This document shows, in pieces, positions 1 to 64,000 of a stretch of DNA of 64,000 nt. The notes beneath the pieces are model-generated. The model saw only the letters and a list, made by a program, of their open reading frames with translations, had not been told where the DNA came from and did no database searches. This DNA comes from Promethearchaeia archaeon (GTDB taxonomy: Archaea; Asgardarchaeota; Lokiarchaeia; Sigyniarchaeales; SOKP01). How positions within the stretch are numbered: position 1 is the stretch's first letter; each line of letters opens with the position of its first letter. Both the position numbers and the translations under genes were made by a program. The stretch is taken from contig JAHQWG010000028.1 of the NCBI GenBank assembly GCA_029856045.1, positions 142,547-206,546 of the forward strand, written 5' to 3'.

Positions 1-1156
1 AAGTTCTCACTTTCAGAGCCTTAATATAATACATGTCGTAGTATCCAGCAGATAAAGCATAAGTGCCTAAAAAGATTCTTCTTTTTACTTCAGTTCCTAA
101 ACCTTCATTTCTGGTCCTGCTAAAAACATCATAAACATCGCCTTTTAAATTTTGACTCATTTTTCCATACCTTAGCCCATCATATCTCGCTAAATTCGAG
201 CTTGCTTCACTCATACATAGTAAATAATACGTAGCGACAGTATATTCAAGATGTGGAATTGTCACCTCTACTGTAGTTCCTCCTAAACTTTCCAATTTTT
301 TAATTGAGTTTTTTACTGAGCTTTTTACTTCATTATTGACCCCTTCTCCAAAAAATTCTTCGGGGACTCCTAAAATCTTTTTATCGATTGATTTTTTTAA
401 TTCTGCGGTGTATTTATCTACTTTTATATTTACTGAAGTGGAATCCAAGGGATCTTTACCAGCCATAATTTCAAGTAATAATGCTGAATCGTATACACAT
501 TTAGTTATTGATCCAATTTGGTCTAATGAGTTGGCAAATGCCACTAAACCATACCTTGAGATCCTTCCATACGTCGGTTTTAATCCTACAACACCGCAAA
601 ATGAAGCAGGACATCGAATACTTCCACCTGTATCACTTCCTAAAGCTAATATTGTCTGTCCTGATGCGATACTGGCCGCAGAACCACCACTTGATCCTCC
701 AGGAACTCTTGAAATATCCCATGGATTGAATGTAGGTCCATAACAGCTGTTTTCTGTAGAACTTCCCATAGCAAATTCATCCATATTTGTATTTCCAATA
801 TGAATTGCTCCCTCTTGTTCTACAAGACGTTCAATGACGAAAGCATTGTATGGAGGATGATATCCCTTTAATATTTTTGAACAACAAGTAGTAGGAAAAC
901 CTTTTAGACAGATTAAATCTTTATTTGCTAAAGGTAGTCCACAAAGTTTCCCAACTTTTTTACCTTTTTGAATTTTTATATCATATTCTTTTGCCTTTTT
1001 GAGTGCTTTATCTTTTGATAGATTGATAAAAGAATGAAGGAGATTATCAGTTGCCTCAATTCTGTCAAATGTTGATTGAATTAAATCACTAACTGTAATT
1101 TCTTTATTTATTATCTTTTCGATTAATTCATATCCCATGTAATTGTAGAGTTCCAT
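1..1156 (-). CDS. gatA: Asp/Glu-tRNA amidotransferase subunit A (partial, 3' end outside window)
   Basis: Reading the minus strand from ATG at 1156 gives an open frame to the window edge, so the C-terminus is missing. The product begins MELYNYMGYELIEKI and carries the amidase signature: Lys in GLPLANKD, then PGGSSGGSAA and GSDTGGSIRCPA, which give the Ser-cisSer-Lys triad. In the GatCAB complex this subunit releases ammonia from glutamine to amidate Asp-tRNA(Asn) or Glu-tRNA(Gln). An in-frame TAA lies 24 bases upstream of the ATG; a second Met six codons in is an alternative start. It lies 104 bases downstream of asnS on the same strand and may share its transcript. The family assignment is secure. 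Which tRNA it serves is not visible here, since gatB and gatC are outside the window. Confidence 0.95.
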   Translation of the reverse strand, partial: MELYNYMGYELIEKIINKEITVSDLIQSTFDRIEATDNLLHSFINLSKDKALKKAKEYDIKIQKGKKVGKLCGLPLANKDLICLKGFPTTCCSKILKGYHPPYNAFVIERLVEQEGAIHIGNTNMDEFAMGSSTENSCYGPTFNPWDISRVPGGSSGGSAASIASGQTILALGSDTGGSIRCPASFCGVVGLKPTYGRISRYGLVAFANSLDQIGSITKCVYDSALLLEIMAGKDPLDSTSVNIKVDKYTAELKKSIDKKILGVPEEFFGEGVNNEVKSSVKNSIKKLESLGGTTVEVTIPHLEYTVATYYLLCMSEASSNLARYDGLRYGKMSQNLKGDVYDVFSRTRNEGLGTEVKRRIFLGTYALSAGYYDMYYIKALKVRT

Positions 1157-1260
1157 TAATAACAAACCAAACTTCTTAATAATTTAGAATAAACTTCTCT
1201 TAAATTAAATTATTTTTGATCATATTGTGTATTTCTAAAAAATTTAACTGTAGTGCTACA

Positions 1261-2568
1261 TTAAGGTGCTTTTCTGGTTAAAGTTCTAGGGAAAGGAATG
1301 GCATCTTTAATATTATCCAACCCACAGATCCAAGAAACGACTCTTTCCACACCTAAACCATAACCTGAATGAGGAACACTGCCATATCGTCTCAAATCAA
1401 AATACCAGTCATAATTTTTTGGATCTTCGCCATCTACTTCTAATCTCTGAATCATATCACTCACGGATGTATTTCTTTCTGACCCACCGATAATTTCACA
1501 ATATCCTTCTGGAGCTAACATATCAAAACATAATGCTTCTTTAGGATTTTCTTCACTGGGTGGTTTATAAAAACCCATAATTTCTGTGGGATAATGTGTG
1601 ACAACCACAGGAACCTTAAAATGTTCTACTATTTTTTCTTCTTCAATAGTTCTTAAATCCTTACCCCAAGGAACATTCATTTGGTATTTCTTATTAAGAA
1701 GATCTAAAGCTTCTGCATACTTAATTGTAGGATATTCTGCTTTCGTGTAATGCTCTAGAAACTTAATATCTCTCTTTAAAATTTCAAGTTCTTTCCTATT
1801 ATGTTTTAAAACTTTTTGTATAATAAATCTGATTTCGTCTTTTGCAACTTCGGTGACCTCATCAAGCTTCATCCATGCAGCTTCCATTTCAGCCATCCAA
1901 AATTCTGCTAAATGTCTGGAAGTTTTTGATCTTTCTGCTCTAAAAGTTGGTCCCATATTGTAAATTTTCCCTAATGTAAAAATCCCAGCCTCAGCATATA
2001 ATTGCCATGTTTGGCTTAGATAGATTTTATCTTCAAAATATTTAACTTCAAATAATGTAGCACCACCTTCGGACTGGATAGGTTGGAAAATTGGCGCGTC
2101 AAATTCATAATAACCCCGATTTCTAAAAAATTCATGAATAGCCCCAACAATTGTATGTCGAATTTTTAAAACTGCGTTTAATTTCCTTGATCTTAACCAT
2201 AAATGCCTATTATCATATAAAAGTTCGGGTGATTGATATTCTGTAATTGGAAAAGGTTCGGAAATTTGGATAATTTCTAAATCAGTTACAGAAATTTCAT
2301 AACCTGTGGGAGCTCTTTCATCCTTCTTTAATTCACCCGAAACTTTGATTGAAGATTCAGTTGTTAATTGTTCAGCTTTTTCAAAGAGTTCTGGATTTCT
2401 ATCTTTAGAAATAACACATTGTATTATGTCAGATTCATCCCTTAAAACAATGAATACAAATTTGTTCGATTTTCTTATTCTATGTACCCAACCTCTCAAA
2501 TTTACATTAGTAGATTCCTTTTTCAGAGCTTCCTTAATTGTTATATATTTTGATTCTTTCATTGCCAA
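1261..2568 (-). CDS. asnS: asparaginyl-tRNA synthetase
   Basis: A class IIb aminoacyl-tRNA synthetase of 435 residues that charges tRNA(Asn) with asparagine. An N-terminal OB-fold anticodon-binding domain (about 20-105, LRGWVHRIRK) is followed by the catalytic domain. Motif 1 is near 143-160, motif 2 begins FRAERSKTSRHLAEFW near 209, and motif 3 (SGYGLGVERVVSW) is near 401-412. The motif 2 continuation EMEAAW and the C-terminal IPFPRT favour AsnRS over archaeal AspRS, which usually ends in LFPRD. MAMK has two possible Met starts. It lies upstream of gatA on the same strand, so both routes to Asn-tRNA may be encoded side by side unless GatCAB serves another purpose. AspRS is the main alternative, but the C-terminal motif argues against it. 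Confidence 0.9.
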   Translation of the reverse strand: MAMKESKYITIKEALKKESTNVNLRGWVHRIRKSNKFVFIVLRDESDIIQCVISKDRNPELFEKAEQLTTESSIKVSGELKKDERAPTGYEISVTDLEIIQISEPFPITEYQSPELLYDNRHLWLRSRKLNAVLKIRHTIVGAIHEFFRNRGYYEFDAPIFQPIQSEGGATLFEVKYFEDKIYLSQTWQLYAEAGIFTLGKIYNMGPTFRAERSKTSRHLAEFWMAEMEAAWMKLDEVTEVAKDEIRFIIQKVLKHNRKELEILKRDIKFLEHYTKAEYPTIKYAEALDLLNKKYQMNVPWGKDLRTIEEEKIVEHFKVPVVVTHYPTEIMGFYKPPSEENPKEALCFDMLAPEGYCEIIGGSERNTSVSDMIQRLEVDGEDPKNYDWYFDLRRYGSVPHSGYGLGVERVVSWICGLDNIKDAIPFPRTLTRKAP

Positions 2569-2613
2569 ATTAGATCACACTATTTGTTAATTTATTTGGG
2601 ATAAAAATTAAAT

Positions 2614-3408
2614 CTATTCTTTCTTTTTATCGTTTTTTTTCAGTAGATATTGTGCAAATATATTCATATATAAACATTCTTCAGGGTCCATTTGCATCGA
2701 ACTTGGTGGTTTTTCTATAAATCTAACTGGTGCCCCTTTAATTAAAACAATGGGTGTTTGCTCATCAGCTTCACCGAGTAAAATTTGAGCTGCACTTACT
2801 AAATCGTCTGCTACAGCTCGTTGGGTAATTTGAAGTGGTCTTCCAAATAAATCGGCACGGCCTCGACAATCTTCAATTGGTTCAAAACCCGAAACTGCAA
2901 TAGCTACACCAATGGTTCCTTTTTTTAAAGGTTGAACTCTTGAGTCGGCAATTATTACTCCCAAATGTTTTAAATTGAATTCCTTTAAAAAAAAATTTCG
3001 ATATTGATTAACAGTTTTTTGAGGGTTTTTTGGTAATAAAACAACAAAATTTTCACCACCTGAATTTGAATGATCAATTCCTGCATTTGCAATTAACATA
3101 CCGTTGATTTCTGCTAATACTACAGTATCTATTCCACCTAATACCATATCAGCTTCGCTTAATATCAACTCTACAATACGTTCATCCATTAAATATTTTA
3201 ATGCTAACTCTTTTGCTTGATCTGAAACGTTTCTAATACTTGTAAGATCTACTACTCTTCCTTGTGCAGTAGCAATAATTTTCTCAGAAATTACTATTAT
3301 ATCCTTATCACCAAGAATAATATCATTATCCTTGAATGTATCTAAAATAATTTGAAATAAATCATCATTGGGTTTAATAATTGGCAATTTCACACTATTA
3401 ACAATCAT
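2614..3408 (-). CDS. cofE: coenzyme F420-0:L-glutamate ligase
   Basis: A 264-residue protein matching the CofE family, which adds gamma-linked glutamates to F420-0 using GTP in the cytoplasm. Visible family blocks are an N-terminal DIIVISEKIIA, GENFVVLLPKNP in the middle, an IADSR segment followed by GTIGVAIAVSGF, then CRGRADLFGRPL and AVADDLVSAAQILLGEADEQ, ending in a VLIKGAPVRF strand. The length is close to the roughly 250 residues typical of archaeal CofE. It is divergent from the dihydropteroate-synthase-like gene across a 106-base spacer and 45 bases upstream of asnS on the same strand. Its presence implies F420 use, which fits the FrhB-like protein at the right end of the window. Confidence 0.85.
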   Translation of the reverse strand: MIVNSVKLPIIKPNDDLFQIILDTFKDNDIILGDKDIIVISEKIIATAQGRVVDLTSIRNVSDQAKELALKYLMDERIVELILSEADMVLGGIDTVVLAEINGMLIANAGIDHSNSGGENFVVLLPKNPQKTVNQYRNFFLKEFNLKHLGVIIADSRVQPLKKGTIGVAIAVSGFEPIEDCRGRADLFGRPLQITQRAVADDLVSAAQILLGEADEQTPIVLIKGAPVRFIEKPPSSMQMDPEECLYMNIFAQYLLKKNDKKKE

Positions 3409-3514
3409 ATAATCATCTATTATGGACTCAAGATAATTTCTCTTATTATAATAAAAGAAAATAATTAATATTTCATAATGTTTATTATTTTATAATAAAA
3501 AATTTCATAGAGAT
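3409..3514. promoter_or_regulatory. divergent promoter region, cofE / DHPS-like gene
   Basis: This 106-base spacer separates two divergent genes and is almost pure A/T, with TTATTATAATAAAAG and TTTATAATAAAA stretches that could act as TATA elements for either side. No palindromic operator stands out. The assignment rests on position and base composition only. Confidence 0.35.
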
Positions 3515-4402
3515 GTGCGGGTTCATATGAACTTGATTAATATTAAATTGTTTGATTGCTTAGAAATAGGAGATTCACATCCAATTGTTATCATGGGAGT
3601 TATAAATTTAAGTCCAGAATCTTTTTTTAAAGGTTCTGTTTTAAAAAATTTGAATGATCTATCTTCCATTGTTAAAAATATGATTCAGAATGGCGCTAAA
3701 ATTATAGATGTTGGTGCGCGTTCGACAGCTCCATGGTCTGCGAAAATTTCTATTGATGAAGAATTAAAACGGATAATACCTGTAATAAAAAGGGTATGCA
3801 AATTAATCCCACAAGAGATAATAATCTCCGTTGATACTCAATACAGGAAGATTGCAGAAAAATGCTATGAAATAACGAAGGAACACAATAAGTATATGAT
3901 TATTAATGATGTTTCTAATCTTAAAACAGATTCGACTCTGAAAGATTTAATAATTGAAAAAGAAATCCCGATAATATTAATGGCATCAGAGAAAATACCT
4001 GGAGACCTTCTGTCAATTGAGGAGATTACGGATAAATTAAAGGAATCGATAATATCTCTAGAGAATGAGGGTTTTGCAGGTGATAAAACTATAATAGATC
4101 CGGGAATTGGAGCCTGGATTAAGGAAAAAACGTTCCAATATGATATTGGTATAATCAATAATCTTAATAAACTAAAATCTCTAAAGAAGCCAATACTTGT
4201 TGCAATATCCAGAAAATCTTTTATTGGAAATGCATTGGATATTCCCGATCCTAAAGATAGATATTTTGGATCATTGTCATCTACGGCTATTGCTATTTAT
4301 AATGGTGCTCATATAGTTAGAACTCACGATGTGGAGAAAAATTTCCTTGATTTCATAAAAATGTCTAAAATAATAAGAGAGCATAGGAAAAATTGGATTT
4401 AA
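3515..4402 (+). CDS. dihydropteroate synthase family protein
   Basis: A 295-residue TIM-barrel pterin-binding enzyme. DHPS condenses a pterin pyrophosphate with p-aminobenzoate; archaeal relatives may instead act in methanopterin synthesis. Conserved blocks, compared with the DHPS pattern, are MGVINLSPESFF (pterin-loop 1, usual Asp replaced by Glu), IDVGARSTAP (loop 2), ISVDTQYRKIAE, INDVSN, IIDPGIGAW, ISRKSFIG and a terminal RTHDV. The frame opens with GTG at 3515; ATG four codons later (3527) is an equally good start and neither has a clear Shine-Dalgarno. The length matches stand-alone bacterial DHPS and is shorter than the long archaeal DHPS-related proteins. It is divergent from cofE. 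The substrate cannot be fixed from sequence. Confidence 0.85.
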   Translation: MRVHMNLINIKLFDCLEIGDSHPIVIMGVINLSPESFFKGSVLKNLNDLSSIVKNMIQNGAKIIDVGARSTAPWSAKISIDEELKRIIPVIKRVCKLIPQEIIISVDTQYRKIAEKCYEITKEHNKYMIINDVSNLKTDSTLKDLIIEKEIPIILMASEKIPGDLLSIEEITDKLKESIISLENEGFAGDKTIIDPGIGAWIKEKTFQYDIGIINNLNKLKSLKKPILVAISRKSFIGNALDIPDPKDRYFGSLSSTAIAIYNGAHIVRTHDVEKNFLDFIKMSKIIREHRKNWI

Positions 4403-4544
4403 ATGATATCATCTTCTTGGAACAGAGTATTTTTTGAATAATAATTGTTAATAAAATTACGCAACTCATTTCGAAAAGCAATAATAATTTCATATTTTCA
4501 TTCTAGATTTTGATAATTTATTTCCCAAAATTGATAAAAAAAAC

Positions 4545-4590
4545 TCCCATAGGTTTATATCGTTAAGTAACTTATATTTATATTGAAACC
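4545..4590 (+). promoter_or_regulatory. putative promoter of the gyrBA operon
   Basis: Two TATA-like runs (GTTTATATCG and CTTATATTTATATTG) lie 80-120 bases upstream of the gyrB start, in a 263-base spacer with no gene. This is a position and composition call only. Confidence 0.35.
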
Positions 4591-4650
4591 TACAAATAAA
4601 GAATACGTTTTCACCTCTAATAAATCAAATTTAATTAGAAAAAAATAGGT

Positions 4651-4657
4651 AGGAAGG
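4651..4657 (+). promoter_or_regulatory. Shine-Dalgarno site fixing the TTG start of gyrB
   Basis: AGGAAGG lies eight bases before TTG at 4666. It supports TTG as the true start, because no ATG occurs near this site in the gyrB frame and the family N-terminus begins just after it. Confidence 0.7.
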
Positions 4658-4665
4658 ATTAAATT

Positions 4666-6678
4666 TTGGATTCAAATAAACACCCCCAGAATCAAAACAA
4701 TTCCGTTTATGATGCAGAAAGTATTAAGGTTTTAAAGGGACTAGAAGGAGTTAGAAAAAGACCTGCCATGTATATTGGTGATACTGGGGAAAATGGACTG
4801 CACCACCTTATTTTTGAAGTCATTGATAATTCAATAGATGAAAGTTTGGCAGGATTTTGCGATAAAATTGATATTCTTATCAATTCTGATAATTCTGTTG
4901 AGATTAGAGACAATGGACGTGGAATTCCAATCGGAAAACACCCAGAATATGAGAAATACACTCCAGAAGTTATTCTTGAGCATTTACATGCAGGAGGTAA
5001 ATTTGATAGTAAAGCATATAGGATATCAGGTGGCTTGCATGGAGTGGGGCTTTCTGTTGTGAGTGCACTAACTGAAAAATTGATTGTTGAAATAAAAAGA
5101 GAGGGAAAATTTTATAAACAAATATTTTCTAAAGGCTTAAGTGTTTCCGAACCTGAAATAATAAATTTACCAGAAAATGAAGTGAATATAACTGAAACCA
5201 AAATCTCATTCTATCCAGATAATGAAATATTTGATTTTAATCCCGAAGATGATATATGGAATATTAATAAAATATCTAATCGCGTGAGAGAATTAGCTTT
5301 TCTTAGTCCCAACACAAAATTTTCAATCCTAAATGAAAATATTGAAGAACCCATTGAATATTATTTTAAGGAGGGCTTGATAGATTTTGTATCTTTTCTT
5401 AATAAAAATAAGAAATTACTGATTCCAAGTCCAATTTATTTTAAAAAAGCTTTTGTTAAAAAAAAAGAATCTGGTACGGAAGAAATTTTAGTTGAAGTCG
5501 CTATGCAATATAATCAAAGTTATGGGACAAACATTTTAACTTTTGTAAATACAATCAATACTATAGAAGGGGGTACTCACTTAACCGGATTTAAAGGTGC
5601 ATTAACAAGGGTTATGAATTCATACCTTGAAAATGAACAATTTAAGAAATTTAAAGACGTGATATTATCAGGAGAAGATGTTAAAGAAGGATTAACAGCA
5701 ATTCTCTCAATAATGTTGCCTGATCCACAATTTGAAAGCCAAACAAAGATAAAACTAGGAAATCCTGAAGTAAGACAAATAGTTAGTAAGATTGTATCTA
5801 ATGAATTAGAAAAATATTTGGAAGAAAATCCAGAGACTGCAAAATCAATAATTTATAAAGCGTTGGAAGCAAAAAAAGCAAGGGATGCTGCTCAAAAAGC
5901 GAGATCGTTAATTCGTAGGAAGTCTGCTTTAGATTCAATTCGATTACCTGGTAAACTTGCAGATTGCTCTTCAAGTGAATCAGAAAAATGCGAACTTTTT
6001 ATTGTTGAGGGATCCTCGGCTGGTGGTTCGGCCAAACAAGGGCGTGATAGAGAATTTCAAGCCATTTTACCTTTACGAGGGAAAATTCTAAATGTTGAAA
6101 AATCCCGAATTCATAAAATTCTTAATAATAACGAGATACAAGCAATGATTAAAACTATTGACGCAGGAATTGAGGGTATAGATGATGAACCTTTCGATTT
6201 ATCTAAACTTCGTTATCACAAAATTATTATTATGTGTGATGCAGACATCGATGGATCTCATATTGAAACACTTTTATTAACTTTTTTCTTTAGATATATG
6301 CGCCCATTAATTGAAAAGGGACATCTTTACATTGCTTTACCTCCTTTATACAAAATTAATTATAAAAAATTTGAAAAATATGCATTCAATGACAAAGAAA
6401 GGGATAATACAGTTAAGGATTTAATGGAAAAGTACAAAATAAAAATAGAAAACAAGGGATCTATAAAAATACAGCGGTATAAAGGTTTGGGAGAAATGAA
6501 TCCTCAAGAGTTATATGAAACAACGATGAAAAAGGATAATCGATCACTTTTAAGAGTTAAAATTGAAGATTTCATTGAAACTGATCAAATTTTTTCTCAA
6601 TTGATGGGAGATGAAGTCCAACCCAGAAAAAAATTTATTGTAGAGAAATATAAGGATGTAAAAGTCTTGGATATTTAA
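4666..6678 (+). CDS. gyrB: DNA gyrase subunit B
   Basis: A 670-residue type IIA topoisomerase ATPase/TOPRIM subunit. The GHKL ATPase domain shows EVIDNSIDE (51-59), DNGRGIP (82-88) and GGLHGVG (122-128). The TOPRIM domain shows EGSSAGG (Glu448) and DADIDG (Asp525, 527, 529), which bind Mg2+ for strand cleavage, and the C-terminus has the RYKGLGEMN signature. The length matches short Gram-positive-type GyrB without the long proteobacterial insert. It starts at TTG with a good SD and is followed 37 bases later by gyrA, so the two are probably one transcript. Gyrase is bacterial in origin and reached archaea by transfer. The GyrA-box in the partner argues for gyrase rather than topoisomerase IV. 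Confidence 0.97.
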   Translation: MDSNKHPQNQNNSVYDAESIKVLKGLEGVRKRPAMYIGDTGENGLHHLIFEVIDNSIDESLAGFCDKIDILINSDNSVEIRDNGRGIPIGKHPEYEKYTPEVILEHLHAGGKFDSKAYRISGGLHGVGLSVVSALTEKLIVEIKREGKFYKQIFSKGLSVSEPEIINLPENEVNITETKISFYPDNEIFDFNPEDDIWNINKISNRVRELAFLSPNTKFSILNENIEEPIEYYFKEGLIDFVSFLNKNKKLLIPSPIYFKKAFVKKKESGTEEILVEVAMQYNQSYGTNILTFVNTINTIEGGTHLTGFKGALTRVMNSYLENEQFKKFKDVILSGEDVKEGLTAILSIMLPDPQFESQTKIKLGNPEVRQIVSKIVSNELEKYLEENPETAKSIIYKALEAKKARDAAQKARSLIRRKSALDSIRLPGKLADCSSSESEKCELFIVEGSSAGGSAKQGRDREFQAILPLRGKILNVEKSRIHKILNNNEIQAMIKTIDAGIEGIDDEPFDLSKLRYHKIIIMCDADIDGSHIETLLLTFFFRYMRPLIEKGHLYIALPPLYKINYKKFEKYAFNDKERDNTVKDLMEKYKIKIENKGSIKIQRYKGLGEMNPQELYETTMKKDNRSLLRVKIEDFIETDQIFSQLMGDEVQPRKKFIVEKYKDVKVLDI

Positions 6679-6715
6679 TTTTATTTTTTTTATCACTAAA
6701 AATTAGAGTGAAATT

Positions 6716-9163
6716 ATGAGTTCAGAAAAAATTTTCGAAAAAAAAATTGGAATTGAGTTAGAGGAAAGATATATTGATTATGCAATGTCCGTGATTGTTG
6801 GGCGAGCTATTCCTGATGTTAGAGATGGATTAAAGCCGGTCCATAGACGAATACTCTATACAATGTATAGAGACAATTTCCTTTATACTAGACCCTTTGT
6901 TAAAAGTGCTAAAATAGTTGGGTATGTGCTTGGTGATTATCATCCTCATGGAGACCAAGCCATTTATAATTCATTGGTTCGATTAGCTCAAGATTTTTCG
7001 ATAAGATATCCTCTGATTCAAGGTCATGGTAATTTTGGTTCTGTTGATGGTGATCTACCCGCAGCGATGCGATATACAGAAGCAAGGTTAGCACAAATTT
7101 CAAATGAAATTTTTGAAGATATCACAAAAGAGACAGTAGAGTTTGTGGATAATTTTGATGGATCAAATAAAGAACCAAAAGTTTTACCTTCAAAATTTCC
7201 AACTTTATTAGTAAATGGAACGAGTGGAATTGCGGTTGGAATGTCGACTAATATGGCGCCGCACAATTTAACCGAAATTTGCAATGGTATTATTGCGAAA
7301 ATTGAAAAACCAGAAATTTCAATTACAGAACTCTCAAAAATTATCAAAGGTCCCGACTTCCCAACTGGAGGGATTATTATAAATCCCAAAAGCATATTAC
7401 AATCATATAAAACGGGTCGAGGAAAATTAATAATAAGAGGAAAAATTTCTGTAGAAACCAATAAGAAAGATAAGACAGCAGTTGTAATAACAGAAATTCC
7501 TTATTTAGTAAATAAAACTTCTCTTATGCATTCAATTGCAAAACTCATTAGCAATAAAGAGATGCCAGATATTAAAGCCTTAAGGGATGAGTCAGATCAA
7601 AAGGGTATGAGAATAGTTATTGAACTCTCCAAGGATGGAGAACCTAAACTTGTTGAAAATATTCTCTATAAAAAAACAAAACTCCAAGATTCATTTAATA
7701 TAATTAATTTAACACTAATAAATAAAGGATTAAAACCCAAAATCCTAAATTTACTTGAATTAATTAAAGAATATTTAAATCATAGAGAAAGAGTTATATA
7801 CAAACGTTCTGTATTTAACCGAGATGAGGCTAAAAAGAAATTACATAAAATTGAAGGTTTATTAATTGCTCTCGATGATATTGATAACATCATTCAAATA
7901 ATAAAAAGTTCTAAAGACGCAGCAGAAGCAAATAAAAAATTGATAACAAAATATAGTCTAACCAAAATTCAATCTGAGGCAATTTTATCTATGAGACTTT
8001 CAAGGTTAACAAGCTTAGAAAGACAAAAACTGGTAGATGATAAAAAAGATTTAATCATTAAGATAAAAGAACTTGAAGAAATTATTGCAGATGAAAAAAT
8101 AAGATATAAAATTATAAAAAATGAGTTAATAGAATTATCCAAAAAGTTCGGTGATAAACGTAGAACACAGATCATAGATTTATCTCATCAAAAAGAGATT
8201 AAACGACAAGATTTAATCAAGATTAAATCAAATATTGTTATACTTACTAGCAATCAATATATTAAACGACTTCCGACAGAAGTTTATCAACGACAGCTAC
8301 GGGGCGGTAAAGGGAAAAAAATTATGAAAATGGATGAAGAAGATTTCATACAAGACATTTTCTCATGTGTCACACATGATTCTATCTTATTTTTTACTAG
8401 TAAGGGACGAATTTATTCCCTAAAGTGTTATAACCTTCCAAAACAATTAAGAACATCTAAAGGTCGCTCAATCATTAGATTACTAAACCTAAAAGAAAAT
8501 GAAAAAATCGCCCATATGATTCCGATTAGCAAATTCTCAGAAGATGATAAACTTATTTTTGTAACTAAAAATGGGTTAGTCAAGAAAACTTTATTAAAAT
8601 ATTTCTTAAAAATATCAAAAAGTGGAATAATTGCAATCAAAATCAGACCAGATGATGAGTTGATAACAGTATTAAAACTCGAAGATGAAAATAAAGATAT
8701 TTTTATTGGAACAAAAAATGGTTATGCCTCTAGATTTGCCGTTAAACAACTTAAAAATCTAGGAAGGACAGCAATGGGCGTGGGGGGTATAAAATTACGA
8801 GAAAATGATGAGGTAATCGGTGTTTTATTAACGGATGAGAAAACCAAAATTCTCACTTTAACTAAAAAAGGATTAGGAAAATGTAGTTCGATTAAAGAAT
8901 ACAGAAAAACCTCAAGAAACGCAAAAGGAGTTATAAATATTCATTTTAAATCGAAGGATGATGAAGTAATCGCTATACAACGGGCTGCGGGGCAAGATCT
9001 ATTAATAGGAACTAAAAAAGGACAAGTAGTAAGAATCCATTCTGATTCAATTAGAGTTAGCCACAGAGTCACACAAGGAGTTAAAGCAATGGATCTTTAC
9101 GAGGATGATGAGGTCGTTACTATAGGAAAATGTACAGAAGTGGTAAACGACAGATTAAAGTAA
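6716..9163 (+). CDS. gyrA: DNA gyrase subunit A
   Basis: An 815-residue breakage-reunion subunit. The N-terminal winged-helix domain has GRAIPDVRDGLKPVHRRIL (about 29-47) and the catalytic Tyr120 in AAMRYTEARL. A long coiled coil (about 340-480) with the DNA-gate helices follows. The C-terminal beta-pinwheel opens with a GyrA-box-like QLRGGKG near 525-535; the second residue differs from the usual Q(R/K)RGG(R/K)G. Pinwheel blade repeats such as IFFTSKGRIYSL, IFVTKNGLVKKT and LIGTKKGQVVRI are easy to see. With GyrB it should introduce negative supercoils using ATP. It converges on the phosphodiesterase gene over a 65-base spacer. Confidence 0.97.
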   Translation: MSSEKIFEKKIGIELEERYIDYAMSVIVGRAIPDVRDGLKPVHRRILYTMYRDNFLYTRPFVKSAKIVGYVLGDYHPHGDQAIYNSLVRLAQDFSIRYPLIQGHGNFGSVDGDLPAAMRYTEARLAQISNEIFEDITKETVEFVDNFDGSNKEPKVLPSKFPTLLVNGTSGIAVGMSTNMAPHNLTEICNGIIAKIEKPEISITELSKIIKGPDFPTGGIIINPKSILQSYKTGRGKLIIRGKISVETNKKDKTAVVITEIPYLVNKTSLMHSIAKLISNKEMPDIKALRDESDQKGMRIVIELSKDGEPKLVENILYKKTKLQDSFNIINLTLINKGLKPKILNLLELIKEYLNHRERVIYKRSVFNRDEAKKKLHKIEGLLIALDDIDNIIQIIKSSKDAAEANKKLITKYSLTKIQSEAILSMRLSRLTSLERQKLVDDKKDLIIKIKELEEIIADEKIRYKIIKNELIELSKKFGDKRRTQIIDLSHQKEIKRQDLIKIKSNIVILTSNQYIKRLPTEVYQRQLRGGKGKKIMKMDEEDFIQDIFSCVTHDSILFFTSKGRIYSLKCYNLPKQLRTSKGRSIIRLLNLKENEKIAHMIPISKFSEDDKLIFVTKNGLVKKTLLKYFLKISKSGIIAIKIRPDDELITVLKLEDENKDIFIGTKNGYASRFAVKQLKNLGRTAMGVGGIKLRENDEVIGVLLTDEKTKILTLTKKGLGKCSSIKEYRKTSRNAKGVINIHFKSKDDEVIAIQRAAGQDLLIGTKKGQVVRIHSDSIRVSHRVTQGVKAMDLYEDDEVVTIGKCTEVVNDRLK

Positions 9164-9228
9164 TAAATAATAGATTATTGGAAAAAATCCAAATATTAAT
9201 TCAGTTTGAGATATTTAAAAAATTAAAA

Positions 9229-9783
9229 TTATAAATAACGAATTTCAGGTTCAATTTTCTCCCTTGACAAAGTTAAAAACCCATATGAGTTAATATCCGT
9301 AAATTTCTTATCAGTTGGGGTTCCGGGATTAATGAAATATTGATTATCAACCTTCTCGGTTAATGGCTTGTGTATGTGTCCAAATAATATAATGTGATAT
9401 TTTTCCAAATCAATATGTTTCTTTAAACGTCGAATCACCATATTAGGACCACCCCAACCATGTAATAATAAAATGTTATATCCATACGCAGTTAATTCTA
9501 TGCGTTCAGGCAATTTAGAATTTATCTTCGAATCATCCATATTCCCCCTAATTCCAATAACTTTATCCCTTCCAAATATATCTTGCAAGCCTTCATACAC
9601 GCTATAATCCGTAAAGTCACCCAAATGAAATACATAATCCACCTCCTTATCTAAAAAATCATCAATAATTACTTTAGGAATTTCTGCACATCGAGAAGGG
9701 ATGTGAGTATCTGCTATCAAACCAATAAAAATTTCATCTTTACTATCATCAATCATAAGAAGATACCCAACTTTTGGACTCAA
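9229..9783 (-). CDS. YfcE/MJ0936-type metallophosphoesterase
   Basis: A calcineurin-like phosphodiesterase of 184 residues, or 175 from the internal ATG. The metal-binding motifs appear in order: GLIADTHIP (DxH), HLGDF (GD), GIRGNMDD (GNxD), LLHGWG (H) and FGHIHKP (GHxH), followed by NPGTP. Family members hydrolyse phosphodiesters such as cyclic nucleotides or model substrates in the cytoplasm; the natural substrate here is unknown. The frame opens with TTG at 9783, but ATG at 9755 is closer to the usual family start and leaves a normal N-terminus; neither has a clear SD. It is divergent from the GTPase gene and convergent with gyrA. Confidence 0.9.
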   Translation of the reverse strand: MSPKVGYLLMIDDSKDEIFIGLIADTHIPSRCAEIPKVIIDDFLDKEVDYVFHLGDFTDYSVYEGLQDIFGRDKVIGIRGNMDDSKINSKLPERIELTAYGYNILLLHGWGGPNMVIRRLKKHIDLEKYHIILFGHIHKPLTEKVDNQYFINPGTPTDKKFTDINSYGFLTLSREKIEPEIRYL

Positions 9784-9873
9784 TTTTTGAGATATCTTAT
9801 TAGTAGAAATTATTTAAATACTTTAAACAATATTAAATTAATATAATTTAATTAACATTAATTTAAGAGAATT

Positions 9874-9889
9874 CTTATAAATTATATAA
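9874..9889 (+). promoter_or_regulatory. putative TATA box for the 9.9-kb GTPase gene
   Basis: CTTATAAATTATATAAC lies about 60 bases upstream of the inferred ATT start. An archaeal TATA box here would place the transcript start near 9910, leaving a leader that includes the SD. It is inferred from sequence and spacing only. Confidence 0.4.
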
Positions 9890-9931
9890 CAATCTTTCTT
9901 TATCAAAATTAATAGAGGAAATTTATTTAAT

Positions 9932-9940
9932 AGGAGAGGA
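9932..9940 (+). promoter_or_regulatory. strong Shine-Dalgarno preceding an ATT start codon
   Basis: AGGAGAGGA lies six bases before ATT at 9947. It is among the best SD matches in the window and marks the translation start of the GTPase gene, whose frame has no ATG, GTG or TTG between the upstream stop (9887) and codon 42. Confidence 0.75.
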
Positions 9941-9946
9941 TTAAAT

Positions 9947-10567
9947 ATTCCAAGTCGTCGCGGAGATGGAACACTTGTATTCAAAGTTGTATTCTGGGGT
10001 CCCTCTTTAGGAGGGAAAACTACTGCTTTAGAATGGGTTTACAAGAAGGAGGGGCTTGCTTCAGGTGATATGCAGCAAATAGCTGACCCAACTGGAAGAA
10101 CCCTCTTTTTTGACAGAGTTGTCGCTCGAGTAAGCAATGTAGTTTTTCAAGTATATACCGTTGCTGGCCAGAGACGCCATAAGTTCCAGAGACGAACGGT
10201 CCTCAAAGGAACTGACTGCATCCTCTTCTTTTGGGACAGTTTAATCGACCAGTGGGAAGAAAATATATGGAGTTTAAAAGAATTATTACAATTTTATGGA
10301 GATAAATTAATTTCTAAAAGTTTTTCTGACCCAGCGGAAGTTCCACTCGTTGTTTGTGCAAATAAACGTGATTTAGAAGATATTGTAGAGATAAATAAGA
10401 TTCGCGAAGTTCTTGATAAAGCTAAGTTAAATCAAACGTTGGTCTATGAAACGATCGCAATTACCGGAGTTAATGTGAAGCGAGGATTTGTTTATGCTGC
10501 ACGCCAGGGGGTGCTAAATCATTATAAAAAACTTCAGGGCGAAGTGTCCGAGCAAGAGACTGCGTAA
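9947..10567 (+). CDS. MglA/Ras-like small GTPase, inferred ATT start
   Basis: A 206-residue GTPase when read from ATT at 9947. The G1 P-loop GPSLGGKTT is at 18-26, G3 is VAGQ near 72-75 (AGQ instead of DxxG, as in MglA-type GTPases) and G4 is NKRD at 139-142. The first ATG (10070, codon 42) would remove the whole P-loop, so it cannot be the functional start. In-frame codons between the upstream TAA at 9887 and that ATG include no GTG, TTG or CTG, and a strong SD sits six bases before the ATT. The gene stands alone between a divergent phosphodiesterase and a convergent methyltransferase. MglA relatives act as polarity or signalling switches; the partner is unknown. A sequencing error at the start codon is the main alternative. 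Confidence 0.88.
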   Translation: MPSRRGDGTLVFKVVFWGPSLGGKTTALEWVYKKEGLASGDMQQIADPTGRTLFFDRVVARVSNVVFQVYTVAGQRRHKFQRRTVLKGTDCILFFWDSLIDQWEENIWSLKELLQFYGDKLISKSFSDPAEVPLVVCANKRDLEDIVEINKIREVLDKAKLNQTLVYETIAITGVNVKRGFVYAARQGVLNHYKKLQGEVSEQETA

Positions 10568-10593
10568 AATTTTAATTTTGTATTTGGGTTAAT

Positions 10594-12792
10594 TTAGATT
10601 ATTTCTTGAACAATTTTATTTATTTCATCTAAAATATTGCTAATTTTTTCTTTTACTTTTATTACGCTAATTTTTTCATCTTTTTGGATAATATCATTTA
10701 CTTTTTCTTCTGATTTCATACCAATCTTTGATAATTTTTGATGATTAGAATTGTTGGGATCAAATTCAGGTATGGAGAAATCAAATGGTCGTTTATGAAT
10801 ATGGCGACTACTTTTTACAATCTTGATATTTTCACTAAGGATGGGTGCATTTAAAATACTTGTTAAATAATAGGCTTCTTCCTTGTAATTAGTTGAGAAA
10901 TAATAATTTTCAGAACAAATAATGATTTTTTCTATCTCATTATTAATTACTGCAGATTTTATATTGGAACCGCTTGCGTTGTAAACTACTAGAAATTTTT
11001 TATTTGAATTTTGTTTGCTTAATTTATTCCAATAGTTTAGATTATCAAAAAGGGTGTTAATATTGCTTGTTCCTTTCTTGAATTTCTTGTAGGAATTATT
11101 AATTTTATTATAAAACTTTTCTCCGTAAGGAAGTTTTTCAAGGTATTTCTTAGAGAAATTTAATTTATCGTTAACAGGAAGAAAAATATTTCTTATTTTT
11201 TTTATGTAAAATGGAACGAGATCTTTATTCAAAAATGTTTTAAAATGAAAATTATTTTCAATTAATTCTTCTTTAAAAAAATTTTTATTCCAAGGTGGTT
11301 TGGCTTGTTTTATTGAGTTTATATCAGGAGAAATTATTAAAATATTATCAGATTCCTGAACACCAACTATACAAAAATAAGTTAAAGCTCGAGGGACTAA
11401 TGTAGCTCCTTGAAAGAATCTTTTTTTGTAATAGCTTGTTGAGAACTTTTTTAATTTATGGTATTGCTCACTTGGAATAATAGATTTTGCACCTTGTTCG
11501 CTTATCTCAACAGAGAAATAATTGGTTTCTTTAATTAAATTCAAATTTTGGTCAAATATTTTTGCAGGAATTGGATATTTACTTTCAATTAAAGTTTTAG
11601 ATATACTATTAATCTTATTTTGGGAATAATCAAATTTTGATTTGAGTATTATGAAATCCATATTAAAAAAAGTATATTTTTCAAAATCCCAGATTTCTAA
11701 ATCATAGAAAAACTTGAAAGCTCGAAATTTTAAGCAGTGATCACCGGTTAAGACGCTTTTAGTTAAGATTAAAAAAATAGTTCCATTATTTTTTAGAAAT
11801 AATTTGGGGGTCTGGTAAAAAAATAATGAGGCTATCTCGATATGAGTAATATATTGACTCTTAGGTTTTATTCCCAATCTATCTGCTAAATTTCTAAGAT
11901 TAATTTGATATTTTTTATCATTTACATCTTTATATGTTAACCATGGAGGGTTTCCGATTATTAAATCAAATTTATTTTTAAAATCTTGATATGGAAATAG
12001 GAAATCATCTGTAGGATTTAATGGATCAAATCGATAAAAATTGACGGTAGGCAAAAAGTCCTCTAAAATATTATATATATCTTGAATATTTAAAAGGAAA
12101 TTTGCAGTAGTTACTAAAATTGCTATTGGGTTTATGTCTAATCCGTAAATATTGTTTAAATTTTTTATTTTCTCTTTATTATTTAGGTCAGAATTTAGTA
12201 TTATTTTTATTATTTCCATTAAAAACATACCTGAGCCACATGAACAATCAAGAACTTTCATGCCTAATGAATAAGCATCTTCAATCATCAATATAGCTAG
12301 GTTTTTTGGAGTGAAATACTCTCCTTTTTCATGTCGAGCAGATTGATTAATCATTTCTTGATAAATATGAAAAAATAAATCTTCATTTGAAATTTTATAA
12401 TTCCCTATTTGATCTACGATTAAATTAGTAAATGAATCAGCATTGGAAAGCCAATTGAATATCTCATTTATTTTTAAATGCTTTAATTTTTTATTAAATA
12501 TTTCTTTTGTTTTATTTTTTTCTTGAATATTATGTAATTGTCTCTCTATGAAATGTAAAATAATGGTCTTTACTAAATAATATAGATATGTATGGTTTAG
12601 GAATAGTTGGTGTGTTAGATTTTGTGATTTATATAATTTTTCAAAAGATTTCTTCCATTTGTTAAAATAAAAATCATAAGTTTTTCTTGATTTTCTTTTT
12701 GATTGATTTAAGTATTTAATTGAATTTTGAAAAAAAGCAGATTTATTTCCAAACAATGTTGAGAGTTTTCTTGAATCTATAATAGAGTTCAT
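10594..12792 (-). CDS. N6-adenine DNA methyltransferase, Eco57I/type IIG-like
   Basis: A 732-residue gamma-class adenine methyltransferase. A helical N-terminal region (about 1-150) is followed by GEYFTPKNLAILMIED, motif I VLDCSCGSGMF (about 180-190, SAM binding), YGLDINPIA, and catalytic motif IV NPPW (about 281-284). The C-terminal third resembles a target-recognition domain of TaqI/Eco57I type, and the end is a Lys/Glu-rich helix. I see no PD-(D/E)xK motif in the N-terminal region, and the neighbours include no obvious restriction partner; the DUF3782 protein 10 kb away has a nuclease-like fold but no clear link. It may therefore be a solitary methyltransferase. It is convergent with the GTPase gene at its 3' end. 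Confidence 0.85.
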   Translation of the reverse strand: MNSIIDSRKLSTLFGNKSAFFQNSIKYLNQSKRKSRKTYDFYFNKWKKSFEKLYKSQNLTHQLFLNHTYLYYLVKTIILHFIERQLHNIQEKNKTKEIFNKKLKHLKINEIFNWLSNADSFTNLIVDQIGNYKISNEDLFFHIYQEMINQSARHEKGEYFTPKNLAILMIEDAYSLGMKVLDCSCGSGMFLMEIIKIILNSDLNNKEKIKNLNNIYGLDINPIAILVTTANFLLNIQDIYNILEDFLPTVNFYRFDPLNPTDDFLFPYQDFKNKFDLIIGNPPWLTYKDVNDKKYQINLRNLADRLGIKPKSQYITHIEIASLFFYQTPKLFLKNNGTIFLILTKSVLTGDHCLKFRAFKFFYDLEIWDFEKYTFFNMDFIILKSKFDYSQNKINSISKTLIESKYPIPAKIFDQNLNLIKETNYFSVEISEQGAKSIIPSEQYHKLKKFSTSYYKKRFFQGATLVPRALTYFCIVGVQESDNILIISPDINSIKQAKPPWNKNFFKEELIENNFHFKTFLNKDLVPFYIKKIRNIFLPVNDKLNFSKKYLEKLPYGEKFYNKINNSYKKFKKGTSNINTLFDNLNYWNKLSKQNSNKKFLVVYNASGSNIKSAVINNEIEKIIICSENYYFSTNYKEEAYYLTSILNAPILSENIKIVKSSRHIHKRPFDFSIPEFDPNNSNHQKLSKIGMKSEEKVNDIIQKDEKISVIKVKEKISNILDEINKIVQEII

Positions 12793-12917
12793 AGTAGAAT
12801 TGAATTAAAATTTGCTTTAATATATAAATAAATCTTGTTCCTAATAAAAACAGATGAAATTATTAATTTAAATTTAGGAATTAAATGATATGTTTTAAAA
12901 ATCTTTTTTTATGGGCA

Positions 12918-13448
12918 TTACCTCATAAAAGATGGAAGCATATTCGAGAAGATCTGTTCAATTCTCACTAATTTTTTTTTTTCTTTAACAAGAGTTCCTA
13001 TTAAAATAGAATTAGTTAATTCTTTTTTTACCAAAGATGCTGCACTGAATACAACTTCTTTTTCATTCATAACTAAGAGACATTTTACATTAGGGTTATT
13101 CACAATACTTACATTGGATTTTGTTTTTAAGTTATCGTAGTATTGTTGAAATTCTTGTGGGATAAATCTTCTGTCATTAATTATCATAAGTACAGGGATT
13201 CCCTTTTTAGCTACACTTAAAATATTTTCAGAATAGAAAGGTCCAATTTTTGGGGTTATTATTTTTAAACTAGATACAGTTGAGTTTATAACTGATAAAA
13301 TTTTCTCATTTAGTGCTTCTTTTTTACCTTCAATTCCAGATGGAAAAAGATCAATCAGACCGACAATGGAGATAATTTTTTGTTCGAGTTCATTTACCTT
13401 ATCTCTTAATTTAGTATTTTCTAATCTTAATTGTGATATTCTATCCAT
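12918..13448 (-). CDS. coiled-coil protein with degenerate PLD-like domain
   Basis: A 176-residue protein. Residues 1-30 form a short coiled coil (ISQLRLENTKLRDKVNELEQ). From about 45 the chain resembles one half of a phospholipase D/TrmB-C fold: an LKIITPKIGPF strand, a helix, GIPVLMIINDRR, NNPNVKCLLVMNEKEVVFSAAS and an ILIGTLV strand. In active PLD domains the corresponding strand carries HxK; here it reads KCLLV, so catalysis looks lost and a sensing or binding role is more likely. It is the second-last gene of the minus-strand cytoskeletal-type block, 84 bases downstream of the pseudo-CHAT gene. The fold call is by eye from pattern and should be treated as tentative. Confidence 0.65.
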   Translation of the reverse strand: MDRISQLRLENTKLRDKVNELEQKIISIVGLIDLFPSGIEGKKEALNEKILSVINSTVSSLKIITPKIGPFYSENILSVAKKGIPVLMIINDRRFIPQEFQQYYDNLKTKSNVSIVNNPNVKCLLVMNEKEVVFSAASLVKKELTNSILIGTLVKEKKKLVRIEQIFSNMLPSFMR

Positions 13449-13532
13449 ACAAATTTCCTTGTTTTTTATTTTATTTATTATGTTTTATTAATTTTGAATA
13501 TTTAAATTATTTTTGTTTCTCTGGTTAACAAT

Positions 13533-16106
13533 TTATTCAAGCATTTTCCAGGGCTTTCCGAAAAGAAGAAATGAATTAAAAGCAATGATTGATTCTACAT
13601 TTATGTCTTGTTGTATATCTATTTCTTTTTGGTCAACATTTGACGCCACCTTATTTAGAAGAATTTTTTGTCGTGCTTTCAATACAGAAATTCCTTGACT
13701 AAACCCATCAGTTAGATTATTATATATATTTGAAATTAATTGCCTTGTATTATCGTTAAAATCGTATAAAATTCTTATAATAATTCCAGTTATCTCGTTT
13801 TGATCGAAATTTTGAATTATCTTAGAAATAACCTTTAAAATTGATGGTAATTGATCTCCCAAAAGATTGAATATACGTACATTAAAGAAAATGAATGGTT
13901 TTTTGCTAGTAGTAGTCTTTTTTATAGCATAATTAATATCTGAAATAGAAACTGTTTGATAATCATTAGTAATAAAATAACTATTTTTTGGATTCTCGGT
14001 TGAATAAAATAAATTTCCAATGATATGAATGATGTCATTAGTGCCTGAGATTATACTATTTAAAACATTTTCTCGGGTTAAATTTTCTTGTATGTAATAT
14101 TCCATATGGTCAACGAAAGAAGATTCACTGAAATATTGGATAATATGATTTAACTCATTTACACCTTCATTAAAGGGATACATTAACACATTATTTTTTG
14201 TGGCATCATCCCATTTTGATGGAAGCATTAAATTTAAACTCCCAAAAGTTAATATATTAAATTTTTGTTTCGATTGATCTAAAGGCAAAATAGGTATGTT
14301 CGAATTAATTCCTCTTAAATCAGGTTCTCCTAGAGAGTATCCAATAGGATATTTCAAAGAAAAGAATCCAGACCCATCGTGGATTAAATCAAACGGTATA
14401 TTTATTTTATCAAGTATTAAAAATATGTGAGGAATATGATCTGTACAATCTTGTTTCAATTTTAAAAATATATTTCTAAGTTTTTTTGGAAGAGATAAAT
14501 ACAGAAGTTTTCCAAAATCTACAAATGTTATATCTTTTTCAACTTCTATATTCCAAAAAAGATCATTATAAATTTTAATTAAATAAGCGTCGTTCCAATA
14601 TTCATCAACAATTATATCTTGAAATTCTTGTGAATCCTCGAATTTTCCAAAATAATTTATTTTCCCATTATCTCTAATTCTTATTGAGAGATATTCGATT
14701 TTCAGATTCTCTTTTTCGTCGAATAGATTAAATAATCCTTCATCTTGTTGATCGAAAAAAGTCATATTTTCAAGTTCCTGAGAATATTCATTTGGAAATT
14801 CTTGTAAATTTGTCAATAATGGTTGTATTTTTTTGGATAAAAATTTATTTATATTTTCGCTTAAATTTATATCCTGTTCTTCAAAAAATGCTCTATAAAA
14901 CATTGAATTCCAAAATTCAAATTTTTCAGGTGTAATAAATTTAGTTTTTAGCCTCCAAATAAAATTATAGACATAAAAGTAATGCACTATTTGTTTAGCA
15001 TTTGAAGGAGTTGAAATATTTTTTTGTAATTCTTCTAATGATCTCAAAAGATATTTTTTTTCTTTTAGATCTCTAAAATTTTTGCAAGCGTCAGCCCAAT
15101 GTTCAATTAAAAGAAAATTATATTTATTTTTATAGAATTCTTTAAAATAATTCCCTAAAAACTTATATAAATTAAATGATATCTCAAATCGATTTCTTTT
15201 TAGTAAAAAATATAAGTATTTCTTTATATAATCAACAGCATCATCTAGGGAATTGAATTGAATAATCTTAAGAAAAATATTCTCAATTAAACTCAATATC
15301 CAGCTAGATTCTCCGATATCATTCAAATACATCAATAAATTTTCTAAATCTGAGAAGATCTCATTAAAATTTGTTTCATTTATTTTTATTTTTGATAAAT
15401 GAGAGAATTCACTTTTTAATTCAGGGCGTAATTTATCTACCATAATATTATTTATCTCTTTTACAAATTCTTCAGAATTCTCCTTTAATTGAAATGAGAT
15501 TCCAATATTTTCTATAAAAACATATAGTAATAAGGTTCTTTTAGTAGGCTCAATTTTTTTTAGAAATTCCCATAAAAAATTTACAGAAAAATAATATATT
15601 GATGATGGAGAAACTGATTTATTAAGGTAAATGGATAGAATTTGGTATTTAAGTAATTCATGATAATTTCCTTCATCTTTCATAATGTTTGAAAGAGAGT
15701 TTAGTAATTTTATTAAACCATTAATTGAAACGTCTGGTTGATTAATATAAGATTTGATAAGATTTTTTCCGTGATTTAGTAATTCATAATATTTGTTTTG
15801 TTTAGCCAAAAAACCAAAATAACGATTATAAGAATCATAATATTTTATAACGTCAAAAATTGAGCCCTCGTCGGTTTGTTGAATTAGAGACTGCAAATAT
15901 TTATCCCAAGAATTATTTAAAATTTCATTTAATTGGTCTTTTTTTTGAAGGTTTATCCAATCTGCCTTTTGAATATCAAAATATAGCTTTGTGAATAACT
16001 TATCTGCCCATTTATGATTTCCTAACTTTAACAATTTTCGACCTTGGATTATTTGCTGTTCAAAATTCTTGAAAAACTCTTGGTTTTTTTCATTTTGAGA
16101 ACTCAT
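13533..16106 (-). CDS. TPR-like/helical protein with C-terminal degenerate CHAT (caspase-like) domain
   Basis: A protein of 857 residues. The first 500 or so are predicted alpha-helical, with TPR-like spacing (KLLKLGNHKWADKLFTKLYFD, then repeated helical pairs). The C-terminal part, from about 545, follows the CHAT pattern: IPFDLIHDGSGFFSLKYPIGYS near 565-585, DIIHIIGNLFYS near 690-700, FFNVRIFN near 740, then GIIIRILYDFNDNTRQL, an NLTDGFSQGISVLKARQ helix and a closing FNSFLLFGKPW. The usual catalytic His (HxxGH) is Asn here and the expected Cys region has no Cys, so it is probably a protease-dead CHAT. It lies 50 bases downstream of the actin-related gene and is likely co-transcribed. Function unknown; a scaffold or sensor role is inference. 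Confidence 0.75.
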   Translation of the reverse strand: MSSQNEKNQEFFKNFEQQIIQGRKLLKLGNHKWADKLFTKLYFDIQKADWINLQKKDQLNEILNNSWDKYLQSLIQQTDEGSIFDVIKYYDSYNRYFGFLAKQNKYYELLNHGKNLIKSYINQPDVSINGLIKLLNSLSNIMKDEGNYHELLKYQILSIYLNKSVSPSSIYYFSVNFLWEFLKKIEPTKRTLLLYVFIENIGISFQLKENSEEFVKEINNIMVDKLRPELKSEFSHLSKIKINETNFNEIFSDLENLLMYLNDIGESSWILSLIENIFLKIIQFNSLDDAVDYIKKYLYFLLKRNRFEISFNLYKFLGNYFKEFYKNKYNFLLIEHWADACKNFRDLKEKKYLLRSLEELQKNISTPSNAKQIVHYFYVYNFIWRLKTKFITPEKFEFWNSMFYRAFFEEQDINLSENINKFLSKKIQPLLTNLQEFPNEYSQELENMTFFDQQDEGLFNLFDEKENLKIEYLSIRIRDNGKINYFGKFEDSQEFQDIIVDEYWNDAYLIKIYNDLFWNIEVEKDITFVDFGKLLYLSLPKKLRNIFLKLKQDCTDHIPHIFLILDKINIPFDLIHDGSGFFSLKYPIGYSLGEPDLRGINSNIPILPLDQSKQKFNILTFGSLNLMLPSKWDDATKNNVLMYPFNEGVNELNHIIQYFSESSFVDHMEYYIQENLTRENVLNSIISGTNDIIHIIGNLFYSTENPKNSYFITNDYQTVSISDINYAIKKTTTSKKPFIFFNVRIFNLLGDQLPSILKVISKIIQNFDQNEITGIIIRILYDFNDNTRQLISNIYNNLTDGFSQGISVLKARQKILLNKVASNVDQKEIDIQQDINVESIIAFNSFLLFGKPWKMLE

Positions 16107-16156
16107 ATTTTTATTAACTCAACTAAAACTAATTAAAATTAATTATATTTGACACT

Positions 16157-17359
16157 TCAATCTTCATCTACTTCGTTAGAAGGAGGTTGGGATATAACCT
16201 CACCATTTTGATTTTTATTTTGAAAATTTGGATTTTCAATCCATCCTTTCGTAATTAATCCACGAGAATATAAAATAGAGGCTCCAATCCAACCCATATC
16301 ATCTCTTCCTGTTGGTGTAATAACCTTAATTTCATCTCTGATTTTTTCGGAAAAAAACTTACCAACTTCCACTTTTAATCTTTTACCAAGATCTTTAATT
16401 AGGCTAGTTCCGCCACAAAGAATAATATTTTGGAGTAATTCCAACCAATCATTCCTATTCCATGTTTTAACAAGATCTGCAATCATTTTTGGTAATTCTA
16501 TAATATCCAAATGAATTCGATTTGGATTGAATAAAGGTTCGGGAATCATTATTCTTTCATAATTAATCGTAAAAATACATCCATCAGGTAGTTGAATTTC
16601 TTGGTCAAAAGAACTTAACCCTTCTTCAATTTTTTTTTTAGTTTCTTTAGGATTAAAAACACATATTGAAGATCTATCTTTTATTTCTCGTGCAATCCAT
16701 TTATCTATATAATTTATTTTGTATTTCTTATTAAATAATATTAAATCCATAAAATATTCAGTAAGATCCTTTCCTGCAATTGGAAAAAAGTCGCGAGCTG
16801 AGAAATTACTAAATCCATGTAAATATGTTGAAACAAACGAATTTTGCTCTCCTAGATTGATAACAACCCCTGTATTTTTACCTATGGCAGATAAAACACA
16901 ATCAGAAAAAGTAAGAAAATTAATTTGGGGGAAATTTAATTCATCTAAAAATATCTGTTGCATTTTTTTTTTATCATTCTCTGAACTAGTAAAAGGAAAT
17001 AAAACAATTAATGGCTGTTGGAAAAAAAAGTTCTGTTCTATTCCCAATTGATGATAATAATATAAAAAGAATTTTTTCAAGACGTTATAATTTTTTTCTA
17101 TTACAAATTGATGATTATTCAAAATATCTTTATATTTTAACGCTTCAGACCCATATAGATGTTTTTCTGTATTCTTAGAAATAACAATATCCTTTAATCC
17201 TGAAATATTATCTGATTTATATATGGGATCTGTTATATCCGTATATATACTTGGAACTATAATATCGGGAAGATCGTCTCCCGCAAAACCTAACCGAAAA
17301 TTAGCAGAACCTATATCTAAGATTAGGGGACGCAAAAACTCTTCTTTCTCATTTTCCAT
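16157..17359 (-). CDS. actin-related protein (Asgard actin family)
   Basis: A 400-residue actin-fold ATPase homologue. The phosphate-1 loop ILDIGSANFRLGFAGDD (13-29) parallels actin DNGSGMCKAGFAGDD. The phosphate-2 loop is VVINLGEQNSF (165-175), the adenosine motif IILCGGTSLIKDLGKRL, and the C-terminus DDMGWIGASILYSRG matches actin VWIGGSILAS. By eye, actin Gln137 corresponds to Asp (FSDCVLS) and Asp154 to Asn (INLGEQ), the two residues that position the hydrolytic water, so hydrolysis may be slow or absent. The tail after 380 is Asn/Gln/Pro-rich. It sits between the coiled-coil gene and the pseudo-CHAT gene on one strand, suggesting a dedicated partner set rather than the general Lokiactin. 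Confidence 0.92.
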   Translation of the reverse strand: MENEKEEFLRPLILDIGSANFRLGFAGDDLPDIIVPSIYTDITDPIYKSDNISGLKDIVISKNTEKHLYGSEALKYKDILNNHQFVIEKNYNVLKKFFLYYYHQLGIEQNFFFQQPLIVLFPFTSSENDKKKMQQIFLDELNFPQINFLTFSDCVLSAIGKNTGVVINLGEQNSFVSTYLHGFSNFSARDFFPIAGKDLTEYFMDLILFNKKYKINYIDKWIAREIKDRSSICVFNPKETKKKIEEGLSSFDQEIQLPDGCIFTINYERIMIPEPLFNPNRIHLDIIELPKMIADLVKTWNRNDWLELLQNIILCGGTSLIKDLGKRLKVEVGKFFSEKIRDEIKVITPTGRDDMGWIGASILYSRGLITKGWIENPNFQNKNQNGEVISQPPSNEVDED

Positions 17360-17471
17360 AATATTTTATATGCAATTTATCCTTAAAAAAACCTTGTTAT
17401 TACACCAAAAAAACTGTGAAATCCGTGGTTTTTAGGAGAACTAAGAAATATTAATTAATTAATTCTAAACT

Positions 17472-18164
17472 CTATGAAGGTTTAAGTAAAAGCTCCGAAA
17501 CTTCTTTTTTTAATTGATATTCTTGAATCTGTAATTCTAGAAGGCCTAATATTTTTTTAAAATCTTTCGAAATTACCCCAAAATTAGTGTTTGAAATTTT
17601 TTCAATTTCATTGCGCTTTATTTCAAAATCAGTTAATCCTTTTTGTGTTTTTGCAAGTAAATTTTCTATCGAATTTATCAGCTGTTCTGTGTTTTTTTTG
17701 GTTATTTTTCTCATTTTTCGTAAAATAGATAAAATCATTCCAGTAGAATTCTCCCATCTTGTGTATCTATCACTAAAACTATTAAATAATTCTGTAAAAA
17801 AAAGATTCATATTCTCATATAAATTCAATTCTTCTCTATGGGGTGTTGTTGGTAAATCTTCAATTTCTTTAAAATCCTCTAAAACCTCGATCTTTATACC
17901 GGACTCTTCAGATATCGTTTTATTATCCTGACTAGTTTCAGATGTCAATTGTGGGGTTATCTCGATATTATCATTTTTCTCATTTGCAGTTTCTTCAGTT
18001 TTTGACTCCGCTTTTCCTCCCATAAATTCTTCTAAAGCTTTTTTACTATCTTTACTTTTTTTCAAAGCGGTCTCTAAAAAACTAAGTCCATCTTGCTTTA
18101 CTTCTGGCTCACTTAAATCTTCATCCTTTTCTGATTTTTCTTTCTTAACCTTCTTCTTAGCCAT
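17472..18164 (-). CDS. charged low-complexity and coiled-coil protein, unknown function
   Basis: A 230-residue protein with no recognised domain. It opens with a Lys/Glu-rich stretch (MAKKKVKKEKSEKDED), followed by a disordered acidic region to about residue 115. A helical segment (about 118-225) has heptad-like spacing (MILSILRKMRKITKKNTEQLINSIENLLAK). There is no signal peptide and no membrane segment. It lies 112 bases upstream of the actin-related gene and 35 bases downstream of the AbrB-ACT gene, so it is probably in the same transcript. A structural adaptor for the actin or the large coiled-coil protein is a guess from position alone. Confidence 0.75.
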   Translation of the reverse strand: MAKKKVKKEKSEKDEDLSEPEVKQDGLSFLETALKKSKDSKKALEEFMGGKAESKTEETANEKNDNIEITPQLTSETSQDNKTISEESGIKIEVLEDFKEIEDLPTTPHREELNLYENMNLFFTELFNSFSDRYTRWENSTGMILSILRKMRKITKKNTEQLINSIENLLAKTQKGLTDFEIKRNEIEKISNTNFGVISKDFKKILGLLELQIQEYQLKKEVSELLLKPS

Positions 18165-18199
18165 AATAATTCATAATTTTTTTAAAATTCTTTAAAAAT

Positions 18200-18601
18200 C
18201 TATTCAATTATCTCAATTTTCTGAGCATTACCTCTTTGAATTAATGTTTCAATTACATTATCAATATTTAAACCATCAGGAATAGGTGCAATCACATTCC
18301 ATATCGCTAATTTTCCTTTCTCAATAACGATTGCTTCACCGTAAATAAGAGAAATATTTAATTCACCTATGGTTTTTGCAATTAGTGCTAATGAACCCGC
18401 AACATCATTCATATAAATTTTTAATTTAACAGTGTCTTTTTCTCCAGTCCAACCTACGGGATAGATTCGAATTTCTTTCTTCTCACTATCTGCTATCATC
18501 ATTATTTGGGTTGCATCCTCGATCCCTAACGATTTTCGGAAGATATTTGGAATTACTATTCTTCCTCTTGTATCAATATTGAGAATTCGTGCTTCTTTCA
18601 T
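18200..18601 (-). CDS. AbrB/SpoVT DNA-binding domain fused to ACT-like domain
   Basis: A 133-residue regulator. Residues 1-50 form a swapped-hairpin AbrB domain (LNIDTRGRIVIPNIFRKSLGI, with strand AEKKEIRIYPV-like continuation), and 56-133 look like an ACT domain (VKLKIYMNDVAGSLALIAKTIGELNISLIYGEAIV, an ACT beta-alpha-beta pattern with the Asn-Asp-x-x-Gly turn). ACT domains usually sense amino acids or other small ligands, so this is likely a ligand-responsive transcription factor. It lies between the large coiled-coil gene and the small coiled-coil gene on the same strand and may autoregulate this block. The AbrB call is strong, the ACT call good, and the ligand unknown. Confidence 0.88.
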   Translation of the reverse strand: MKEARILNIDTRGRIVIPNIFRKSLGIEDATQIMMIADSEKKEIRIYPVGWTGEKDTVKLKIYMNDVAGSLALIAKTIGELNISLIYGEAIVIEKGKLAIWNVIAPIPDGLNIDNVIETLIQRGNAQKIEIIE

Positions 18602-18686
18602 ATGTGCTTCTTTCCAAAATTTTTGTAAAATCTTAATTTATTAATAAAAAATTCTCAAAACTTGTTTAAAAATATTACTTAATCAT

Positions 18687-21600
18687 TCATATTTTCTCTT
18701 CTTTTTGCTTTCTTAATAAGAGATATAAAATAATAACGACTGTAATTATTAGCGGAAAAAACACTGCCAAAGGGTTTCCTCCTGTTAAATTATTGAGGGC
18801 TAAAGAAATTGTAAACAAAGCGGCAATTAAAGAGATAACTGATCCATATTGACTGGCAACGAATCTTAATCTATTAAGGATCTCATAAAATTTGAAGTTT
18901 GTGGTTTTAATAACTTTTAACTTAGCAGGATTTAAACTATCAATAATTTCAGGATTCTCATAATATAACTGAAGTTCAGGGTCATATTTTCCTGGTAAAG
19001 CATTTTCACCAATCAATGTGATAATATATGTTTGGATTTTATCTTTTTTAATTTTAAGTTCGCGCGCCAAAAAAGATATTGTTATATATTCGTCTTTAAC
19101 CGCTTTAATAACAATTTTTACATAACTTTTAAGTATTAATTGCTCTAATTTTTTAATTTTCTCATTAATTATCTCATCATACTCATGCAGAAAATGTTTA
19201 AAATCGTCAAAAAGAAATTTATTTTTTGTATTGAATGTAGGAGATGATTTTTTGAATTCTTTTTTAAGTTTAGATGTTTCGTTTTCAATATATTTTAATC
19301 TTTCACGTATTTTTTTTACCCTTCTTTGAACCATAATACTTGTAGATTTAAAATCTTTAATTTCTAATTTGTCTTCAACTTTTCGTTCTAAGGATCCAAG
19401 CATTTGATTAAGTATAACCTGGTTTCTATTTATAAAATGCATCAAATCTTCTTTTAAAGCGTCATTTTTAATCAAGTCTAATTTTTTTGATAAATTTTCC
19501 TTAAATTCTTCAAATTCTTTATTAAATTGATGCTTCTTAAAAACAAGTTCTTCTCGAATTTCAGAATTTGATATTTTTAAACTTTCATTCTCTACCATCA
19601 TGGTACTAATTTTTTGTTCAATCTCATTCAAAGAAATTTTCCTAGTTTCTGATAATTTTAAGATTTTACCGCTAAAATTATTTATAAGTTTATCATAATC
19701 GTTTATTTTTTCAGCTTCGTCTTGAAATAATTTATTTAATTCCCGTAATTGGATTCTTAAAGAGTTGAATTCTTCACCGATGAAACTTACAAGTTGATTA
19801 AAAATTATTGTATTTTTGTTAATTTCATTAATAATATTCCTATATCTATTAAGTTCAGTATTAAAAAAATTTTTATTCGCTATGAAATCATCTCTATTTG
19901 TATTTATTCCAATTTTTAAAATTTCATTTTGGTAACTTCTTTCTAAATTTAATTGCTGGTTATTAAATTCTTCTATTCTATTTTGAATTTCTAAAACATT
20001 AACTTTAAGAGATTTATTTTTTATTGCAGATTCATATAGAGATACTAATTTTCCGAAATTATTTCCTAATTTCTCTATTTGTTTTTCTATAAAATTTCTC
20101 AATTGTTTATTCTTATAATAGTTATCTGTGAATACAAGGAGTTCCTTGTTATTTTCATCCAATTCTCCATCTAATTTTGTAATTTCTATCATTTCATTGA
20201 TTCTTTCGATCAATATATTACATTTTAGATTTAATTTTTTCTTTAAATCATCCAGTTTTATGAGATTTGTATGGGATTGCGAGGTATTTGACAGAATCTC
20301 TTGTTTAATAATCTCATTTGTATATCTATTTTTTAAATCATTCAAATTATTTTTAAATAGATCTATGAATTTATTCCATGATAACATACATAACTTTGAT
20401 TTCTCTTGAAAATCTACTACAATTTTAGCAAGTTCTTTTACTTTATCTTTAACTTTTTCATTGAGATCTGAATAATTTTTAGAAAGTTCAGCAATTCGAG
20501 ATTTTAAATTGGCGATTTTAAGTTTTTGATAATTTAAATCTTTCGCACATTCATTTTCTTTCTTTCTTAATTGTTCTTCTAAAATGGAAATATTGCTTTT
20601 TATAAAATTATCAAATTCTTTTAATTTCTCAAGTTCCCGTTCTTGAATAACTTTATCTTCAATAGAATTTCGATAATTATCAAATTTCTCAATTATTTTC
20701 TGCTCTAATTTATTCCAATCCTCTTGAATTTTTTTTAGAAGTAGAAAAAGTTTTCTCTTACTCTTCAAATGTTCCTTTAATTGAGATTGGGATTTTTTAA
20801 TTAATTCTAATTTTTCATTTAAAAGCTTCTCAGTTTTTTCTTCAATAATTTCCAGTGCCAGTTGATATTTTTTTTCCTTTAAGATTAAATCAACTGTGTT
20901 TTTGAGTTCATTAATCATCATAGAAGTACTTTGTTCTATTTCCTTTATTTCATTTTTATCATTTTCATAAATCTTAAATCCTTCTAGGAAATAATCAATA
21001 AATGTATCTGCATCTTCTTTAATTGATATCCATTTTGAGATAACCTTCTTTTGCGTTTTTTGAATGGATTTTTCTTTAGAAGTAATTTTATGTGATATTT
21101 TATAGATTTGCGTATCTAATTTCGTGATTTCTGAATTAAGATGTTCGCAAACTTTTAATAATTGTTGAACAATTCCATTAGAATATGATTTCTCTAGGGA
21201 TTCTCTAAATAAATTTTTAAAGTGGTCAATTAAAGAATAAATCTTTTGTTCATTTTTATCAATTAAATCTTCTAACTTATTCAAAATTAATTTGAAATTT
21301 TTTAGATTTTCTTTTTCCTTGAAAATTTCATTAAAATAATTTTGTAAATTAAAATATTTGCCTCGAATTTCTGAATAATTCTTGTTCCATTCCACTATCT
21401 CATTGGATAACTGATAATTTGGATTTATGTATTTAAAATCTGTAGAAAAGGAATTTTCAATATTTTCATTTAAAAAATCGGCTTCCATTAAAGCATTTTT
21501 TACATTATATTTTAACCTTTCTCTTGCTAAATCGAATTCATTTACAAGTATTAAGCTTTTAATCTCTTCTTTAATCTTTTTTGGTGTATCTTTTAATTTG

Positions 21601-23117
21601 ATTATTATATTATAAATATCTGTTTTTATTTCCTCCAATTTAAATTTTTCATTAATTATTTCTTCGCTATTTATATTAGAATCAATTCTAATTACTTCAG
21701 AAATAAATTTGTCTTTATATAGATAATATTTGCTAAAAAAAATCATGTTTTTCCGAAGAATTCGACCTAGGAAAAAGTTGTGCGAAATTAAATCTTCTGT
21801 TAGAAGGATCAAATCCCTAATTTTTTTTGGCTTATTTGGGTAATTGTATTTGTAGTCATTCAGAAGTTTATTTAAATAGATAACGCTATTATTTTTTATC
21901 GATGCATATACTGATTTAGCTAAATATGCATTTTCTCGGGTTAAATTTCTTAAATAATTATTAAATTCAATTTCATTATCTAAAATCTCCAAATTAAAGT
22001 TGTATTTCTGATTAATATGTCTGAGAATTTCTGGTATTCCCTCATTTATTCCTAACTCTTTTTTTAAAATATTTAAGTCTAAAGAAGTATTTATATCAAA
22101 ATGTCTAAAAGCAGTTCTCTCAACTTCTTCAATAAATTTAGACCAAATAAATGAGCACATTAAAATAATTTTCGAAATATCCATTAATTTCAAGGTATTA
22201 AATGAACTATAATCATGATTTAAGCCTTTAATTTTCGTTGAGAGAAAAGAATAAATCTTTCCACGATTGTAATCAAAGAACCAGGAATAATTTTCCAAAA
22301 CATAAATAATCCAAAATGTTTCATTTATTTTCCCAACATTTTCCTTAAAACTAAAACCTCCATCATTTTGTTGAAATTGGTGTAAATATTTTAAGTGTTT
22401 AGTCTCAATATCAGAAATTAAATCAAAATATTTAAGACTAAGTAATTGAAATACTATGGAATATTTCTTTTTTAAATCATTAAAATATTTTAAAAACACA
22501 TTTTGTTCTAATTTGATATCAAAATCTAGAAGAATCAATGCTTCTATTACGAAAAAACTTGTTCTAATAGGCGTTGTTTTTTGGCAAATTGTACAATTTT
22601 TGTTTAAACAATGAATAAAACGCCCTTTATCTCTGGTCTTATAAATAAAATTAATAATCTTTTCTTTTATATTTTCTCTTGAATGTGTAGATAAATAGGC
22701 ATCTAATTGTCCTAATAAATTTAAACTGGCTAAAGCAAAAAAGGTTGACCAATTATCTGGTTTTCTCTGTTTAGATTCAGGGGAAAACTTAAATCCTAGG
22801 GAATTTTCTTCAAAAATTTCACATCCTGTTATGAAATTAATGATCTTTTTGAGATTTATAGATATATCTTCCCTCAAATATTTCCCCAATAAAAGAAACC
22901 AATATATATTCTCTAAATTCAGATTTCTGAAATTTAATAATTTTTTTTCAAAAAAACGATAAATTTTCACAATCTTATCATATTCAGGTATAAAAAAACT
23001 TCCTATATCGTCATCTATGGCAAAAGTAAATGATCTAAACGGCTTCTTTTTGAATACCGTTACATACGGATAGGCAGAATTATCTTTTACCTTTGCCATG
23101 TTATTGTGCTCAACCAA
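18687..23117 (-). CDS. giant coiled-coil protein: N-terminal alpha/alpha-toroid, winged helix, C-terminal membrane hairpin
   Basis: A protein of 1476 residues. Residues about 60-350 look like a terpenoid-cyclase/prenyltransferase alpha/alpha toroid, with QW-type repeats such as LHQFQQNDGGFSF and a HCLNKNCTIC cluster that could bind zinc. Residues about 400-1330 are almost continuous Lys/Glu/Asn-rich coiled coil. A winged-helix-like segment follows (about 1335-1400, ITISFLARELKIKKDKIQTYI), then two hydrophobic stretches near 1422-1438 and 1447-1468 ending in LLLRKQKEEKI. The topology predicts a cytoplasmic rod anchored at its C-terminus. It is 85 bases upstream of the AbrB-ACT gene. It resembles no characterised protein known to me; similarity to golgin-like tethers is architectural only. 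Confidence 0.85.
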   Translation of the reverse strand: MVEHNNMAKVKDNSAYPYVTVFKKKPFRSFTFAIDDDIGSFFIPEYDKIVKIYRFFEKKLLNFRNLNLENIYWFLLLGKYLREDISINLKKIINFITGCEIFEENSLGFKFSPESKQRKPDNWSTFFALASLNLLGQLDAYLSTHSRENIKEKIINFIYKTRDKGRFIHCLNKNCTICQKTTPIRTSFFVIEALILLDFDIKLEQNVFLKYFNDLKKKYSIVFQLLSLKYFDLISDIETKHLKYLHQFQQNDGGFSFKENVGKINETFWIIYVLENYSWFFDYNRGKIYSFLSTKIKGLNHDYSSFNTLKLMDISKIILMCSFIWSKFIEEVERTAFRHFDINTSLDLNILKKELGINEGIPEILRHINQKYNFNLEILDNEIEFNNYLRNLTRENAYLAKSVYASIKNNSVIYLNKLLNDYKYNYPNKPKKIRDLILLTEDLISHNFFLGRILRKNMIFFSKYYLYKDKFISEVIRIDSNINSEEIINEKFKLEEIKTDIYNIIIKLKDTPKKIKEEIKSLILVNEFDLARERLKYNVKNALMEADFLNENIENSFSTDFKYINPNYQLSNEIVEWNKNYSEIRGKYFNLQNYFNEIFKEKENLKNFKLILNKLEDLIDKNEQKIYSLIDHFKNLFRESLEKSYSNGIVQQLLKVCEHLNSEITKLDTQIYKISHKITSKEKSIQKTQKKVISKWISIKEDADTFIDYFLEGFKIYENDKNEIKEIEQSTSMMINELKNTVDLILKEKKYQLALEIIEEKTEKLLNEKLELIKKSQSQLKEHLKSKRKLFLLLKKIQEDWNKLEQKIIEKFDNYRNSIEDKVIQERELEKLKEFDNFIKSNISILEEQLRKKENECAKDLNYQKLKIANLKSRIAELSKNYSDLNEKVKDKVKELAKIVVDFQEKSKLCMLSWNKFIDLFKNNLNDLKNRYTNEIIKQEILSNTSQSHTNLIKLDDLKKKLNLKCNILIERINEMIEITKLDGELDENNKELLVFTDNYYKNKQLRNFIEKQIEKLGNNFGKLVSLYESAIKNKSLKVNVLEIQNRIEEFNNQQLNLERSYQNEILKIGINTNRDDFIANKNFFNTELNRYRNIINEINKNTIIFNQLVSFIGEEFNSLRIQLRELNKLFQDEAEKINDYDKLINNFSGKILKLSETRKISLNEIEQKISTMMVENESLKISNSEIREELVFKKHQFNKEFEEFKENLSKKLDLIKNDALKEDLMHFINRNQVILNQMLGSLERKVEDKLEIKDFKSTSIMVQRRVKKIRERLKYIENETSKLKKEFKKSSPTFNTKNKFLFDDFKHFLHEYDEIINEKIKKLEQLILKSYVKIVIKAVKDEYITISFLARELKIKKDKIQTYIITLIGENALPGKYDPELQLYYENPEIIDSLNPAKLKVIKTTNFKFYEILNRLRFVASQYGSVISLIAALFTISLALNNLTGGNPLAVFFPLIITVVIILYLLLRKQKEEKI

Positions 23118-23223
23118 ATAATTATTTGTTGCAAAATCTAAATTAGATATAAAAAATTTAAAATAAAAAATTATTGTAAAAAAAATTCAAGTATTGTTTA
23201 TTAAAGGAAAAATTTTAATCTTT

Positions 23224-23946
23224 TCAAACAATTTTTCCCGCAATTACTTTAATACCCTGCTTTACAATTTGCTCATAATTATTTTGTGTAATTTCCAAGC
23301 AAATAATCATTAACTCGTCGTAGTTCCTATTAAATTGATACTTGTATAATTCTGCCTTTTTAATAAGTTGATAAGCGTCTCTATTGTCTGCATGGAATTT
23401 TATTTCAATTAAAATCGTTTTATTGTTCTGAATCAATATATCGATATCAGTTGAATAATTTTCCCAAAATACTTTACCTTCTTTATCATTTAGTTTTTCT
23501 TTTTTAATTTCACTTGTATTTATACTTTCTTGAATTAAATTATCATTTAAGAAGTATAAAATAGCATTTTCCAACCCTATACCGCCTCGACGTCCTAACG
23601 AGTTTATAGAAGCTTGTAACTGGACTCTTTCTTCTCTGGCTATTTCAAAACCCTTATTCATCTCTTTAATTAATGCTTCAAAACGATTATCTACGGCTTC
23701 AAATCGCTTATCTACGGCTTCAAATCGGTTATTCATTTGCTCTTGAAGGGTTTCGAATCGTTTATCCATGGCTTCAAATCGCTTATCTACGGCTTCAAAT
23801 CTTCTGTCGGAATGTTCAATAATTCTTATAATATCTTCTTTTGTAGCAACTACTCCAGAGAGCGCAGTTATTATTGCACCCTTTATCTCGTCGTCTTCCC
23901 TTATTAACTTTGGTAAAAGTTTTAACAACTCGTTTTTATCGATCAA
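23224..23946 (-). CDS. DUF3782-type protein: heptad repeats plus PD-(D/E)xK nuclease-like domain
   Basis: A 240-residue protein. Residues 45-95 repeat the heptad RFEAVDK/RFEAMDK, forming a trimer-like coiled coil encoded by near-identical 21-base units. After GRRGGIGLENAI (about 120) comes a nuclease-like core with STDIDILIQNNKTILIEIKF, matching the D-x(n)-ExK pattern of PD-(D/E)xK enzymes. This domain order is typical of the DUF3782/DUF1626 group found widely in archaea and cyanobacteria, whose role is unknown. It is the first gene of the minus-strand block, 106 bases upstream of the giant coiled-coil gene and divergent from the G1PDH-like gene. Membership in the same transcript is possible but unproven. 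Confidence 0.8.
   Translation of the reverse strand: MIDKNELLKLLPKLIREDDEIKGAIITALSGVVATKEDIIRIIEHSDRRFEAVDKRFEAMDKRFETLQEQMNNRFEAVDKRFEAVDNRFEALIKEMNKGFEIAREERVQLQASINSLGRRGGIGLENAILYFLNDNLIQESINTSEIKKEKLNDKEGKVFWENYSTDIDILIQNNKTILIEIKFHADNRDAYQLIKKAELYKYQFNRNYDELMIICLEITQNNYEQIVKQGIKVIAGKIV
23674..23810 (-). repeat. in-frame 21-base repeats encoding RFEAVDK heptads
   Basis: Six to seven units related to GCTTCAAATCGCTTATCTACG (plus-strand sense) occur inside the DUF3782 gene. Units near 23697, 23718, 23770 and 23791 are almost identical, while those around 23680 and 23740 have drifted. Unit length equals seven codons, so copy number can change without breaking the frame. Confidence 0.8.
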
Positions 23947-24177
23947 TTTTATTCTCCAGTTAATAATATAAAATAAGACTTATATTTTTAAATATATCTG
24001 CTCAAAGAAGTTATAATAGTCATCTAAAATTTTAAGAATTGCTGCAATAATATTCGGTTTCAAGAATAAAATTATTAAAATTAGGAAAAACGCAAAAAAT
24101 CGTAAGATAATTAGTTCTGTTTATTTTTTTAATTTATTTAATAATATTTTTAATTTTTAATAATTACTATTTTTATT

Positions 24178-25221
24178 ATGGCTGAAAAACCTATTTTTGG
24201 AAATTGGCTCTCAATTGAAAAAATTAACTCTCTCGAGAAATATATTTTAGTCACAATGGAAGAACCATGGAAAATTATAGAACCAAAAATCACACAAAAA
24301 CCAATTTTCCTTAAATTTAATAATAATATGGCAATCGACCATTTAAAAGCATTAGCTTTGAGTTTTGACCCTAATATTTTAAAAAATTGTAGTTTAATAG
24401 GGATTGGTGGAGGAACATCTTGTGATACTGCAAAATTTTTAGCTTGGTATTTAAGAGATAAATTTGATTTAAATTTAGACTTACTATTGATTCCATCAAT
24501 TATTTCTGTGGATGCCTTCTTATGTTCTTCAATTGCCGTAAGAATTAATAGTAAAGTAAAATATATTGGAGAAATCCATCCAAAAGAAATTTTGATCGAT
24601 TATAATTTAATCCAAAGTGCTCCTCCATTTTTAAACAGAGCAGGAGTTTCGGATACAATTTCAATAATTACAGCGTTAGGAGATTGGAGACTCGCCAGAG
24701 ATGAAATAAATGAAAAATTTAACCAAGATGTATTTAATCGAGCAAAAAAGATTGCTAAAAATTTAATGGAAGCAAGAACTGAAATTAAGGATGTGACAGA
24801 AAAAGGAATTAAAGCTTTAGTTGATGGTTTTTATAATGAAGTTGTACTTTGTGAAGAATGGGGGAATGCAAGGCCTGAAGAAGGAAGCGAACATTTTCTT
24901 GCATATTGCCTAGAATCAATTACTCATAAACATTATATTCACGGTAATTTAATTGGCATGAATATACTAATTAGTCTCTTTCTACAAGAAGAATATGCGG
25001 AATTTCCAATTGAAGAAATAAAACAATTTTTTGAATATATTAAAATAAATATTACTCCTGAAAAGCAGCATATTTCTTATAATAATATTAGAAAAGCTTT
25101 AAAAAAAATTAAAAAGTATGTTATTTCCGAAAAATTACCTTATTCAATATATAATTCCTCAAAATTAATCCTAAATAATAAAAAGATTGATGAAATCATT
25201 AAATTCTTAAAAGCAATTTAG
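24178..25221 (+). CDS. AraM / glycerol-1-phosphate dehydrogenase-like Fe/Zn dehydrogenase
   Basis: A 347-residue member of the DHQS/Fe-ADH superfamily. The NAD(P)-binding GIGGGTSCDTAK (about 77-88) and SVDAFLCSSIAVR (about 113-125) precede the metal ligands: Asp in AGVSDTISIITALGDW, His in EGSEHF and His in YIHGNLIGMN. These match the Asp-His-His set of sn-glycerol-1-phosphate dehydrogenase, which makes the archaeal lipid backbone from DHAP. The substrate loop differs from canonical EgsA, where S-H-D-G-I-A-S-P is usual, and the neighbours are amino-sugar-type enzymes, so another sugar phosphate or cyclitol is possible. It starts at ATG with no clear SD. It is upstream of the Gfo/Idh gene in the same direction, with a 250-base spacer. 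Confidence 0.75.
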   Translation: MAEKPIFGNWLSIEKINSLEKYILVTMEEPWKIIEPKITQKPIFLKFNNNMAIDHLKALALSFDPNILKNCSLIGIGGGTSCDTAKFLAWYLRDKFDLNLDLLLIPSIISVDAFLCSSIAVRINSKVKYIGEIHPKEILIDYNLIQSAPPFLNRAGVSDTISIITALGDWRLARDEINEKFNQDVFNRAKKIAKNLMEARTEIKDVTEKGIKALVDGFYNEVVLCEEWGNARPEEGSEHFLAYCLESITHKHYIHGNLIGMNILISLFLQEEYAEFPIEEIKQFFEYIKINITPEKQHISYNNIRKALKKIKKYVISEKLPYSIYNSSKLILNNKKIDEIIKFLKAI

Positions 25222-25471
25222 ATGGATATTTGATTTGATTAATAAATTCCGATTTAATCATATTTAAGCTCAGTTAAGTCGATCATCCACGGAAAAATTT
25301 TTTTATTATTATTGAAGTGTAATTTGACAATTTTTAACAAAATTAAATTACTGATCTACTGACAAAAGTACATTACTACTAACAATAAAGGATAAATAAA
25401 TTAAAAATAAAATAATCTTTAATTCACTTAATTAATAACTTTTATTGAATTTCAATACAGAGGAAGAAATA

Positions 25472-26521
25472 ATGCAAAACTTAAAGGTTGGGATTATAGG
25501 TTCCGGTTTTATTGCTGAACATCATTGTTATGCATATAGTTTATTACCAAATGTGGAGTTGATGGCAATGTCTTCTTTATTAGAAAATAAGGCAAAAGAA
25601 TTGATGAAAAAATATAACATACCTGGAAAGCCCTATAAAGATTATAATGAGTTATTAAAATTGGATTTGGACGTTGTATCACTATGTATTCCTAATTTTC
25701 TCCATAAACAGGGTGCAATTGATGTTTTGAAATCGGGAAAGCATGTTTTTGTGGAAAAACCGTTAGCAAGAACCGTTGAAGAGGGTAAAGCAATGTTGAT
25801 GGCTGCGAATAAAGCGAATAAACAAATTTTTTATTGTGAAAATAACATGTATGCGCCATCTTTTTCAAAGGTAAAAGAGATAATTGAAGAAGGTGCTTTA
25901 GGGAAAATATATATGGGAAGAGGAAAGGAACAGCATAGCGGCCCTCATTCTGCTTGGTTTTATAAAGCAGATAAAGCTGGAGGTGGATGTATATTAGATC
26001 TTGGAGTTCATGATGTTGCGTGTCTTATTTGGTATTTAAATTGTGAGGTAGAAAAGGTATTTTGCCAAACAACTATAACTCTGCCAGATAGAGGTGAGTT
26101 TGGAAAATGCAATGTAGAAGATAATGCTGTGGGGATATTGTATTTTAAAAATGGAGCACAGGTTGTAATTGAAGAATCTTGGACTGCTCCGGGAGGTTAT
26201 AATATGAGATTTGAACTTTATGGCACTGATGGACAAATCATAGTTGATCCCTCTAGAAATAATCTTTGTGTTGTCTATAGCGAAAAAAGTTATGGATATG
26301 TAGTAGAAAAAGCTGGTTCAACTAAGGGATGGACATTTCCTGTCCCTGAAGAAGCTTGGGTATTTGGATATCCACAAGAAATAAAACAATTTACTAAATG
26401 TATTTTGGAAAATAAAAAACCACTAACAGACGGAGCTTATGGTCTAAAAGTTTTAAATATAATCGAAACATTGTATAAGAGCGCTAAATCTGGAAAAATT
26501 GAGTGGGTTCCATCTCTTTAA
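25472..26521 (+). CDS. Gfo/Idh/MocA-family oxidoreductase
   Basis: An NAD(P)-dependent sugar or cyclitol dehydrogenase of 349 residues. The N-terminal Rossmann fold has VGIIGSGFIAEHH, then VSLCIPNFLHKQGAI and the family signature HVFVEKPLA with its conserved Lys. The C-terminal domain contains GGGCILDLGVHDVACLIWYL, with the substrate-site His/Asp. The frame can be extended to TTG at 25445, but ATG at 25472 follows an AGAGGA SD at proper spacing and gives the normal family N-terminus. It is convergent with the DegT aminotransferase over a 34-base gap. In many organisms this pair makes 3-keto or amino sugars, which fits the nearby deacetylases, but the exact substrate is unknown. Confidence 0.92.
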   Translation: MQNLKVGIIGSGFIAEHHCYAYSLLPNVELMAMSSLLENKAKELMKKYNIPGKPYKDYNELLKLDLDVVSLCIPNFLHKQGAIDVLKSGKHVFVEKPLARTVEEGKAMLMAANKANKQIFYCENNMYAPSFSKVKEIIEEGALGKIYMGRGKEQHSGPHSAWFYKADKAGGGCILDLGVHDVACLIWYLNCEVEKVFCQTTITLPDRGEFGKCNVEDNAVGILYFKNGAQVVIEESWTAPGGYNMRFELYGTDGQIIVDPSRNNLCVVYSEKSYGYVVEKAGSTKGWTFPVPEEAWVFGYPQEIKQFTKCILENKKPLTDGAYGLKVLNIIETLYKSAKSGKIEWVPSL

Positions 26522-26555
26522 GAAAAGATTAAGCTAAAAATTTATCTTTTTAAAC

Positions 26556-27764
26556 CTATTTTTGCAAAGATTTAATAAAATCTACTATGTAATTTAATTT
26601 ATCTTTTGATGCGAGTAGCATTTCATGAGGGAATTCAATGCTTCTTGAATAGATATCACTTACTACGGGAAAGTTTTTATCATCACTTTTGGTTCTACCC
26701 CAATTAGCATTACTATAATCAATTCCTTTCTTTAAATTAACATTTTTAAAACAATCTAAACTATGTAATGGGGGATAACAATCAACAATTGGAATACCAT
26801 TATCGTTAAATTTCTTATAAAAATCTTCCTTTGTAATTCCTCCAAATTTTTCAGGTTTAAAAACAATTGGATAAATATACCATCCGAGTTCTTCAGTTCC
26901 AGGGGTTGGTTTCATAACCTGAATACCATCTATTTGATTTAATTTTTCCATTAAAAATTTAGCATTTTCATTTCTTAATTTGTGTTGATCTGGAAATTTC
27001 TTAATTTGTGATCTTAGTACTGCTGCTTGATACTCGCTCATCCTATAATTGGTACCATAGATAAAATGATTATAGAAATAGTCATCTTTCCTTCTTCCAC
27101 AATCTGAAATTGAATACATTAAATCGGCTAATTTTTCATTATTGGTAATTATTGCGCCTCCTTCTCCACTTGTCAATACCTTAGAAGCTTGAAAGCTAAA
27201 CGTTCCCGCATCACCCCAATTTCCAAGTCTTTTCCCTTTATAACGAGATCCATGCGCATGCGAAGAATCCTCAACAACCTTTAGATTATATTTTTCTGCA
27301 ATTTCCATTAATAGATCCATTTCAACGGGATTTCCGCCCAAATGAACGGGTATTATTGCTTTAGTTTTCTCCGTAATTAAACCCTTAACTTTATCGACAT
27401 CCATAACTAATGTGTTTGGATCAATGTCACAAAATATAGGAACGGCATTTGTAGCAACGATTGCAGATGCGGAAGCTACAAAAGTATAATCACTTACAAT
27501 TACTTCATCTCCCAACCCAACTCCCAAAGATAATAAAGCGACTTCAATAGCAACAGTACCATTAAATACGGCAACACAATGTTTCGCTTCCTGTAATTTA
27601 GCAAAATCTTCTTGAAACGCCCAAACATTTTCACCTTGATGAACACTAGGCGATCCGCACCACCATTTTCCTGATTTAATTATATCATTTAAAGCAAAAA
27701 TCTCATCATCATCATAAATGGGCCATTTAGGAAAATCTTTTCTCACATTTTGTTCAAAACTCAT
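26556..27764 (-). CDS. DegT/DnrJ/EryC1/StrS-family PLP aminotransferase
   Basis: A 402-residue fold-type I aminotransferase acting on keto sugars or cyclitols. The PLP Schiff-base Lys is Lys195 in SFQASKVLTSGEGG, with Asp166 in VVEDSSHAHGS pairing to the pyridine nitrogen. FNGTVAIEVALLSLGVGLGDEVIV (67-90) contacts the phosphate and GTNYRMSEYQAAVLRSQ is a family hallmark. It lies 94 bases downstream of the ceramidase/PIG-L fusion gene on the same strand and is convergent with the Gfo/Idh gene. With the Gfo/Idh and AraM-like enzymes it could interconvert a keto and an amino sugar or cyclitol. The direction, biosynthetic or catabolic, is not determined. The family call is certain. Confidence 0.93.
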   Translation of the reverse strand: MSFEQNVRKDFPKWPIYDDDEIFALNDIIKSGKWWCGSPSVHQGENVWAFQEDFAKLQEAKHCVAVFNGTVAIEVALLSLGVGLGDEVIVSDYTFVASASAIVATNAVPIFCDIDPNTLVMDVDKVKGLITEKTKAIIPVHLGGNPVEMDLLMEIAEKYNLKVVEDSSHAHGSRYKGKRLGNWGDAGTFSFQASKVLTSGEGGAIITNNEKLADLMYSISDCGRRKDDYFYNHFIYGTNYRMSEYQAAVLRSQIKKFPDQHKLRNENAKFLMEKLNQIDGIQVMKPTPGTEELGWYIYPIVFKPEKFGGITKEDFYKKFNDNGIPIVDCYPPLHSLDCFKNVNLKKGIDYSNANWGRTKSDDKNFPVVSDIYSRSIEFPHEMLLASKDKLNYIVDFIKSLQK

Positions 27765-27858
27765 TGTTATTTCTCCTTATTATATTTAAATCCTGTAAAA
27801 AAGAATACTTAATAAAGGATATATAAGAAAAAAGATTAAATTAATTAATTATTTTAGT

Positions 27859-29826
27859 CTAAGCTATATCTTCCAAAAATCCAGCACCTATTCTATTAAA
27901 AATTTCACCATATTTTGCTCCAAATTTCTGCCCTATTTCACCATATACTAATTTAGCTAATAAATTCACTTTGATAGCAATAGGAACATCTTCTTCTAAC
28001 AACTCAATATATAATCGATTTGCCCGCGCAAGTAATTTATTCTGAAAGAAAAAGTTTTTCATTACCGTTTTTTGTTCGCAAACCGCTTTTATTTTATCAT
28101 CAATATAATCAGTAATATCTACATTAAAATTAACAACTGTAGGATTTCGAGCAAATAAATATCTCTCTCCTACTGTGTGGATTTCTAAACCTTCTTTAAA
28201 ATGTTCGGGATAAAATAAGTCAAAAGAACTTTGCCAACATGCTTCATTAACCGCTCTGGCGGTGGTTATATGATCCATATTTTCCTCGTCTGTTCCATTT
28301 AAATCAAAAGATATAACAAGATCTGGTTTATATTTTCTCATCAAATAAACTAATTTTCCTCGCAATTCTAAATAATCAGCTCCAGCTAATGTGTCTGTGG
28401 GATAATTTAAATGTATGATTTCTTCAGCTCCAAGAACTTTATACGCTCTTTCTACTTCTTTTTTATTATTTTTTATTGCTTTTTCTGCGGTAATTCCTAC
28501 ACAATCAGCATAATCATCAGTTATTCTAACACATATTAATTTATTACCTTCACTTGTCAGTTTTTTAAGAGTACCACCCGCCCAAATAGTTAAATCGTCA
28601 GCATGAGCTGCAATTGCCATGATTTTCTTATAAACAAATAGGTTTTTAACAGTTTTTCTTATTATCTCAGCAGCTTCCGAACCAATAGATTCTAATTCAT
28701 GACCAATGAATTTTTCATTGTTAATTTTATCAGCCCATTCTTTGGTTTTTAACTTGAATTGCTCCAGTGGGATAAAGTAACCTAATGCATCATTTGAAAG
28801 ACTAACGAACATAATTTCCTTATCTTTATTTTCTTCAATTATTTCTGAAAATAAACCCGGAAAGGGTTCTCCTGGAATATGGATAATATGCAAATTCCCA
28901 ATTCTAATCTTGCTTATAGTGCTTACTATTGTATAATCATTCATATCTCTCTCAAAAATTCCAATATTAAACAAAAGCTGAAAATCAGGATTATTTACTT
29001 TAAGATGGACTTTTTCTTCCCTTATCTCTATTTGAGTATCTTCAATTTTTTTACCTTTCTGAAAAATTTTTTGTATTTCTATAAAAATTTCCTTAGCAAA
29101 CGTTTCCATTTTCTCATATCCTTTTTCGCAATAAATTGGCGATTGGGATCCACAAAGACCTAATGCGAATAATGAAATGCCCCCATATTCCTTTTCAATC
29201 ATTTCACTTATAAGACCCGGATAATCTCCAGATATTTCAACATTTTCTCGCGTGGTTATCTCTGGTTGAGCAGAATAACTCCATAAACTTGCAACTAACG
29301 TCCTATTAGTTATAAATCTTAAAATTTTAATATCTCCATTAATATCTTTCTCAGAACGATAATTTTCTATTTGTTTTTCTAAAATCGACTTAGATAAAAA
29401 TAAATCAACTTCCTTTAATTCCCTCTCTGCCTCTAATACCACGGAAACAATTGTATCAATTAAAAAAATAGAATACTTTTTGTTAATTCCTGATTTTCCA
29501 ATTAGTGGCCCCCATAATCCCATTGTATCTGGACCCGCATGAGTATGGGTTGAAAAAATATAAACATTTTTTGGTTGATAATCATAAGCCAAAAGTCTTT
29601 CTTTTACTTTATCAATAAAATCTGCTAAAAGTCCGATACACTCAACAGAAACTAAAGAAATCTTTTTTTCCCCATCTGAAATTACCATTGCTCGAGTATA
29701 AATTGCATTATGCACTCCTTTTATCTTAGGAGCCATCATTGTGGAATATCCGGCAATATACATATCTCCAATATCGGATGGAGGTATTATACTATTTTTA
29801 GACGCACCACATTTCAGTAAATACAT
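27859..29826 (-). CDS. neutral-ceramidase-like domain fused to PIG-L deacetylase
   Basis: A 655-residue two-domain amidase. Residues 1-390 follow neutral/alkaline ceramidase: FSTHTHAGPD (Zn ligands His94 and His96), an ISGDYPGLI block, and GLCGSQSP (223-230) where ceramidases have GDxxPN. The usual third-ligand His region reads SAQPEI, so Gln187 may replace a zinc ligand. Residues about 400-655 are a PIG-L/LmbE deacetylase: AIAAHADDLTIWAGGTL (408-411 HADD, the usual AHPDD), FDLNGTDEENMDH near 510-525 and a distal ERYLF block. There is no signal peptide, so it acts inside the cell. The pairing suggests stepwise removal of N-acyl groups. It is upstream of the DegT gene on the same strand. Confidence 0.85.
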   Translation of the reverse strand: MYLLKCGASKNSIIPPSDIGDMYIAGYSTMMAPKIKGVHNAIYTRAMVISDGEKKISLVSVECIGLLADFIDKVKERLLAYDYQPKNVYIFSTHTHAGPDTMGLWGPLIGKSGINKKYSIFLIDTIVSVVLEAERELKEVDLFLSKSILEKQIENYRSEKDINGDIKILRFITNRTLVASLWSYSAQPEITTRENVEISGDYPGLISEMIEKEYGGISLFALGLCGSQSPIYCEKGYEKMETFAKEIFIEIQKIFQKGKKIEDTQIEIREEKVHLKVNNPDFQLLFNIGIFERDMNDYTIVSTISKIRIGNLHIIHIPGEPFPGLFSEIIEENKDKEIMFVSLSNDALGYFIPLEQFKLKTKEWADKINNEKFIGHELESIGSEAAEIIRKTVKNLFVYKKIMAIAAHADDLTIWAGGTLKKLTSEGNKLICVRITDDYADCVGITAEKAIKNNKKEVERAYKVLGAEEIIHLNYPTDTLAGADYLELRGKLVYLMRKYKPDLVISFDLNGTDEENMDHITTARAVNEACWQSSFDLFYPEHFKEGLEIHTVGERYLFARNPTVVNFNVDITDYIDDKIKAVCEQKTVMKNFFFQNKLLARANRLYIELLEEDVPIAIKVNLLAKLVYGEIGQKFGAKYGEIFNRIGAGFLEDIA

Positions 29827-30015
29827 ATTTTATTCATCTCTTTATTGTAATTAAATAAATCTAGAATTTGTTAATAATTAATTTATTAATATCCATCTAT
29901 TTTAATCTTTGATTTACATAATGATTTCATTACAAATACTCTTAAAGAAAAATCCTTAAAAACCTCATAATAAAAAAAAAATAAAAATATATATTTTAAT
30001 TCACTTTTTGGAAGA

Positions 30016-31440
30016 TTAACGAGTAGATTCCTTTTTTTTCGTATGTAATTCAGCGAGCATTTTCTGGTTTTCTTCGAAACGCTTTCCGTGAATAGGATAG
30101 AAATAAAGACATACAAGTGCAATCCCAATAATAATTGTTGGCCATATACCAACCAGAAATCGGAGCCCCAAAATAACATCTACGCCTGGTTTTGGATCAT
30201 ACACACCCCAACCGGTTCCAGTAAAAATTATCCCTATAACTAAATAATTTATAGCGTTAGAAAATCGATTAAAAAACGCAACAACGCCATAATAGGCGCC
30301 TTCTCGTCGCACATTGATACCAGAGCGGACTTCATCGTCATCAATGATCTCAGCCATCCCTTGATCATATAGATAAAGAGTACCACCCAATCCAACGCCC
30401 ATTATAGCTGTAAAGAGATAACCTGTAAATTCATCAAAAGCCATCATAAAGAGTAAAAGTGAACATGCCCAGTAAATTAATGCAGTAATATAAGATTTCC
30501 TAACTCCCCATTTTTTACGAAGCCACATCCATAAAGGTGCTGATAGAGCACCAACCAAAAGACCAACAAACATGAGAAATCCTGGGTCTTCCATTTCGAT
30601 TACAAATACTGCAAAAAATGGTACCATCGGGGGTAGAATCGCGTATACAATAAACACTGCAAGAGCGATTACACAATATATCATGAATGCCTTATTTTTA
30701 AAGGTGATTTTATAAGATTCTTTCCACGATGGAGCACTTTCCACGTCCTTAGAGAATTCTTTACGCTCAAAGGAGCCAAATTTAAGCATTATCAAGATTG
30801 TAATTAGAACAATTATTGCAGCAATAACTCCATTAAGTAAAAATTGCCCAGAAGTCTGTGGAAGACCTTGTGTATTAGCTATATCCTCAATAATGAATTC
30901 TGGAACAAGATAGGCAATAGCAAGTCCCAGAATCGTAAAAATATTTCGCCAAACACCAATAGAACTCCGATCCTCAACAGTAAGAAACATTTCGGGCCAT
31001 AGTGCATTAAAATTAACGGTGTAAGTTGTAAAAACAAGGTCAAATATAATCAACATTATGATAAAATATATAAAAATTGTAATTTCATTGCCCGTTGGGG
31101 GGCTCCACAATAGTATCATAACAATACTTAATGGAATCATAGCAAGAAAAATCCATGGTCTACGCCGTCCCCACTTAGTTTGGGTTCGATCGGAGAAAAC
31201 ACCTATTATCGGATCGTTGATGGCGTCCCAAATAGACCAGAGAAGGAATCCAAGACTAACTAACAATATTGGAAGTCCCATTACTGCATAATAGAAAGCA
31301 AATCCTAGAAATGTGAAGTTTTGTAAAGCCAAATTATCTGCTAATGTTCCAGTTGCATATGCTACTTTAGTTCCGAGACCAGTTTTCAAGGGAAATGTTA
31401 TGTCTTTTTCTATGTCCGAATTTAAATTTTTTTCGGTCAT
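30016..31440 (-). CDS. GPH-family sugar:cation symporter (MFS)
   Basis: A 474-residue, 12-TM transporter of the glycoside-pentoside-hexuronide:cation symporter family. Family signs are SIWDAINDPIIGVFSDRTQTKWGRRRPWI between TM2 and TM3, a DDEVRSGINVRREGAYYG loop late in the protein, and a Lys/Glu-rich cytoplasmic tail. Members import glycosides or hexuronides with Na+ or H+. It lies 189 bases upstream of the ceramidase/PIG-L gene on the same strand and 235 bases downstream of the Fe-S protein gene, consistent with uptake of the compound handled by those enzymes. A second GPH transporter is at 37738. The substrate is unknown. Confidence 0.93.
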   Translation of the reverse strand: MTEKNLNSDIEKDITFPLKTGLGTKVAYATGTLADNLALQNFTFLGFAFYYAVMGLPILLVSLGFLLWSIWDAINDPIIGVFSDRTQTKWGRRRPWIFLAMIPLSIVMILLWSPPTGNEITIFIYFIIMLIIFDLVFTTYTVNFNALWPEMFLTVEDRSSIGVWRNIFTILGLAIAYLVPEFIIEDIANTQGLPQTSGQFLLNGVIAAIIVLITILIMLKFGSFERKEFSKDVESAPSWKESYKITFKNKAFMIYCVIALAVFIVYAILPPMVPFFAVFVIEMEDPGFLMFVGLLVGALSAPLWMWLRKKWGVRKSYITALIYWACSLLLFMMAFDEFTGYLFTAIMGVGLGGTLYLYDQGMAEIIDDDEVRSGINVRREGAYYGVVAFFNRFSNAINYLVIGIIFTGTGWGVYDPKPGVDVILGLRFLVGIWPTIIIGIALVCLYFYPIHGKRFEENQKMLAELHTKKKESTR

Positions 31441-31675
31441 ACTTAAAATTTCAACATTATTATATTTATAGCTTTTATTGAAAAAACTTAGAAATAAAAA
31501 ATTATAGTTGAAAAAATTGCAAATTAAAAAATCTTTCGATCAAATTAAATATGTTAAATTATCAAAAGGATTATTTAATTACCTTAAAAAGTTAAATTAG
31601 ATTTATTTATCCTTCCATTAAATCATTTTAATTTTATAATGTAATTAAAAAAAAAAATTTAGAAAATTAAGAATT

Positions 31676-32983
31676 TTAATCTGCAATTAAATCATATTTG
31701 TCAATTAATTCTAAAATACCATAAACTGGTATACCGTGATTATACATTGTGTTTGCATCATCTAAATTTCGCCAGCAAAATGGACATTCTGTTAGCATGA
31801 AATCTGCACCAACAGCCTCCGCCTCATCAAGTCTTAAACTTGATGTTTTCAGACTGAAATCAGGGTATCCCGCTCTAACTCCACCGCCCGCGCCACAACA
31901 GAAGGAATTCTCATGAATTCTATACATTTCATTAAATTTTACACCGGGTAGTGCACGAATTATGATTCTAGGCTTCTCAAACCATTCCTCTTTCCATTTA
32001 TTAAGCTTTCTCAAGTCAAATATTAAATTTTTAGACTCATCAATAATTTTTCTCTGAGTATCAATGTAAAAATGACGACCAGTATGGCAAGGATCGTGAT
32101 ATGTGACTACTTTTCCTTTTAATTCTGGATTTTCTTTAAATTTAATTTTTCCATCTTTCACCATATCTGAAATTAACTCAAAAGCATGATTTGTTTTAAA
32201 GGGTAATTCTTTTTTAATCCATTTCGGATAGTCCACAGTAAAGGTTCGATAACAGCCAGCGCAAGAAAATAAAACCATTTCATATTTTTTAAAAAGTTCA
32301 AGGTTAGTGTTCATTAAATCTTGCGAAATGTCTGTTCTCCCAATCCTAAAGAATGGGCTGCCGCAGCAAACTTCTTTTGTGACCAACGCAAAATCAATAC
32401 CTAATCTCTTAAAAATTTTACAAGTAGCGACCGCAATATTTATTTGCCTATAACTTGCAGTGCAACCAACATAATAAGCAATTTTGGCACCTTTTTTGTC
32501 CAAGTATTCTTCAAGCCCATTTTCTTTTACCCATTCAAATCGTTTGTCTTTATCTCCGCCATAAGGATTATTTCTTTCTACTACCAGCTTTGAGACTAAT
32601 TCATGTTTCTCGATAAGGGGCACTCCAGAAAAATAACAAGCGGCTCGTAATGATTCAATAATGTCGACAGTTGGGACCTTATTTTCACACTGGACTTCAC
32701 ACATCCCACAAGTTATGCATTGCATTATCGTATCACGGACATTTTCCGAAAACTCTAAATCTCCTTCCATAATACAACGAGCAATCCACATTCTTCCAGC
32801 ATTCCAAAAACTCTCCCAGCCATATTCTAAACCACTTGGACAGCTTGGAACCATGCCTTCATATAGGACTCCTTTATATTCTCCTACTCCTTCTCTACTT
32901 GGATCTCCACTATACGTAAACTTGCACGCCTTGCAATGAATACAACGATAAAGTTCTTTTTTCATTACTTCTAATCTTTCCAT
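31676..32983 (-). CDS. HdrD/GlcF-like Fe-S oxidoreductase with two CCG domains
   Basis: A 435-residue iron-sulfur protein. The N-terminus holds two ferredoxin-like cysteine sets: CIHCKAC with a distant Cys, and CITCGMCEVQCENKVP near 89-104. Two CCG domains follow: VCCGSPFFRIG plus CAGCYRTF, and CCGAGGGVRAGYPDFS plus ECPFC. CCG pairs bind a noncubane cluster in heterodisulfide reductase and serve electron transfer in GlcF and LutA-type oxidases. Its start codon follows AGGAGG (TTAAAAGATATG arrangement on the minus strand), supporting the ATG. It is 26 bases downstream of the FAD oxidase gene, so the two very likely form one enzyme. The oxidised substrate is unknown but probably a hydroxy acid. 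Confidence 0.92.
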   Translation of the reverse strand: MERLEVMKKELYRCIHCKACKFTYSGDPSREGVGEYKGVLYEGMVPSCPSGLEYGWESFWNAGRMWIARCIMEGDLEFSENVRDTIMQCITCGMCEVQCENKVPTVDIIESLRAACYFSGVPLIEKHELVSKLVVERNNPYGGDKDKRFEWVKENGLEEYLDKKGAKIAYYVGCTASYRQINIAVATCKIFKRLGIDFALVTKEVCCGSPFFRIGRTDISQDLMNTNLELFKKYEMVLFSCAGCYRTFTVDYPKWIKKELPFKTNHAFELISDMVKDGKIKFKENPELKGKVVTYHDPCHTGRHFYIDTQRKIIDESKNLIFDLRKLNKWKEEWFEKPRIIIRALPGVKFNEMYRIHENSFCCGAGGGVRAGYPDFSLKTSSLRLDEAEAVGADFMLTECPFCWRNLDDANTMYNHGIPVYGILELIDKYDLIAD

Positions 32984-33009
32984 ATCTTTTAACCTCCTCT
33001 TCCTTCAAT

Positions 33010-34500
33010 TTAAGGAAGCATTAACCTCCCTGGATGCATTATAAAATTAGGATCAAACATTTTCTTAACCTCTCTTAAATATTTTAGGTATGTACCTGCT
33101 TGAGAATACATCATTGGTGCATGGATGTAAGGATCCGGTCGATAATTTAACCAACCTCTTTTTATGGAATATTCAGTGGTGATACGATTAATTTCTTGTA
33201 CTTTTTCAAAATCTTCTTGTTTCGTTGAGTCAAAACAAATTATTGGCATACAAATAGCTTGTCTACATCTTTCAATGCTTGCAATCCACATTACCGGTGC
33301 AATACCATGATCTTCAAGGACCTTATTATACATTTCAGCAAATTCAGCACAATCTTTCCATGGCGTATACCATGTTATAAAGAGAAATCCAGCTTCCCAG
33401 TAGCCATATGGAATTGCAATTTTATTAGGTTTCTTTAGTCTACTGGCAATTTGTTTTGGATGTAATTCTTGTTTTATTATAGCTTTTGGATCTTTACATT
33501 CTTTAGATTCCATAAATTTCTTAGCAAATTCATCAATTCTTTTTTCAGTATATTCTAATTCTTCTTGAGTTTGTGCCCAGACTTCAAAATTCATCCACCA
33601 CCTAGAAAATCCAATTTCTTTATAAAATTCGTAATCATGAGGAACTTTCTCTTTAGGCCAGCGCGTCATTACAAGTGGATAATTTCCACCTTGAACCATA
33701 ACACAGTGATGTGCAATTCCAAATTCTTGATTTCCAATTTGCCATGTTAAATTTTGCATATCCTGTGGGTTACTCATGCCCCAAACCACAACAGTCTTAT
33801 GTTCTGGATGGGGAAAGATTTTAATTGCTACTTTTGTGATGACCCCCATAGTTCCTTGCGAGCCCATTAAGGTAGACCACAAATCTGGTCCTATCCCATA
33901 TTTATAAAATGGTTTTGCCGTAGGGAGAGCCCACGAACCTGTATAGAGTATATCACCTCTTGGAATGACTACCTCCGCTGCCATAAATATATCTCCTTGA
34001 GGCCCCATGGATGAGGTGACTAAAGAGAACCCTCGATCAATTGCATCTCCCATAACGGTTGATGAAGGAGGAGCTCCATCGGGAATGGGAGGACAATATT
34101 CTGGGGTGTGCTTATGCATATATGCCCATAATTGACCAAGAGTTACTCCGGGTTCAATTATTGCAATTCTATTTTCGGTATCAATTTCTATTATTCTATC
34201 CATTCTACTTAAATCTAATACAACGCCTCCGGGTCTTATTAATGGGCATGCGAACCCTCCAGATAATCCTCCAGAAATAGGCGACACTGGAATCTTCTCT
34301 TGAGAGCAATAAACAAGAATTTTTCTAATTTCTTCAGGATATTTTGGACGAATGACGATGTCAGGGATTTGAGATTCGAGTCCCATAACGCTTTTACTAA
34401 GATAGGACGCACAGATTGCATCATTTGCAGTTGCATAATTTTTACCTACTATTCCAATCATAGCCTCCAAATCTTTATTATCAGGTTTTTTGTAGCTCAT
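33010..34500 (-). CDS. FAD-linked oxidase, GlcD/vanillyl-alcohol-oxidase-type
   Basis: A 496-residue PCMH-fold flavoprotein. The FAD-binding domain shows IRPKYPEEIRKILVYCSQEKIPVSPISGGLSGGFACP, LDLSRMDRIIEIDTENRIAIIEPGVTLGQL and GIGPDLWSTLMGSQGTMGVITK. The cap domain follows, and the C-terminus DPNFIMHPGRLML resembles the DPNxxxxPGR end of 4-cresol dehydrogenase and D-lactate dehydrogenases. It probably oxidises a 2-hydroxy acid or alcohol and passes electrons to the CCG-type Fe-S protein encoded next to it. It is less like the two GlcD paralogues at 40.4 and 43.2 kb than they are like each other. Starts at ATG; the spacer upstream is 431 bases without a gene. Confidence 0.92.
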   Translation of the reverse strand: MSYKKPDNKDLEAMIGIVGKNYATANDAICASYLSKSVMGLESQIPDIVIRPKYPEEIRKILVYCSQEKIPVSPISGGLSGGFACPLIRPGGVVLDLSRMDRIIEIDTENRIAIIEPGVTLGQLWAYMHKHTPEYCPPIPDGAPPSSTVMGDAIDRGFSLVTSSMGPQGDIFMAAEVVIPRGDILYTGSWALPTAKPFYKYGIGPDLWSTLMGSQGTMGVITKVAIKIFPHPEHKTVVVWGMSNPQDMQNLTWQIGNQEFGIAHHCVMVQGGNYPLVMTRWPKEKVPHDYEFYKEIGFSRWWMNFEVWAQTQEELEYTEKRIDEFAKKFMESKECKDPKAIIKQELHPKQIASRLKKPNKIAIPYGYWEAGFLFITWYTPWKDCAEFAEMYNKVLEDHGIAPVMWIASIERCRQAICMPIICFDSTKQEDFEKVQEINRITTEYSIKRGWLNYRPDPYIHAPMMYSQAGTYLKYLREVKKMFDPNFIMHPGRLMLP

Positions 34501-34931
34501 AGTTTTTTCCTCGAAATTATATTTTTTATTTTTTATGACTTCTTTTCATAGTTAAATAAATTGAAAATAACATTTAGAGTAATTATTTACCAAATTTTAA
34601 ATTTACTTTTTTAAAATTTAAACCATCAATGTTATTTCTCAACAAATTTTTAGAGAAAATGATTAACTCTAATGATCAAAGTTAAATATCGAGATAAAGA
34701 TTCTTTAATGAAATAAAATATTGATGGTTATAAGAGAAATAAAGAATATTTTCTAAAAAAAACATAATATCTCAAAATTGCGCTACCTTTTTATTTTAAA
34801 TAACTCAATCTATTCTTCTGGTACTTTCAAGGATTTTCATTATTTCAATAAATAAATCAATTTTTCTTATGAATCTTCAATTTAGATAGAAAATCTATGA
34901 AAAAATTCATATTTAAAACAATGTTCAATTA
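34501..34931. other. gene-free spacer, 431 bases
   Basis: Very A/T-rich and with no open frame I would call. It contains the upstream region of the FAD oxidase gene at its left end. A 10-base inverted pair (AACCATCAAT at 34621, ATTGATGGTT at 34720) is 90 bases apart and may be chance. No tRNA, riboswitch or repeat is seen. Confidence 0.6.
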
Positions 34932-35432
34932 TTAAGCAAAATAAGTTTGGCTTTCTCTATCAAAACCCTTTACGTATTCAATCTCCATCTCACTCGGGTC
35001 TATATCAGAGGGTGCATATATTAAATGTAAATTAGGAAAATAGACCCCTAGCCCACGTCTTGCCAAAACAACCGCTGGATGTGAAAGATTACTAAAAGTT
35101 TTTTCAGTAATCTCACGGGTAATTGTTCGACAGGCGTGTTCGTCAAAAACACCTAAAGAATGAATATATTCGTGCAGTAGGATATGATAAGTATATGCCC
35201 ACACGATATTATTTGATTGTTCTGTAATTATTATTTTTAAAGGGGTTCTATTCATTAGAATCATTGTCCCACCAGGAAAAAACATTCCACCGATAAAATT
35301 TCCTTTGAACATACCCATATCTACCAATCCCAAACTTAAACCTGCCCTATGATGTCCTACTGCTCTTCGAACATCATCTTTAACCTTTTCGAAAATATCA
35401 GGCATCTGCTCTATTAATTCTTGTAAGTTCAT
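34932..35432 (-). CDS. putative zinc-metallopeptidase-like protein (HExxH)
   Basis: A 166-residue protein of unknown family. The core LLHEYIHSLGVFDEHACR (about 102-119) holds an HExxH zinc motif, and the downstream Asp-Glu-His could supply the third ligand, giving HExxHxxGxxDEH. Before it are glycine-rich strands (MGMFKGNFIGGMFFPGGTMILMNRT) like the edge strand of metzincin-type peptidases. There is no signal peptide or membrane segment. It is followed 197 bases upstream by a same-strand GTPase gene. Proteolysis is inference from the motif only; no family name is recognised. Confidence 0.7.
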   Translation of the reverse strand: MNLQELIEQMPDIFEKVKDDVRRAVGHHRAGLSLGLVDMGMFKGNFIGGMFFPGGTMILMNRTPLKIIITEQSNNIVWAYTYHILLHEYIHSLGVFDEHACRTITREITEKTFSNLSHPAVVLARRGLGVYFPNLHLIYAPSDIDPSEMEIEYVKGFDRESQTYFA

Positions 35433-35629
35433 GTATATTTTTTAAATCAATTCCGGAAATAAAAATTTATTTTCTATTTTTCATAGATTATATACCATTA
35501 TTGGTTTTCAAAATAACAAAAGTCTTACTAGAGATTAATAAAAATTAACATCTAGAAATAAAAAAAAAGTCCTAAAACTCAATGAAAAGGTAAAAAAGAA
35601 AATTATAACATAAGATATCAATAATAATT

Positions 35630-36310
35630 TTACTTTTTATCATACTTTTTTAAAAATTCATCATCAATAGGTGCGGTTCCATTTCCATATATATGATATA
35701 ATGCTGTTCTTCTAGCGCATTCATAAAAACTTCTATATACATCCCTTTTTAAATCATATAGTGCGCAAGTTTCAAAAATAATAGGGTTCCATAATGATAA
35801 TTTGTTAGGTGGAGAATACCATAATCCTTCTTCCTTTAAAATATGCTCAAATTCACTGGTACCAATTGTTTCATCTAAGTCCTTTTTATTTAACATTATA
35901 ACCATAGGAATTTCTTTTATTAAATCTCCTTGAGCTACTTTTTTTAATTCTTTTAATGATTCAATATTATCTTCAAAAAGATTAGTTTGAGAATCCGCAA
36001 CGAATAGTACACCATCTGTTCCTTCGTATACTGTCTTTCTTAATGGAGAAAATTGAGTTTGCCCTGCAACGGTGTAAATATGGTAAAAAATCTTGGGAGT
36101 TTTTGTAGATTGAAAAATCCCTCTATCAAAGTATAAAGTAGAACCACTAGCCATATCTATTTTTTTTAAATCTCCTGTGGGTGTTATATCTTTCTTTTGC
36201 TCTTTTGTAAGACGATGTAGAGTGTCTACAATAGTAGTTTTACCAGAGCCTGCCATCCCCCAGTATAATATTTTTATGTGTATTCGACCATCCTCTTCAA
36301 TTCTTACCAT
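35630..36310 (-). CDS. MglA/Arf-like small GTPase
   Basis: A 226-residue GTPase. G1 is GMAGSGKTT (18-26), G3 is VAGQTQF with AGQ at 82-84, and G4 is NKKD at 141-144; G5 is probably ETCALY. It shares the FDR-x(n)-YTVAGQ arrangement and the EDNIESLKEL helix with the GTPase at 9.9 kb, so the two are paralogues. A conserved Thr in ITPTG (42-46) is a candidate switch I residue. It lacks a C-terminal prenylation Cys, ending in FLKKYDKK. It starts at ATG, with the HExxH gene downstream on the same strand. Asgard archaea carry large families of such GTPases; the pathway is unknown. Confidence 0.93.
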   Translation of the reverse strand: MVRIEEDGRIHIKILYWGMAGSGKTTIVDTLHRLTKEQKKDITPTGDLKKIDMASGSTLYFDRGIFQSTKTPKIFYHIYTVAGQTQFSPLRKTVYEGTDGVLFVADSQTNLFEDNIESLKELKKVAQGDLIKEIPMVIMLNKKDLDETIGTSEFEHILKEEGLWYSPPNKLSLWNPIIFETCALYDLKRDVYRSFYECARRTALYHIYGNGTAPIDDEFLKKYDKK

Positions 36311-36606
36311 AAAAAAATCTGCCTTTGATCGGGATTTCTTAAATTATAAAATAATAATGATATAATCTAATTACAATCTTTTAATTTTTAATAATATTTT
36401 TTTTTTACAATAATTTTAACATAGTTTGAACATTTAAATAAAATTTATGGCTAAAAACTCAATAGGTATATTAAAATTTTATAATGAAAATCATTAAATA
36501 TTTCTAATACAAAAAGTTTTCTAATAAGATCAAAATTTTATTAATATAAATTATCTTTCTAAAAAGTGCAAAATATGTATATAATAAAAATGAGAGAGAT
36601 TTCTGG

Positions 36607-37449
36607 GTGATTTTGTTGAAATCCAAATCTTTAAATATTGTCGCAATTATTGCTCATCCCGACGACCTAACATTCTTCTGTGCGGGAACAATAGCTAAGT
36701 GGGCAGAAGAAGGGCATAATATTTATGTGTTATGTTGCACAAGCGGAAATATAGGAACAGTAAGAACTGATTTAATAAAGAAACAGGTAGCCGATATGCG
36801 AGAAAAAGAACTCAGAGCTTCCAATAAAATACTTGGAGTGAAAGAGAATATAATGTTAGGATATCCAGATGGAGGATTTATACCTGGTCCTGAACTACGA
36901 GAAAAACTCGTCTATTATGTTAGGAAACTAAAGGCAGACCGAATAGTAACTTTTGATCCTTGGGCAACTTATGAAGTTCATCCCGACCACTTAATTGTAG
37001 GACGAATGGCATCAGAGGCAGGAGCTTTCGCAGTTTTCCCATTGTTATATCCTGAACAAATTAAAGAAGGAGTGGAACCCTATACTTGCTCTGAAGTATG
37101 GTATATGGGGCTACTTGGTCACCTACCCAACTACTTTGTAGACATCTCTTCAACCCTCGAAAAGAAAATTAATGCCATCCTAAAGTTTGAAGCCTCACTA
37201 ACACTCGTAGCTCAATTATTTGCACCAAATATTGACCCTGCCAATGTTGGTCCAGAGGATCTGAAAAAATTATCCAAATATGCAAATAAATTGTTTCGTT
37301 CCATGGCGGCTGGCGTCGGACAGAAGGTTAAACTTAACGCAGCCGAAGCATTCTATGTTCAAAAAATTCTACCTGGACACTTCGATAACTTTCAAGAGCA
37401 GATGAGGGAAATGCTGGGAAATCCTCCTGAACCACCCAAAATCTGCTAA
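36607..37449 (+). CDS. PIG-L/LmbE family N-acetyl-sugar deacetylase
   Basis: A 280-residue zinc deacetylase. The signature AIIAHPDDLTFFCAGTI (about 12-28) supplies His, Asp and Asp, and TFDPWATYEVHPDH near 116-130 supplies the distal His-Pro-Asp-His. Family members remove acetyl groups from GlcNAc-type groups (PIG-L, MshB, BshB). The frame opens with GTG at 36607, with TTG codons two and three codons further on; a weak GAGAG lies 10 bases upstream. It shares its fold with the C-terminal half of the fusion at 27.9 kb and precedes a GPH transporter by 288 bases on the same strand. The sugar is unknown. Confidence 0.9.
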   Translation: MILLKSKSLNIVAIIAHPDDLTFFCAGTIAKWAEEGHNIYVLCCTSGNIGTVRTDLIKKQVADMREKELRASNKILGVKENIMLGYPDGGFIPGPELREKLVYYVRKLKADRIVTFDPWATYEVHPDHLIVGRMASEAGAFAVFPLLYPEQIKEGVEPYTCSEVWYMGLLGHLPNYFVDISSTLEKKINAILKFEASLTLVAQLFAPNIDPANVGPEDLKKLSKYANKLFRSMAAGVGQKVKLNAAEAFYVQKILPGHFDNFQEQMREMLGNPPEPPKIC

Positions 37450-37737
37450 ATGAAATAATCAAGGTTAGATTTAATATAATTTTCAGCCATAAAATCAGAG
37501 ATACTGATTTTATAATCAAATTGCATATCTATTTTTTTAATATTCTTTTTTTATCAGAAAATTCATTGCAACTTAAAAATTGTTATTATTATATTATGGA
37601 GAAAAGTTAGATCAATTAGTCACTTTACAATATAAAACATTAAATAATACTTTAACAAAAAATATTCTAATACATTTTAAAAAATTTTAATAAAAAATTA
37701 GTAAAATTCGATTTTTAAAGATACAAATAAAAAAAAA

Positions 37738-39156
37738 GTGAAATATATGGCTGAAAGTAAAATAATGCGAAAATTTTCAAGAAAACAAAAATTATTTTGG
37801 GCTAGTGCTGCTTTCGGCGGCGCAATCATTTCTAATATTTATGGTGCTACATTACAATACTTTTATCATGTTTATATGAACTTAGGAGCTTCTTGGATTG
37901 CACTATCTGCTTTATTGTATGCTATATGGAATGCCGTAAATGATCCATTATTCGGATTTTGGTCAGATAGAAGTCGCAGCAAAAAGGGTCGGCGTATCCC
38001 TTTCATGAGATATTCAGCACCATTTTTGGGATTAACTTTCATTTTAGTCTGGTTAGTTCCAATAGGTTTGGATCAAATTGGGATATTCATTTGGATGTTG
38101 GTGACCATGGCCCTTTACGATACATTCTACACAATTATCTTTTTAGTCTATTCAGCGCTTCTTCCAGAAATTACAGAAGATGAGAATGAAAGAGGGGCAC
38201 TTCAAACGTATGGTTCTTTATTAACATTAGTGGGAATGATTTTAGGATTTGTTTTACCAGAGGTATTACGACCTCATGTAGGTCAAACAGATCTATTCCC
38301 CTTCTATATAGGAATGATGATTATAGGGATTATTGGTGCGTTGCTTATCTTGATTACAACTTATAAGTTTAAAGAACGTCCAGAATTCACTCTAGTAGAT
38401 ATCCCTCTTAGTTTAAAAGATTCATTGAAATATACCTTTAAGAGTAAATCATTTATAATATTAGTAAGTGCGAATTTTATGACTATTTTTATGCAACAAC
38501 TACTGCTTAGCCACATTTTTTATTTAGCTGATTATGTTATGCAAGTTAGTTCGATATTATTATTTTTATGTGTCATTATTGGACTTCTAGCTGGGACATT
38601 TGTTGCCAATATTCTTGCAGGTAAATTCGGTGTTGTTAAAGCTAATCAACTACTTTTGCTAATCGGTTCTATTCCTTTAATATTAATCTTTTTCGTTGAT
38701 GGGGTCATTATATATGTCTTTCAAATCTTAGCTGGCTTTGGATTATCTGGTCCATTAGTTTTAACAAATGTTCTCTTCGCACAAGTTTGTGATGAAGATG
38801 AAATAAGGTCAGGTGTTCGAAGAGAAGCTGCTTTCTTCGGAATAAATGCATTGGTTACAAAACCCGCTCAATCTCTCTCTTTAATAATAGGTCCATCGTT
38901 ATTAACGATTGCGGGTTTTTTAACATCTCCGACAGGTGAAATTATTTTGTCACAACCCACATCTGCATTATTGGCAATAAAAGCACTAGTTGGTTTAATT
39001 CCAGGATTAGCGGTATTAATTGGCGCAATAATCCTTATATGGTATCCTCTTAAAGGAGATTATCTGAAAGAAGTTAAACAGAAAATCCTTGATATACATG
39101 GTGAAAAAGAATTAAAATTAAAGGAATTACAATCAAAGAATATATCTAAAGAGTAG
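37738..39156 (+). CDS. GPH-family sugar:cation symporter (MFS), second copy
   Basis: A 472-residue, 12-TM symporter homologous to the one at 30.0 kb. It shows AIWNAVNDPLFGFWSDRSRSKKGRRIPFM after TM2 and CDEDEIRSGVRREAAFFGINA late in the chain, both GPH family signatures. The frame opens at GTG (37738) with ATG three codons later (37747); no SD resolves them. The C-terminal tail is highly charged. It follows a PIG-L deacetylase on the same strand, repeating the deacetylase plus GPH pairing seen at 28-31 kb, which suggests related substrates. A T-rich tract downstream may end the transcript. Confidence 0.93.
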   Translation: MKYMAESKIMRKFSRKQKLFWASAAFGGAIISNIYGATLQYFYHVYMNLGASWIALSALLYAIWNAVNDPLFGFWSDRSRSKKGRRIPFMRYSAPFLGLTFILVWLVPIGLDQIGIFIWMLVTMALYDTFYTIIFLVYSALLPEITEDENERGALQTYGSLLTLVGMILGFVLPEVLRPHVGQTDLFPFYIGMMIIGIIGALLILITTYKFKERPEFTLVDIPLSLKDSLKYTFKSKSFIILVSANFMTIFMQQLLLSHIFYLADYVMQVSSILLFLCVIIGLLAGTFVANILAGKFGVVKANQLLLLIGSIPLILIFFVDGVIIYVFQILAGFGLSGPLVLTNVLFAQVCDEDEIRSGVRREAAFFGINALVTKPAQSLSLIIGPSLLTIAGFLTSPTGEIILSQPTSALLAIKALVGLIPGLAVLIGAIILIWYPLKGDYLKEVKQKILDIHGEKELKLKELQSKNISKE

Positions 39157-39200
39157 CGATATTAAGTAATAAAAAAAAACAAATCTATTTAAAATTTTAA

Positions 39201-39230
39201 ATCTTTTTTTTTGATTTTTTCTTTTTTCTC
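39201..39230 (+). terminator. putative T-tract terminator after the second GPH gene
   Basis: Three runs of six to nine T residues lie 45-75 bases after the stop codon. Oligo-T tracts end transcription in archaea. No hairpin is needed or seen. Confidence 0.45.
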
Positions 39231-39402
39231 ATTAGATTAAAGTTTTTATTTACTTTATCTAATCTTATATTAAATTCTAAACGAATTATAATAAAAACTA
39301 CAAAAACCGCTTTGAGTATTTTAAATTTAAAGGAATCTAAATGAGTCATACCAAACAAAGAAAGATTTAGGAAAAATAGAAAATAAAAGAGCTGATATAA
39401 AA

Positions 39403-40374
39403 ATGAGTATTGATAATAACAAAAAAAAAATTTTTATGATTACTTTTCTTATATCATATAAATGCACTAATGAATGCAAGCATTGTGCGCTTCTAGGATC
39501 ACCAAATCAAGACGAAATTACAATAAAATTAGAGGATGTAAAAAGCTATTTAGAAGACTTAACATCAAATTATATAGTTGAAGAAGTCGGTTTTTTTGGA
39601 GGAGAACCTCTACTTAATTTTAATTTACTAGTTAGCCTCATTGAAGAAGTGAAGAGATTTGATATTACAAAGATTGGATTACCAACGAATGGATATTGGG
39701 GAAAAAGTGATTTAATTGCTAAGAAATATGCCCTAAAGTTAAAAGAAGCGGGATTATATCGCATTGGTTTTAGCGTTGACGCATTTCATCAAGAATTTAT
39801 TTCGCTCGATGTCGTAAGGCGAGCAATAAAAGCTGCTCATGAAGTTGGGATTGAATGGATAGCTTTGATGCCCAAATATCTAGGATCGGAAAATGAAAAA
39901 AATCTTTTTAATGAACAAACTAAAAGTATGATTGATGTTCTTTCAAAAGAGTTTGAGTTTTGCGAGGTAATAAAGAGTGAGGTAATAGTGACAGGTCGAG
40001 CCACACAAGAACTATCAAAATATTACTCAATGAACGCAATACCCTCAGATAAATGCCTTATTCTTAAGACTCCGGTGTTTTCAATTGATCCAAATGGATG
40101 GGTTTCTCATCAATCGTGTCATGGAATTTGTATCGGGAATGCCAAGAAAAAATCTGTGTCTGAAATAATAAGTGAGTATAACTATAGAAAACATCCGATA
40201 ATAGGTAAGTTAGTAGCTAAGGGAGGACCTAAAAATCTTCTTGAAATCGCGATTGAAAAAGGATATAAGCCTCAAAATGGATATGTGGATAAATGTCACC
40301 TCTGCTTTTGTGCGCGGAATTTTCTCCGTCCTTTTTATCCAAATATCCTCGAACCTTCAAATTTGTACTTTTAA
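39403..40374 (+). CDS. radical SAM protein with C-terminal Cys-rich region
   Basis: A 323-residue radical SAM enzyme. The [4Fe-4S] motif is C21-x3-C25-x2-C28 (YKCTNECKHCAL), followed by GFFGGEPLL (the GGE SAM motif) and TNGYWG. The C-terminal part has further Cys residues (DKCLILKTPVF, HQSCHGICIGNA, DKCHLCFCARNF), with spacing like a SPASM or twitch auxiliary cluster region. Such enzymes modify peptides, sugars or cofactors. It starts at ATG, 43 bases upstream of a GlcD-like gene in the same direction, so it probably belongs to the oxidase operon. No precursor-peptide gene is visible nearby. The substrate is unknown. Confidence 0.88.
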   Translation: MSIDNNKKKIFMITFLISYKCTNECKHCALLGSPNQDEITIKLEDVKSYLEDLTSNYIVEEVGFFGGEPLLNFNLLVSLIEEVKRFDITKIGLPTNGYWGKSDLIAKKYALKLKEAGLYRIGFSVDAFHQEFISLDVVRRAIKAAHEVGIEWIALMPKYLGSENEKNLFNEQTKSMIDVLSKEFEFCEVIKSEVIVTGRATQELSKYYSMNAIPSDKCLILKTPVFSIDPNGWVSHQSCHGICIGNAKKKSVSEIISEYNYRKHPIIGKLVAKGGPKNLLEIAIEKGYKPQNGYVDKCHLCFCARNFLRPFYPNILEPSNLYF

Positions 40375-40417
40375 AAAAAATTAAACCTTTTATTTCTTTT
40401 TATCTAATCTTATAATT

Positions 40418-41932
40418 ATGACTTTAATACAAAAATTACAAAATATTGTTACTGAAAAATTTGCTTCTGATGATATTTACGTGCGCCATGCTTACAGTCG
40501 TAATGTACATCCGGATTTACAAGGCGTTCCAGAATATGTAGTTAGACCAAAAGATGCTAAGGAAATATCAGAAATCCTAAAAGTAGCCAATGAAGAAAAT
40601 ATTCCCGTTATACCACGTGGTGGTGGAGATTGTGAATGGGGAGGCAGTATAGCAACTGGAGATGTCGGAATTATCTTAGATATGAAGAGAATGGATAATA
40701 TCATGAATCTTGATGAAGAGAATCTTATTTGCACGGTAGAGGCTGGAATTTCATGGGGAAAATTAAATGAATATTTATCTCGGTTTGGACTTTATACTGG
40801 TTGTATGGGTCCAGGAAGTGGTTTAACTGCTTCAATTGGTGGTGGAATCTCTCATCACTCTGTAGGTGCTGGTGGGTGCGCTAAATATGGAGCTTGCACA
40901 AACCAACTCGTCTCTTTGGAAGTAGTCCTTCCCACAGGTGAAATAATTGAGACAGGATCTCAAGCTAATAAATTTTCAAAGTTTCCCTTCAACAGATTTG
41001 GCAACGGACCTGATCTGGCAGGATTATTTTGTGGAGATAACGGAATTTATGGTGTTAAAACTAAGGTTTCCTTACAAGTATTTCCAAAACCTCCCTTTGC
41101 GAATTATAAAACATTTCTGTGTCCGCGGAATTCAGCTGAAGTTGCTGCTCAAATTTTTACTGAAATAAGACAAAAAGGAATAGATGTTTATGATGCCATG
41201 TATATTGATGAGATCCTTATAAAACTTGGTACTAATACATTCGGAATGTATCCAATGTTTGAGCATCTAAAAAGAAAAAGGGGTATAGTCTTTTATGTCG
41301 TAGAAGCAAATTCTGAACAAGAATTAGAAGAAAAAATTAAACAATTGGATAATATTCTTTTAAGTAATAAAGCCGAAGAGTTGGGTTCAGAGATTGCGGA
41401 TGGCAATTTCGCAAAATGGCATTATACCGAAGGACAATGGCAGACATATCATAATTGCTGGGGAATTATACCCACTTTTGAAAATATTACCACGGAATGC
41501 TTTACACCAATAAAATCTTTTCCTAAAATTCTCAAAGATATCGAAGTATGGGATATAGAAAATGAAGAAAACATGAAAAAAATCGAGGAAATAGCGGGAT
41601 TTCGTCCAATTAGTGGGACTGGAGTTGTTCCATTGGTTGATGGTAATAATGTAGAATTAACTTGCGGATTTACCACTTTTGGTTGTTATCATGATGGAGA
41701 ATACCATGAAATTATCAAAGATATCAATCTTAAATTGTGGAAATCATTTTTAACCTTGGTTTTAAAACATGGCGTCCAATTTTATATGATGGGTAGCATT
41801 CCCTCTCGTCTTATGGTTGAAATTGGTGCCTATACTTCAGAATATTATAACCTTATGAAATCGATTAAAAAAACCCTCGATCCACACATGATTTTAAGTC
41901 GTGGGAAATTTAATTTTTGGGAGGATGATTAA
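40418..41932 (+). CDS. FAD-linked oxidase GlcD-like, copy A
   Basis: A 504-residue FAD oxidase. The PCMH domain has VVRPKDAKEISEILKVANEENIPVIPRGGGDCEWGGS, EAGISWGKLNEYLS, GPGSGLTASIGGGISHHS and GNGPDLAGLFCGDNGIYGVKTK. The C-terminus ends SIKKTLDPHMILSRGKFNFW, as in glycolate/D-lactate oxidases. Three bases separate it from the Fe-S gene, so translation is probably coupled. It is a tandem paralogue of the gene at 43.2 kb, and the two flank the same Fe-S gene. A 79-base stretch (41351-41429) matches the other copy at all but three positions while flanking sequence is more diverged. The substrate is probably a 2-hydroxy acid. Confidence 0.93.
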   Translation: MTLIQKLQNIVTEKFASDDIYVRHAYSRNVHPDLQGVPEYVVRPKDAKEISEILKVANEENIPVIPRGGGDCEWGGSIATGDVGIILDMKRMDNIMNLDEENLICTVEAGISWGKLNEYLSRFGLYTGCMGPGSGLTASIGGGISHHSVGAGGCAKYGACTNQLVSLEVVLPTGEIIETGSQANKFSKFPFNRFGNGPDLAGLFCGDNGIYGVKTKVSLQVFPKPPFANYKTFLCPRNSAEVAAQIFTEIRQKGIDVYDAMYIDEILIKLGTNTFGMYPMFEHLKRKRGIVFYVVEANSEQELEEKIKQLDNILLSNKAEELGSEIADGNFAKWHYTEGQWQTYHNCWGIIPTFENITTECFTPIKSFPKILKDIEVWDIENEENMKKIEEIAGFRPISGTGVVPLVDGNNVELTCGFTTFGCYHDGEYHEIIKDINLKLWKSFLTLVLKHGVQFYMMGSIPSRLMVEIGAYTSEYYNLMKSIKKTLDPHMILSRGKFNFWEDD

Positions 41933-41935
41933 AAG

Positions 41936-43159
41936 ATGAGCAAAATAGAAAATTTAAAAAAGCAATGGGAAGCTATTATGTCCTGCATGGGGTGCGGTGA
42001 TTGTGGCTTTGCCATAAGACCAGCGGTGGGGAGATATTTGGTCTGTCCTGTAAAAGAAGCCAAAGGAGAAGAAGGTTTTGAAATTTGGTTTGCCCGAGGT
42101 AGAATGAATGTTCTTAAAAGTATTTTGGAGGGGAAACTCGAATTAAGTAAAGATTTAGCGGAGTTTGCTTATCAGTGCTCTGAATGTGGCTCTTGTACGG
42201 ACACGTGTCATGAAACACATAATCCATATATTATCCTTAATACCTCAAAATGGATTGACCATGTAGAAGTATGGCACGCTTTAAGGCAAGATTTAATTAA
42301 AGCAGGTTTTGCGCCACTTGACCGCCATGCCAAATTAATTGAATACATGAATAATCCAGATATGAGAAATCCTTATGGTGAGCCTAAAGAGAAAAAGTTT
42401 GAGTGGCTCAATGATGTTAAAGGAGTTTCTAAAACAGGGGATCTCGCTTTTTATGCTGGTTGCACTGAACCACTAAGACAAAAGGAAACCTTATTAAATC
42501 TAGCCAAAATTTTCAATGCCGCAGGTAAAGAATTTGCTGTTATAGAAGATGAATGGTGCTGTGGGTCTATTTCAATACGTATTGGGGATATTGAAGCTGT
42601 TAAACCTAATATTGAACATAATATTGAACAGATTAAAAAAACTGGAGCAAAAAAGGTATTTGTGGCTTGTGCAGGATGTTATAGGACTTTAAAAAAGGAC
42701 TGGCCTGAAATATTTGGTCAAGATTTGCCGTTTGAAGTTGTTAATGTTACAGAAGTTCTCTTAGATCTAATCAACAATGAAAGTTTAAAAATTCCTGAAA
42801 AGGATACAGAAGTAATAAAAGTTGCCTATCATGACCCTTGTCATTTAGGACGGCATATGGATTTTTACGAACCACCTCGAGAAGTTATTGCAAAAATACC
42901 AAATACAGAAATGATTGAATTAAGGCGAAATAGAAATAATGCTTGGTGTTGTGGCGCTGGAGGTGGAGTAAAAAGTCAATTTCCTGAATTGGCTTTGGAT
43001 ATTGCAAAAGATAGAATTGATGAGGCAGTTGAGTCCGGTATAGATATATTGCTTACAGAATGTCCATTTTGTGTCGGAAATTTAGCAGATAGTGTAAAAA
43101 AAGAAAACACAAATATGAAAGTATTAGATATCATTGATTACATTGCTACAAAAATATAA
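41936..43159 (+). CDS. HdrD/GlcF-like Fe-S protein with two CCG domains
   Basis: A 407-residue electron-transfer subunit. Cluster-binding Cys sets are CMGCGDCGF with distant VCP (about 17-35) and CSECGSCTDTCHETHNP (about 81-97). Two CCG domains follow: WCCGSISIRIG plus CAGCYRTL, and WCCGAGGGVKSQFPE plus ECPFCVGN. It is homologous to the protein at 31.7 kb. It lies three bases after one GlcD-like gene and 58 bases before the other, so it may serve both flavoproteins. It probably moves electrons from substrate-reduced FAD to a quinone, ferredoxin or thiol acceptor; no membrane anchor is encoded here. Confidence 0.93.
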   Translation: MSKIENLKKQWEAIMSCMGCGDCGFAIRPAVGRYLVCPVKEAKGEEGFEIWFARGRMNVLKSILEGKLELSKDLAEFAYQCSECGSCTDTCHETHNPYIILNTSKWIDHVEVWHALRQDLIKAGFAPLDRHAKLIEYMNNPDMRNPYGEPKEKKFEWLNDVKGVSKTGDLAFYAGCTEPLRQKETLLNLAKIFNAAGKEFAVIEDEWCCGSISIRIGDIEAVKPNIEHNIEQIKKTGAKKVFVACAGCYRTLKKDWPEIFGQDLPFEVVNVTEVLLDLINNESLKIPEKDTEVIKVAYHDPCHLGRHMDFYEPPREVIAKIPNTEMIELRRNRNNAWCCGAGGGVKSQFPELALDIAKDRIDEAVESGIDILLTECPFCVGNLADSVKKENTNMKVLDIIDYIATKI

Positions 43160-43217
43160 AATATTTAAATCAAATTTTATTTTTAAAATTTTTTAAGATT
43201 TTTCTAAGGAATGAAAT

Positions 43218-44723
43218 ATGTCTGAAGTATATCAAAAATTAAAAAAAATCGTTTCAGAAAAATTTGTATCGAATGATCTATATATGCGACATGCTTATAG
43301 TCGCAATGTCGATCCTGTTCTGCAGGGGATCCCTGAATATGTAGTAAGACCTAAAGACGCCAAGGAAATCTCTGAAATTTTAAAAATAGTAAATGAAGAG
43401 AATATACCTGTAATTCCACGAGGAGCTGGATGCTGTGAGTTTGGAGGAAGTAAACCGATTGGAGATGGAGGAATTGTTTTAGATATGAAAAGAATGGAAA
43501 ATATAATCAATTTAGATGAAGAAAATCTTATTATTACTGTCGAAGCGGGAATATCTTGGTCAAAATTAAATGAATATTTATCTCAATTTGGGCTTTACAC
43601 AGGATGTATGGGTCCAGGAAGTGGTTTGACCGCTTCTGTTGGAGGAGGTATCTCACATCACTCTGTTGGTGGAGGGGGCTGTGCAAAGTATGGAGCCTGT
43701 ACAAATCAACTCGTTTCCTTGGAGATTGTTCTTCCAACTGGAGAAATAATTGAAACTGGTTCTCAAGCTAATAAATATTCGAAGTTTCCATTCAATCGAT
43801 TTGGTAATGGACCTGACCTAGCAAGTTTATTCTGTGGAGATAATGGAATCTTTGGGGTTAAGACAAAAGTTTCATTGCAAGTATTTCCTAGACCAGATTT
43901 TGCCAATTATAAGACTTTTTTACTACCCCGAAAATCAGTTGAAGCATCCGTTAATATTTTCACAGAAATAAGAAAGAAGGGAGTTGATGTTTATGATGCA
44001 ATATATATTATGGATCTTCTGGTATCAGTTGGCTGTCAATATGGTTTATTTCCCTTGTGGGATAACTTAAAAAGAAAGCGTGGGGTCTTTTTTTATGTTA
44101 TAGAAGCAAATTCAGAGGTAGAATTGGAGGAAAAAACAAAACAATTAGACAATATTCTTTTAACTAATAAAGCCGAAGAGTTGGGTCCAGAGATTGCGGA
44201 TGGCAATTTCGCAAAATGGCATTATACAGAACAGGGGCATTGGCTCTTTGCTCATAATTTATGGGGTGTAGTCCCCGGATTTGAGCCATTAGATGCGGAG
44301 TGCCATACTCCAATTAATTCTTATCCAGCAATCTTGAAAGATTTAGATCAATGGGATCAGGAGCATTCTGAGGAAATGAATATGATTTTAGAGATTGCAG
44401 GATTCCGTCCTATTACTGGTAGTGGTCCAATCATTTTAATTGATGGCAATAATGTTGAATTTACTTGCGGATTTACGAGTTTTGCAAGTTATATTGATGG
44501 TAAGTATTATGATATTATTAGAGAGACAAACATTAAATTATGGAAATCAATATTGGAAAGGGTTACAAAGTGGGGAGTTCAATGGTATATGATGGGTGAG
44601 ATAATGAGCAGGTTGATGATCGAAATTGGAGCATATTCAGAAGAATATTATAATTTTCTGAAATCGATAAAGAAGACTCTCGATCCCAATTTGATTTTAA
44701 GTAGAGGGAAATTCAATTTTTAA
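43218..44723 (+). CDS. FAD-linked oxidase GlcD-like, copy B
   Basis: A 501-residue paralogue of the oxidase at 40.4 kb with the same blocks: VVRPKDAKEISEILKIVNEENIPVIPRGAGCCEFGGS, GPGSGLTASVGGGISHHSVGGGG and a C-terminal SIKKTLDPNLILSRGKFNF. The main differences lie in the middle (IMDLLVSVGCQYGLF versus IDEILIKLGTNTFGM), likely the substrate cap, so specificity may differ. It starts at ATG and completes a GlcD-FeS-GlcD arrangement. The tract 44151-44229 is nearly identical to copy A, which points to recent exchange between the two. A T-run at 44742-44750 may end the transcript. Confidence 0.93.
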   Translation: MSEVYQKLKKIVSEKFVSNDLYMRHAYSRNVDPVLQGIPEYVVRPKDAKEISEILKIVNEENIPVIPRGAGCCEFGGSKPIGDGGIVLDMKRMENIINLDEENLIITVEAGISWSKLNEYLSQFGLYTGCMGPGSGLTASVGGGISHHSVGGGGCAKYGACTNQLVSLEIVLPTGEIIETGSQANKYSKFPFNRFGNGPDLASLFCGDNGIFGVKTKVSLQVFPRPDFANYKTFLLPRKSVEASVNIFTEIRKKGVDVYDAIYIMDLLVSVGCQYGLFPLWDNLKRKRGVFFYVIEANSEVELEEKTKQLDNILLTNKAEELGPEIADGNFAKWHYTEQGHWLFAHNLWGVVPGFEPLDAECHTPINSYPAILKDLDQWDQEHSEEMNMILEIAGFRPITGSGPIILIDGNNVEFTCGFTSFASYIDGKYYDIIRETNIKLWKSILERVTKWGVQWYMMGEIMSRLMIEIGAYSEEYYNFLKSIKKTLDPNLILSRGKFNF

Positions 44724-44741
44724 GGAAATTAACTCTTTTAA

Positions 44742-44750
44742 TTTTTTTTT
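44742..44750 (+). terminator. putative T-tract terminator after GlcD copy B
   Basis: A run of nine T residues lies 19 bases after the stop codon, in a 172-base spacer before the next same-strand gene. It is a composition-based call. Confidence 0.4.
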
Positions 44751-44895
44751 AAAGAAAAAATTAAAAATTATTATAATCCATATCAGTAAATATAAAAAAA
44801 GTAATTATACTCAATATTATGATCTATAAAGAAATTGTTTAGATTATTTTTGATATTTTTTTGATAAAATTAATTATTATATAGGGAAAGAAATC

Positions 44896-46752
44896 ATGAT
44901 TCCAAAAAAAATGGACGCTTATCTTCGTTCTCATCTTCCTAAGGCAGCGATTATGAATCGGCTTAAAAAAGAGGATGGGAAATGTTATTTGGAATTTAGT
45001 CATACAGATGAACACCTTTTATCCGGTATAGGAATTGTTTGCGATAAAATAGGTCCGGACCTTGTTGCATGTATATGGGATGAGAAATCAGAATTAGAAA
45101 TTGGTGGGTATTTAGTAGTTGATAACCTTTCAATGGGGCGCCCGTCAATGGGTGGTATTAGAATGTTACCAAATGTCTCTCCGTCAGATATCTATAATTT
45201 AGCGCGAGGTATGACTTTAAAAAATGGAGCTGCTAATCTTCCCTATGGCGGTGGAAAATTAGGGATTGTAGCTGAAAGCAATCTCTCACCTGAGGAACAT
45301 GTTGAAGTGGTGCGAGTCATTGCTCGCTTAATTCGCCGTTATAGAGATGTTTATGTTCCGGGACCTGATGTTGGTACTAATGATGCTGATATGAAGACTA
45401 TTGCTATAGAAAATGGATTGGATAGTGCTGTATCTAAACCTGCGGATATGGGTGGCAACAGAATTGATGAACTTGGTGCTGCTGCTGGTGGGGTAATTAT
45501 TGCTCTGCAAACATTACTGGAAATAATGCCTAGGTTGAGAGTGCTTCCACAATTTGTAAATTTAGAAATTCCAGAATCTAAAGATCTTGAAATATTAATA
45601 CAAGGTTTTGGTGCTGTTGGCGCACATGCAGCACGAATTTTGAAAGAACGTATTCCTGAAGCCAAAATAATAGGTATAAGTGATTTGGAGGGTTATTTAT
45701 ATAACAAATCTGGCCTTCCAATTGAGGACCTTTTCAAATTATGGAGAGAACAGGGGTTAGTTACTAATGCTTATTTTAAAGAGCATATAATCTTGGAGGG
45801 ATATAAGTATCCTACTAAATTTTCTACAAATCCAAATAATCTACTTCTCGAAAATGCTTTTTGTTTAGTGCCTGCCGCTCCTATATTTAATTATCTGGGT
45901 GTTCATCCATCTGAAAATGCATCAACAACAGTTGATCATGTGGGAAACTGGACAGTAATTATTGAAGGTGCAAATACTTACTCCCCAGATCCAAACAGAA
46001 AAGCTGCTCGAACCCGAATGGAACAAATTGTGTACCGTGAAAAAGGTGTGATGATAGCAAATGATTATTTGGTAAATTCAGGTGGTGTAATTTTTGCTGC
46101 GCAAGAACATATTGTAAAGACACCAGACTATTTACAAGTTCCCGAGGAAATGTTAGGTGATCGTAAAGTAGTGGAAAAATGGCTAACAGATCACATTAAA
46201 GAATTTGCTGAACTGTCAAAACAACGTTTGAAAGCAGGAGAGGAATATAGAGAAAATGTTATTCACCATAACATGATAGAATTGGTTGATTTATTAGTAT
46301 CACACCCAGATATGCTCCCTTGTGTAGCTGCTGAGCGTATCAGCCTTCAACGTCTCACCGCAAAAGAAAGTGAACGCACAGCAAAAGATATCATGATTCC
46401 TATTCCCACCATTGATGTTAATAGCAATATACAAGAGGCTTCTACATTGATCATTGAAACAAATAGTAGTATTATAGCTGTACTTTCTGAAGATAAGCTT
46501 GTAGGAGTGGTAACAGTATGGGATATTACTAAATCTAATGCTGATGAAGTTGGTGGTGTTAATCTTGATAAAATAATGACAAAGGATGTTATTTCAGCCT
46601 CTCCAGATTTTACTATTCTGGACATTGTGCGGGGATTTGAACAACATCAAATTTCAGCTATGCCAGTAGTTAAAGAAGGAAAGGTCTTAGGTAAAGTTAG
46701 TTCAGACCTGATTGCGCAACGATATCTTCAACATTTATTGCAGGATCATTAA
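44896..46752 (+). CDS. Glu/Leu/Phe/Val dehydrogenase family enzyme fused to two CBS domains
   Basis: A 618-residue fusion. Residues 60-490 are an amino-acid dehydrogenase: MGGIRMLPN, GMTLKNGAANLPYGGGKLGI with the substrate Lys at 121, VPGPDVGTND and the Rossmann GFGAVGAHAARIL (about 237-249). The C-terminal 115 residues form a CBS pair: DIMIPIPTIDVNSNIQEA to VGVVTVWDITKS, and KIMTKDVISASPDFTILD to VLGKVSSDLIAQR. CBS pairs bind adenosyl nucleotides, so activity is probably tuned by AMP/ATP or a related ligand. An AGGGAAAG SD precedes the ATG. The usual enzyme has about 420 residues and no CBS. It interconverts an amino acid and its 2-oxo acid with NAD(P); which amino acid is not clear. Confidence 0.9.
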   Translation: MIPKKMDAYLRSHLPKAAIMNRLKKEDGKCYLEFSHTDEHLLSGIGIVCDKIGPDLVACIWDEKSELEIGGYLVVDNLSMGRPSMGGIRMLPNVSPSDIYNLARGMTLKNGAANLPYGGGKLGIVAESNLSPEEHVEVVRVIARLIRRYRDVYVPGPDVGTNDADMKTIAIENGLDSAVSKPADMGGNRIDELGAAAGGVIIALQTLLEIMPRLRVLPQFVNLEIPESKDLEILIQGFGAVGAHAARILKERIPEAKIIGISDLEGYLYNKSGLPIEDLFKLWREQGLVTNAYFKEHIILEGYKYPTKFSTNPNNLLLENAFCLVPAAPIFNYLGVHPSENASTTVDHVGNWTVIIEGANTYSPDPNRKAARTRMEQIVYREKGVMIANDYLVNSGGVIFAAQEHIVKTPDYLQVPEEMLGDRKVVEKWLTDHIKEFAELSKQRLKAGEEYRENVIHHNMIELVDLLVSHPDMLPCVAAERISLQRLTAKESERTAKDIMIPIPTIDVNSNIQEASTLIIETNSSIIAVLSEDKLVGVVTVWDITKSNADEVGGVNLDKIMTKDVISASPDFTILDIVRGFEQHQISAMPVVKEGKVLGKVSSDLIAQRYLQHLLQDH

Positions 46753-46909
46753 AACTTTTTAATTTTACTTAAATCAATCATTTTCTTTTCCTTTAGATAT
46801 TTATATACTAAAGGTAAATTAATTTAGAATAATAAATCAAGACTCCCTAAGCAATTACAAAAAATATTAATAATATTTATTTTTTATTCACAATTTAATA
46901 AATCGGGTT

Positions 46910-47599
46910 ATGAATAAATTAGAACAATATTTACAACCAACTGAATTTTTTAATTTTAATAAGCGTAATGTTAGAGAGAAAGCCCTTGAAATCACAAAAG
47001 GTTTAAAAACTGATAAAGAGAAAGCGATTGCTCTCTTTTATTGGGTTAGAGACAAAATAAAATACAATATGATGGCATTTTACATGCGTAAAAACAATTT
47101 CAAGGCAAGTATAACTATACGAAGACTAAATGGTTTTTGCGTCTCCAAAGCAATTTTATTGTCTACATTAGCGAGAGCTGTCGGAATACCAGCCAAACTT
47201 CATATAGTTGACATTATAAATCATCTAGTTCCTAAAAGAATTGTGGAATTAATGGGGACAAATGTATTTTATTTTCATGGATATTCCGAACTCTATCTTA
47301 ATGGTAAATGGGTTAAGGCTACACCTGTATTTGATAAAGATACTGCCCTTAAAGCTGGATTTTTACCAATGGTTGAATTTGATGGAGAAAATGACGGACT
47401 TCTTGCTCCTTATGATGTAAATGGAAATATTTTCGTAGAATATGTCGGAGATAGGGGTGTACATATTGATTTTCCTTATGATGATATTGAAATCGAATTT
47501 AACAAAAATTATGGTAACATTATAGATATGATTGAAAAAGGATTTCCTAGTCTAAAACCCCTTAAGAAAGGCACACCTGAATCAAACTTAACAATTTAA
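46910..47599 (+). CDS. transglutaminase-like cysteine protease-fold protein
   Basis: A 229-residue protein of the transglutaminase-like superfamily. The Cys-His-Asp triad is visible: Cys in RLNGFCVSKAILLSTLARAVGIPAKL (about 78), His in YFHGYSELYLNGKW (about 122), and Asp in KATPVFDKD (about 139). The helix before it (KEKAIALFYWVRDKIKYN) is also typical. No signal peptide or membrane segment is seen, so it probably acts in the cytoplasm as a peptidase or amide-modifying enzyme. Starts at ATG; it is convergent with the DUF998 gene at 47.6 kb. The substrate is unknown. Confidence 0.85.
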   Translation: MNKLEQYLQPTEFFNFNKRNVREKALEITKGLKTDKEKAIALFYWVRDKIKYNMMAFYMRKNNFKASITIRRLNGFCVSKAILLSTLARAVGIPAKLHIVDIINHLVPKRIVELMGTNVFYFHGYSELYLNGKWVKATPVFDKDTALKAGFLPMVEFDGENDGLLAPYDVNGNIFVEYVGDRGVHIDFPYDDIEIEFNKNYGNIIDMIEKGFPSLKPLKKGTPESNLTI

Positions 47600-47635
47600 A
47601 AAATGAATTTCTAATTTTAGTTATTTTAAAGCCAA

Positions 47636-48370
47636 TTATTTACTTGTTTTTTTAATCATTATTATTCCAACCGGAATTATCCAAAGAAATATCGAAATCA
47701 TAAGCATCCACTCCCAAAATGGTTTTGATGGGGGAAAATTTAATAAAAATATTATCGCTATAATAGTTGGTCCAAAAATCATATAAATTCCTAGAAACCG
47801 GCGAATCATCATTGGATAAAATGTGATTAATAATCCAAAAAAAATACCAGAAATAACAAACCCACTAAATACAATAATCGAAAACATCATATGTAAACCC
47901 AATGGTGTTGTACGGTCTTCAGAAAATAATCCGATCCCAAAAAACCCCACTATTCCGAAAAGCATCCATAGAAAACCGAGACTACTTAATCGAAATCTCA
48001 TTCGAGAATATTCTTGTAAATCTTTTGCATCCTTTGGGAGTGGTGCAAATTGTTTTTCCATATAAAATAAAATGGGGATTAATAAAAATGCTGAAATCAT
48101 GGCTCCATAGTCCAAAAAATAAGGTAAAGGAGTGTGATTAAATGATCCAAGATCACTTATATAATTATCAATAATATTATAACCATCAGGGTCAAATTGA
48201 GCAACAATCACACCTATAATTAATGCAGAAAGAAAAATTACATTTACTCCAATAGTCGAAATCCTAACAATTTTAGGAGTCGTTAAAGAAACTTCAGTTT
48301 TTTCTTCTTTTTTTTGCAACCAATCGAAAAAATTATTAATTTTCATTTTAAACTTGTCATTTTTACTCAA
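47636..48370 (-). CDS. DUF998-family membrane protein
   Basis: A 244-residue integral membrane protein with about six TM segments. The family pattern IIGVIVAQFDPDGYNIIDNYISDLGSF near residue 55-80 is followed by a TM with YFLDYGAM. A conserved soluble loop reads EDRTTPLGLHMMFS. The N-terminal 30 residues are cytoplasmic and charged. It is 34 bases downstream of a paralogue on the same strand, clearly a tandem duplication. DUF998 proteins have no firm function. Confidence 0.85.
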   Translation of the reverse strand: MSKNDKFKMKINNFFDWLQKKEEKTEVSLTTPKIVRISTIGVNVIFLSALIIGVIVAQFDPDGYNIIDNYISDLGSFNHTPLPYFLDYGAMISAFLLIPILFYMEKQFAPLPKDAKDLQEYSRMRFRLSSLGFLWMLFGIVGFFGIGLFSEDRTTPLGLHMMFSIIVFSGFVISGIFFGLLITFYPMMIRRFLGIYMIFGPTIIAIIFLLNFPPSKPFWEWMLMISIFLWIIPVGIIMIKKTSK

Positions 48371-48404
48371 CTATTTCTCCTCTCTAATGTTTTATCTTTT
48401 ATTT

Positions 48405-49190
48405 TTATTTATTTAATTTTTTTTGAAGCATTTTCTCTTTTTTAAACTGTCTAAGGGAGTATATACAGAGTGGATTCACCCATGCAAGAATAGAAAAAAG
48501 CAACATCCATTCCATAAATGGATTCGATATGGGTGTATATGCTGGCAATATCTGATACAATATCATCGTTAAAGGGGGTATAATAATCATATAAATACCA
48601 AACTCTCTGGGAATGCTCGTTTTATAAAATACAATACATAAACCGAAGAAAAATCCAGCGAATACAAAACCTCCAAAAGATAAAATACTTGCAATCCCAT
48701 GGAGCCCCCAATAGTCTCTGTCTGCTGAAAACAACCCAACAAGTATATATCCAATATTTCCTATAAGTCCAAATAAAAACCCATAACTAGAAAATCTAAA
48801 TCTCCATCGTGAATATTGATGAAGTTCTTCTAGTTTAGAAGGAACCGGCGCTACAGTTTTCTCTATAAAAAAAGTTAAAGATATTGTTAATGCACCAGCT
48901 AAACAGGCAGCTAAATCATAGAAAATAGGCATAGGGGTAAAATTGCTCCCTCCAAGGTCACTTATCCAATTATCCCATATATTATATCCATCAATTGCAC
49001 TAAAATTAGAATTAAACTGGGCAATAATTACGCCAATAATTAATAAAGCATGATAACCAATTAATGTGATAATCATTGATATTTTCACATTCCGGTGATC
49101 CGTGAGAAAATCCTCAGCCTTGTCATATTGATTTTTTATCCAAGCTAATAAAATGTCTAACTTTTCATTTAATTTATCTAATAATTCCAC
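48405..49190 (-). CDS. DUF998-family membrane protein, tandem paralogue
   Basis: A 261-residue paralogue of the preceding gene product, with the same order: a charged N-terminal helix, IIGVIIAQF, GYNIWDNWISDLGGSNFTPMPIFYD, then several TM helices and the ADRDYWGLHGIASI loop. The C-terminus is basic (RQFKKEKMLQKKLNK). The start at ATG 49190 follows GAGAAA-type purines only. Upstream lies a 431-base spacer with a decayed HepT remnant. Confidence 0.85.
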   Translation of the reverse strand: MELLDKLNEKLDILLAWIKNQYDKAEDFLTDHRNVKISMIITLIGYHALLIIGVIIAQFNSNFSAIDGYNIWDNWISDLGGSNFTPMPIFYDLAACLAGALTISLTFFIEKTVAPVPSKLEELHQYSRWRFRFSSYGFLFGLIGNIGYILVGLFSADRDYWGLHGIASILSFGGFVFAGFFFGLCIVFYKTSIPREFGIYMIIIPPLTMILYQILPAYTPISNPFMEWMLLFSILAWVNPLCIYSLRQFKKEKMLQKKLNK

Positions 49191-49448
49191 TTTTTCTCAC
49201 TATTATAGATTAATTTTTTTAATGATAATAAAATAAATATTAAACTTATAACAATATAATAATTCTTACAAGTTTAACGTTAGTTTTTAACAATGATGTT
49301 AAATTTAAAATGTGTAAAAAAGCATTTTTAAGAGTTTCTATTGGAATAGAAAAACCATCTTTAAAAATTTTAATTCTTAATTTTTATTGAAAACACTTAA
49401 TAATCTTGATTTTACTAATATTTTAAATTTGATTTACACTTTTATTTA

Positions 49449-49568
49449 TTCACTGATATTTTAATCCATCAGTATTTTGGGATTGATCTTGAATTAACTT
49501 GGGAAGTTGTTAAAAGGGATATTCTTGATTTAAAGAAGAAAATTCAAAAAATAATAAATAATTTGTAA
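49449..49568 (+). pseudogene. HepT/DUF86 toxin remnant (3' end only)
   Basis: In the spacer 49191-49621, a frame open from 49410 and ending at TAA 49566 reads FTDILIHQYFGIDLELTWEV then VKRDILDLKKKIQKIINNL. This matches the C-terminal signature of HepT/DUF86 RNases, (R)NxLxHxYFxxDxxxVW followed by a Leu/Lys-rich helix. No start codon exists in the frame, the N-terminal two thirds are missing, and the catalytic Arg of Rx4-6H is not in its usual place (TDILIH). No MNT partner is nearby, so it is most likely a relic of a HepT-MNT pair. The remaining spacer (49191-49448, 49569-49621) holds nothing I recognise. Confidence 0.65.
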
Positions 49569-49621
49569 AAATAATACAAATCCAAGAAGATATAAGAAAG
49601 AATAGATGTGATTTTTAAAAA

Positions 49622-50542
49622 ATGCCAATTGGACTTTTTTTGTATGAAATAGACGAATCGTTTGGTCCTAATCTATTAGCAGAATATTATATTAAGGAGA
49701 TTGGAATAACGAAAGAGATATTAAAAAACTTAGGCGATAATCATTTAAAAAAAACAGACTTAAATTATATCACTCATACAAGGGATGATTTAAAGTATTA
49801 TTCAAAAGAAATTAAATTAGATGAAAAATTATCAATATATTTAGGTTTTATAACAACATCAGGAGAGTTTATTGATTCTTTTATAGCAGTTTTTGATGAT
49901 ATTGAAGCAAAAATCGTGGAAAATTTTTCTAAAGATAAAGAAAAATTAAAATCCCTTTTAAAAGAAATTCTTCATTCAAGAATTGAATTAGATGAGAAAT
50001 TAAAAGAACCTAAATTAATTCGAGAAAAACTTAATGAACGAATAAAAGATCTTCTAGATGAGGAAAGGATCCAAGAAGCAAGAAATTTAATTGATTTGGG
50101 TGAGATTATTCCTGATGAGATTGCTCAATCAGTAAAAATTGCGGAAGAATTATTTAAATCTCAGGATTACAAAAATGCTAAAAAACATTATGTAAAAGCA
50201 GCAGAACTGGCAGAAAAAATAGAAGAACTTGAAATTCATAAAGTATTAGAGGAAAAGGCAAAAACTGCTGAAAATTATCCAACTTATTTAAGGGAACGAG
50301 ATGAAGCTTATAAAAATTTAAAATATATCTTAAGTGAAATTGATTTTAAAAAAGATGGATACTATTTACAAGCGATAGAACACATCAATAAGGCTGTGGA
50401 ACTCTCCGAAAAACTCGATGATGATCTAATAATTACTGATCTAAATGAATTAATTAATTTATGTAAAAATTGTTCTAATCTTTCTGAAAATATAAGACAA
50501 AATGATGAGATAATTAAGAATTTGCTAAAAAAGTTCATCTAA
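49622..50542 (+). CDS. longin-like N-terminus plus helical/TPR-like repeats, unknown function
   Basis: A 306-residue protein. The first 110 residues have a strand-rich pattern (MPIGLFLYEIDESFGPNLLAEYYI, then LSIYLGFITTSGEFIDSFIAVFDD) that resembles longin/roadblock-type folds common in Asgard proteins. From 120 on it is helical, with TPR-like pairs: AEELFKSQDYKNAKKHYVKAAELAEK and DGYYLQAIEHINKAVELSEK. Longin domains bind small GTPases, so a trafficking or signalling link is possible, but the fold is inferred by eye. Its 3' end overlaps the convergent AAA ATPase gene by 18 bases. Confidence 0.7.
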   Translation: MPIGLFLYEIDESFGPNLLAEYYIKEIGITKEILKNLGDNHLKKTDLNYITHTRDDLKYYSKEIKLDEKLSIYLGFITTSGEFIDSFIAVFDDIEAKIVENFSKDKEKLKSLLKEILHSRIELDEKLKEPKLIREKLNERIKDLLDEERIQEARNLIDLGEIIPDEIAQSVKIAEELFKSQDYKNAKKHYVKAAELAEKIEELEIHKVLEEKAKTAENYPTYLRERDEAYKNLKYILSEIDFKKDGYYLQAIEHINKAVELSEKLDDDLIITDLNELINLCKNCSNLSENIRQNDEIIKNLLKKFI

Positions 50543-52471
50543 ATCTTTATTATCTTCAATTTTTTCTATAGATTCTCCACTTTCTTCTTCCGTTTCTTCT
50601 TCAAGACTATCTTCTGGAGTTTCTTTGATTACATCCTCCTTGATTTCGGTTGGAGTATCCTTAATTTCGATGAAATCTTCTTCCATTTTAGTTCTATCTT
50701 CCATTTTATCGGTTAGACTCTCATCTTCTGGAGGAGAATAATCTTCAATTTGCTCGAATGTTGTTTTTGCCATTTCCCAACCAATTCTTGATGGATATCG
50801 CATAGCAGAACGAATTAATTCCTCCCCTTCTTCATCATTTATCTCAAACTTAACAATTTCAGGTGCCCTTTCAAGAATTAAAGAAAATTTCTTCCCTGCA
50901 GTTCCCCTAGGGACAATTAAAATTCCATTCGTTATTGCTCTATTAATAATAGCATCATTTAATCTTTTTGCAGCATAATATGCTGCCACTCCTCCACTTC
51001 GATCAAATGCTTTTATAGATGGAATTTCCAAACCCCACCTTTTCATACCGAATTCAATCATTGCAGCAATAGTGTATTCTCGTTTCCCGATTTTAAATTT
51101 ATATTCCATTTCATAATTAAAATCCTTTTTATTCACTTCTCCTAAGTCTATAATACTTTTTAACGCAGCTCCTGCAATTGAAGCTGGATTAACTTTAATG
51201 AGATATTCGGTGTCAAATATTTCTTCAATCTTTTTACGAGCTGCTGATAATTTAGATGAAATTATTGTTGTCTCTGCAGATATTGAAGGAGGTTGAGCTG
51301 TAGCCACAATATCTACCTCCAGTGAAGATAATTCTTCAAGAGACATCTCCCTATTAATTATTTTATTAATAAATCTATTGCACAATTTAATTGCATCCCT
51401 TGGATTTCCCCCTGATTTTTCATAAATTACCTTTATTACTTCTTCATTTAACGGAAAAAGCGGATATAAGGGTGGATTTAAGTTATTCTGGTCCCAAAAA
51501 TGCTCCATAGTATTCGCAAAGAAAAGTTTTAAATCATTCAAACTAAATGGTTTGAGTTCTTGTTCGGCTTCCATTCGAGAACGTAATGGTTGGTCAGCAA
51601 TCTCCAAAATACGTGGCCATATCTCTTTCAGAACTGCAATCACTATAACTAATTTTTGAACTTCATTATATTGCTTTTTTAATACTTCTAAGAATTTTTG
51701 TTCTGCAATCTCTCCATGCATTCTATAAGGAGATTCGATCTCATCAAAATACAATACAATTACTTTATCCAAATTTTCTGTAATAATTTTAATCATTGCA
51801 AGACAAGTATCATCATCCTCGATTACACTATTTATTCCTAATTCATCTAATTCATTATCTTCAAGATCCTCCCCAAGTAACCAGCGCTCAGCTAGCGCTT
51901 TTTTATCTTTTTCTAAACGGAAATAGACTAATGCTTTGACAATATCAGCACCCACACCAGGAAATTCTCTAATTCCACGTTGAATAACATCATCAGCTTT
52001 AGGCCTACTGAAAAATCCTCTTTTTTTTCCACCCCACTTAGTTACTAATTTTTCTGAAACAATTTTTATAACATCTGCTCCTAATTCTTCTATAATACAT
52101 GTATAAATATGAAATAATACTCTAACGCTTGCTGGAGGCGAAGGAACGTATACAATTGTCCAATTTATAGGTTCTAAACCTTCTACTTCAAATTCTTCTA
52201 CTTGCCCAATTTTATCTTTATAAGCCCAAAATGCGTGAGTTTTTCCACTTCCAGCGCTACCTAGAATTGGAATTAACCTAGTTGACTTATCCCTATTTGT
52301 TTGTTTTATTACTCGGAAAATATTTCGGTCAATCTCTTTTCTTGGATTTGCAATGTCAATTATATCAGGCAAATCTCCACGAGATACAAATTTATCAAAA
52401 AGTGTAAAAGTTCCTTCTCTTAAAACATCCAAATATAATTCCTTTTCATCTTCACTAATATCTTTAAACAT
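50525..52471 (-). CDS. AAA-type P-loop ATPase with acidic tail
   Basis: A 648-residue ATPase. Walker A is GSAGSGKT (71-78) and Walker B is VIVLYFDEIE (Asp243, Glu244); a possible sensor region is IVIAVLKEIWPRI, and GNPRDAIKLCNRFI resembles the sensor 2/ORC-Cdc6 lid helix. The middle part (about 430-570) is a mixed domain of unknown type, with KRLNDAIINRAITNGILIVPRG. The last 80 residues are Glu-rich and probably disordered. The layout resembles archaeal ORC/Cdc6-like or STAND-like ATPases; a replication role is not supported by anything else here. It is divergent from hsp20 and overlaps the longin-like gene tail-to-tail. Confidence 0.8.
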   Translation of the reverse strand: MFKDISEDEKELYLDVLREGTFTLFDKFVSRGDLPDIIDIANPRKEIDRNIFRVIKQTNRDKSTRLIPILGSAGSGKTHAFWAYKDKIGQVEEFEVEGLEPINWTIVYVPSPPASVRVLFHIYTCIIEELGADVIKIVSEKLVTKWGGKKRGFFSRPKADDVIQRGIREFPGVGADIVKALVYFRLEKDKKALAERWLLGEDLEDNELDELGINSVIEDDDTCLAMIKIITENLDKVIVLYFDEIESPYRMHGEIAEQKFLEVLKKQYNEVQKLVIVIAVLKEIWPRILEIADQPLRSRMEAEQELKPFSLNDLKLFFANTMEHFWDQNNLNPPLYPLFPLNEEVIKVIYEKSGGNPRDAIKLCNRFINKIINREMSLEELSSLEVDIVATAQPPSISAETTIISSKLSAARKKIEEIFDTEYLIKVNPASIAGAALKSIIDLGEVNKKDFNYEMEYKFKIGKREYTIAAMIEFGMKRWGLEIPSIKAFDRSGGVAAYYAAKRLNDAIINRAITNGILIVPRGTAGKKFSLILERAPEIVKFEINDEEGEELIRSAMRYPSRIGWEMAKTTFEQIEDYSPPEDESLTDKMEDRTKMEEDFIEIKDTPTEIKEDVIKETPEDSLEEETEEESGESIEKIEDNKDLDELF

Positions 52472-52634
52472 GAGAATTTCGCTATTATTTTTTAATTTAA
52501 AATTTTAATTTTGAAGATATAATTGATTAAATATATATTTATTAGCCATTCCTTTCTTATATATAATTGTTTAATTTAAATAATCGTTATTAAATTTATA
52601 TCAATAGAATTTGGATAAAAAAGGTGGAAATTTT

Positions 52635-53261
52635 TTGAATAAAAAAAATAATGATGATGAACATGAAGATGATTTTGACAAAAATGATGAATGGGGCGAC
52701 CTTTGGGGAAACTTTAAATTTTTAGGGGATTCAAATTTTTTTAAGAACATTATCAATAGAATTATGAAGGACTTTTTAAAGCAAACTAAAGATTTTCCAA
52801 ATTTCGGCAAATTTACACCTGAAGAATTAATGAAAAGCTTTGGAAAACATCACGATAAATTTAATTTGCAGGGACCTTTTTTATATGGCATTAATTTATC
52901 TGTTGGACCTGATGGAAAGCCAAAAATTTCAAAATTTGGTAATATTCAACCTAAAATGGGTAAAAGAGAAATTGTAAATAACTTTCGTGAACCTCTCACT
53001 GAGGTTATGGAAGAGGAAGATTATATTATTATAGTTGCAGAAATGCCAGGAATAAAGAAAACCGATATAGAATTAAAGGCAACTGAATATTCTTTAACAA
53101 TAAGTGCAGAATCGGATATTAATAAACGAAAATATAAAAAAAATGTTAATTTACTTACTGCTATTGATCCTGATCACGCTAAAGCCCGTTATCAAAATGG
53201 GATTTTAGAGATTAAGCTAAATAAAATTACAGGAAAAGCGAAAAATATTAGCATTGATTAA
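52635..53261 (+). CDS. Hsp20/alpha-crystallin small heat-shock protein
   Basis: An ATP-independent chaperone of 208 residues. The alpha-crystallin domain covers about 120-208: PLTEVMEEEDYIIIVAEMPG, IKKTDIELKATEYSLTISAE and the closing ARYQNGILEIKLNK, with the GILxIxL motif. The N-terminal 110 residues are Asp/Asn/Phe-rich (NNDDEHEDDFDKNDEWGD), unusually acidic, and probably set oligomer assembly. The frame can extend to TTG at 52611, but TTG at 52635 follows GGTGGA at six bases and is preferred. It is divergent from the ATPase gene and convergent with the DHH gene, with a 10-base gap. Confidence 0.9.
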   Translation: MNKKNNDDEHEDDFDKNDEWGDLWGNFKFLGDSNFFKNIINRIMKDFLKQTKDFPNFGKFTPEELMKSFGKHHDKFNLQGPFLYGINLSVGPDGKPKISKFGNIQPKMGKREIVNNFREPLTEVMEEEDYIIIVAEMPGIKKTDIELKATEYSLTISAESDINKRKYKKNVNLLTAIDPDHAKARYQNGILEIKLNKITGKAKNISID

Positions 53262-53271
53262 CCTGGCTGAA

Positions 53272-54213
53272 TTAAAACTTTAATTTTTTAATAAAATCTC
53301 TAGTGAACTCTTCGTTTATTATTAATTGATCCTTGTTTGTTTCTTCATTTTTAATTAGTATTATATTTGAAGAAAATCCTGCTCGCCCATTATGACCTCC
53401 ACCACCATAACTAATGGCTATATCTCGGCAATTATAATGTTTGCTCCTAATTACTACTTCATTTGTACGTTCATCAAACCCCATATAAAGATAATTATTG
53501 GGATATTTCGTCTCAAGTGTTCTACTAATTTTGCTTGCACTAAATCTCGCGAATGAAATTACTAAGTTTTTACCGTTTTCAATGGGATAGATTTTATAAT
53601 TTTTTTCAATCTCAATAATTTGCTCCTCTTTCCATTTTTGAGCCTTTTTTATTTCATTCTTGATAAAATAATCATTGAATTTCCCCTTTGAAAGTAAATC
53701 AACTATTCTTTCTAAATTTTTAATGTTCTCTCTATTATATGCAATAATCATCTGTAAATTTTGAGAAATTGGAAACTTTTTCTCGTTAAAATCAGCATCA
53801 TATGCATAATTAGCGATTTCTTTTGCAATTGGGTTATTTGGTAAAAAATAATCGTATACAATTTGAGAAGCACATCGTTGAGGATCATTTAGATAAATGA
53901 ATAAAATTTGTTTTAGTTGTTCTTGTATCTGAGAATCTACAAGATGATGATCAAACCAAGAAATTTGAATACCTTTATTCACTGCCTTTTTAAAAATCGA
54001 AAAGATTTCCTTAAATGACTCATTAAATCCAATATCTGCTATAATAATTTTCTTTGGTTTTAGCTTTATAGCTTGGCGAACTATTTCAATAAAATTGGGA
54101 TAAATTGCATAAAATAAATTTAATTCCTCGTCTTTCTTTTCAAAATATTTTTTCAAAATTGCTTGACTTCCTAATCCATCTAAATCAAGTGCATGATTTA
54201 TTAAAATAATCAT
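53272..54213 (-). CDS. DHH/DHHA1-family phosphoesterase
   Basis: A 313-residue DHH-superfamily protein. Motifs are NHALDLDGLGS (N-terminal His/Asp, motif I), IADIGFNE (motif II), WFDHHLVD (the DHH motif, III) and DADFNEK (motif IV), followed by the DHHA1 signature SYGGGGHNGRAGFSS near 275-290. Members cleave phosphodiesters in nanoRNA, cyclic dinucleotides or RNA ends. Its ATG overlaps the stop of the upstream marker-9-like gene in an ATGA arrangement (54210-54213), so the two are probably translated together. Whether it acts on nucleotides or on polyphosphate-like substrates is not clear. Confidence 0.92.
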   Translation of the reverse strand: MIILINHALDLDGLGSQAILKKYFEKKDEELNLFYAIYPNFIEIVRQAIKLKPKKIIIADIGFNESFKEIFSIFKKAVNKGIQISWFDHHLVDSQIQEQLKQILFIYLNDPQRCASQIVYDYFLPNNPIAKEIANYAYDADFNEKKFPISQNLQMIIAYNRENIKNLERIVDLLSKGKFNDYFIKNEIKKAQKWKEEQIIEIEKNYKIYPIENGKNLVISFARFSASKISRTLETKYPNNYLYMGFDERTNEVVIRSKHYNCRDIAISYGGGGHNGRAGFSSNIILIKNEETNKDQLIINEEFTRDFIKKLKF

Positions 54214-54671
54214 AGTTCAACAATTTGACATTCTTTCTTTATTGTATTTATAATTTTTTGGGCAGAAGGATTAGTAATATGTTTTAATATAATTTCTGCA
54301 AGTTCTTTTTTCTTCTTGAAATAAGTTTCCATTACTTTATTCCAAGTCGTCCTTGGATATCTCTGAGAGAGTGCAAGATCTCTGCGTTCACATCCACCTG
54401 CTCGCATGCAACAATAACTAATCGATCCAAAACAAACAGTTTCCGAATCCCAGTTATTTTCTTTAGAAAATTCTTCTTTAATTTTCACAAATTCTTCGGG
54501 AGTAAGTCCTACTTCTTTTAATGTATGATCTCTCAAACATTTTAATCCAAAAGTTAATGAATATCCTGGCTTACAACAAAACGTTAAAGCTCTATAATCT
54601 CCTCCCATACAAATTGGGACAGGAGCATTTTTCCAACCAATAACATTTCTTAATTTTTCTTTATCTAACAA
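54210..54671 (-). CDS. methanogenesis marker 9-like Cys-rich protein
   Basis: A 153-residue protein. APVPICMGGDYRALTFCCKPG (about 16-36) closely resembles the signature of methanogenesis marker 9 proteins, as I recall it. Later Cys residues (CLRDHTLKEVGLTPEEF, ETVCFGSISYCCMRAGGCERRD) give eight or more cysteines, likely metal or cluster ligands. The molecular function of this family is unknown. It overlaps the DHH phosphoesterase gene by four bases. The family name rests on pattern memory and should be confirmed by a profile search; the Cys-rich nature is seen directly. Confidence 0.65.
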   Translation of the reverse strand: MLDKEKLRNVIGWKNAPVPICMGGDYRALTFCCKPGYSLTFGLKCLRDHTLKEVGLTPEEFVKIKEEFSKENNWDSETVCFGSISYCCMRAGGCERRDLALSQRYPRTTWNKVMETYFKKKKELAEIILKHITNPSAQKIINTIKKECQIVEL

Positions 54672-54799
54672 CCTTAATCAATAACTTAAGTTGTCAATTT
54701 TATTTATAATTAATAATTTTTAAAAATAAAGATAAAATTTGGGGAAAGATTGTTTCGCTGGAAGAATTAAAGGCGTGAATAAAAGAAAATAAGGTTTAA

Positions 54800-56305
54800 T
54801 TAAACAGTTTCGGGAATTAAAATCACAAAATTGCTTCCTTTTGTATAATCTCCTGGAACTCTGTCCTCAACCCAAATCTCTCCATTATAATTTTCTAATA
54901 TTTTTTTCACAAGTGATAATCCTAAACCCATACCTCTAAATTTTTTATCTCTTTTATACCCTCCTTTAAAAATTATATCTTTTGCAACATCCGTTACCCC
55001 TATTCCATTATCTTTAAACTCAAGTTTCAAATATTTAATACCTTCTTTTTGAATTTTTGAAATAATAATGATAATTTCAACTTGTGTATTATCATTATAC
55101 TTCACTGAATTTAATAAAATATTTTCAAAAATATCGACCAGGAGTTCATTTGCTTGAATAAAGACCTTTTCAAAATTTGTATCAACTTTAATTAATATCT
55201 CTCTATCTTGGACACTCTTTTTAACAAATTCTATTGTTTTCCTTAAAAGATTAATTGCTTCAGTTGATTTGATACCAATTTGAGTTTCTTCCAGTTTTGT
55301 TAGTTTTCGTACATTTAAGATTAAATTTGCACTTCTCTTAACTTGGCTTCTTAAAATTTGCAATATTTCCTTATTTTCTTCCGATTTTTCAGGGTTGTCC
55401 AAAAATAAGGACAATAATTCCACGGAAGTTAAAATATTTTGAAGGATGTTATTCATATCGTGAGTAAATACGTCTTTATAAAAACTTACAAGGTTATAAG
55501 CATCTCGATATTTTGCCTCAGATTCTTTTATTTTTTCTTCTGCCTTCTTGCGCTTGGTAACATCACTAATCACACATCTTAATCCCGTAATTCTTCCTTC
55601 TTTATAAATTGGTCGGGAATTTATTCTACCATAAAATTTGGTACCATCCTTTTTTAATAGTAGATAATCGATAGGTCCGATAATTTCTCCATTAAAAACT
55701 TTTTTCATATTTTTACTTGCCTTTACTAAATCTTCGGGAGCAATCATTTGGATAACTTTCAAACCTTTATTAAAATCTTCTTGGGAATACCCAAATAGTT
55801 CAAATGCAATTGAATTAGCATATGTTAGCTCTAATTTAGTATTAACCTCGGCAACTAGATCAGGTAATAATTCGACCAATTCTCTATATCTTTCTTCAGA
55901 TTCTTTTAATTTTTGCTCAGCATTCTTTTGCTTGGTGATGTCTATAACGACTTCAACAGCTTTATCAATGGTTCCATCTAGATTTGGGAATGGAGCTGAA
56001 ATCAATTTATAACTTTTTCCATCAGGTTTTGTTATTTCCTCACTCTCTACAATATTGTTTTTTATTGCTTTTACCATAGGACAGAAATCGCATGGTTTTT
56101 CAAGGTTCATATATTTTTCATAACATTTTTCTCCTGTAAAATCACCATATCTTTCTATTAAAAATTGATTTTGAAACAGAATTTTATAATCAATACTAAC
56201 AATATCAATACCAATCCCTACATAAGTTAATCCTTCTACTAAAGAACGATATTTTTCTTCAGATTCTTCTAATTTTTTCTCTCTAGTATTCATTTTTAAA
56301 TACAA
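54800..56305 (-). CDS. PAS-domain sensor histidine kinase
   Basis: A 501-residue soluble kinase with two PAS domains and a kinase core. The first PAS (about 10-125) has CYEKYMNLEKPCDFCPM, a Cys pattern seen in many archaeal PAS domains and a possible cluster or heme contact. The second PAS (about 135-255) ends CVISDVTKRKKAEEKIKES. The H-box is FTHDMNNILQN near 280, the N-box NSVKYNDNT, G1 DNGIGV and G2 GMGLGLSLVKKI. There is no TM segment, so it senses a cytoplasmic signal. No response regulator is adjacent. Starts at ATG 56305. Confidence 0.92.
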   Translation of the reverse strand: MYLKMNTREKKLEESEEKYRSLVEGLTYVGIGIDIVSIDYKILFQNQFLIERYGDFTGEKCYEKYMNLEKPCDFCPMVKAIKNNIVESEEITKPDGKSYKLISAPFPNLDGTIDKAVEVVIDITKQKNAEQKLKESEERYRELVELLPDLVAEVNTKLELTYANSIAFELFGYSQEDFNKGLKVIQMIAPEDLVKASKNMKKVFNGEIIGPIDYLLLKKDGTKFYGRINSRPIYKEGRITGLRCVISDVTKRKKAEEKIKESEAKYRDAYNLVSFYKDVFTHDMNNILQNILTSVELLSLFLDNPEKSEENKEILQILRSQVKRSANLILNVRKLTKLEETQIGIKSTEAINLLRKTIEFVKKSVQDREILIKVDTNFEKVFIQANELLVDIFENILLNSVKYNDNTQVEIIIIISKIQKEGIKYLKLEFKDNGIGVTDVAKDIIFKGGYKRDKKFRGMGLGLSLVKKILENYNGEIWVEDRVPGDYTKGSNFVILIPETV

Positions 56306-56526
56306 TTTCTGCTACTAATAGGATTTATGGAATTCTTGCTTCCCTTAAAATAAATTAATATTAGACTATTATAAAGATTCATAAATTTATTTTTAAATAT
56401 CGTCTTAAGATTTTAAATACAAAAATATAATACTAATTTATACTTAAATAGATATTTAGAATAAGTTGAATAAATGGCTAAAACACCTTATATCATATGT
56501 TCTTAAAAAAATTAGTTTCAAATTAC

Positions 56527-56982
56527 TTATAGATTATGTATTTCTTTTTCAATGTTTTTTTGCCAATGTGGATCAATACAGTCCAATGCTTCTAGAGTCA
56601 AATCTTTAATCTCCGTATCGCTTGAATTAAATAAAATATTTAAATATGCTAAAGCCCTTTCATCACCAATTTTCATTAAGCTTTCAATAATATAAAATAA
56701 GCGCATTTTATCAATAAATTCTCTATCAAATTCCCTTTTTAAAACTTCTATAATACTCATCGTTGCCTTGGGGTGCCCAATTCTGCCCAATGCTTCAATA
56801 ATTCTATTTATTACCGAAGGATTCTTTTCGGATTTAAATGCTTTTACTAGTAAATTGACTGCTCGTCCATCTCTCATATAACCTAGGTTTCTTGCAGCAT
56901 ATGCTCTATCTTCCCATTTTTCTTCATTGAAAAGTCTCCTTAGATTTTCATTGAAATCATGATCTCGCGATTTTTTATTCAA
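56527..56982 (-). CDS. HEAT-repeat protein
   Basis: A 151-residue all-helical protein with PBS-lyase-type HEAT repeats: WEDRAYAARNLGYMRDGRAVNLLVKAF, PSVINRIIEALGRIGHPKATMSIIEVL and RLFYIIESLMKIGDERALAYLNILF, each with the ALGxIGDxxA-like turn. Such repeats form binding scaffolds; no catalytic motif is present. It is 221 bases upstream of the histidine kinase gene on the same strand and divergent from the LpdA gene. A partner in signalling is possible but unproven. Confidence 0.9.
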   Translation of the reverse strand: MNKKSRDHDFNENLRRLFNEEKWEDRAYAARNLGYMRDGRAVNLLVKAFKSEKNPSVINRIIEALGRIGHPKATMSIIEVLKREFDREFIDKMRLFYIIESLMKIGDERALAYLNILFNSSDTEIKDLTLEALDCIDPHWQKNIEKEIHNL

Positions 56983-57365
56983 CTCAGATCAACTATATCT
57001 TTAAAACAATTAGAGTTTTGTATTTATAATTTATAAATTATATAAAATTGGGTAATAACAGATAAATATTTTACGGGATTTTTGGATTATTTTAATTATT
57101 AGAACATAATAGGGCAAGAGTATTTATATTTTTCATATTATCATGGAATATTTGGATTATCTCAATTTTTTATTATGATTAAAAAATGTTATTTCTTTGG
57201 AATTTTCTTTAAATTAAATTAAGATTTTTGATGAAATTGAAAAATGCTCTATTTTTTTTCTAATATTCTTTTCCAAAATAATTAATTGCATTATCCAAAT
57301 TAAAAAAATATTTTATTGATTCTTGATTATTACACATAAATTAAAATATTTATACAGTAGGGAGT
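56983..57365. other. gene-free divergent spacer, 383 bases
   Basis: No gene is seen between the HEAT-repeat gene and the dihydrolipoamide dehydrogenase gene. The right end holds a TATA-like AAAATATTTATACA at 57343-57356, about 20 bases before the LPD start, and a short GGGAG at 57360. The rest is A/T-rich with T-runs and no clear repeat. Confidence 0.5.
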
Positions 57366-58853
57366 TTGGATAATTTGAGTGAAATTTTTGATATTATTGT
57401 TATTGGCGCTGGTCCAGGAGGTTATCATACTGCAATTAGATCTTCTCAATATGGTGCAAAAGTAGCTATTATCGAGAAAAATAAAGTTGGAGGCACATGT
57501 CTTAATGTTGGATGCATACCTACAAAAGCACTTTATGCTTCTGCAAAACTTATTGAAGATATTGAGGAAAAAGCTGCGAATTTTGGAGTAAAAATCGATA
57601 ATATCTCATTAAATTTTGGACAAGCGGTAGAACGAAAGAATAAAGTTGTAGTGGAATTAGTTCAGGGTATAGAAGGACTTTTAAAAATGTGGAAAGTCAA
57701 AATCTATTACGGATTTGGTTCTTTAAGCGGAGGAAATCCAGAAAGTGGTTATGAAGTTTCAGTTAAGAGTGATGATTCAACTATAACAATTAAAGGAAAG
57801 AGAATTATTCTTGCTACAGGAGCAGAACCTGCAATGATACCTGCATTTAATATTGATCATGACCGAATATTAACAAGTGATGATATTCTCGCTCCAAATT
57901 TTAAGATTGTACCCAAAAGTCTTTTAGTAATTGGCGGTGGAGTTATTGGTTGTGAATTTTCAAATATATTTAATCGATTTGGCTCAAAAGTAACTATTCT
58001 CGAATATTTACCCACAATTCTTGCAACAGAAGAACCGATGATTGTGAAAGAATTAAAATCAAAATTTAATGAAATAGGTATTAAAATTTTTGAGAATCAA
58101 AATGTTATTAATATAGAAAATACAGGTTCTGGAGTAAAAGCTACGACTTGTTCCGCTTCTGTTCCTAGAGATCAAATTGAATCTGCAGAAAAATCATATT
58201 ATGATGCAGAATATTGTCTCGTTTCTATAGGCAGAGCTAAAATGTCTGCTAATTTGGGTTTAGAAAAATTCAATATCGAACTCCAACGAGGTGCAATTAA
58301 AGTAGATCCCAACACTTTAGAAACAAGCGTAAAAGGAATTTATGCTATTGGTGATGTTATTCCTGGGATCATGCTTGCACATGTAGCAAGTTATGAGGGA
58401 GATATCGCCGTAGCAAACGCATTATCAAGCCTTGGAGGTTTTAATATACATCCAAGAGAAGCAGATTATTCTATAGTACCTGCTACCATCTTTACAAGCC
58501 CGGAAATTGGATCAGTTGGAATGAGGAGAAAGTCGTTGAAAGATAGAGGATTAGACACTTTTACTGGAAAATTTAGTTATGCGGCTTTAGGAAAGGCAAA
58601 ATGCATGGGAGAGGATAAAGGTTTCATTATGGTGCTTGCAGATAAAGAAACCGATGAAATTATTGGGGCATCGTGCATTGGAGCTGAAGCACCAGAACTG
58701 ATTGCTGAAATCACACTCGCTATGAAAAATAATTTAACTTCCCATCAAATAGCTGAGACCATTCACAGTCATCCAACAATTTCTGAAATGGTTCTTGAAG
58801 GTGTCGAGGACGTTCATGGAATGTCAATCCATAGGAAAGGCAGAAGAAGATAA
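57366..58853 (+). CDS. lpdA: dihydrolipoamide dehydrogenase
   Basis: A 495-residue FAD/NAD disulfide oxidoreductase (E3) that reoxidises dihydrolipoamide of 2-oxoacid dehydrogenases or the glycine cleavage system. FAD binding is IVIGAGPGGYHTAIRS (11-26), the redox pair is C45-x4-C50 in GGTCLNVGCIPTK, NAD binding is LLVIGGGVIGCEFSNIF, and the His-Glu dyad is near the C-terminus in HSHPTISEMVLE. An extra segment around residue 255-275 (TTCSASVPRDQIESAEKSYY) looks like a small insertion. The frame opens at TTG 57366; TTG at 57375 suits the GGGAG SD better and is equally plausible. No E1, E2 or GcvH gene is adjacent. Confidence 0.92.
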   Translation: MDNLSEIFDIIVIGAGPGGYHTAIRSSQYGAKVAIIEKNKVGGTCLNVGCIPTKALYASAKLIEDIEEKAANFGVKIDNISLNFGQAVERKNKVVVELVQGIEGLLKMWKVKIYYGFGSLSGGNPESGYEVSVKSDDSTITIKGKRIILATGAEPAMIPAFNIDHDRILTSDDILAPNFKIVPKSLLVIGGGVIGCEFSNIFNRFGSKVTILEYLPTILATEEPMIVKELKSKFNEIGIKIFENQNVINIENTGSGVKATTCSASVPRDQIESAEKSYYDAEYCLVSIGRAKMSANLGLEKFNIELQRGAIKVDPNTLETSVKGIYAIGDVIPGIMLAHVASYEGDIAVANALSSLGGFNIHPREADYSIVPATIFTSPEIGSVGMRRKSLKDRGLDTFTGKFSYAALGKAKCMGEDKGFIMVLADKETDEIIGASCIGAEAPELIAEITLAMKNNLTSHQIAETIHSHPTISEMVLEGVEDVHGMSIHRKGRRR

Positions 58854-58857
58854 AGAA

Positions 58858-58989
58858 ATGGAAAAAAACCGCATTGCAGTTATTACTTTAAAAATACTCT
58901 TTTTTTTAATTTTTATTTTAGATTTCTTTATTATTGTAAGTTCGTTTTTATTAGGAAAGCGACAGACTCAATTAGAAAAAATTAAATAA
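58858..58989 (+). CDS. small single-TM protein, 43 residues
   Basis: A short frame starts at ATG four bases after the LPD stop. It encodes MEKNRIAVIT, one strongly hydrophobic helix (LKILFFLIFILDFFIIVSS, about 11-29) and a basic end, GKRQTQLEKIK. The positive-hydrophobic-positive pattern and the tight spacing suggest a real small membrane protein co-transcribed with lpdA. A purine-rich stretch precedes the ATG but overlaps the LPD end. Its function is unknown and no family is recognised. Confidence 0.5.
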   Translation: MEKNRIAVITLKILFFLIFILDFFIIVSSFLLGKRQTQLEKIK

Positions 58990-58999
58990 TTTCTTGAAT

Positions 59000-59158
59000 C
59001 TATTCTGGTGCAGTCATTTTCTTTCTAATATAATTTTTCAGGATTAGCTCCCATTTTTGAGCCAAATCATTTAATCCTGTTTTTCTAAAAAGTATAACAG
59101 AATCAGCAAGTATTTTCTTAATCGAGTTATTAAAATAAAACTCTTCTTGATTAATCAT
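59000..59158 (-). CDS. small hypothetical protein, 52 residues
   Basis: A minus-strand frame between two larger genes encodes MINQEEFYFNNSIKKILADS, continuing VILFRKTGLNDLAQKWELIL and ending in a basic helix, NYIRKKMTAPE. The composition (balanced charges, amphipathic helices, a Trp) looks like protein rather than spacer translation. There is no clear SD and no recognised family. Bases 59159-59354, upstream of it, hold nothing I can name. Confidence 0.4.
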   Translation of the reverse strand: MINQEEFYFNNSIKKILADSVILFRKTGLNDLAQKWELILKNYIRKKMTAPE

Positions 59159-59354
59159 ATAGAAAAAATTAAGACAATCTTAAAAAAAATAAGATATTAT
59201 TTAGGTAATACTATTAATTTAACACTATAATTACTATAATAAATAATAAATAAATGGTCAAAGAAAGATTTAGGTATTTCCTAGTATATTCCAGTTAAAT
59301 TTGTAGGAATGATTTTTATATTAAGGTGCAATATTAAAGAAAAATAAAGATTTT

Positions 59355-60488
59355 CTAAAGAGGAAGATGTTTTAAAGCGTCTTCCGCCCTTTTAGTTTTC
59401 ATTCGGCTAAAACTAATTATTTTTGCAAGCATTTTTGATTTTTCTACGGATGTATTGAGTTCTGGTGGCTCTTCAATATATCCTTTATCTATTGCAAGTT
59501 TATATATTTTTTCACCTAGATCTGTGCGAATTATCGAAGTAGTAAAACCATCTTTGGAACCTAAGCCACCGAATGATATATCTGAATAGAAATTAGAAAA
59601 ATTCTCACACACTGAACACGCGTGGCGCATAATATCATGAAGTTCAGAAAATTCAATGTATAATGGCTGGTCTTTCCCTTTAAGATAAATGATCAAATAG
59701 TCTTTTATATTCATTTTTTCAATATCATTAAAGGAAAAATCAAACCGTTCTTCCATTTTTTTTCTTGCTGTCTCATCAAATTTAAAATTTTCATAGCAAA
59801 ATAAACCAAGAGTGTATTTTATAATATGAGCGGGTAAGATGCTTAACTCTTGCATCTTTCTGATTGAGTGGATCTGGCATGGTACTCCTACTACAGCAAT
59901 ATTCATAAGATCTCTATCAAGAACATATCTTAATTTAGATATTGTAGGAACAAAAGTATTATATTGTCCTAACCCGGAAATATGTCCCGATATATCAAAT
60001 TTCGTTCCTGCAGCTTCTATTAATTCTTCTTTTGTTGTTGCAAGGAATGGTTCTCTCTGAAATGGATTTATCCTTTTTGAAACAAGAGCACCGTCAATTA
60101 AATTATTTTCCAACATCGCAATAAGAATGGATGTCACAACTCCTCCATCGGTTCCTGCTTTTTGGATTTCTAGATTCGTAGCCTTACCCGAAACAATTTT
60201 AAGCCAATTTCCTATTGGGAGTTTAAACTTGTATCTCTCGTTTAATTCCTTATTTAACTCATGAATCTCCGGACAAATCAGATAACAAATACCACAATGT
60301 AGGCAATTATCTTTGTCGATATATTGTGGAGGACCATCCTCACTCATTTTAATTGCACCTAAATCAGCAGCAGAACAAAAACTGACGCAACCTCCACACT
60401 CCCCGCAAATACCTTTATCATGAACCTCTTTTATAAGGTCTTCAAAAGATTTTGGAACAACTTCCTTTGAATTTTGATTTTCATTCAT
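59355..60488 (-). CDS. FrhB/FpoF-like F420-binding oxidoreductase subunit
   Basis: A 377-residue member of the coenzyme F420 hydrogenase/dehydrogenase beta-subunit family. Two ferredoxin-like cluster sites lie in the N-terminus (CGECGGCVSFCSAADLG at about 23-39 and CLHCGICYLICPEI at about 57-70), followed by the FrhB core (GKATNLEIQKAGTDGGVVTSIL, AAGTKFDI, IAVVGVPCQIHSIR) and CSVCENFSNFYSDISFGGLGS. Such subunits pass hydride between F420 and FAD/Fe-S, though some relatives use other substrates. It is the last gene of the Hdr-Flox operon, 21 bases downstream of the floxA-like gene. cofE elsewhere in this window supports F420 use. Confidence 0.9.
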   Translation of the reverse strand: MNENQNSKEVVPKSFEDLIKEVHDKGICGECGGCVSFCSAADLGAIKMSEDGPPQYIDKDNCLHCGICYLICPEIHELNKELNERYKFKLPIGNWLKIVSGKATNLEIQKAGTDGGVVTSILIAMLENNLIDGALVSKRINPFQREPFLATTKEELIEAAGTKFDISGHISGLGQYNTFVPTISKLRYVLDRDLMNIAVVGVPCQIHSIRKMQELSILPAHIIKYTLGLFCYENFKFDETARKKMEERFDFSFNDIEKMNIKDYLIIYLKGKDQPLYIEFSELHDIMRHACSVCENFSNFYSDISFGGLGSKDGFTTSIIRTDLGEKIYKLAIDKGYIEEPPELNTSVEKSKMLAKIISFSRMKTKRAEDALKHLPL

Positions 60489-60509
60489 AATTCATTTCAT
60501 CTTTTTTTT

Positions 60510-61355
60510 TTAATATTCTTTTGGTAATTTATTTAATTCTGCTTGGGAAAATACAGGTCCATCTAAACAAACAAATTTATTCCCCACGTTACATCTTCCG
60601 CATTTACCTATCCCGCACTTCATTCTCATCTCTAAAGATAATAATATTTGCTCATCAGAGAATTTTAACTCTTTTAAAACATCTTGTGTAGTTTTTATCA
60701 TAATAGGTGGACCACAAACAATTGCAACGGCATTTTCTGGGGATGGTGATACTTCTTTAACGATAGGCGCAACAAAACCAACTTTTCTCGTCCAACCTTC
60801 TTGTTCCCTATCTATAGTTAAAACGACATTTACATCATCCCTTTTTTCCCATTCTTCTAAAACATCTCTGTATAAAACCTCGCCAGACTCTCGATTTCCA
60901 TAAATAACGGTTATATCACCATAATTTTTCCTGTTATCTTCGTGTGATGCAAATATAGTTAGGGATCTTAATGTGGAAAATGCAAACCCACCTCCAATAA
61001 TTACTAAATTTTTTCCCTTCATTTCTTCAACGGGCCAGCCATTTCCTAGGGGACCTCTTATTCCGACGATATCTCCTACTTCTAAATTATGAAGTGCTGT
61101 TGTAACCTCGCCTGCTTTTTTTACTGTAAATTTTATCGAACCTTTTTCTGTGGGAGATGAAGCTATTCCTACAGGGCATTCTCCTACTCCAATGACACTT
61201 ACTTCTGCAAACTGACCAGCAACATAATCGAATTTTTTATAGTCCTCTTCGTTATTGAAAACAAATTCAAATGTCTTTATATCATTAACTTCGTTTTCTC
61301 TAACGATTGACTTTATTGTGGTCAATACTGGTATATACGGACTTTCTAATTGCAT
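60510..61355 (-). CDS. FAD/NAD(P)-binding subunit, FloxA / sulfhydrogenase gamma-like
   Basis: A 281-residue ferredoxin-NADP reductase-type flavoprotein. It has the FAD site (KFDYVAGQFAEVSVIGVGECPVGIASSP), IRGPLGNGWPVEEMKGKNLVIIGGGFAFSTLRS for pyrophosphate binding, VYGNRESGEVLYRDVLEEW, CGPPIMIK and a [2Fe-2S] site in the C-terminus (MRMKCGIGKCGRCNVGNKFVCLDGPVF), all as in HydG and FloxA. It should exchange electrons between NAD(P)H and the Fe-S subunits. It lies 49 bases downstream of the floxB-like gene and 21 bases upstream of the FrhB-like gene. NADH versus NADPH cannot be read from the sequence. Confidence 0.9.
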   Translation of the reverse strand: MQLESPYIPVLTTIKSIVRENEVNDIKTFEFVFNNEEDYKKFDYVAGQFAEVSVIGVGECPVGIASSPTEKGSIKFTVKKAGEVTTALHNLEVGDIVGIRGPLGNGWPVEEMKGKNLVIIGGGFAFSTLRSLTIFASHEDNRKNYGDITVIYGNRESGEVLYRDVLEEWEKRDDVNVVLTIDREQEGWTRKVGFVAPIVKEVSPSPENAVAIVCGPPIMIKTTQDVLKELKFSDEQILLSLEMRMKCGIGKCGRCNVGNKFVCLDGPVFSQAELNKLPKEY

Positions 61356-61404
61356 TTTTAAACCATCTTTTTCTCTATCTTGTAACTTGAATTAAGTTTT
61401 TTAT

Positions 61405-62445
61405 TTATCCCTCCGTTTTAGAGGAACTATTTTCAACAGACATGAATATATTTCTAATATCACTACCCACAGGACAGTTAATGATACATCTCCCACATCC
61501 AACACACCCAATTATATTGTAGTTTTTCGGATAATAGTTAAATTTATGATAAATTCTCTGTCTTACTCTTGGTAGTTTAGTTGTTCTCGGATTATGTCCA
61601 GAAGTCTCGAGTGTGAATAAAGGAAATTGGCAAGTATCCCATATTCTGATCCTTCTTCCGGATCCATCTTGCTTATTTTCATCGAGTACATCAAAACAGT
61701 GACATGTAGGACATAGGTAGGTACAAGCTCCGCAACCTAGACATCCTTGAGCATCCAATTGCCACATTGGGTTGTCAAATAAACCATCTAATTTGGTATG
61801 AATACTATCTAAACCTTTAATAACGGGAATTGCACTTTCGATATCCTTTTGTAATTTTTCTATTTTTGCTAAATCTCCCTTGTCCGCATCTGTTAGCGAT
61901 TTAATTTTTTTAATTAATGCCTCTCCTTTATCGGTACTTGACTCAAGATAATAATTATCTTTAAATTCTGTAATTAGGACATCTACGGATTCTTTATTGA
62001 AAGGACCTCCATTAACTGAAGTGCAGAAGCATGTAGTTCTTGGTTCCAAGCAACCCATTCCGATTAAAGTTATATTTTCTAATCGATTCAAGATAAGTGG
62101 GTCTTTATATTTCCCAAATGAGAAAAAAATTTTAAATAATGAAAAACCCATGGAATCACACGGTCTTATTCCAAGTATTACTGTCTTCTCGTATGGTGGG
62201 TTTTCTATAATCTTTACTCCTTTTTCCTCCTTTTTATAGGAAAAAAGAGTGTCAATCATGGGAAAAAGCACGCTTTTTGCAGGAATTTTCGAATTTGAAT
62301 AATCTAAACAAATTTCTTTTGCATCAGTAATCTCCTTAAACAATACTACACCTTCTTCTTTAACTGGACCAAATACTTTGAACTCTTTCTGTAATTCTTT
62401 TATTAGATCAGATATTTTTTCTTTTGATATCATTTTTTGCACCAT
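61405..62445 (-). CDS. 4Fe-4S subunit, FloxB / sulfhydrogenase beta-like
   Basis: A 346-residue iron-sulfur protein of the HydB/FloxB family. The N-terminal domain has ILGIRPCDSMGFSLF and GMGCLEPRTTCFCTSVNGGP, then two ferredoxin sites, CLGCGACTYLCPTCHCFDV (about 240-258) and CVGCGRCIINCPVGSDIR (about 315-332). An RIWDTCQFPLFTLETSGHNPR block between them is a family hallmark. Electrons should pass from the flavin subunit through these clusters to FloxC/D and HdrA. It is 14 bases downstream of the floxC-like gene and clearly in one transcript. Confidence 0.9.
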   Translation of the reverse strand: MVQKMISKEKISDLIKELQKEFKVFGPVKEEGVVLFKEITDAKEICLDYSNSKIPAKSVLFPMIDTLFSYKKEEKGVKIIENPPYEKTVILGIRPCDSMGFSLFKIFFSFGKYKDPLILNRLENITLIGMGCLEPRTTCFCTSVNGGPFNKESVDVLITEFKDNYYLESSTDKGEALIKKIKSLTDADKGDLAKIEKLQKDIESAIPVIKGLDSIHTKLDGLFDNPMWQLDAQGCLGCGACTYLCPTCHCFDVLDENKQDGSGRRIRIWDTCQFPLFTLETSGHNPRTTKLPRVRQRIYHKFNYYPKNYNIIGCVGCGRCIINCPVGSDIRNIFMSVENSSSKTEG

Positions 62446-62459
62446 TTCTTTACCTCCAT

Positions 62460-63437
62460 TTAATCCTCTTCTATCATAAATTCCTGTTTATCGTCAAATT
62501 TATGAGTACCCATAGGTGGAAGGACTTCTAAACTTATTCCACTTTCGAAATCAAACCTCTCCTTAACAATTTTTTCTAACTTTCTCGTAATAAAATTCAA
62601 GTCTATACCCATGGGGCAGACGCTACTACACGCTCCACAAGAAACGCATCTTCCAGCAACATGAAAGGCGCGAATCATATGGAAAATGAAATTATCGGAA
62701 ATATCTGCGGTTTTTCCAAACCAAACTGGTTTGTTCTGATCAATAAAACATAAGGTACAATAACACATAGGGCATGCTTCTCTGCACGCATAACATCTAA
62801 TGCATCTGTTTAATTCTTTTTTAAAGTATTCTATTTTATCTTTGGAACTCTTCGACTCGATCTCATTTAAATCCTTGAAATCATCTTTTAGTGGTTTTTC
62901 GGGTTTTTTATTCCCAAGAATTATGTCAGAAATTGGTGGGATTTTATAGTGGCAAGTTATACATAGTTGATTAATATAATCTTGTAACGGAAGTGTTTTA
63001 TTGAAGTCTTTTCCCTTAATAATAATCTTATCATCTTCAATATCGGCTTCAATTATTTCTTTATCTCCTATTTCAACCATGATTTTTGCTCTATTTAAAA
63101 CACCTTCGCATGGAATTCCAATAATTGTGATATTTTCTCTATTTAGCTGTTTTTCTACTATTAAATGAACAATAGCGCGTCCTACGCACCCTTTTGAAAT
63201 TATCCCAATCTTTCTATCATCGTTCTTCGCTAGATACTTTGCGAGATTTAAATCACAACTTTGGTTCCAAACTAGCATATCTGTTTTGCTTGCATCAGTA
63301 ATAAAACATGGTCCAGAGCGAAGTGGAATAGATCCTTTCGTGTATCCAATAATCAGATCAACTTTTCCTTCTTCTAATAATTTCTTTGCAGTTTCTCTAA
63401 TGGATTTTTCTATGTCGTCTATTATTTTTCTCACCAT
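62460..63437 (-). CDS. 4Fe-4S dicluster subunit, FloxC-like
   Basis: A 325-residue protein. The first 190 residues resemble the FrhB/HydB-type N-terminal region (IIGYTKGSIPLRSGP, GIISKGCVGRAIVHLIVEKQL, IIGIPCEGVLN, CITCHYKIPP). Two clusters follow: CIRCYACREACPMCYCTLCF (about 213-232) and CVSCGACSSVCPMGIDL (about 267-283). This domain order matches the Fe-S subunit encoded with flox/hdr genes in anaerobes. Its ATG overlaps the mvhD-like stop by seven bases, so the two are translationally coupled. There is no membrane anchor. The family is secure, the name FloxC an inference from gene order. Confidence 0.88.
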   Translation of the reverse strand: MVRKIIDDIEKSIRETAKKLLEEGKVDLIIGYTKGSIPLRSGPCFITDASKTDMLVWNQSCDLNLAKYLAKNDDRKIGIISKGCVGRAIVHLIVEKQLNRENITIIGIPCEGVLNRAKIMVEIGDKEIIEADIEDDKIIIKGKDFNKTLPLQDYINQLCITCHYKIPPISDIILGNKKPEKPLKDDFKDLNEIESKSSKDKIEYFKKELNRCIRCYACREACPMCYCTLCFIDQNKPVWFGKTADISDNFIFHMIRAFHVAGRCVSCGACSSVCPMGIDLNFITRKLEKIVKERFDFESGISLEVLPPMGTHKFDDKQEFMIEED

Positions 63438-63877
63438 TCTTTATTAAATATTTTATTTGGACCTACTGATTTTACATTTTCAACAGTTTTTCGTACAACC
63501 TTTGCAAATCTTTCTCCTTCAGCAGCAGAGACCCAAGTAAAATTGAGTCTTTCAGGTTCAATTCCCAAAAATATCATCAAATCTCTTAAAATCGCAAACC
63601 TTCTTCTTGCAACATAATTGCCAGAGATATAGTGACAATCACCAGGATGACATCCTGAGACAAGAATACCGTCCCAACCATAAGCTAGGCTTTTTACTAT
63701 GAAGAATGGGTTAATTCGACCTGTACAAGGCACGCGAACAACTCGAATGTTTGGGGGATATTGAATTCGACTAACTCCCGCTAAATCAGCACCTGCATAC
63801 GAGCACCAATTACATAAAAACGCAATTATTTTAGGTTTCCACTCCTCTGTTAAATTTTCTTTACTTTCATCAGTCAT
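63431..63877 (-). CDS. mvhD: MvhD/FloxD-like [2Fe-2S] electron-transfer subunit
   Basis: A 148-residue MvhD-family protein. Cys residues sit in IIAFLCNWCSYAGADLAGVSR (about 18-38), VRVPCTGRI and VSGCHPGDCHYISGN, binding a [2Fe-2S] cluster; a final helix has FTWVSAAEGERFAKVV. It passes electrons from hydrogenase or flavin subunits to HdrA. A strong SD (GGGGAGGG at 63886-63893, minus strand) sits eight bases before the ATG and inside the end of hdrA, so the gene follows hdrA closely. No Mvh hydrogenase genes follow, so the donor is probably the Flox module rather than H2. Confidence 0.93.
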   Translation of the reverse strand: MTDESKENLTEEWKPKIIAFLCNWCSYAGADLAGVSRIQYPPNIRVVRVPCTGRINPFFIVKSLAYGWDGILVSGCHPGDCHYISGNYVARRRFAILRDLMIFLGIEPERLNFTWVSAAEGERFAKVVRKTVENVKSVGPNKIFNKEW

Positions 63878-63880
63878 TTT

Positions 63881-64000
63881 TTATTCCCTCCCCATTATCA
63901 TAGCAAATATTTGTTCACCTGTAAATCCTAATATATCGATTGCGGAGCATCTGCAATTCCCAGAACACGCTCCACAACCTTTACATAAAGCTTCATTAAT
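63881..64000 (-). CDS. hdrA: HdrA, C-terminal end only (partial)
   Basis: The last 39 codons of a frame entering from the right edge read INEALCKGCGACSGNCRCSA, then IDILGFTGEQIFAMIMGRE. The ferredoxin-like Cys set followed by GFTxEQI is the usual end of HdrA, the FAD and Fe-S subunit of heterodisulfide reductase that splits electrons between two acceptors. One site has an unusual CRC spacing. Gene order (hdrA-mvhD) supports the call. Most of the gene is outside the window. Confidence 0.8.
   Translation of the reverse strand: MNEALCKGCGACSGNCRCSAIDILGFTGEQIFAMIMGRE

Follow-up and report, generated by a model that had tools for sequence, protein, structure and literature searches.

A probable ATT start codon in an MglA-like GTPase gene of Lokiarchaeia, and candidate mini-introns in its orthologues

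The GTPase reading frame and its initiator

Where does translation begin in a small GTPase gene that encodes its P-loop 5' of the first ATG of its frame? We met this arrangement in a 64,000-nt stretch of archaeal DNA (the window), which belongs to a genome of 3.34 Mb in 55 contigs (G000) whose nearest relatives within a named collection are Candidatus Lokiarchaeota MAGs. After a TAA stop (positions 9887 to 9889), the frame is open on the plus strand from 9890 to 10567 (225 codons), and its first ATG, GTG, or TTG is the ATG at 10070, 60 codons past the stop. The original prediction, made from the sequence, placed the P-loop upstream of the first ATG, saw no usual start between the stop and codon 42, and noted a strong Shine-Dalgarno (SD) sequence six bases before an ATT. 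Each of these observations holds, with the following features.

9875 to 9882, plus strand: TATA-box-like TTATAAAT, a reading of the sequence, largely conserved in the four-species alignment
9932 to 9940, plus strand: SD AGGAGAGGA, 6 nt 5' of the ATT, with the 16S tail GGATCACCTCC; identical in four species
9941 to 9946, plus strand: spacer TTAAAT between the SD and the ATT
9947 to 9949, plus strand: probable ATT start codon, conserved in G001, G002, and G004 and aligned with ATG, GTG, TTG, ATA, or ATC elsewhere
9947 to 10567, plus strand: coding sequence of an MglA/Arf/Ras-like small GTPase, 206 codons plus stop, from Pfam, MglA structures, and an orthologue alignment from residue 1
9998 to 10021, plus strand: P-loop GPSLGGKT, residues 18 to 25 counted from 9947, 5' of the first ATG
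10070 to 10072, plus strand: first ATG of the GTPase frame (codon 42); a start here would give a GTPase without the P-loop

The product has both hallmarks of a Ras-superfamily small GTPase (Arf/MglA-like): its translation contains the P-loop GxxxxGK[ST] and the guanine-specificity motif NKxD (as ANKRDLED). It matches the Pfam families Arf (6e-9) and Ras (1e-7), both above the gathering score. Among PDB sequences, the closest solved structures are those of MglA (1e-21 to 1e-22), with Rab7 at 2e-8, and by sequence the GTPase is nearer to MglA than to Rab or Arf. With the gliding and polarity GTPases of the MglA type (PDB 5ymx, 3t12, 6h17, and 6hjh) it has in common the P-loop GxxxxGKT and the NKRD motif, and both read TVAGQ where Ras has DTAGQ. 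Unlike MglA, the window GTPase is archaeal and has a different N terminus (MPSRRGDG), and the likeness is drawn from sequence alone. No Rfam family matched anywhere in the 64,000-nt window.

Several local features point to the ATT at 9947. The 16S rRNA of the window genome ends in GGATCACCTCCTTTT, which makes AGGAGAGGA a good SD, and the predicted SD:anti-SD duplex has an energy of -9.6 kcal/mol. No other credible start exists, and the AUU has this SD at the proper spacing. Among 308 long non-overlapping open reading frames (ORFs) in roughly 460 kb of the window genome, the distance from the stop to the first NTG has a median of 4 codons and a 95th percentile of 23; the 60 codons of the GTPase gene are the second largest value, so the long NTG-free stretch exceeds what chance would give. 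Of the other window ORFs that have a syntenic counterpart in the related genome G004, nearly all keep the called NTG start, which, together with the distance census, indicates that ATT starts are rare in the window genome. From these features and the comparisons below, we consider it very likely that translation of the MglA-like GTPase starts at ATT 9947.

Another non-NTG codon close by could in principle serve as the start, for example the TTA at 9941, which is in frame between the SD and the ATT and would leave the ATT as an internal Ile codon. There is only a slim chance of this: the TTA immediately follows the SD, the aligned starts of other orthologues fall at 9947, and we know of no case in which TTA acts as an initiator.

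Other candidates in the same DNA were considered. A second ATH start, at ORF 228 to 743, was rejected; no SD precedes any candidate codon, and the ORF was read as running antisense to a gene that is truncated at the edge of the window. Around the SD itself, positions 9924 to 9947 form an 8-bp inverted repeat of A and U only (arms 9924 to 9931 and 9940 to 9947), with an 8-nt loop that is exactly AGGAGAGG. We discarded a regulatory hairpin presenting the SD here, as the pairs are all A/U and the fold is no better than that of shuffled sequences (z of about 0). Elsewhere in the genome (L089:5204-6794, minus strand, contig C27), a 529-codon ORF reaches its first NTG only after 61 codons and has an ATT that follows a moderate SD; its upstream part may simply be non-coding.

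Start codons in close relatives and across Lokiarchaeia

Aligning the 5' region with orthologues, the check that accompanied the original prediction, placed an identical SD and ATT in G000, G001, G002, and G004. The latter three genomes belong to the same genus, encode proteins that are 98% identical, and also have the same spacer. The prediction had named an ATG, GTG, or TTG at 9947 in close relatives as evidence against it; the three nearest relatives keep ATT, and the ATG and TTG of more distant ones only locate the start. The ATT is not genus-wide, as the fifth genome of the genus (G003, 88% identity) has ATG at the start position. The four ATT species are also fairly similar in their non-coding upstream DNA, and SD conservation alone is therefore weak evidence.

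The coding side of the alignment is more telling. Between G000 and each of its three ATT relatives, codons 2 to 41 differ by 10 or 11 synonymous and 0 nonsynonymous changes, all at third positions; the frame 5' of ATG 10070 is therefore translated, and this segment, including the P-loop, is under strong purifying selection. In G001, G002, and G004, the frame is closed by a stop about 11 codons 5' of the ATT, and no NTG occurs before the P-loop, so the start must fall within that short interval, where the ATT at 9947 appears as the only credible initiator beside the SD. A gene caller restricted to ATG, GTG, and TTG would choose codon 42 (10070) and yield a truncated protein without the P-loop. 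We give this start hardly any credence, given the purifying selection on codons 2 to 41, which hold the P-loop, and given that orthologues translate the whole region from ATG, TTG, or GTG. It is likewise barely conceivable that the ATT is an assembly error (the true base at 9949 being G) or that the gene is a pseudogene. The data do come from a MAG, and G003 does have ATG, but ATT is common to four separately assembled genomes that differ at many synonymous sites, and the remainder of the GTPase gene is intact and constrained.

To place the ATT in a wider context, we used 51 orthologues whose 5' end could be read, found by searches of related genomes. The aligned start codon is ATG in 29, TTG in 12, GTG in 3, ATT in 4, ATA in 2, and ATC in 1, and the ATT genomes group in a single clade (support, 99/98). 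The ATT case is thus not unique: within the class, one genome has ATC at the same codon, and one or two have ATA. The ATC start (L066, in G051) has AGGTGA six bases upstream, and one ATA start (L054, in G049) has GGTGAT five bases upstream; the second ATA (L116, in G060) is ambiguous, with in-frame ATG and GTG codons overlapping its SD. Because ATG, TTG, GTG, ATT, ATC, and ATA all occur at the aligned codon, the start codon at this position has changed many times, with probably at least three independent origins of AUH. With ATT kept in four species and other starts at the same codon in relatives, the ATT initiation originally proposed is well supported.

SDs were stronger in non-AUG than in AUG orthologues (10 versus 24 sequences; P = 3e-4 [by a Mann-Whitney test that ignores phylogeny]), with the ATT clade represented by one sequence. 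In a further orthologue set, ATG and TTG members had SDs of similar, overlapping strength.

Another gene of the window genome also has an SD before an ATT. In L012 (contig C41, near 2019, minus strand of the locus), a Rab-like GTPase has GGAGG about 8 bases 5' of an ATT. This ATT is conserved in four species (relatives L136 to L138), as is an in-frame TTG overlapping the SD, which makes the start ambiguous.

Probable mini-introns in GTPase orthologues

GTPase orthologues from seven related genomes (G005, G008, G011, G013, G018, G060, and G075; loci L045, L046, L047, L048, L060, L116, and L117) contain a total of 15 insertions of 29 to 33 nt, up to four per gene. Most carry in-frame stops or frameshifts, and they are sited among conserved residues. 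Insertion sites are shared between genomes (FK|I, K/E, GD|M, Q|V or VY|T, DQ|W, GE|N, and GP|S). For each insertion, we enumerated the junctions that restore the protein and looked for the bulge-helix-bulge (BHB) arrangement of two 3-nt bulges 4 bp apart. At the best protein-restoring junction, all four central BHB pairs were present in 12 of the 15 insertions and three of the four in the other 3, compared with 4/4 pairs at 2.4% of random positions; choosing the best among several junctions biases the result slightly toward a BHB fit. In one insertion (L116b), the 4/4 junction costs the protein one residue, which is retained at a junction with 3/4 pairs. An independent minimum-energy fold of L048b gave nearly the same BHB structure (z of -5), and two other cases fold less clearly.

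All of the insertions fit the BHB fold at protein-restoring junctions; we therefore take them to be probable tRNA-type introns in pre-mRNA, which the tRNA splicing endonuclease would cut. This enzyme (PF01974) was found above the cut-off in each of the eight genomes searched. In the intron-bearing genomes, the regions searched of gyrA, an rpoB domain, and the TruB_N domain of cbf5 had no such insertions; one TAA was flagged in gyrA of G018. On the strength of the junctions and folds, genuine splicing of the mini-introns of Lokiarchaeia GTPases seems likely to us. The GTPase orthologues may be a hot spot for BHB mini-introns, in the same gene that repeatedly takes the weak starts ATT, ATC, ATA, TTG, and GTG. 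That expression of the GTPase is gated after transcription is a tentative and rather improbable idea.

In the literature consulted, archaeal pre-mRNA introns have been described for cbf5, and elsewhere there are only predictions (PMC2738675, PMC4810243). As in cbf5, for which BHB introns of 36 bp are reported (PMC2738675), the insertions in the GTPase orthologues would be short mRNA introns with the fold of the tRNA splicing endonuclease. They differ from the cbf5 introns in lying in another gene, in Asgard archaea rather than Thermoproteota, at several positions, and in numbers of up to four per gene. In the literature searched, whose coverage is incomplete, we found no report of pre-mRNA introns in Asgard archaea.

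Not all irregular copies of the GTPase gene belong here. One paralogue in the window genome (L009, contig C3, 43375 to 43737) carries stops and a frameshift close to the P-loop, and it is probably a frameshifted pseudogene rather than an intron case. In G029 (L063; contig C2, 99321 to 99515), a fragmentary second copy comprises the C-terminal 65 residues and a stop codon, about 2.2 kb from an intact GTPase gene.

The window GTPase gene itself is without an intron. Could the removal of one nevertheless create its start, with an upstream exon supplying an NTG that is joined before the CCA at 9950? The BHB mini-introns in the coding regions of orthologues from the seven related genomes lend this idea some footing, but the upstream sequence makes it very unlikely. 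The TG dinucleotide is absent from the 150 nt upstream in G000 and G001, and in G002 and G004 it occurs once each, without conservation. In the window, all three frames are free of NTG between 9788 and 9946, so short-range splicing cannot have supplied the start; the last NTG begins at 9787, 5' of the TATA-like box, and the likely transcript start would lie about 25 nt 3' of that box, near 9905. The good, well-spaced SD would also sit inside the supposed intron. Direct initiation at the ATT is the reading that we carry forward.

Probable initiation at AUU and its meaning for Lokiarchaeia

We propose that the SD AGGAGAGGA, at a spacing of 6, would place the 30S subunit over the AUU and that initiator Met-tRNA would read this codon with a mismatch at the third position only. 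The predicted protein would begin Met-Pro-Ser-Arg-Arg, and an ATT start predicts the N-terminal peptide MPSRRGDGTLVFK or PSRRGDGTLVFK, or a tryptic fragment thereof. The ATT would have arisen once, in the ancestor of the four species of the genus, presumably from an NTG start, and the same codon would have become TTG, GTG, ATC, and ATA independently in other Lokiarchaeia.

The bacterial infC gene, which encodes IF3, has a conserved rare AUU start with an SD 5' of it, and its product discriminates against AUU, leading to autoregulation. The window gene resembles infC in having a rare, conserved AUU initiator behind an SD. In contrast to infC, its product is an archaeal small GTPase with no known role in initiation rather than an initiation factor that discriminates against AUU, and its relatives exchange ATG, TTG, GTG, ATT, ATC, and ATA; autoregulation of the infC type does not apply to it. 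It is plausible that the ATT limits expression or ties it to initiation factors, an idea on which only the stronger SDs of the non-AUG orthologues bear. The output from AUU is likely to be lower than that from AUG, partly offset by the SD. A weak rather than impossible AUU start fits the discrimination of archaeal aIF1 against non-canonical starts (PMC6237735).

Gene callers restricted to ATG, GTG, and TTG would miss the P-loop of this GTPase. The ATT species beside their ATG relatives also provide a natural experiment on how Asgard archaea choose start codons; to our knowledge, AUU initiation is rarely documented in archaea. The mini-introns in the orthologues outweigh the ATT start in importance and are the more novel lead. 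If genuine, they would be the first pre-mRNA introns reported for Asgard archaea within the literature searched and would explain seemingly broken GTPase genes in Asgard assemblies. They would also extend archaeal pre-mRNA splicing to genes other than cbf5 and to the closest archaeal relatives of eukaryotes.

Follow-up and report, generated by a model that had tools for sequence, protein, structure and literature searches.

What does a protein of 1476 residues do in a member of the Lokiarchaeia, archaea near the ancestors of eukaryotes, when no described prokaryotic family appears to be built as it is? The gene lies in a 64,000-nucleotide stretch of a lokiarchaeal contig (hereafter the window), where the original prediction placed a single open reading frame at exactly 18687-23117; we recovered the same frame, on the minus strand, with candidate start codons TTG at 23117 or an in-frame ATG at 23099 (residue 7). 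Chance can be excluded as its origin, because about 39 aligned orthologues, a conserved length and full-length matches attest to it. The architecture had been described as one not recognised from prokaryotes, and indeed our searches turned up no described prokaryotic family of this design; no description of the protein family was found in the literature searched, and an NCBIfam search yielded nothing beyond a chance match of coils to SMC. We propose that it is probably a membrane-linked scaffold or tether of Lokiarchaeia, undescribed in that literature.

Sequence profiles established the order of its domains, the periodicity of its repeats, the type of its winged helices, its hairpin pattern and its single-copy conservation. 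The features are as follows, E-values of repeat units being those of a repeat HMM trained iteratively on the family itself:

18687..23117, minus strand: whole open reading frame, 1476 aa (full-length orthologues)
22083..23060, minus strand: alpha/alpha toroid (Prenyltrans, PF00432), residues 20-345 (profile matches)
22584..22613, minus strand: HC-x4-C-x2-C, probable zinc knuckle, residues 169-178 (near-invariant in orthologues)
21948..22145, minus strand: winged helix 1, residues 325-390 (sequence pattern)
21678..21932, minus strand: winged helix 2, residues 396-480 (profile match, hhalign)
20358..21665, minus strand: first block of tandem three-helix repeats of ~111 aa, residues 485-920 (profiles, periodicity)
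21096..21401, minus strand: repeat unit with conserved W577, residues 573-674 (domain E 5e-17)
20442..20729, minus strand: repeat unit, residues 797-892 (domain E 3e-15)
20103..20315, minus strand: mid-rod PCI/DDRGK-type winged helix, residues 935-1005 (hhalign, PDB, Pfam)
19158..20102, minus strand: second helical-repeat block, residues 1006-1320 (hhalign, repeat HMM)
19248..19559, minus strand: repeat unit, residues 1187-1290 (domain E 4e-17)
18918..19160, minus strand: membrane-proximal PCI-type winged helix, residues 1320-1400 (PCI, PDB and Pfam profiles)
18783..18839, minus strand: transmembrane helix 1, residues 1427-1445 (hydropathy 1.84; conserved)
18714..18770, minus strand: transmembrane helix 2, residues 1450-1468, followed by RKQKEEKI (hydropathy 3.01; conserved)

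The overall plan that had been predicted, namely a toroid head, a rod, a winged helix and a two-helix anchor, is thus retained, while its Cys4 site, its 900-residue coiled coil and its single winged helix are replaced by the features described below.

Orthologues, of which the analysis found about 70, occur in 63 of the 65 genomes of the same Lokiarchaeia family, at approximately 38% identity and within a narrow range of lengths (1460-1504 aa), and the single-copy, vertically inherited gene is also present in most of the class. The five f4 genomes do not carry it, and the gene is therefore dispensable in at least one lineage. No conserved functional neighbour was found; a functional link to the downstream AbrB-like, coiled-coil, actin and CHAT genes was considered and rejected, given that the neighbourhood is not conserved, and the locus of a sister genome is without the actin gene seen downstream in the window. 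A DEAD-box helicase gene is a conserved convergent neighbour in the family, which we take to be incidental. A toroid gene on contig C35 of the same genome was likewise rejected as a paralogue, since it encodes a surface-type toroid protein without a rod.

The predicted N-terminal toroid was upheld by profile search. In the window protein PF00432 scores 27.5 bits against a gathering score of 26.5 (E 2.6e-6), and in its relatives 36.8-61.7 bits, with distant orthologues at 54.6-61.7 bits and E-values down to 1e-16. The closest solved structures to the head profile are the beta subunits of Rab geranylgeranyltransferase (RabGGTase; 1dce and 6o60, E 2e-14), with which it shares the alpha/alpha toroid. 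AlphaFold models built on an alignment of four near-identical sequences reached a pLDDT of 35 for the N-terminal end and 50 for a piece of the rod, and the folds proposed here, the toroid included, therefore rest on sequence profiles. Read by hand from the family alignment and the HMMER alignment to 6o60_B, the zinc ligands of prenyltransferases (Asp/Cys/His) fall in register with non-ligand residues, and this catalytic triad is apparently missing from the toroid. Instead of the Cys4-type site that had been suspected, the head carries a His-Cys3 motif of its own (H169, C170, C175 and C178), whose positions are conserved in 24, 23, 23 and 21 of 24 sampled sequences respectively; a few orthologues (L045, L033, L042, L056) have lost the motif in whole or in part. 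The window protein further differs from RabGGTase beta in that its toroid is fused to a rod and a membrane hairpin, and in that no alpha-subunit family was found in its genome.

At the opposite end, all but one of the 36 hairpin-type orthologues carry the predicted two-helix C-terminal anchor, flanked on both sides by lysine or arginine and with none or one such residue in the loop; no transmembrane segment was seen at the N-terminus. Under the positive-inside rule, both ends of the hairpin would lie inside the cell and the rod would be cytosolic.

For the intervening region, originally read as a coiled coil of about 900 residues, a better description is one of tandem three-helix, spectrin/EzrA-like repeats of ~111 aa, arranged in two blocks with a winged helix between them. 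The repeat HMM detects 130 units at E<1e-3 against one in reversed sequences, and no unit in non-family proteins among 565 ORFs. Spacings between repeat starts peak at 100-120 and 220-240, blocks of the rod match one another in hhalign at up to 95%, and two heptad breaks per unit point, at the sequence level, to three helices; no part of the rod is better conserved among family members than residues 485-560. Under this three-helix reading the rod would therefore be about 30-40 nm in length, and not over 100 nm. Among prokaryotes, EzrA already provides an example of a spectrin-like protein that links the membrane to the cytoskeleton (PMC4243239). Like EzrA of Firmicutes and eukaryotic spectrins, the window protein is a predicted membrane-linked rod of serial three-helix repeats (~100-122 aa; PMC4243239). 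However, the PDB hits of the repeat profile included no spectrin or EzrA chain; the window protein differs from both in lacking a sequence relation and in having a C-terminal anchor, interspersed winged helices and a toroid head.

The winged-helix segment anticipated near the C-terminus is present and conserved, but is one of four such domains. The mid-rod domain matches the C-terminal one at 96% in hhalign (E 4e-9) and winged helix 2 at 67%. An independent profile of winged helices 1 and 2 has as its top PDB match a DDRGK1-UFL1 fusion (8b9x, E 1.8e-4), and a profile of residues 325-480 also matches a HEAT-repeat protein, L109, from a different Asgard family (E 4e-15). PCI is matched by 13 of 18 winged-helix sequences (best E 3.4e-7), although the C-terminal domain of the window protein alone scores 18.5 bits, below the 22-bit cut-off, and a winged-helix match to DDRGK1-UFL1 reaches E 3.5e-5. 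These profiles assign the winged helices to the PCI/UFL1-DDRGK type, one used in protein docking.

An ancient paralogue (L051, L052, L053 and L114; monophyletic, support 100/99) shares the toroid, winged helices 1 and 2, the repeats and the C-terminal winged helix, yet is about 1240-1320 aa in length, has fewer repeats, and carries a longin-like domain in place of the hairpin (PF19036, E 0.007; weakly MON1/FUZ-like). A separate Asgard protein also fuses a longin to a toroid; the argument from longin fusions is weakened, however, by the abundance of longins across Asgard genomes. The family connects only indirectly with eukaryote-type trafficking, through RabGGTase beta as the closest solved toroid and through the weakly MON1/FUZ-like longin of the paralogue.

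Several alternative explanations deserve consideration. The analogy with eukaryotic tethering proteins in the original prediction is apt only in part: it captures the membrane-anchored rod and distal head, as seen in golgins and similar long coiled-coil tethers of eukaryotes, but no sequence relation exists to these proteins, which differ from the window protein with its apparent three-helix repeats, winged helices and hairpin anchor. That it acts as a golgin-like tether of vesicles or membranes, its rod one continuous coiled coil, parallel and dimeric, that extends beyond 100 nm between a capture head and a tail anchor, we consider unlikely: the rod is heptad-rich, poor in proline and glycine and anchored to the membrane at one end, and its low-confidence model (pLDDT 50) drew helices of over 100 residues, yet the ~111-residue periodicity, fixed heptad breaks and conserved tryptophan, along with the interruption by a winged helix, argue otherwise. 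Alternatively, the toroid could have kept its catalytic activity through a metal site arranged differently, and would then transfer or cyclise isoprenoids close to the membrane, where the rod and the anchor would hold it. Its PF00432 membership, its RabGGTase-beta relative and a His-Cys3 motif that could be a new metal site are consistent with a divergent enzyme of this kind, and archaeal membranes are isoprenoid-based. We nonetheless regard it as improbable in light of the hand-aligned zinc-ligand register, the absence of the metal motif from some orthologues, and the absence of any match to the alpha-subunit family (PPTA, PF01239) at E<=0.1 in genome G000, a search in which the 32-residue model is insensitive and no control genome rose above the cut-off.

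The resemblance of the winged helices to DDRGK1/UFL1 and PCI raises the possibility of a UFM1-ligase-type (UFL1/UFBP1-like) scaffold that works at the membrane in the quality control of ribosomes or the translocon, and UFBP1 is itself membrane-anchored. However, PCI-type winged helices occur in many complexes, the remainder of the window protein does not resemble UFL1, its architecture being otherwise different, and the genome encodes a separate UFL1-like protein of ~790 aa with zinc motifs and tandem winged helices. The PF09743 match belongs to another gene (G000:C36:78975-79628), and we reject an identification of the window protein as UFL1 and hold the related scaffold role to be quite improbable. 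Least plausible is a nucleoid-membrane anchor with DNA-binding winged helices: the winged helix is the commonest archaeal DNA-binding domain, and some single winged-helix sequences match HTH families, but the set as a whole is of the protein-docking PCI/DDRGK type.

The reading that we favour, and to which we assign a probability of about one in two, is that of a Lokiarchaeia-specific scaffold or linker that faces the cytosol, is anchored by its hairpin and bears a toroid head without catalytic activity; its topology, the fold of its repeats, the length of its rod, the loss of catalysis and its role as a scaffold are what we infer. In such a scaffold, the C-terminal transmembrane hairpin would hold the protein in the membrane with both ends inside, and the two blocks of spectrin/EzrA-like repeats would form a semi-rigid rod, probably of 30-40 nm. 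The winged helices of PCI/UFL1 type, which lie near the membrane, in mid-rod and immediately behind the head, may serve as sites of protein docking or composite assembly. The distal RabGGTase-beta-like head, its catalytic metal site putatively lost and bearing its own His-Cys3 knuckle, would capture a ligand, for which the most plausible candidates are an isoprenoid lipid, a lipidated protein and a partner linked to small GTPases or longins. The protein would thereby connect membrane to membrane, or membrane to cytoskeletal or small-GTPase machinery.

A bolder and more doubtful proposal is that Lokiarchaeia possess their own spectrin-like membrane skeleton or tether system, built on a membrane-anchored rod of three-helix repeats whose RabGGTase-beta-like head reads isoprenoid or small-GTPase cues, and whose longin-tailed sister plugs the same rod into MON1-like GTPase machinery. 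If true, this would be an archaeal device uniting parts that eukaryotes use separately. For the question of how Asgard archaea, with no known tethers, organise their membranes, protrusions and small GTPases, the protein is a conserved, single-copy structural candidate, previously undescribed in the literature searched, that would combine a prenyltransferase-like head with spectrin-like repeats and PCI/UFL1-type docking.

The open reading frame anticipated at 18687-23117 was borne out as a single frame of 1476 codons, which lies on the minus strand and is not a chance one, since a protein search of 97 relatives found it in 71 genomes. A profile run against 228 genomes from the phylum recovers the gene in 63 of 65 from its own family, the exceptions being one genome at 58% and one at 84% completeness. 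It also occurs in 7 of 9 genomes that belong to the order's families f2 and f3, and three further families of the class have it in all 4 of their genomes; it was found in none of the 5 f4 genomes, and just four weak and partial matches lie beyond the class. Orthologues within the family measure 1460-1504 residues and share about 38% identity over their full length, the own genome carries one copy, and a tree of residues 20-480 agrees with the taxonomy.

PF00432 matches residues 63-171 barely above its gathering score, and scores 54.6-61.7 bits in distant orthologues. When a profile built from 21 family heads was used to search the PDB, Rab geranylgeranyltransferase beta subunits were the best matches (E 2e-14), followed by GGTase-I beta (3e-8) and farnesyltransferase beta (about 1e-3), and on both grounds the N-terminal toroid of the original prediction holds. 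The head carries an HC-x4-C-x2-C knuckle (H169, C170, C175 and C178, conserved in 24, 23, 23 and 21 of 24 sampled sequences, respectively). No counterparts of the enzymes' Asp/Cys/His zinc ligands occur at the corresponding registers of a hand alignment, and a search of the genome with the short, insensitive PPTA (alpha-subunit) model gave no match; consequently, we infer that the head is probably binding, not catalytic. Prenyltransferase-beta-like folds have already been noted in archaea, and the prenylation of archaeal Rab-like GTPases has been doubted (PMC4915359), both of which are consistent with a non-catalytic or lipid-reading head but no proof of one. Elsewhere, one polypeptide of genome G030 (L118:1663-4755, minus strand) joins toroid repeats to transmembrane segments and an ABC-transporter ATPase, and own-genome contig C35 encodes a 1247-residue toroid protein (L078:4667-8410, minus strand; PF00432, 76 bits) for which surface domains are predicted and which has a transmembrane segment at its C-terminus.

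The best-resolved orthologues (L050, L054 and L048) read toroid, two winged helices (wH1-wH2), repeats, winged helix, repeats, winged helix, hairpin. Profile-profile comparison matches the mid-rod and C-terminal winged helices to each other (96%, E 4e-9), and their joint profile matches the DDRGK1-UFL1 fusion 8b9x (E 3.5e-5) as well as PCI subunits of COP9, the 26S proteasome and eIF3; its nominal top match, a 'CAP repeat' chain, spans just 18 profile positions. An independent wH1-wH2 profile again places 8b9x top (E 1.8e-4), and among 18 single winged-helix sequences 13 matched PCI, three DDRGK and two UFL1. Winged helices of this PCI/DDRGK1-UFL1 type serve as docking modules in known complexes. 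The protein is not itself UFL1, because its genome encodes a separate UFL1-like protein of 789 residues (L155:3905-6271, minus strand, contig C36), in which zinc motifs at the N-terminus accompany a tandem array of winged helices; such a protein scores above the Pfam threshold in most of the Lokiarchaeia genomes that were searched. At its end, a HEAT-repeat-like protein of another Asgard family (L109:3719-5098, minus strand) carries this wH1-wH2 pair as well, matching at E 4e-15.

Within the rod, residues 720-835 match 1225-1330, and 800-920 match 1200-1312, each at 95%. A repeat HMM, seeded with four units from two paralogues and then refined over successive rounds on family sequences, detects 130 units at E<1e-3 (three in the window protein) versus 1 in reversed sequences, its E-values inside the family not being independent given this training; outside the family it found none among 565 ORFs, of which only about a dozen are helix-rich. 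Unit starts cluster at spacings of 100-120 (14), 220-240 (30) and 380-400 (28), consistent with a putative register of about 111 residues plus an inserted winged helix. Each unit has a Trp in its first helix and two heptad breaks that carry G/P or insertions, one near columns 28-37 and the other near 65-72 of the model's 96, and thus looks, as far as sequence can suggest, like one of a series of three-helix, spectrin-like repeats. EzrA is a prokaryotic example of such rods, linking cytoskeleton and membrane (PMC4243239). A search for sequence relation to spectrin or EzrA found none, so the likeness is one of plan, not of membership. Two hydrophobic segments 2-14 residues apart close 35 of 36 hairpin-type sequences, with K/R flanking both sides and 0-1 between them; by the positive-inside rule, applied to hydropathy and charge only, both hairpin ends, and therefore the rod, would be cytosolic.

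A monophyletic paralogue group (support 100/99), found in f6, f7 and one f1 genus, shares the head, winged-helix pair, repeats and C-terminal winged helix, and replaces the hairpin with a longin-like domain (PF19036, FUZ/MON1/HPS1 longin; E 0.007, 17 bits, sub-cut-off). In a 428-residue protein of another Asgard family (L111:989-2272, minus strand), a longin-like domain is likewise joined to an alpha/alpha toroid. Such fusions point toward small-GTPase machinery, a pointer and not proof, since longin-like domains are frequent in these genomes.

After the gene, AbrB/ACT-like, coiled-coil (230-residue), actin-family and CHAT genes follow on the same strand. Features of the window are:
16157-17359, minus strand: actin-family protein scoring 152.8 bits against PF00022, whose gene follows immediately after the coiled-coil gene
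13533-16106, minus strand: 857-residue protein in which a CHAT (caspase-like peptidase) domain scores below threshold
10070-10567, plus strand: small GTPase (Arf/Ras)
The actin gene is missing from the locus in the sister genome, and the entire set in other genera. The family-conserved neighbour is a convergent DEAD-box helicase gene, in which we see no functional meaning. At the place of the CHAT protein, the sister genome has a matching ORF of only about 205 residues. The listed ATG of the small GTPase excludes the P-loop, and its true start lies further 5', as an in-frame P-loop (GPSLGGKTT) occurs upstream. In G077, a second protein of about 1487 residues (L049:3824-8287, minus strand) adjoins the orthologue; it has a wHTH-like C-terminal match, and no toroid was found in it.

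The reading we favour, at a probability of about one half, is that this family, of which the literature searched holds no description, is a conserved membrane-anchored scaffold or linker of Lokiarchaeia. Its individual parts are known folds, and its novelty is the combination of domains and the distribution of that combination.
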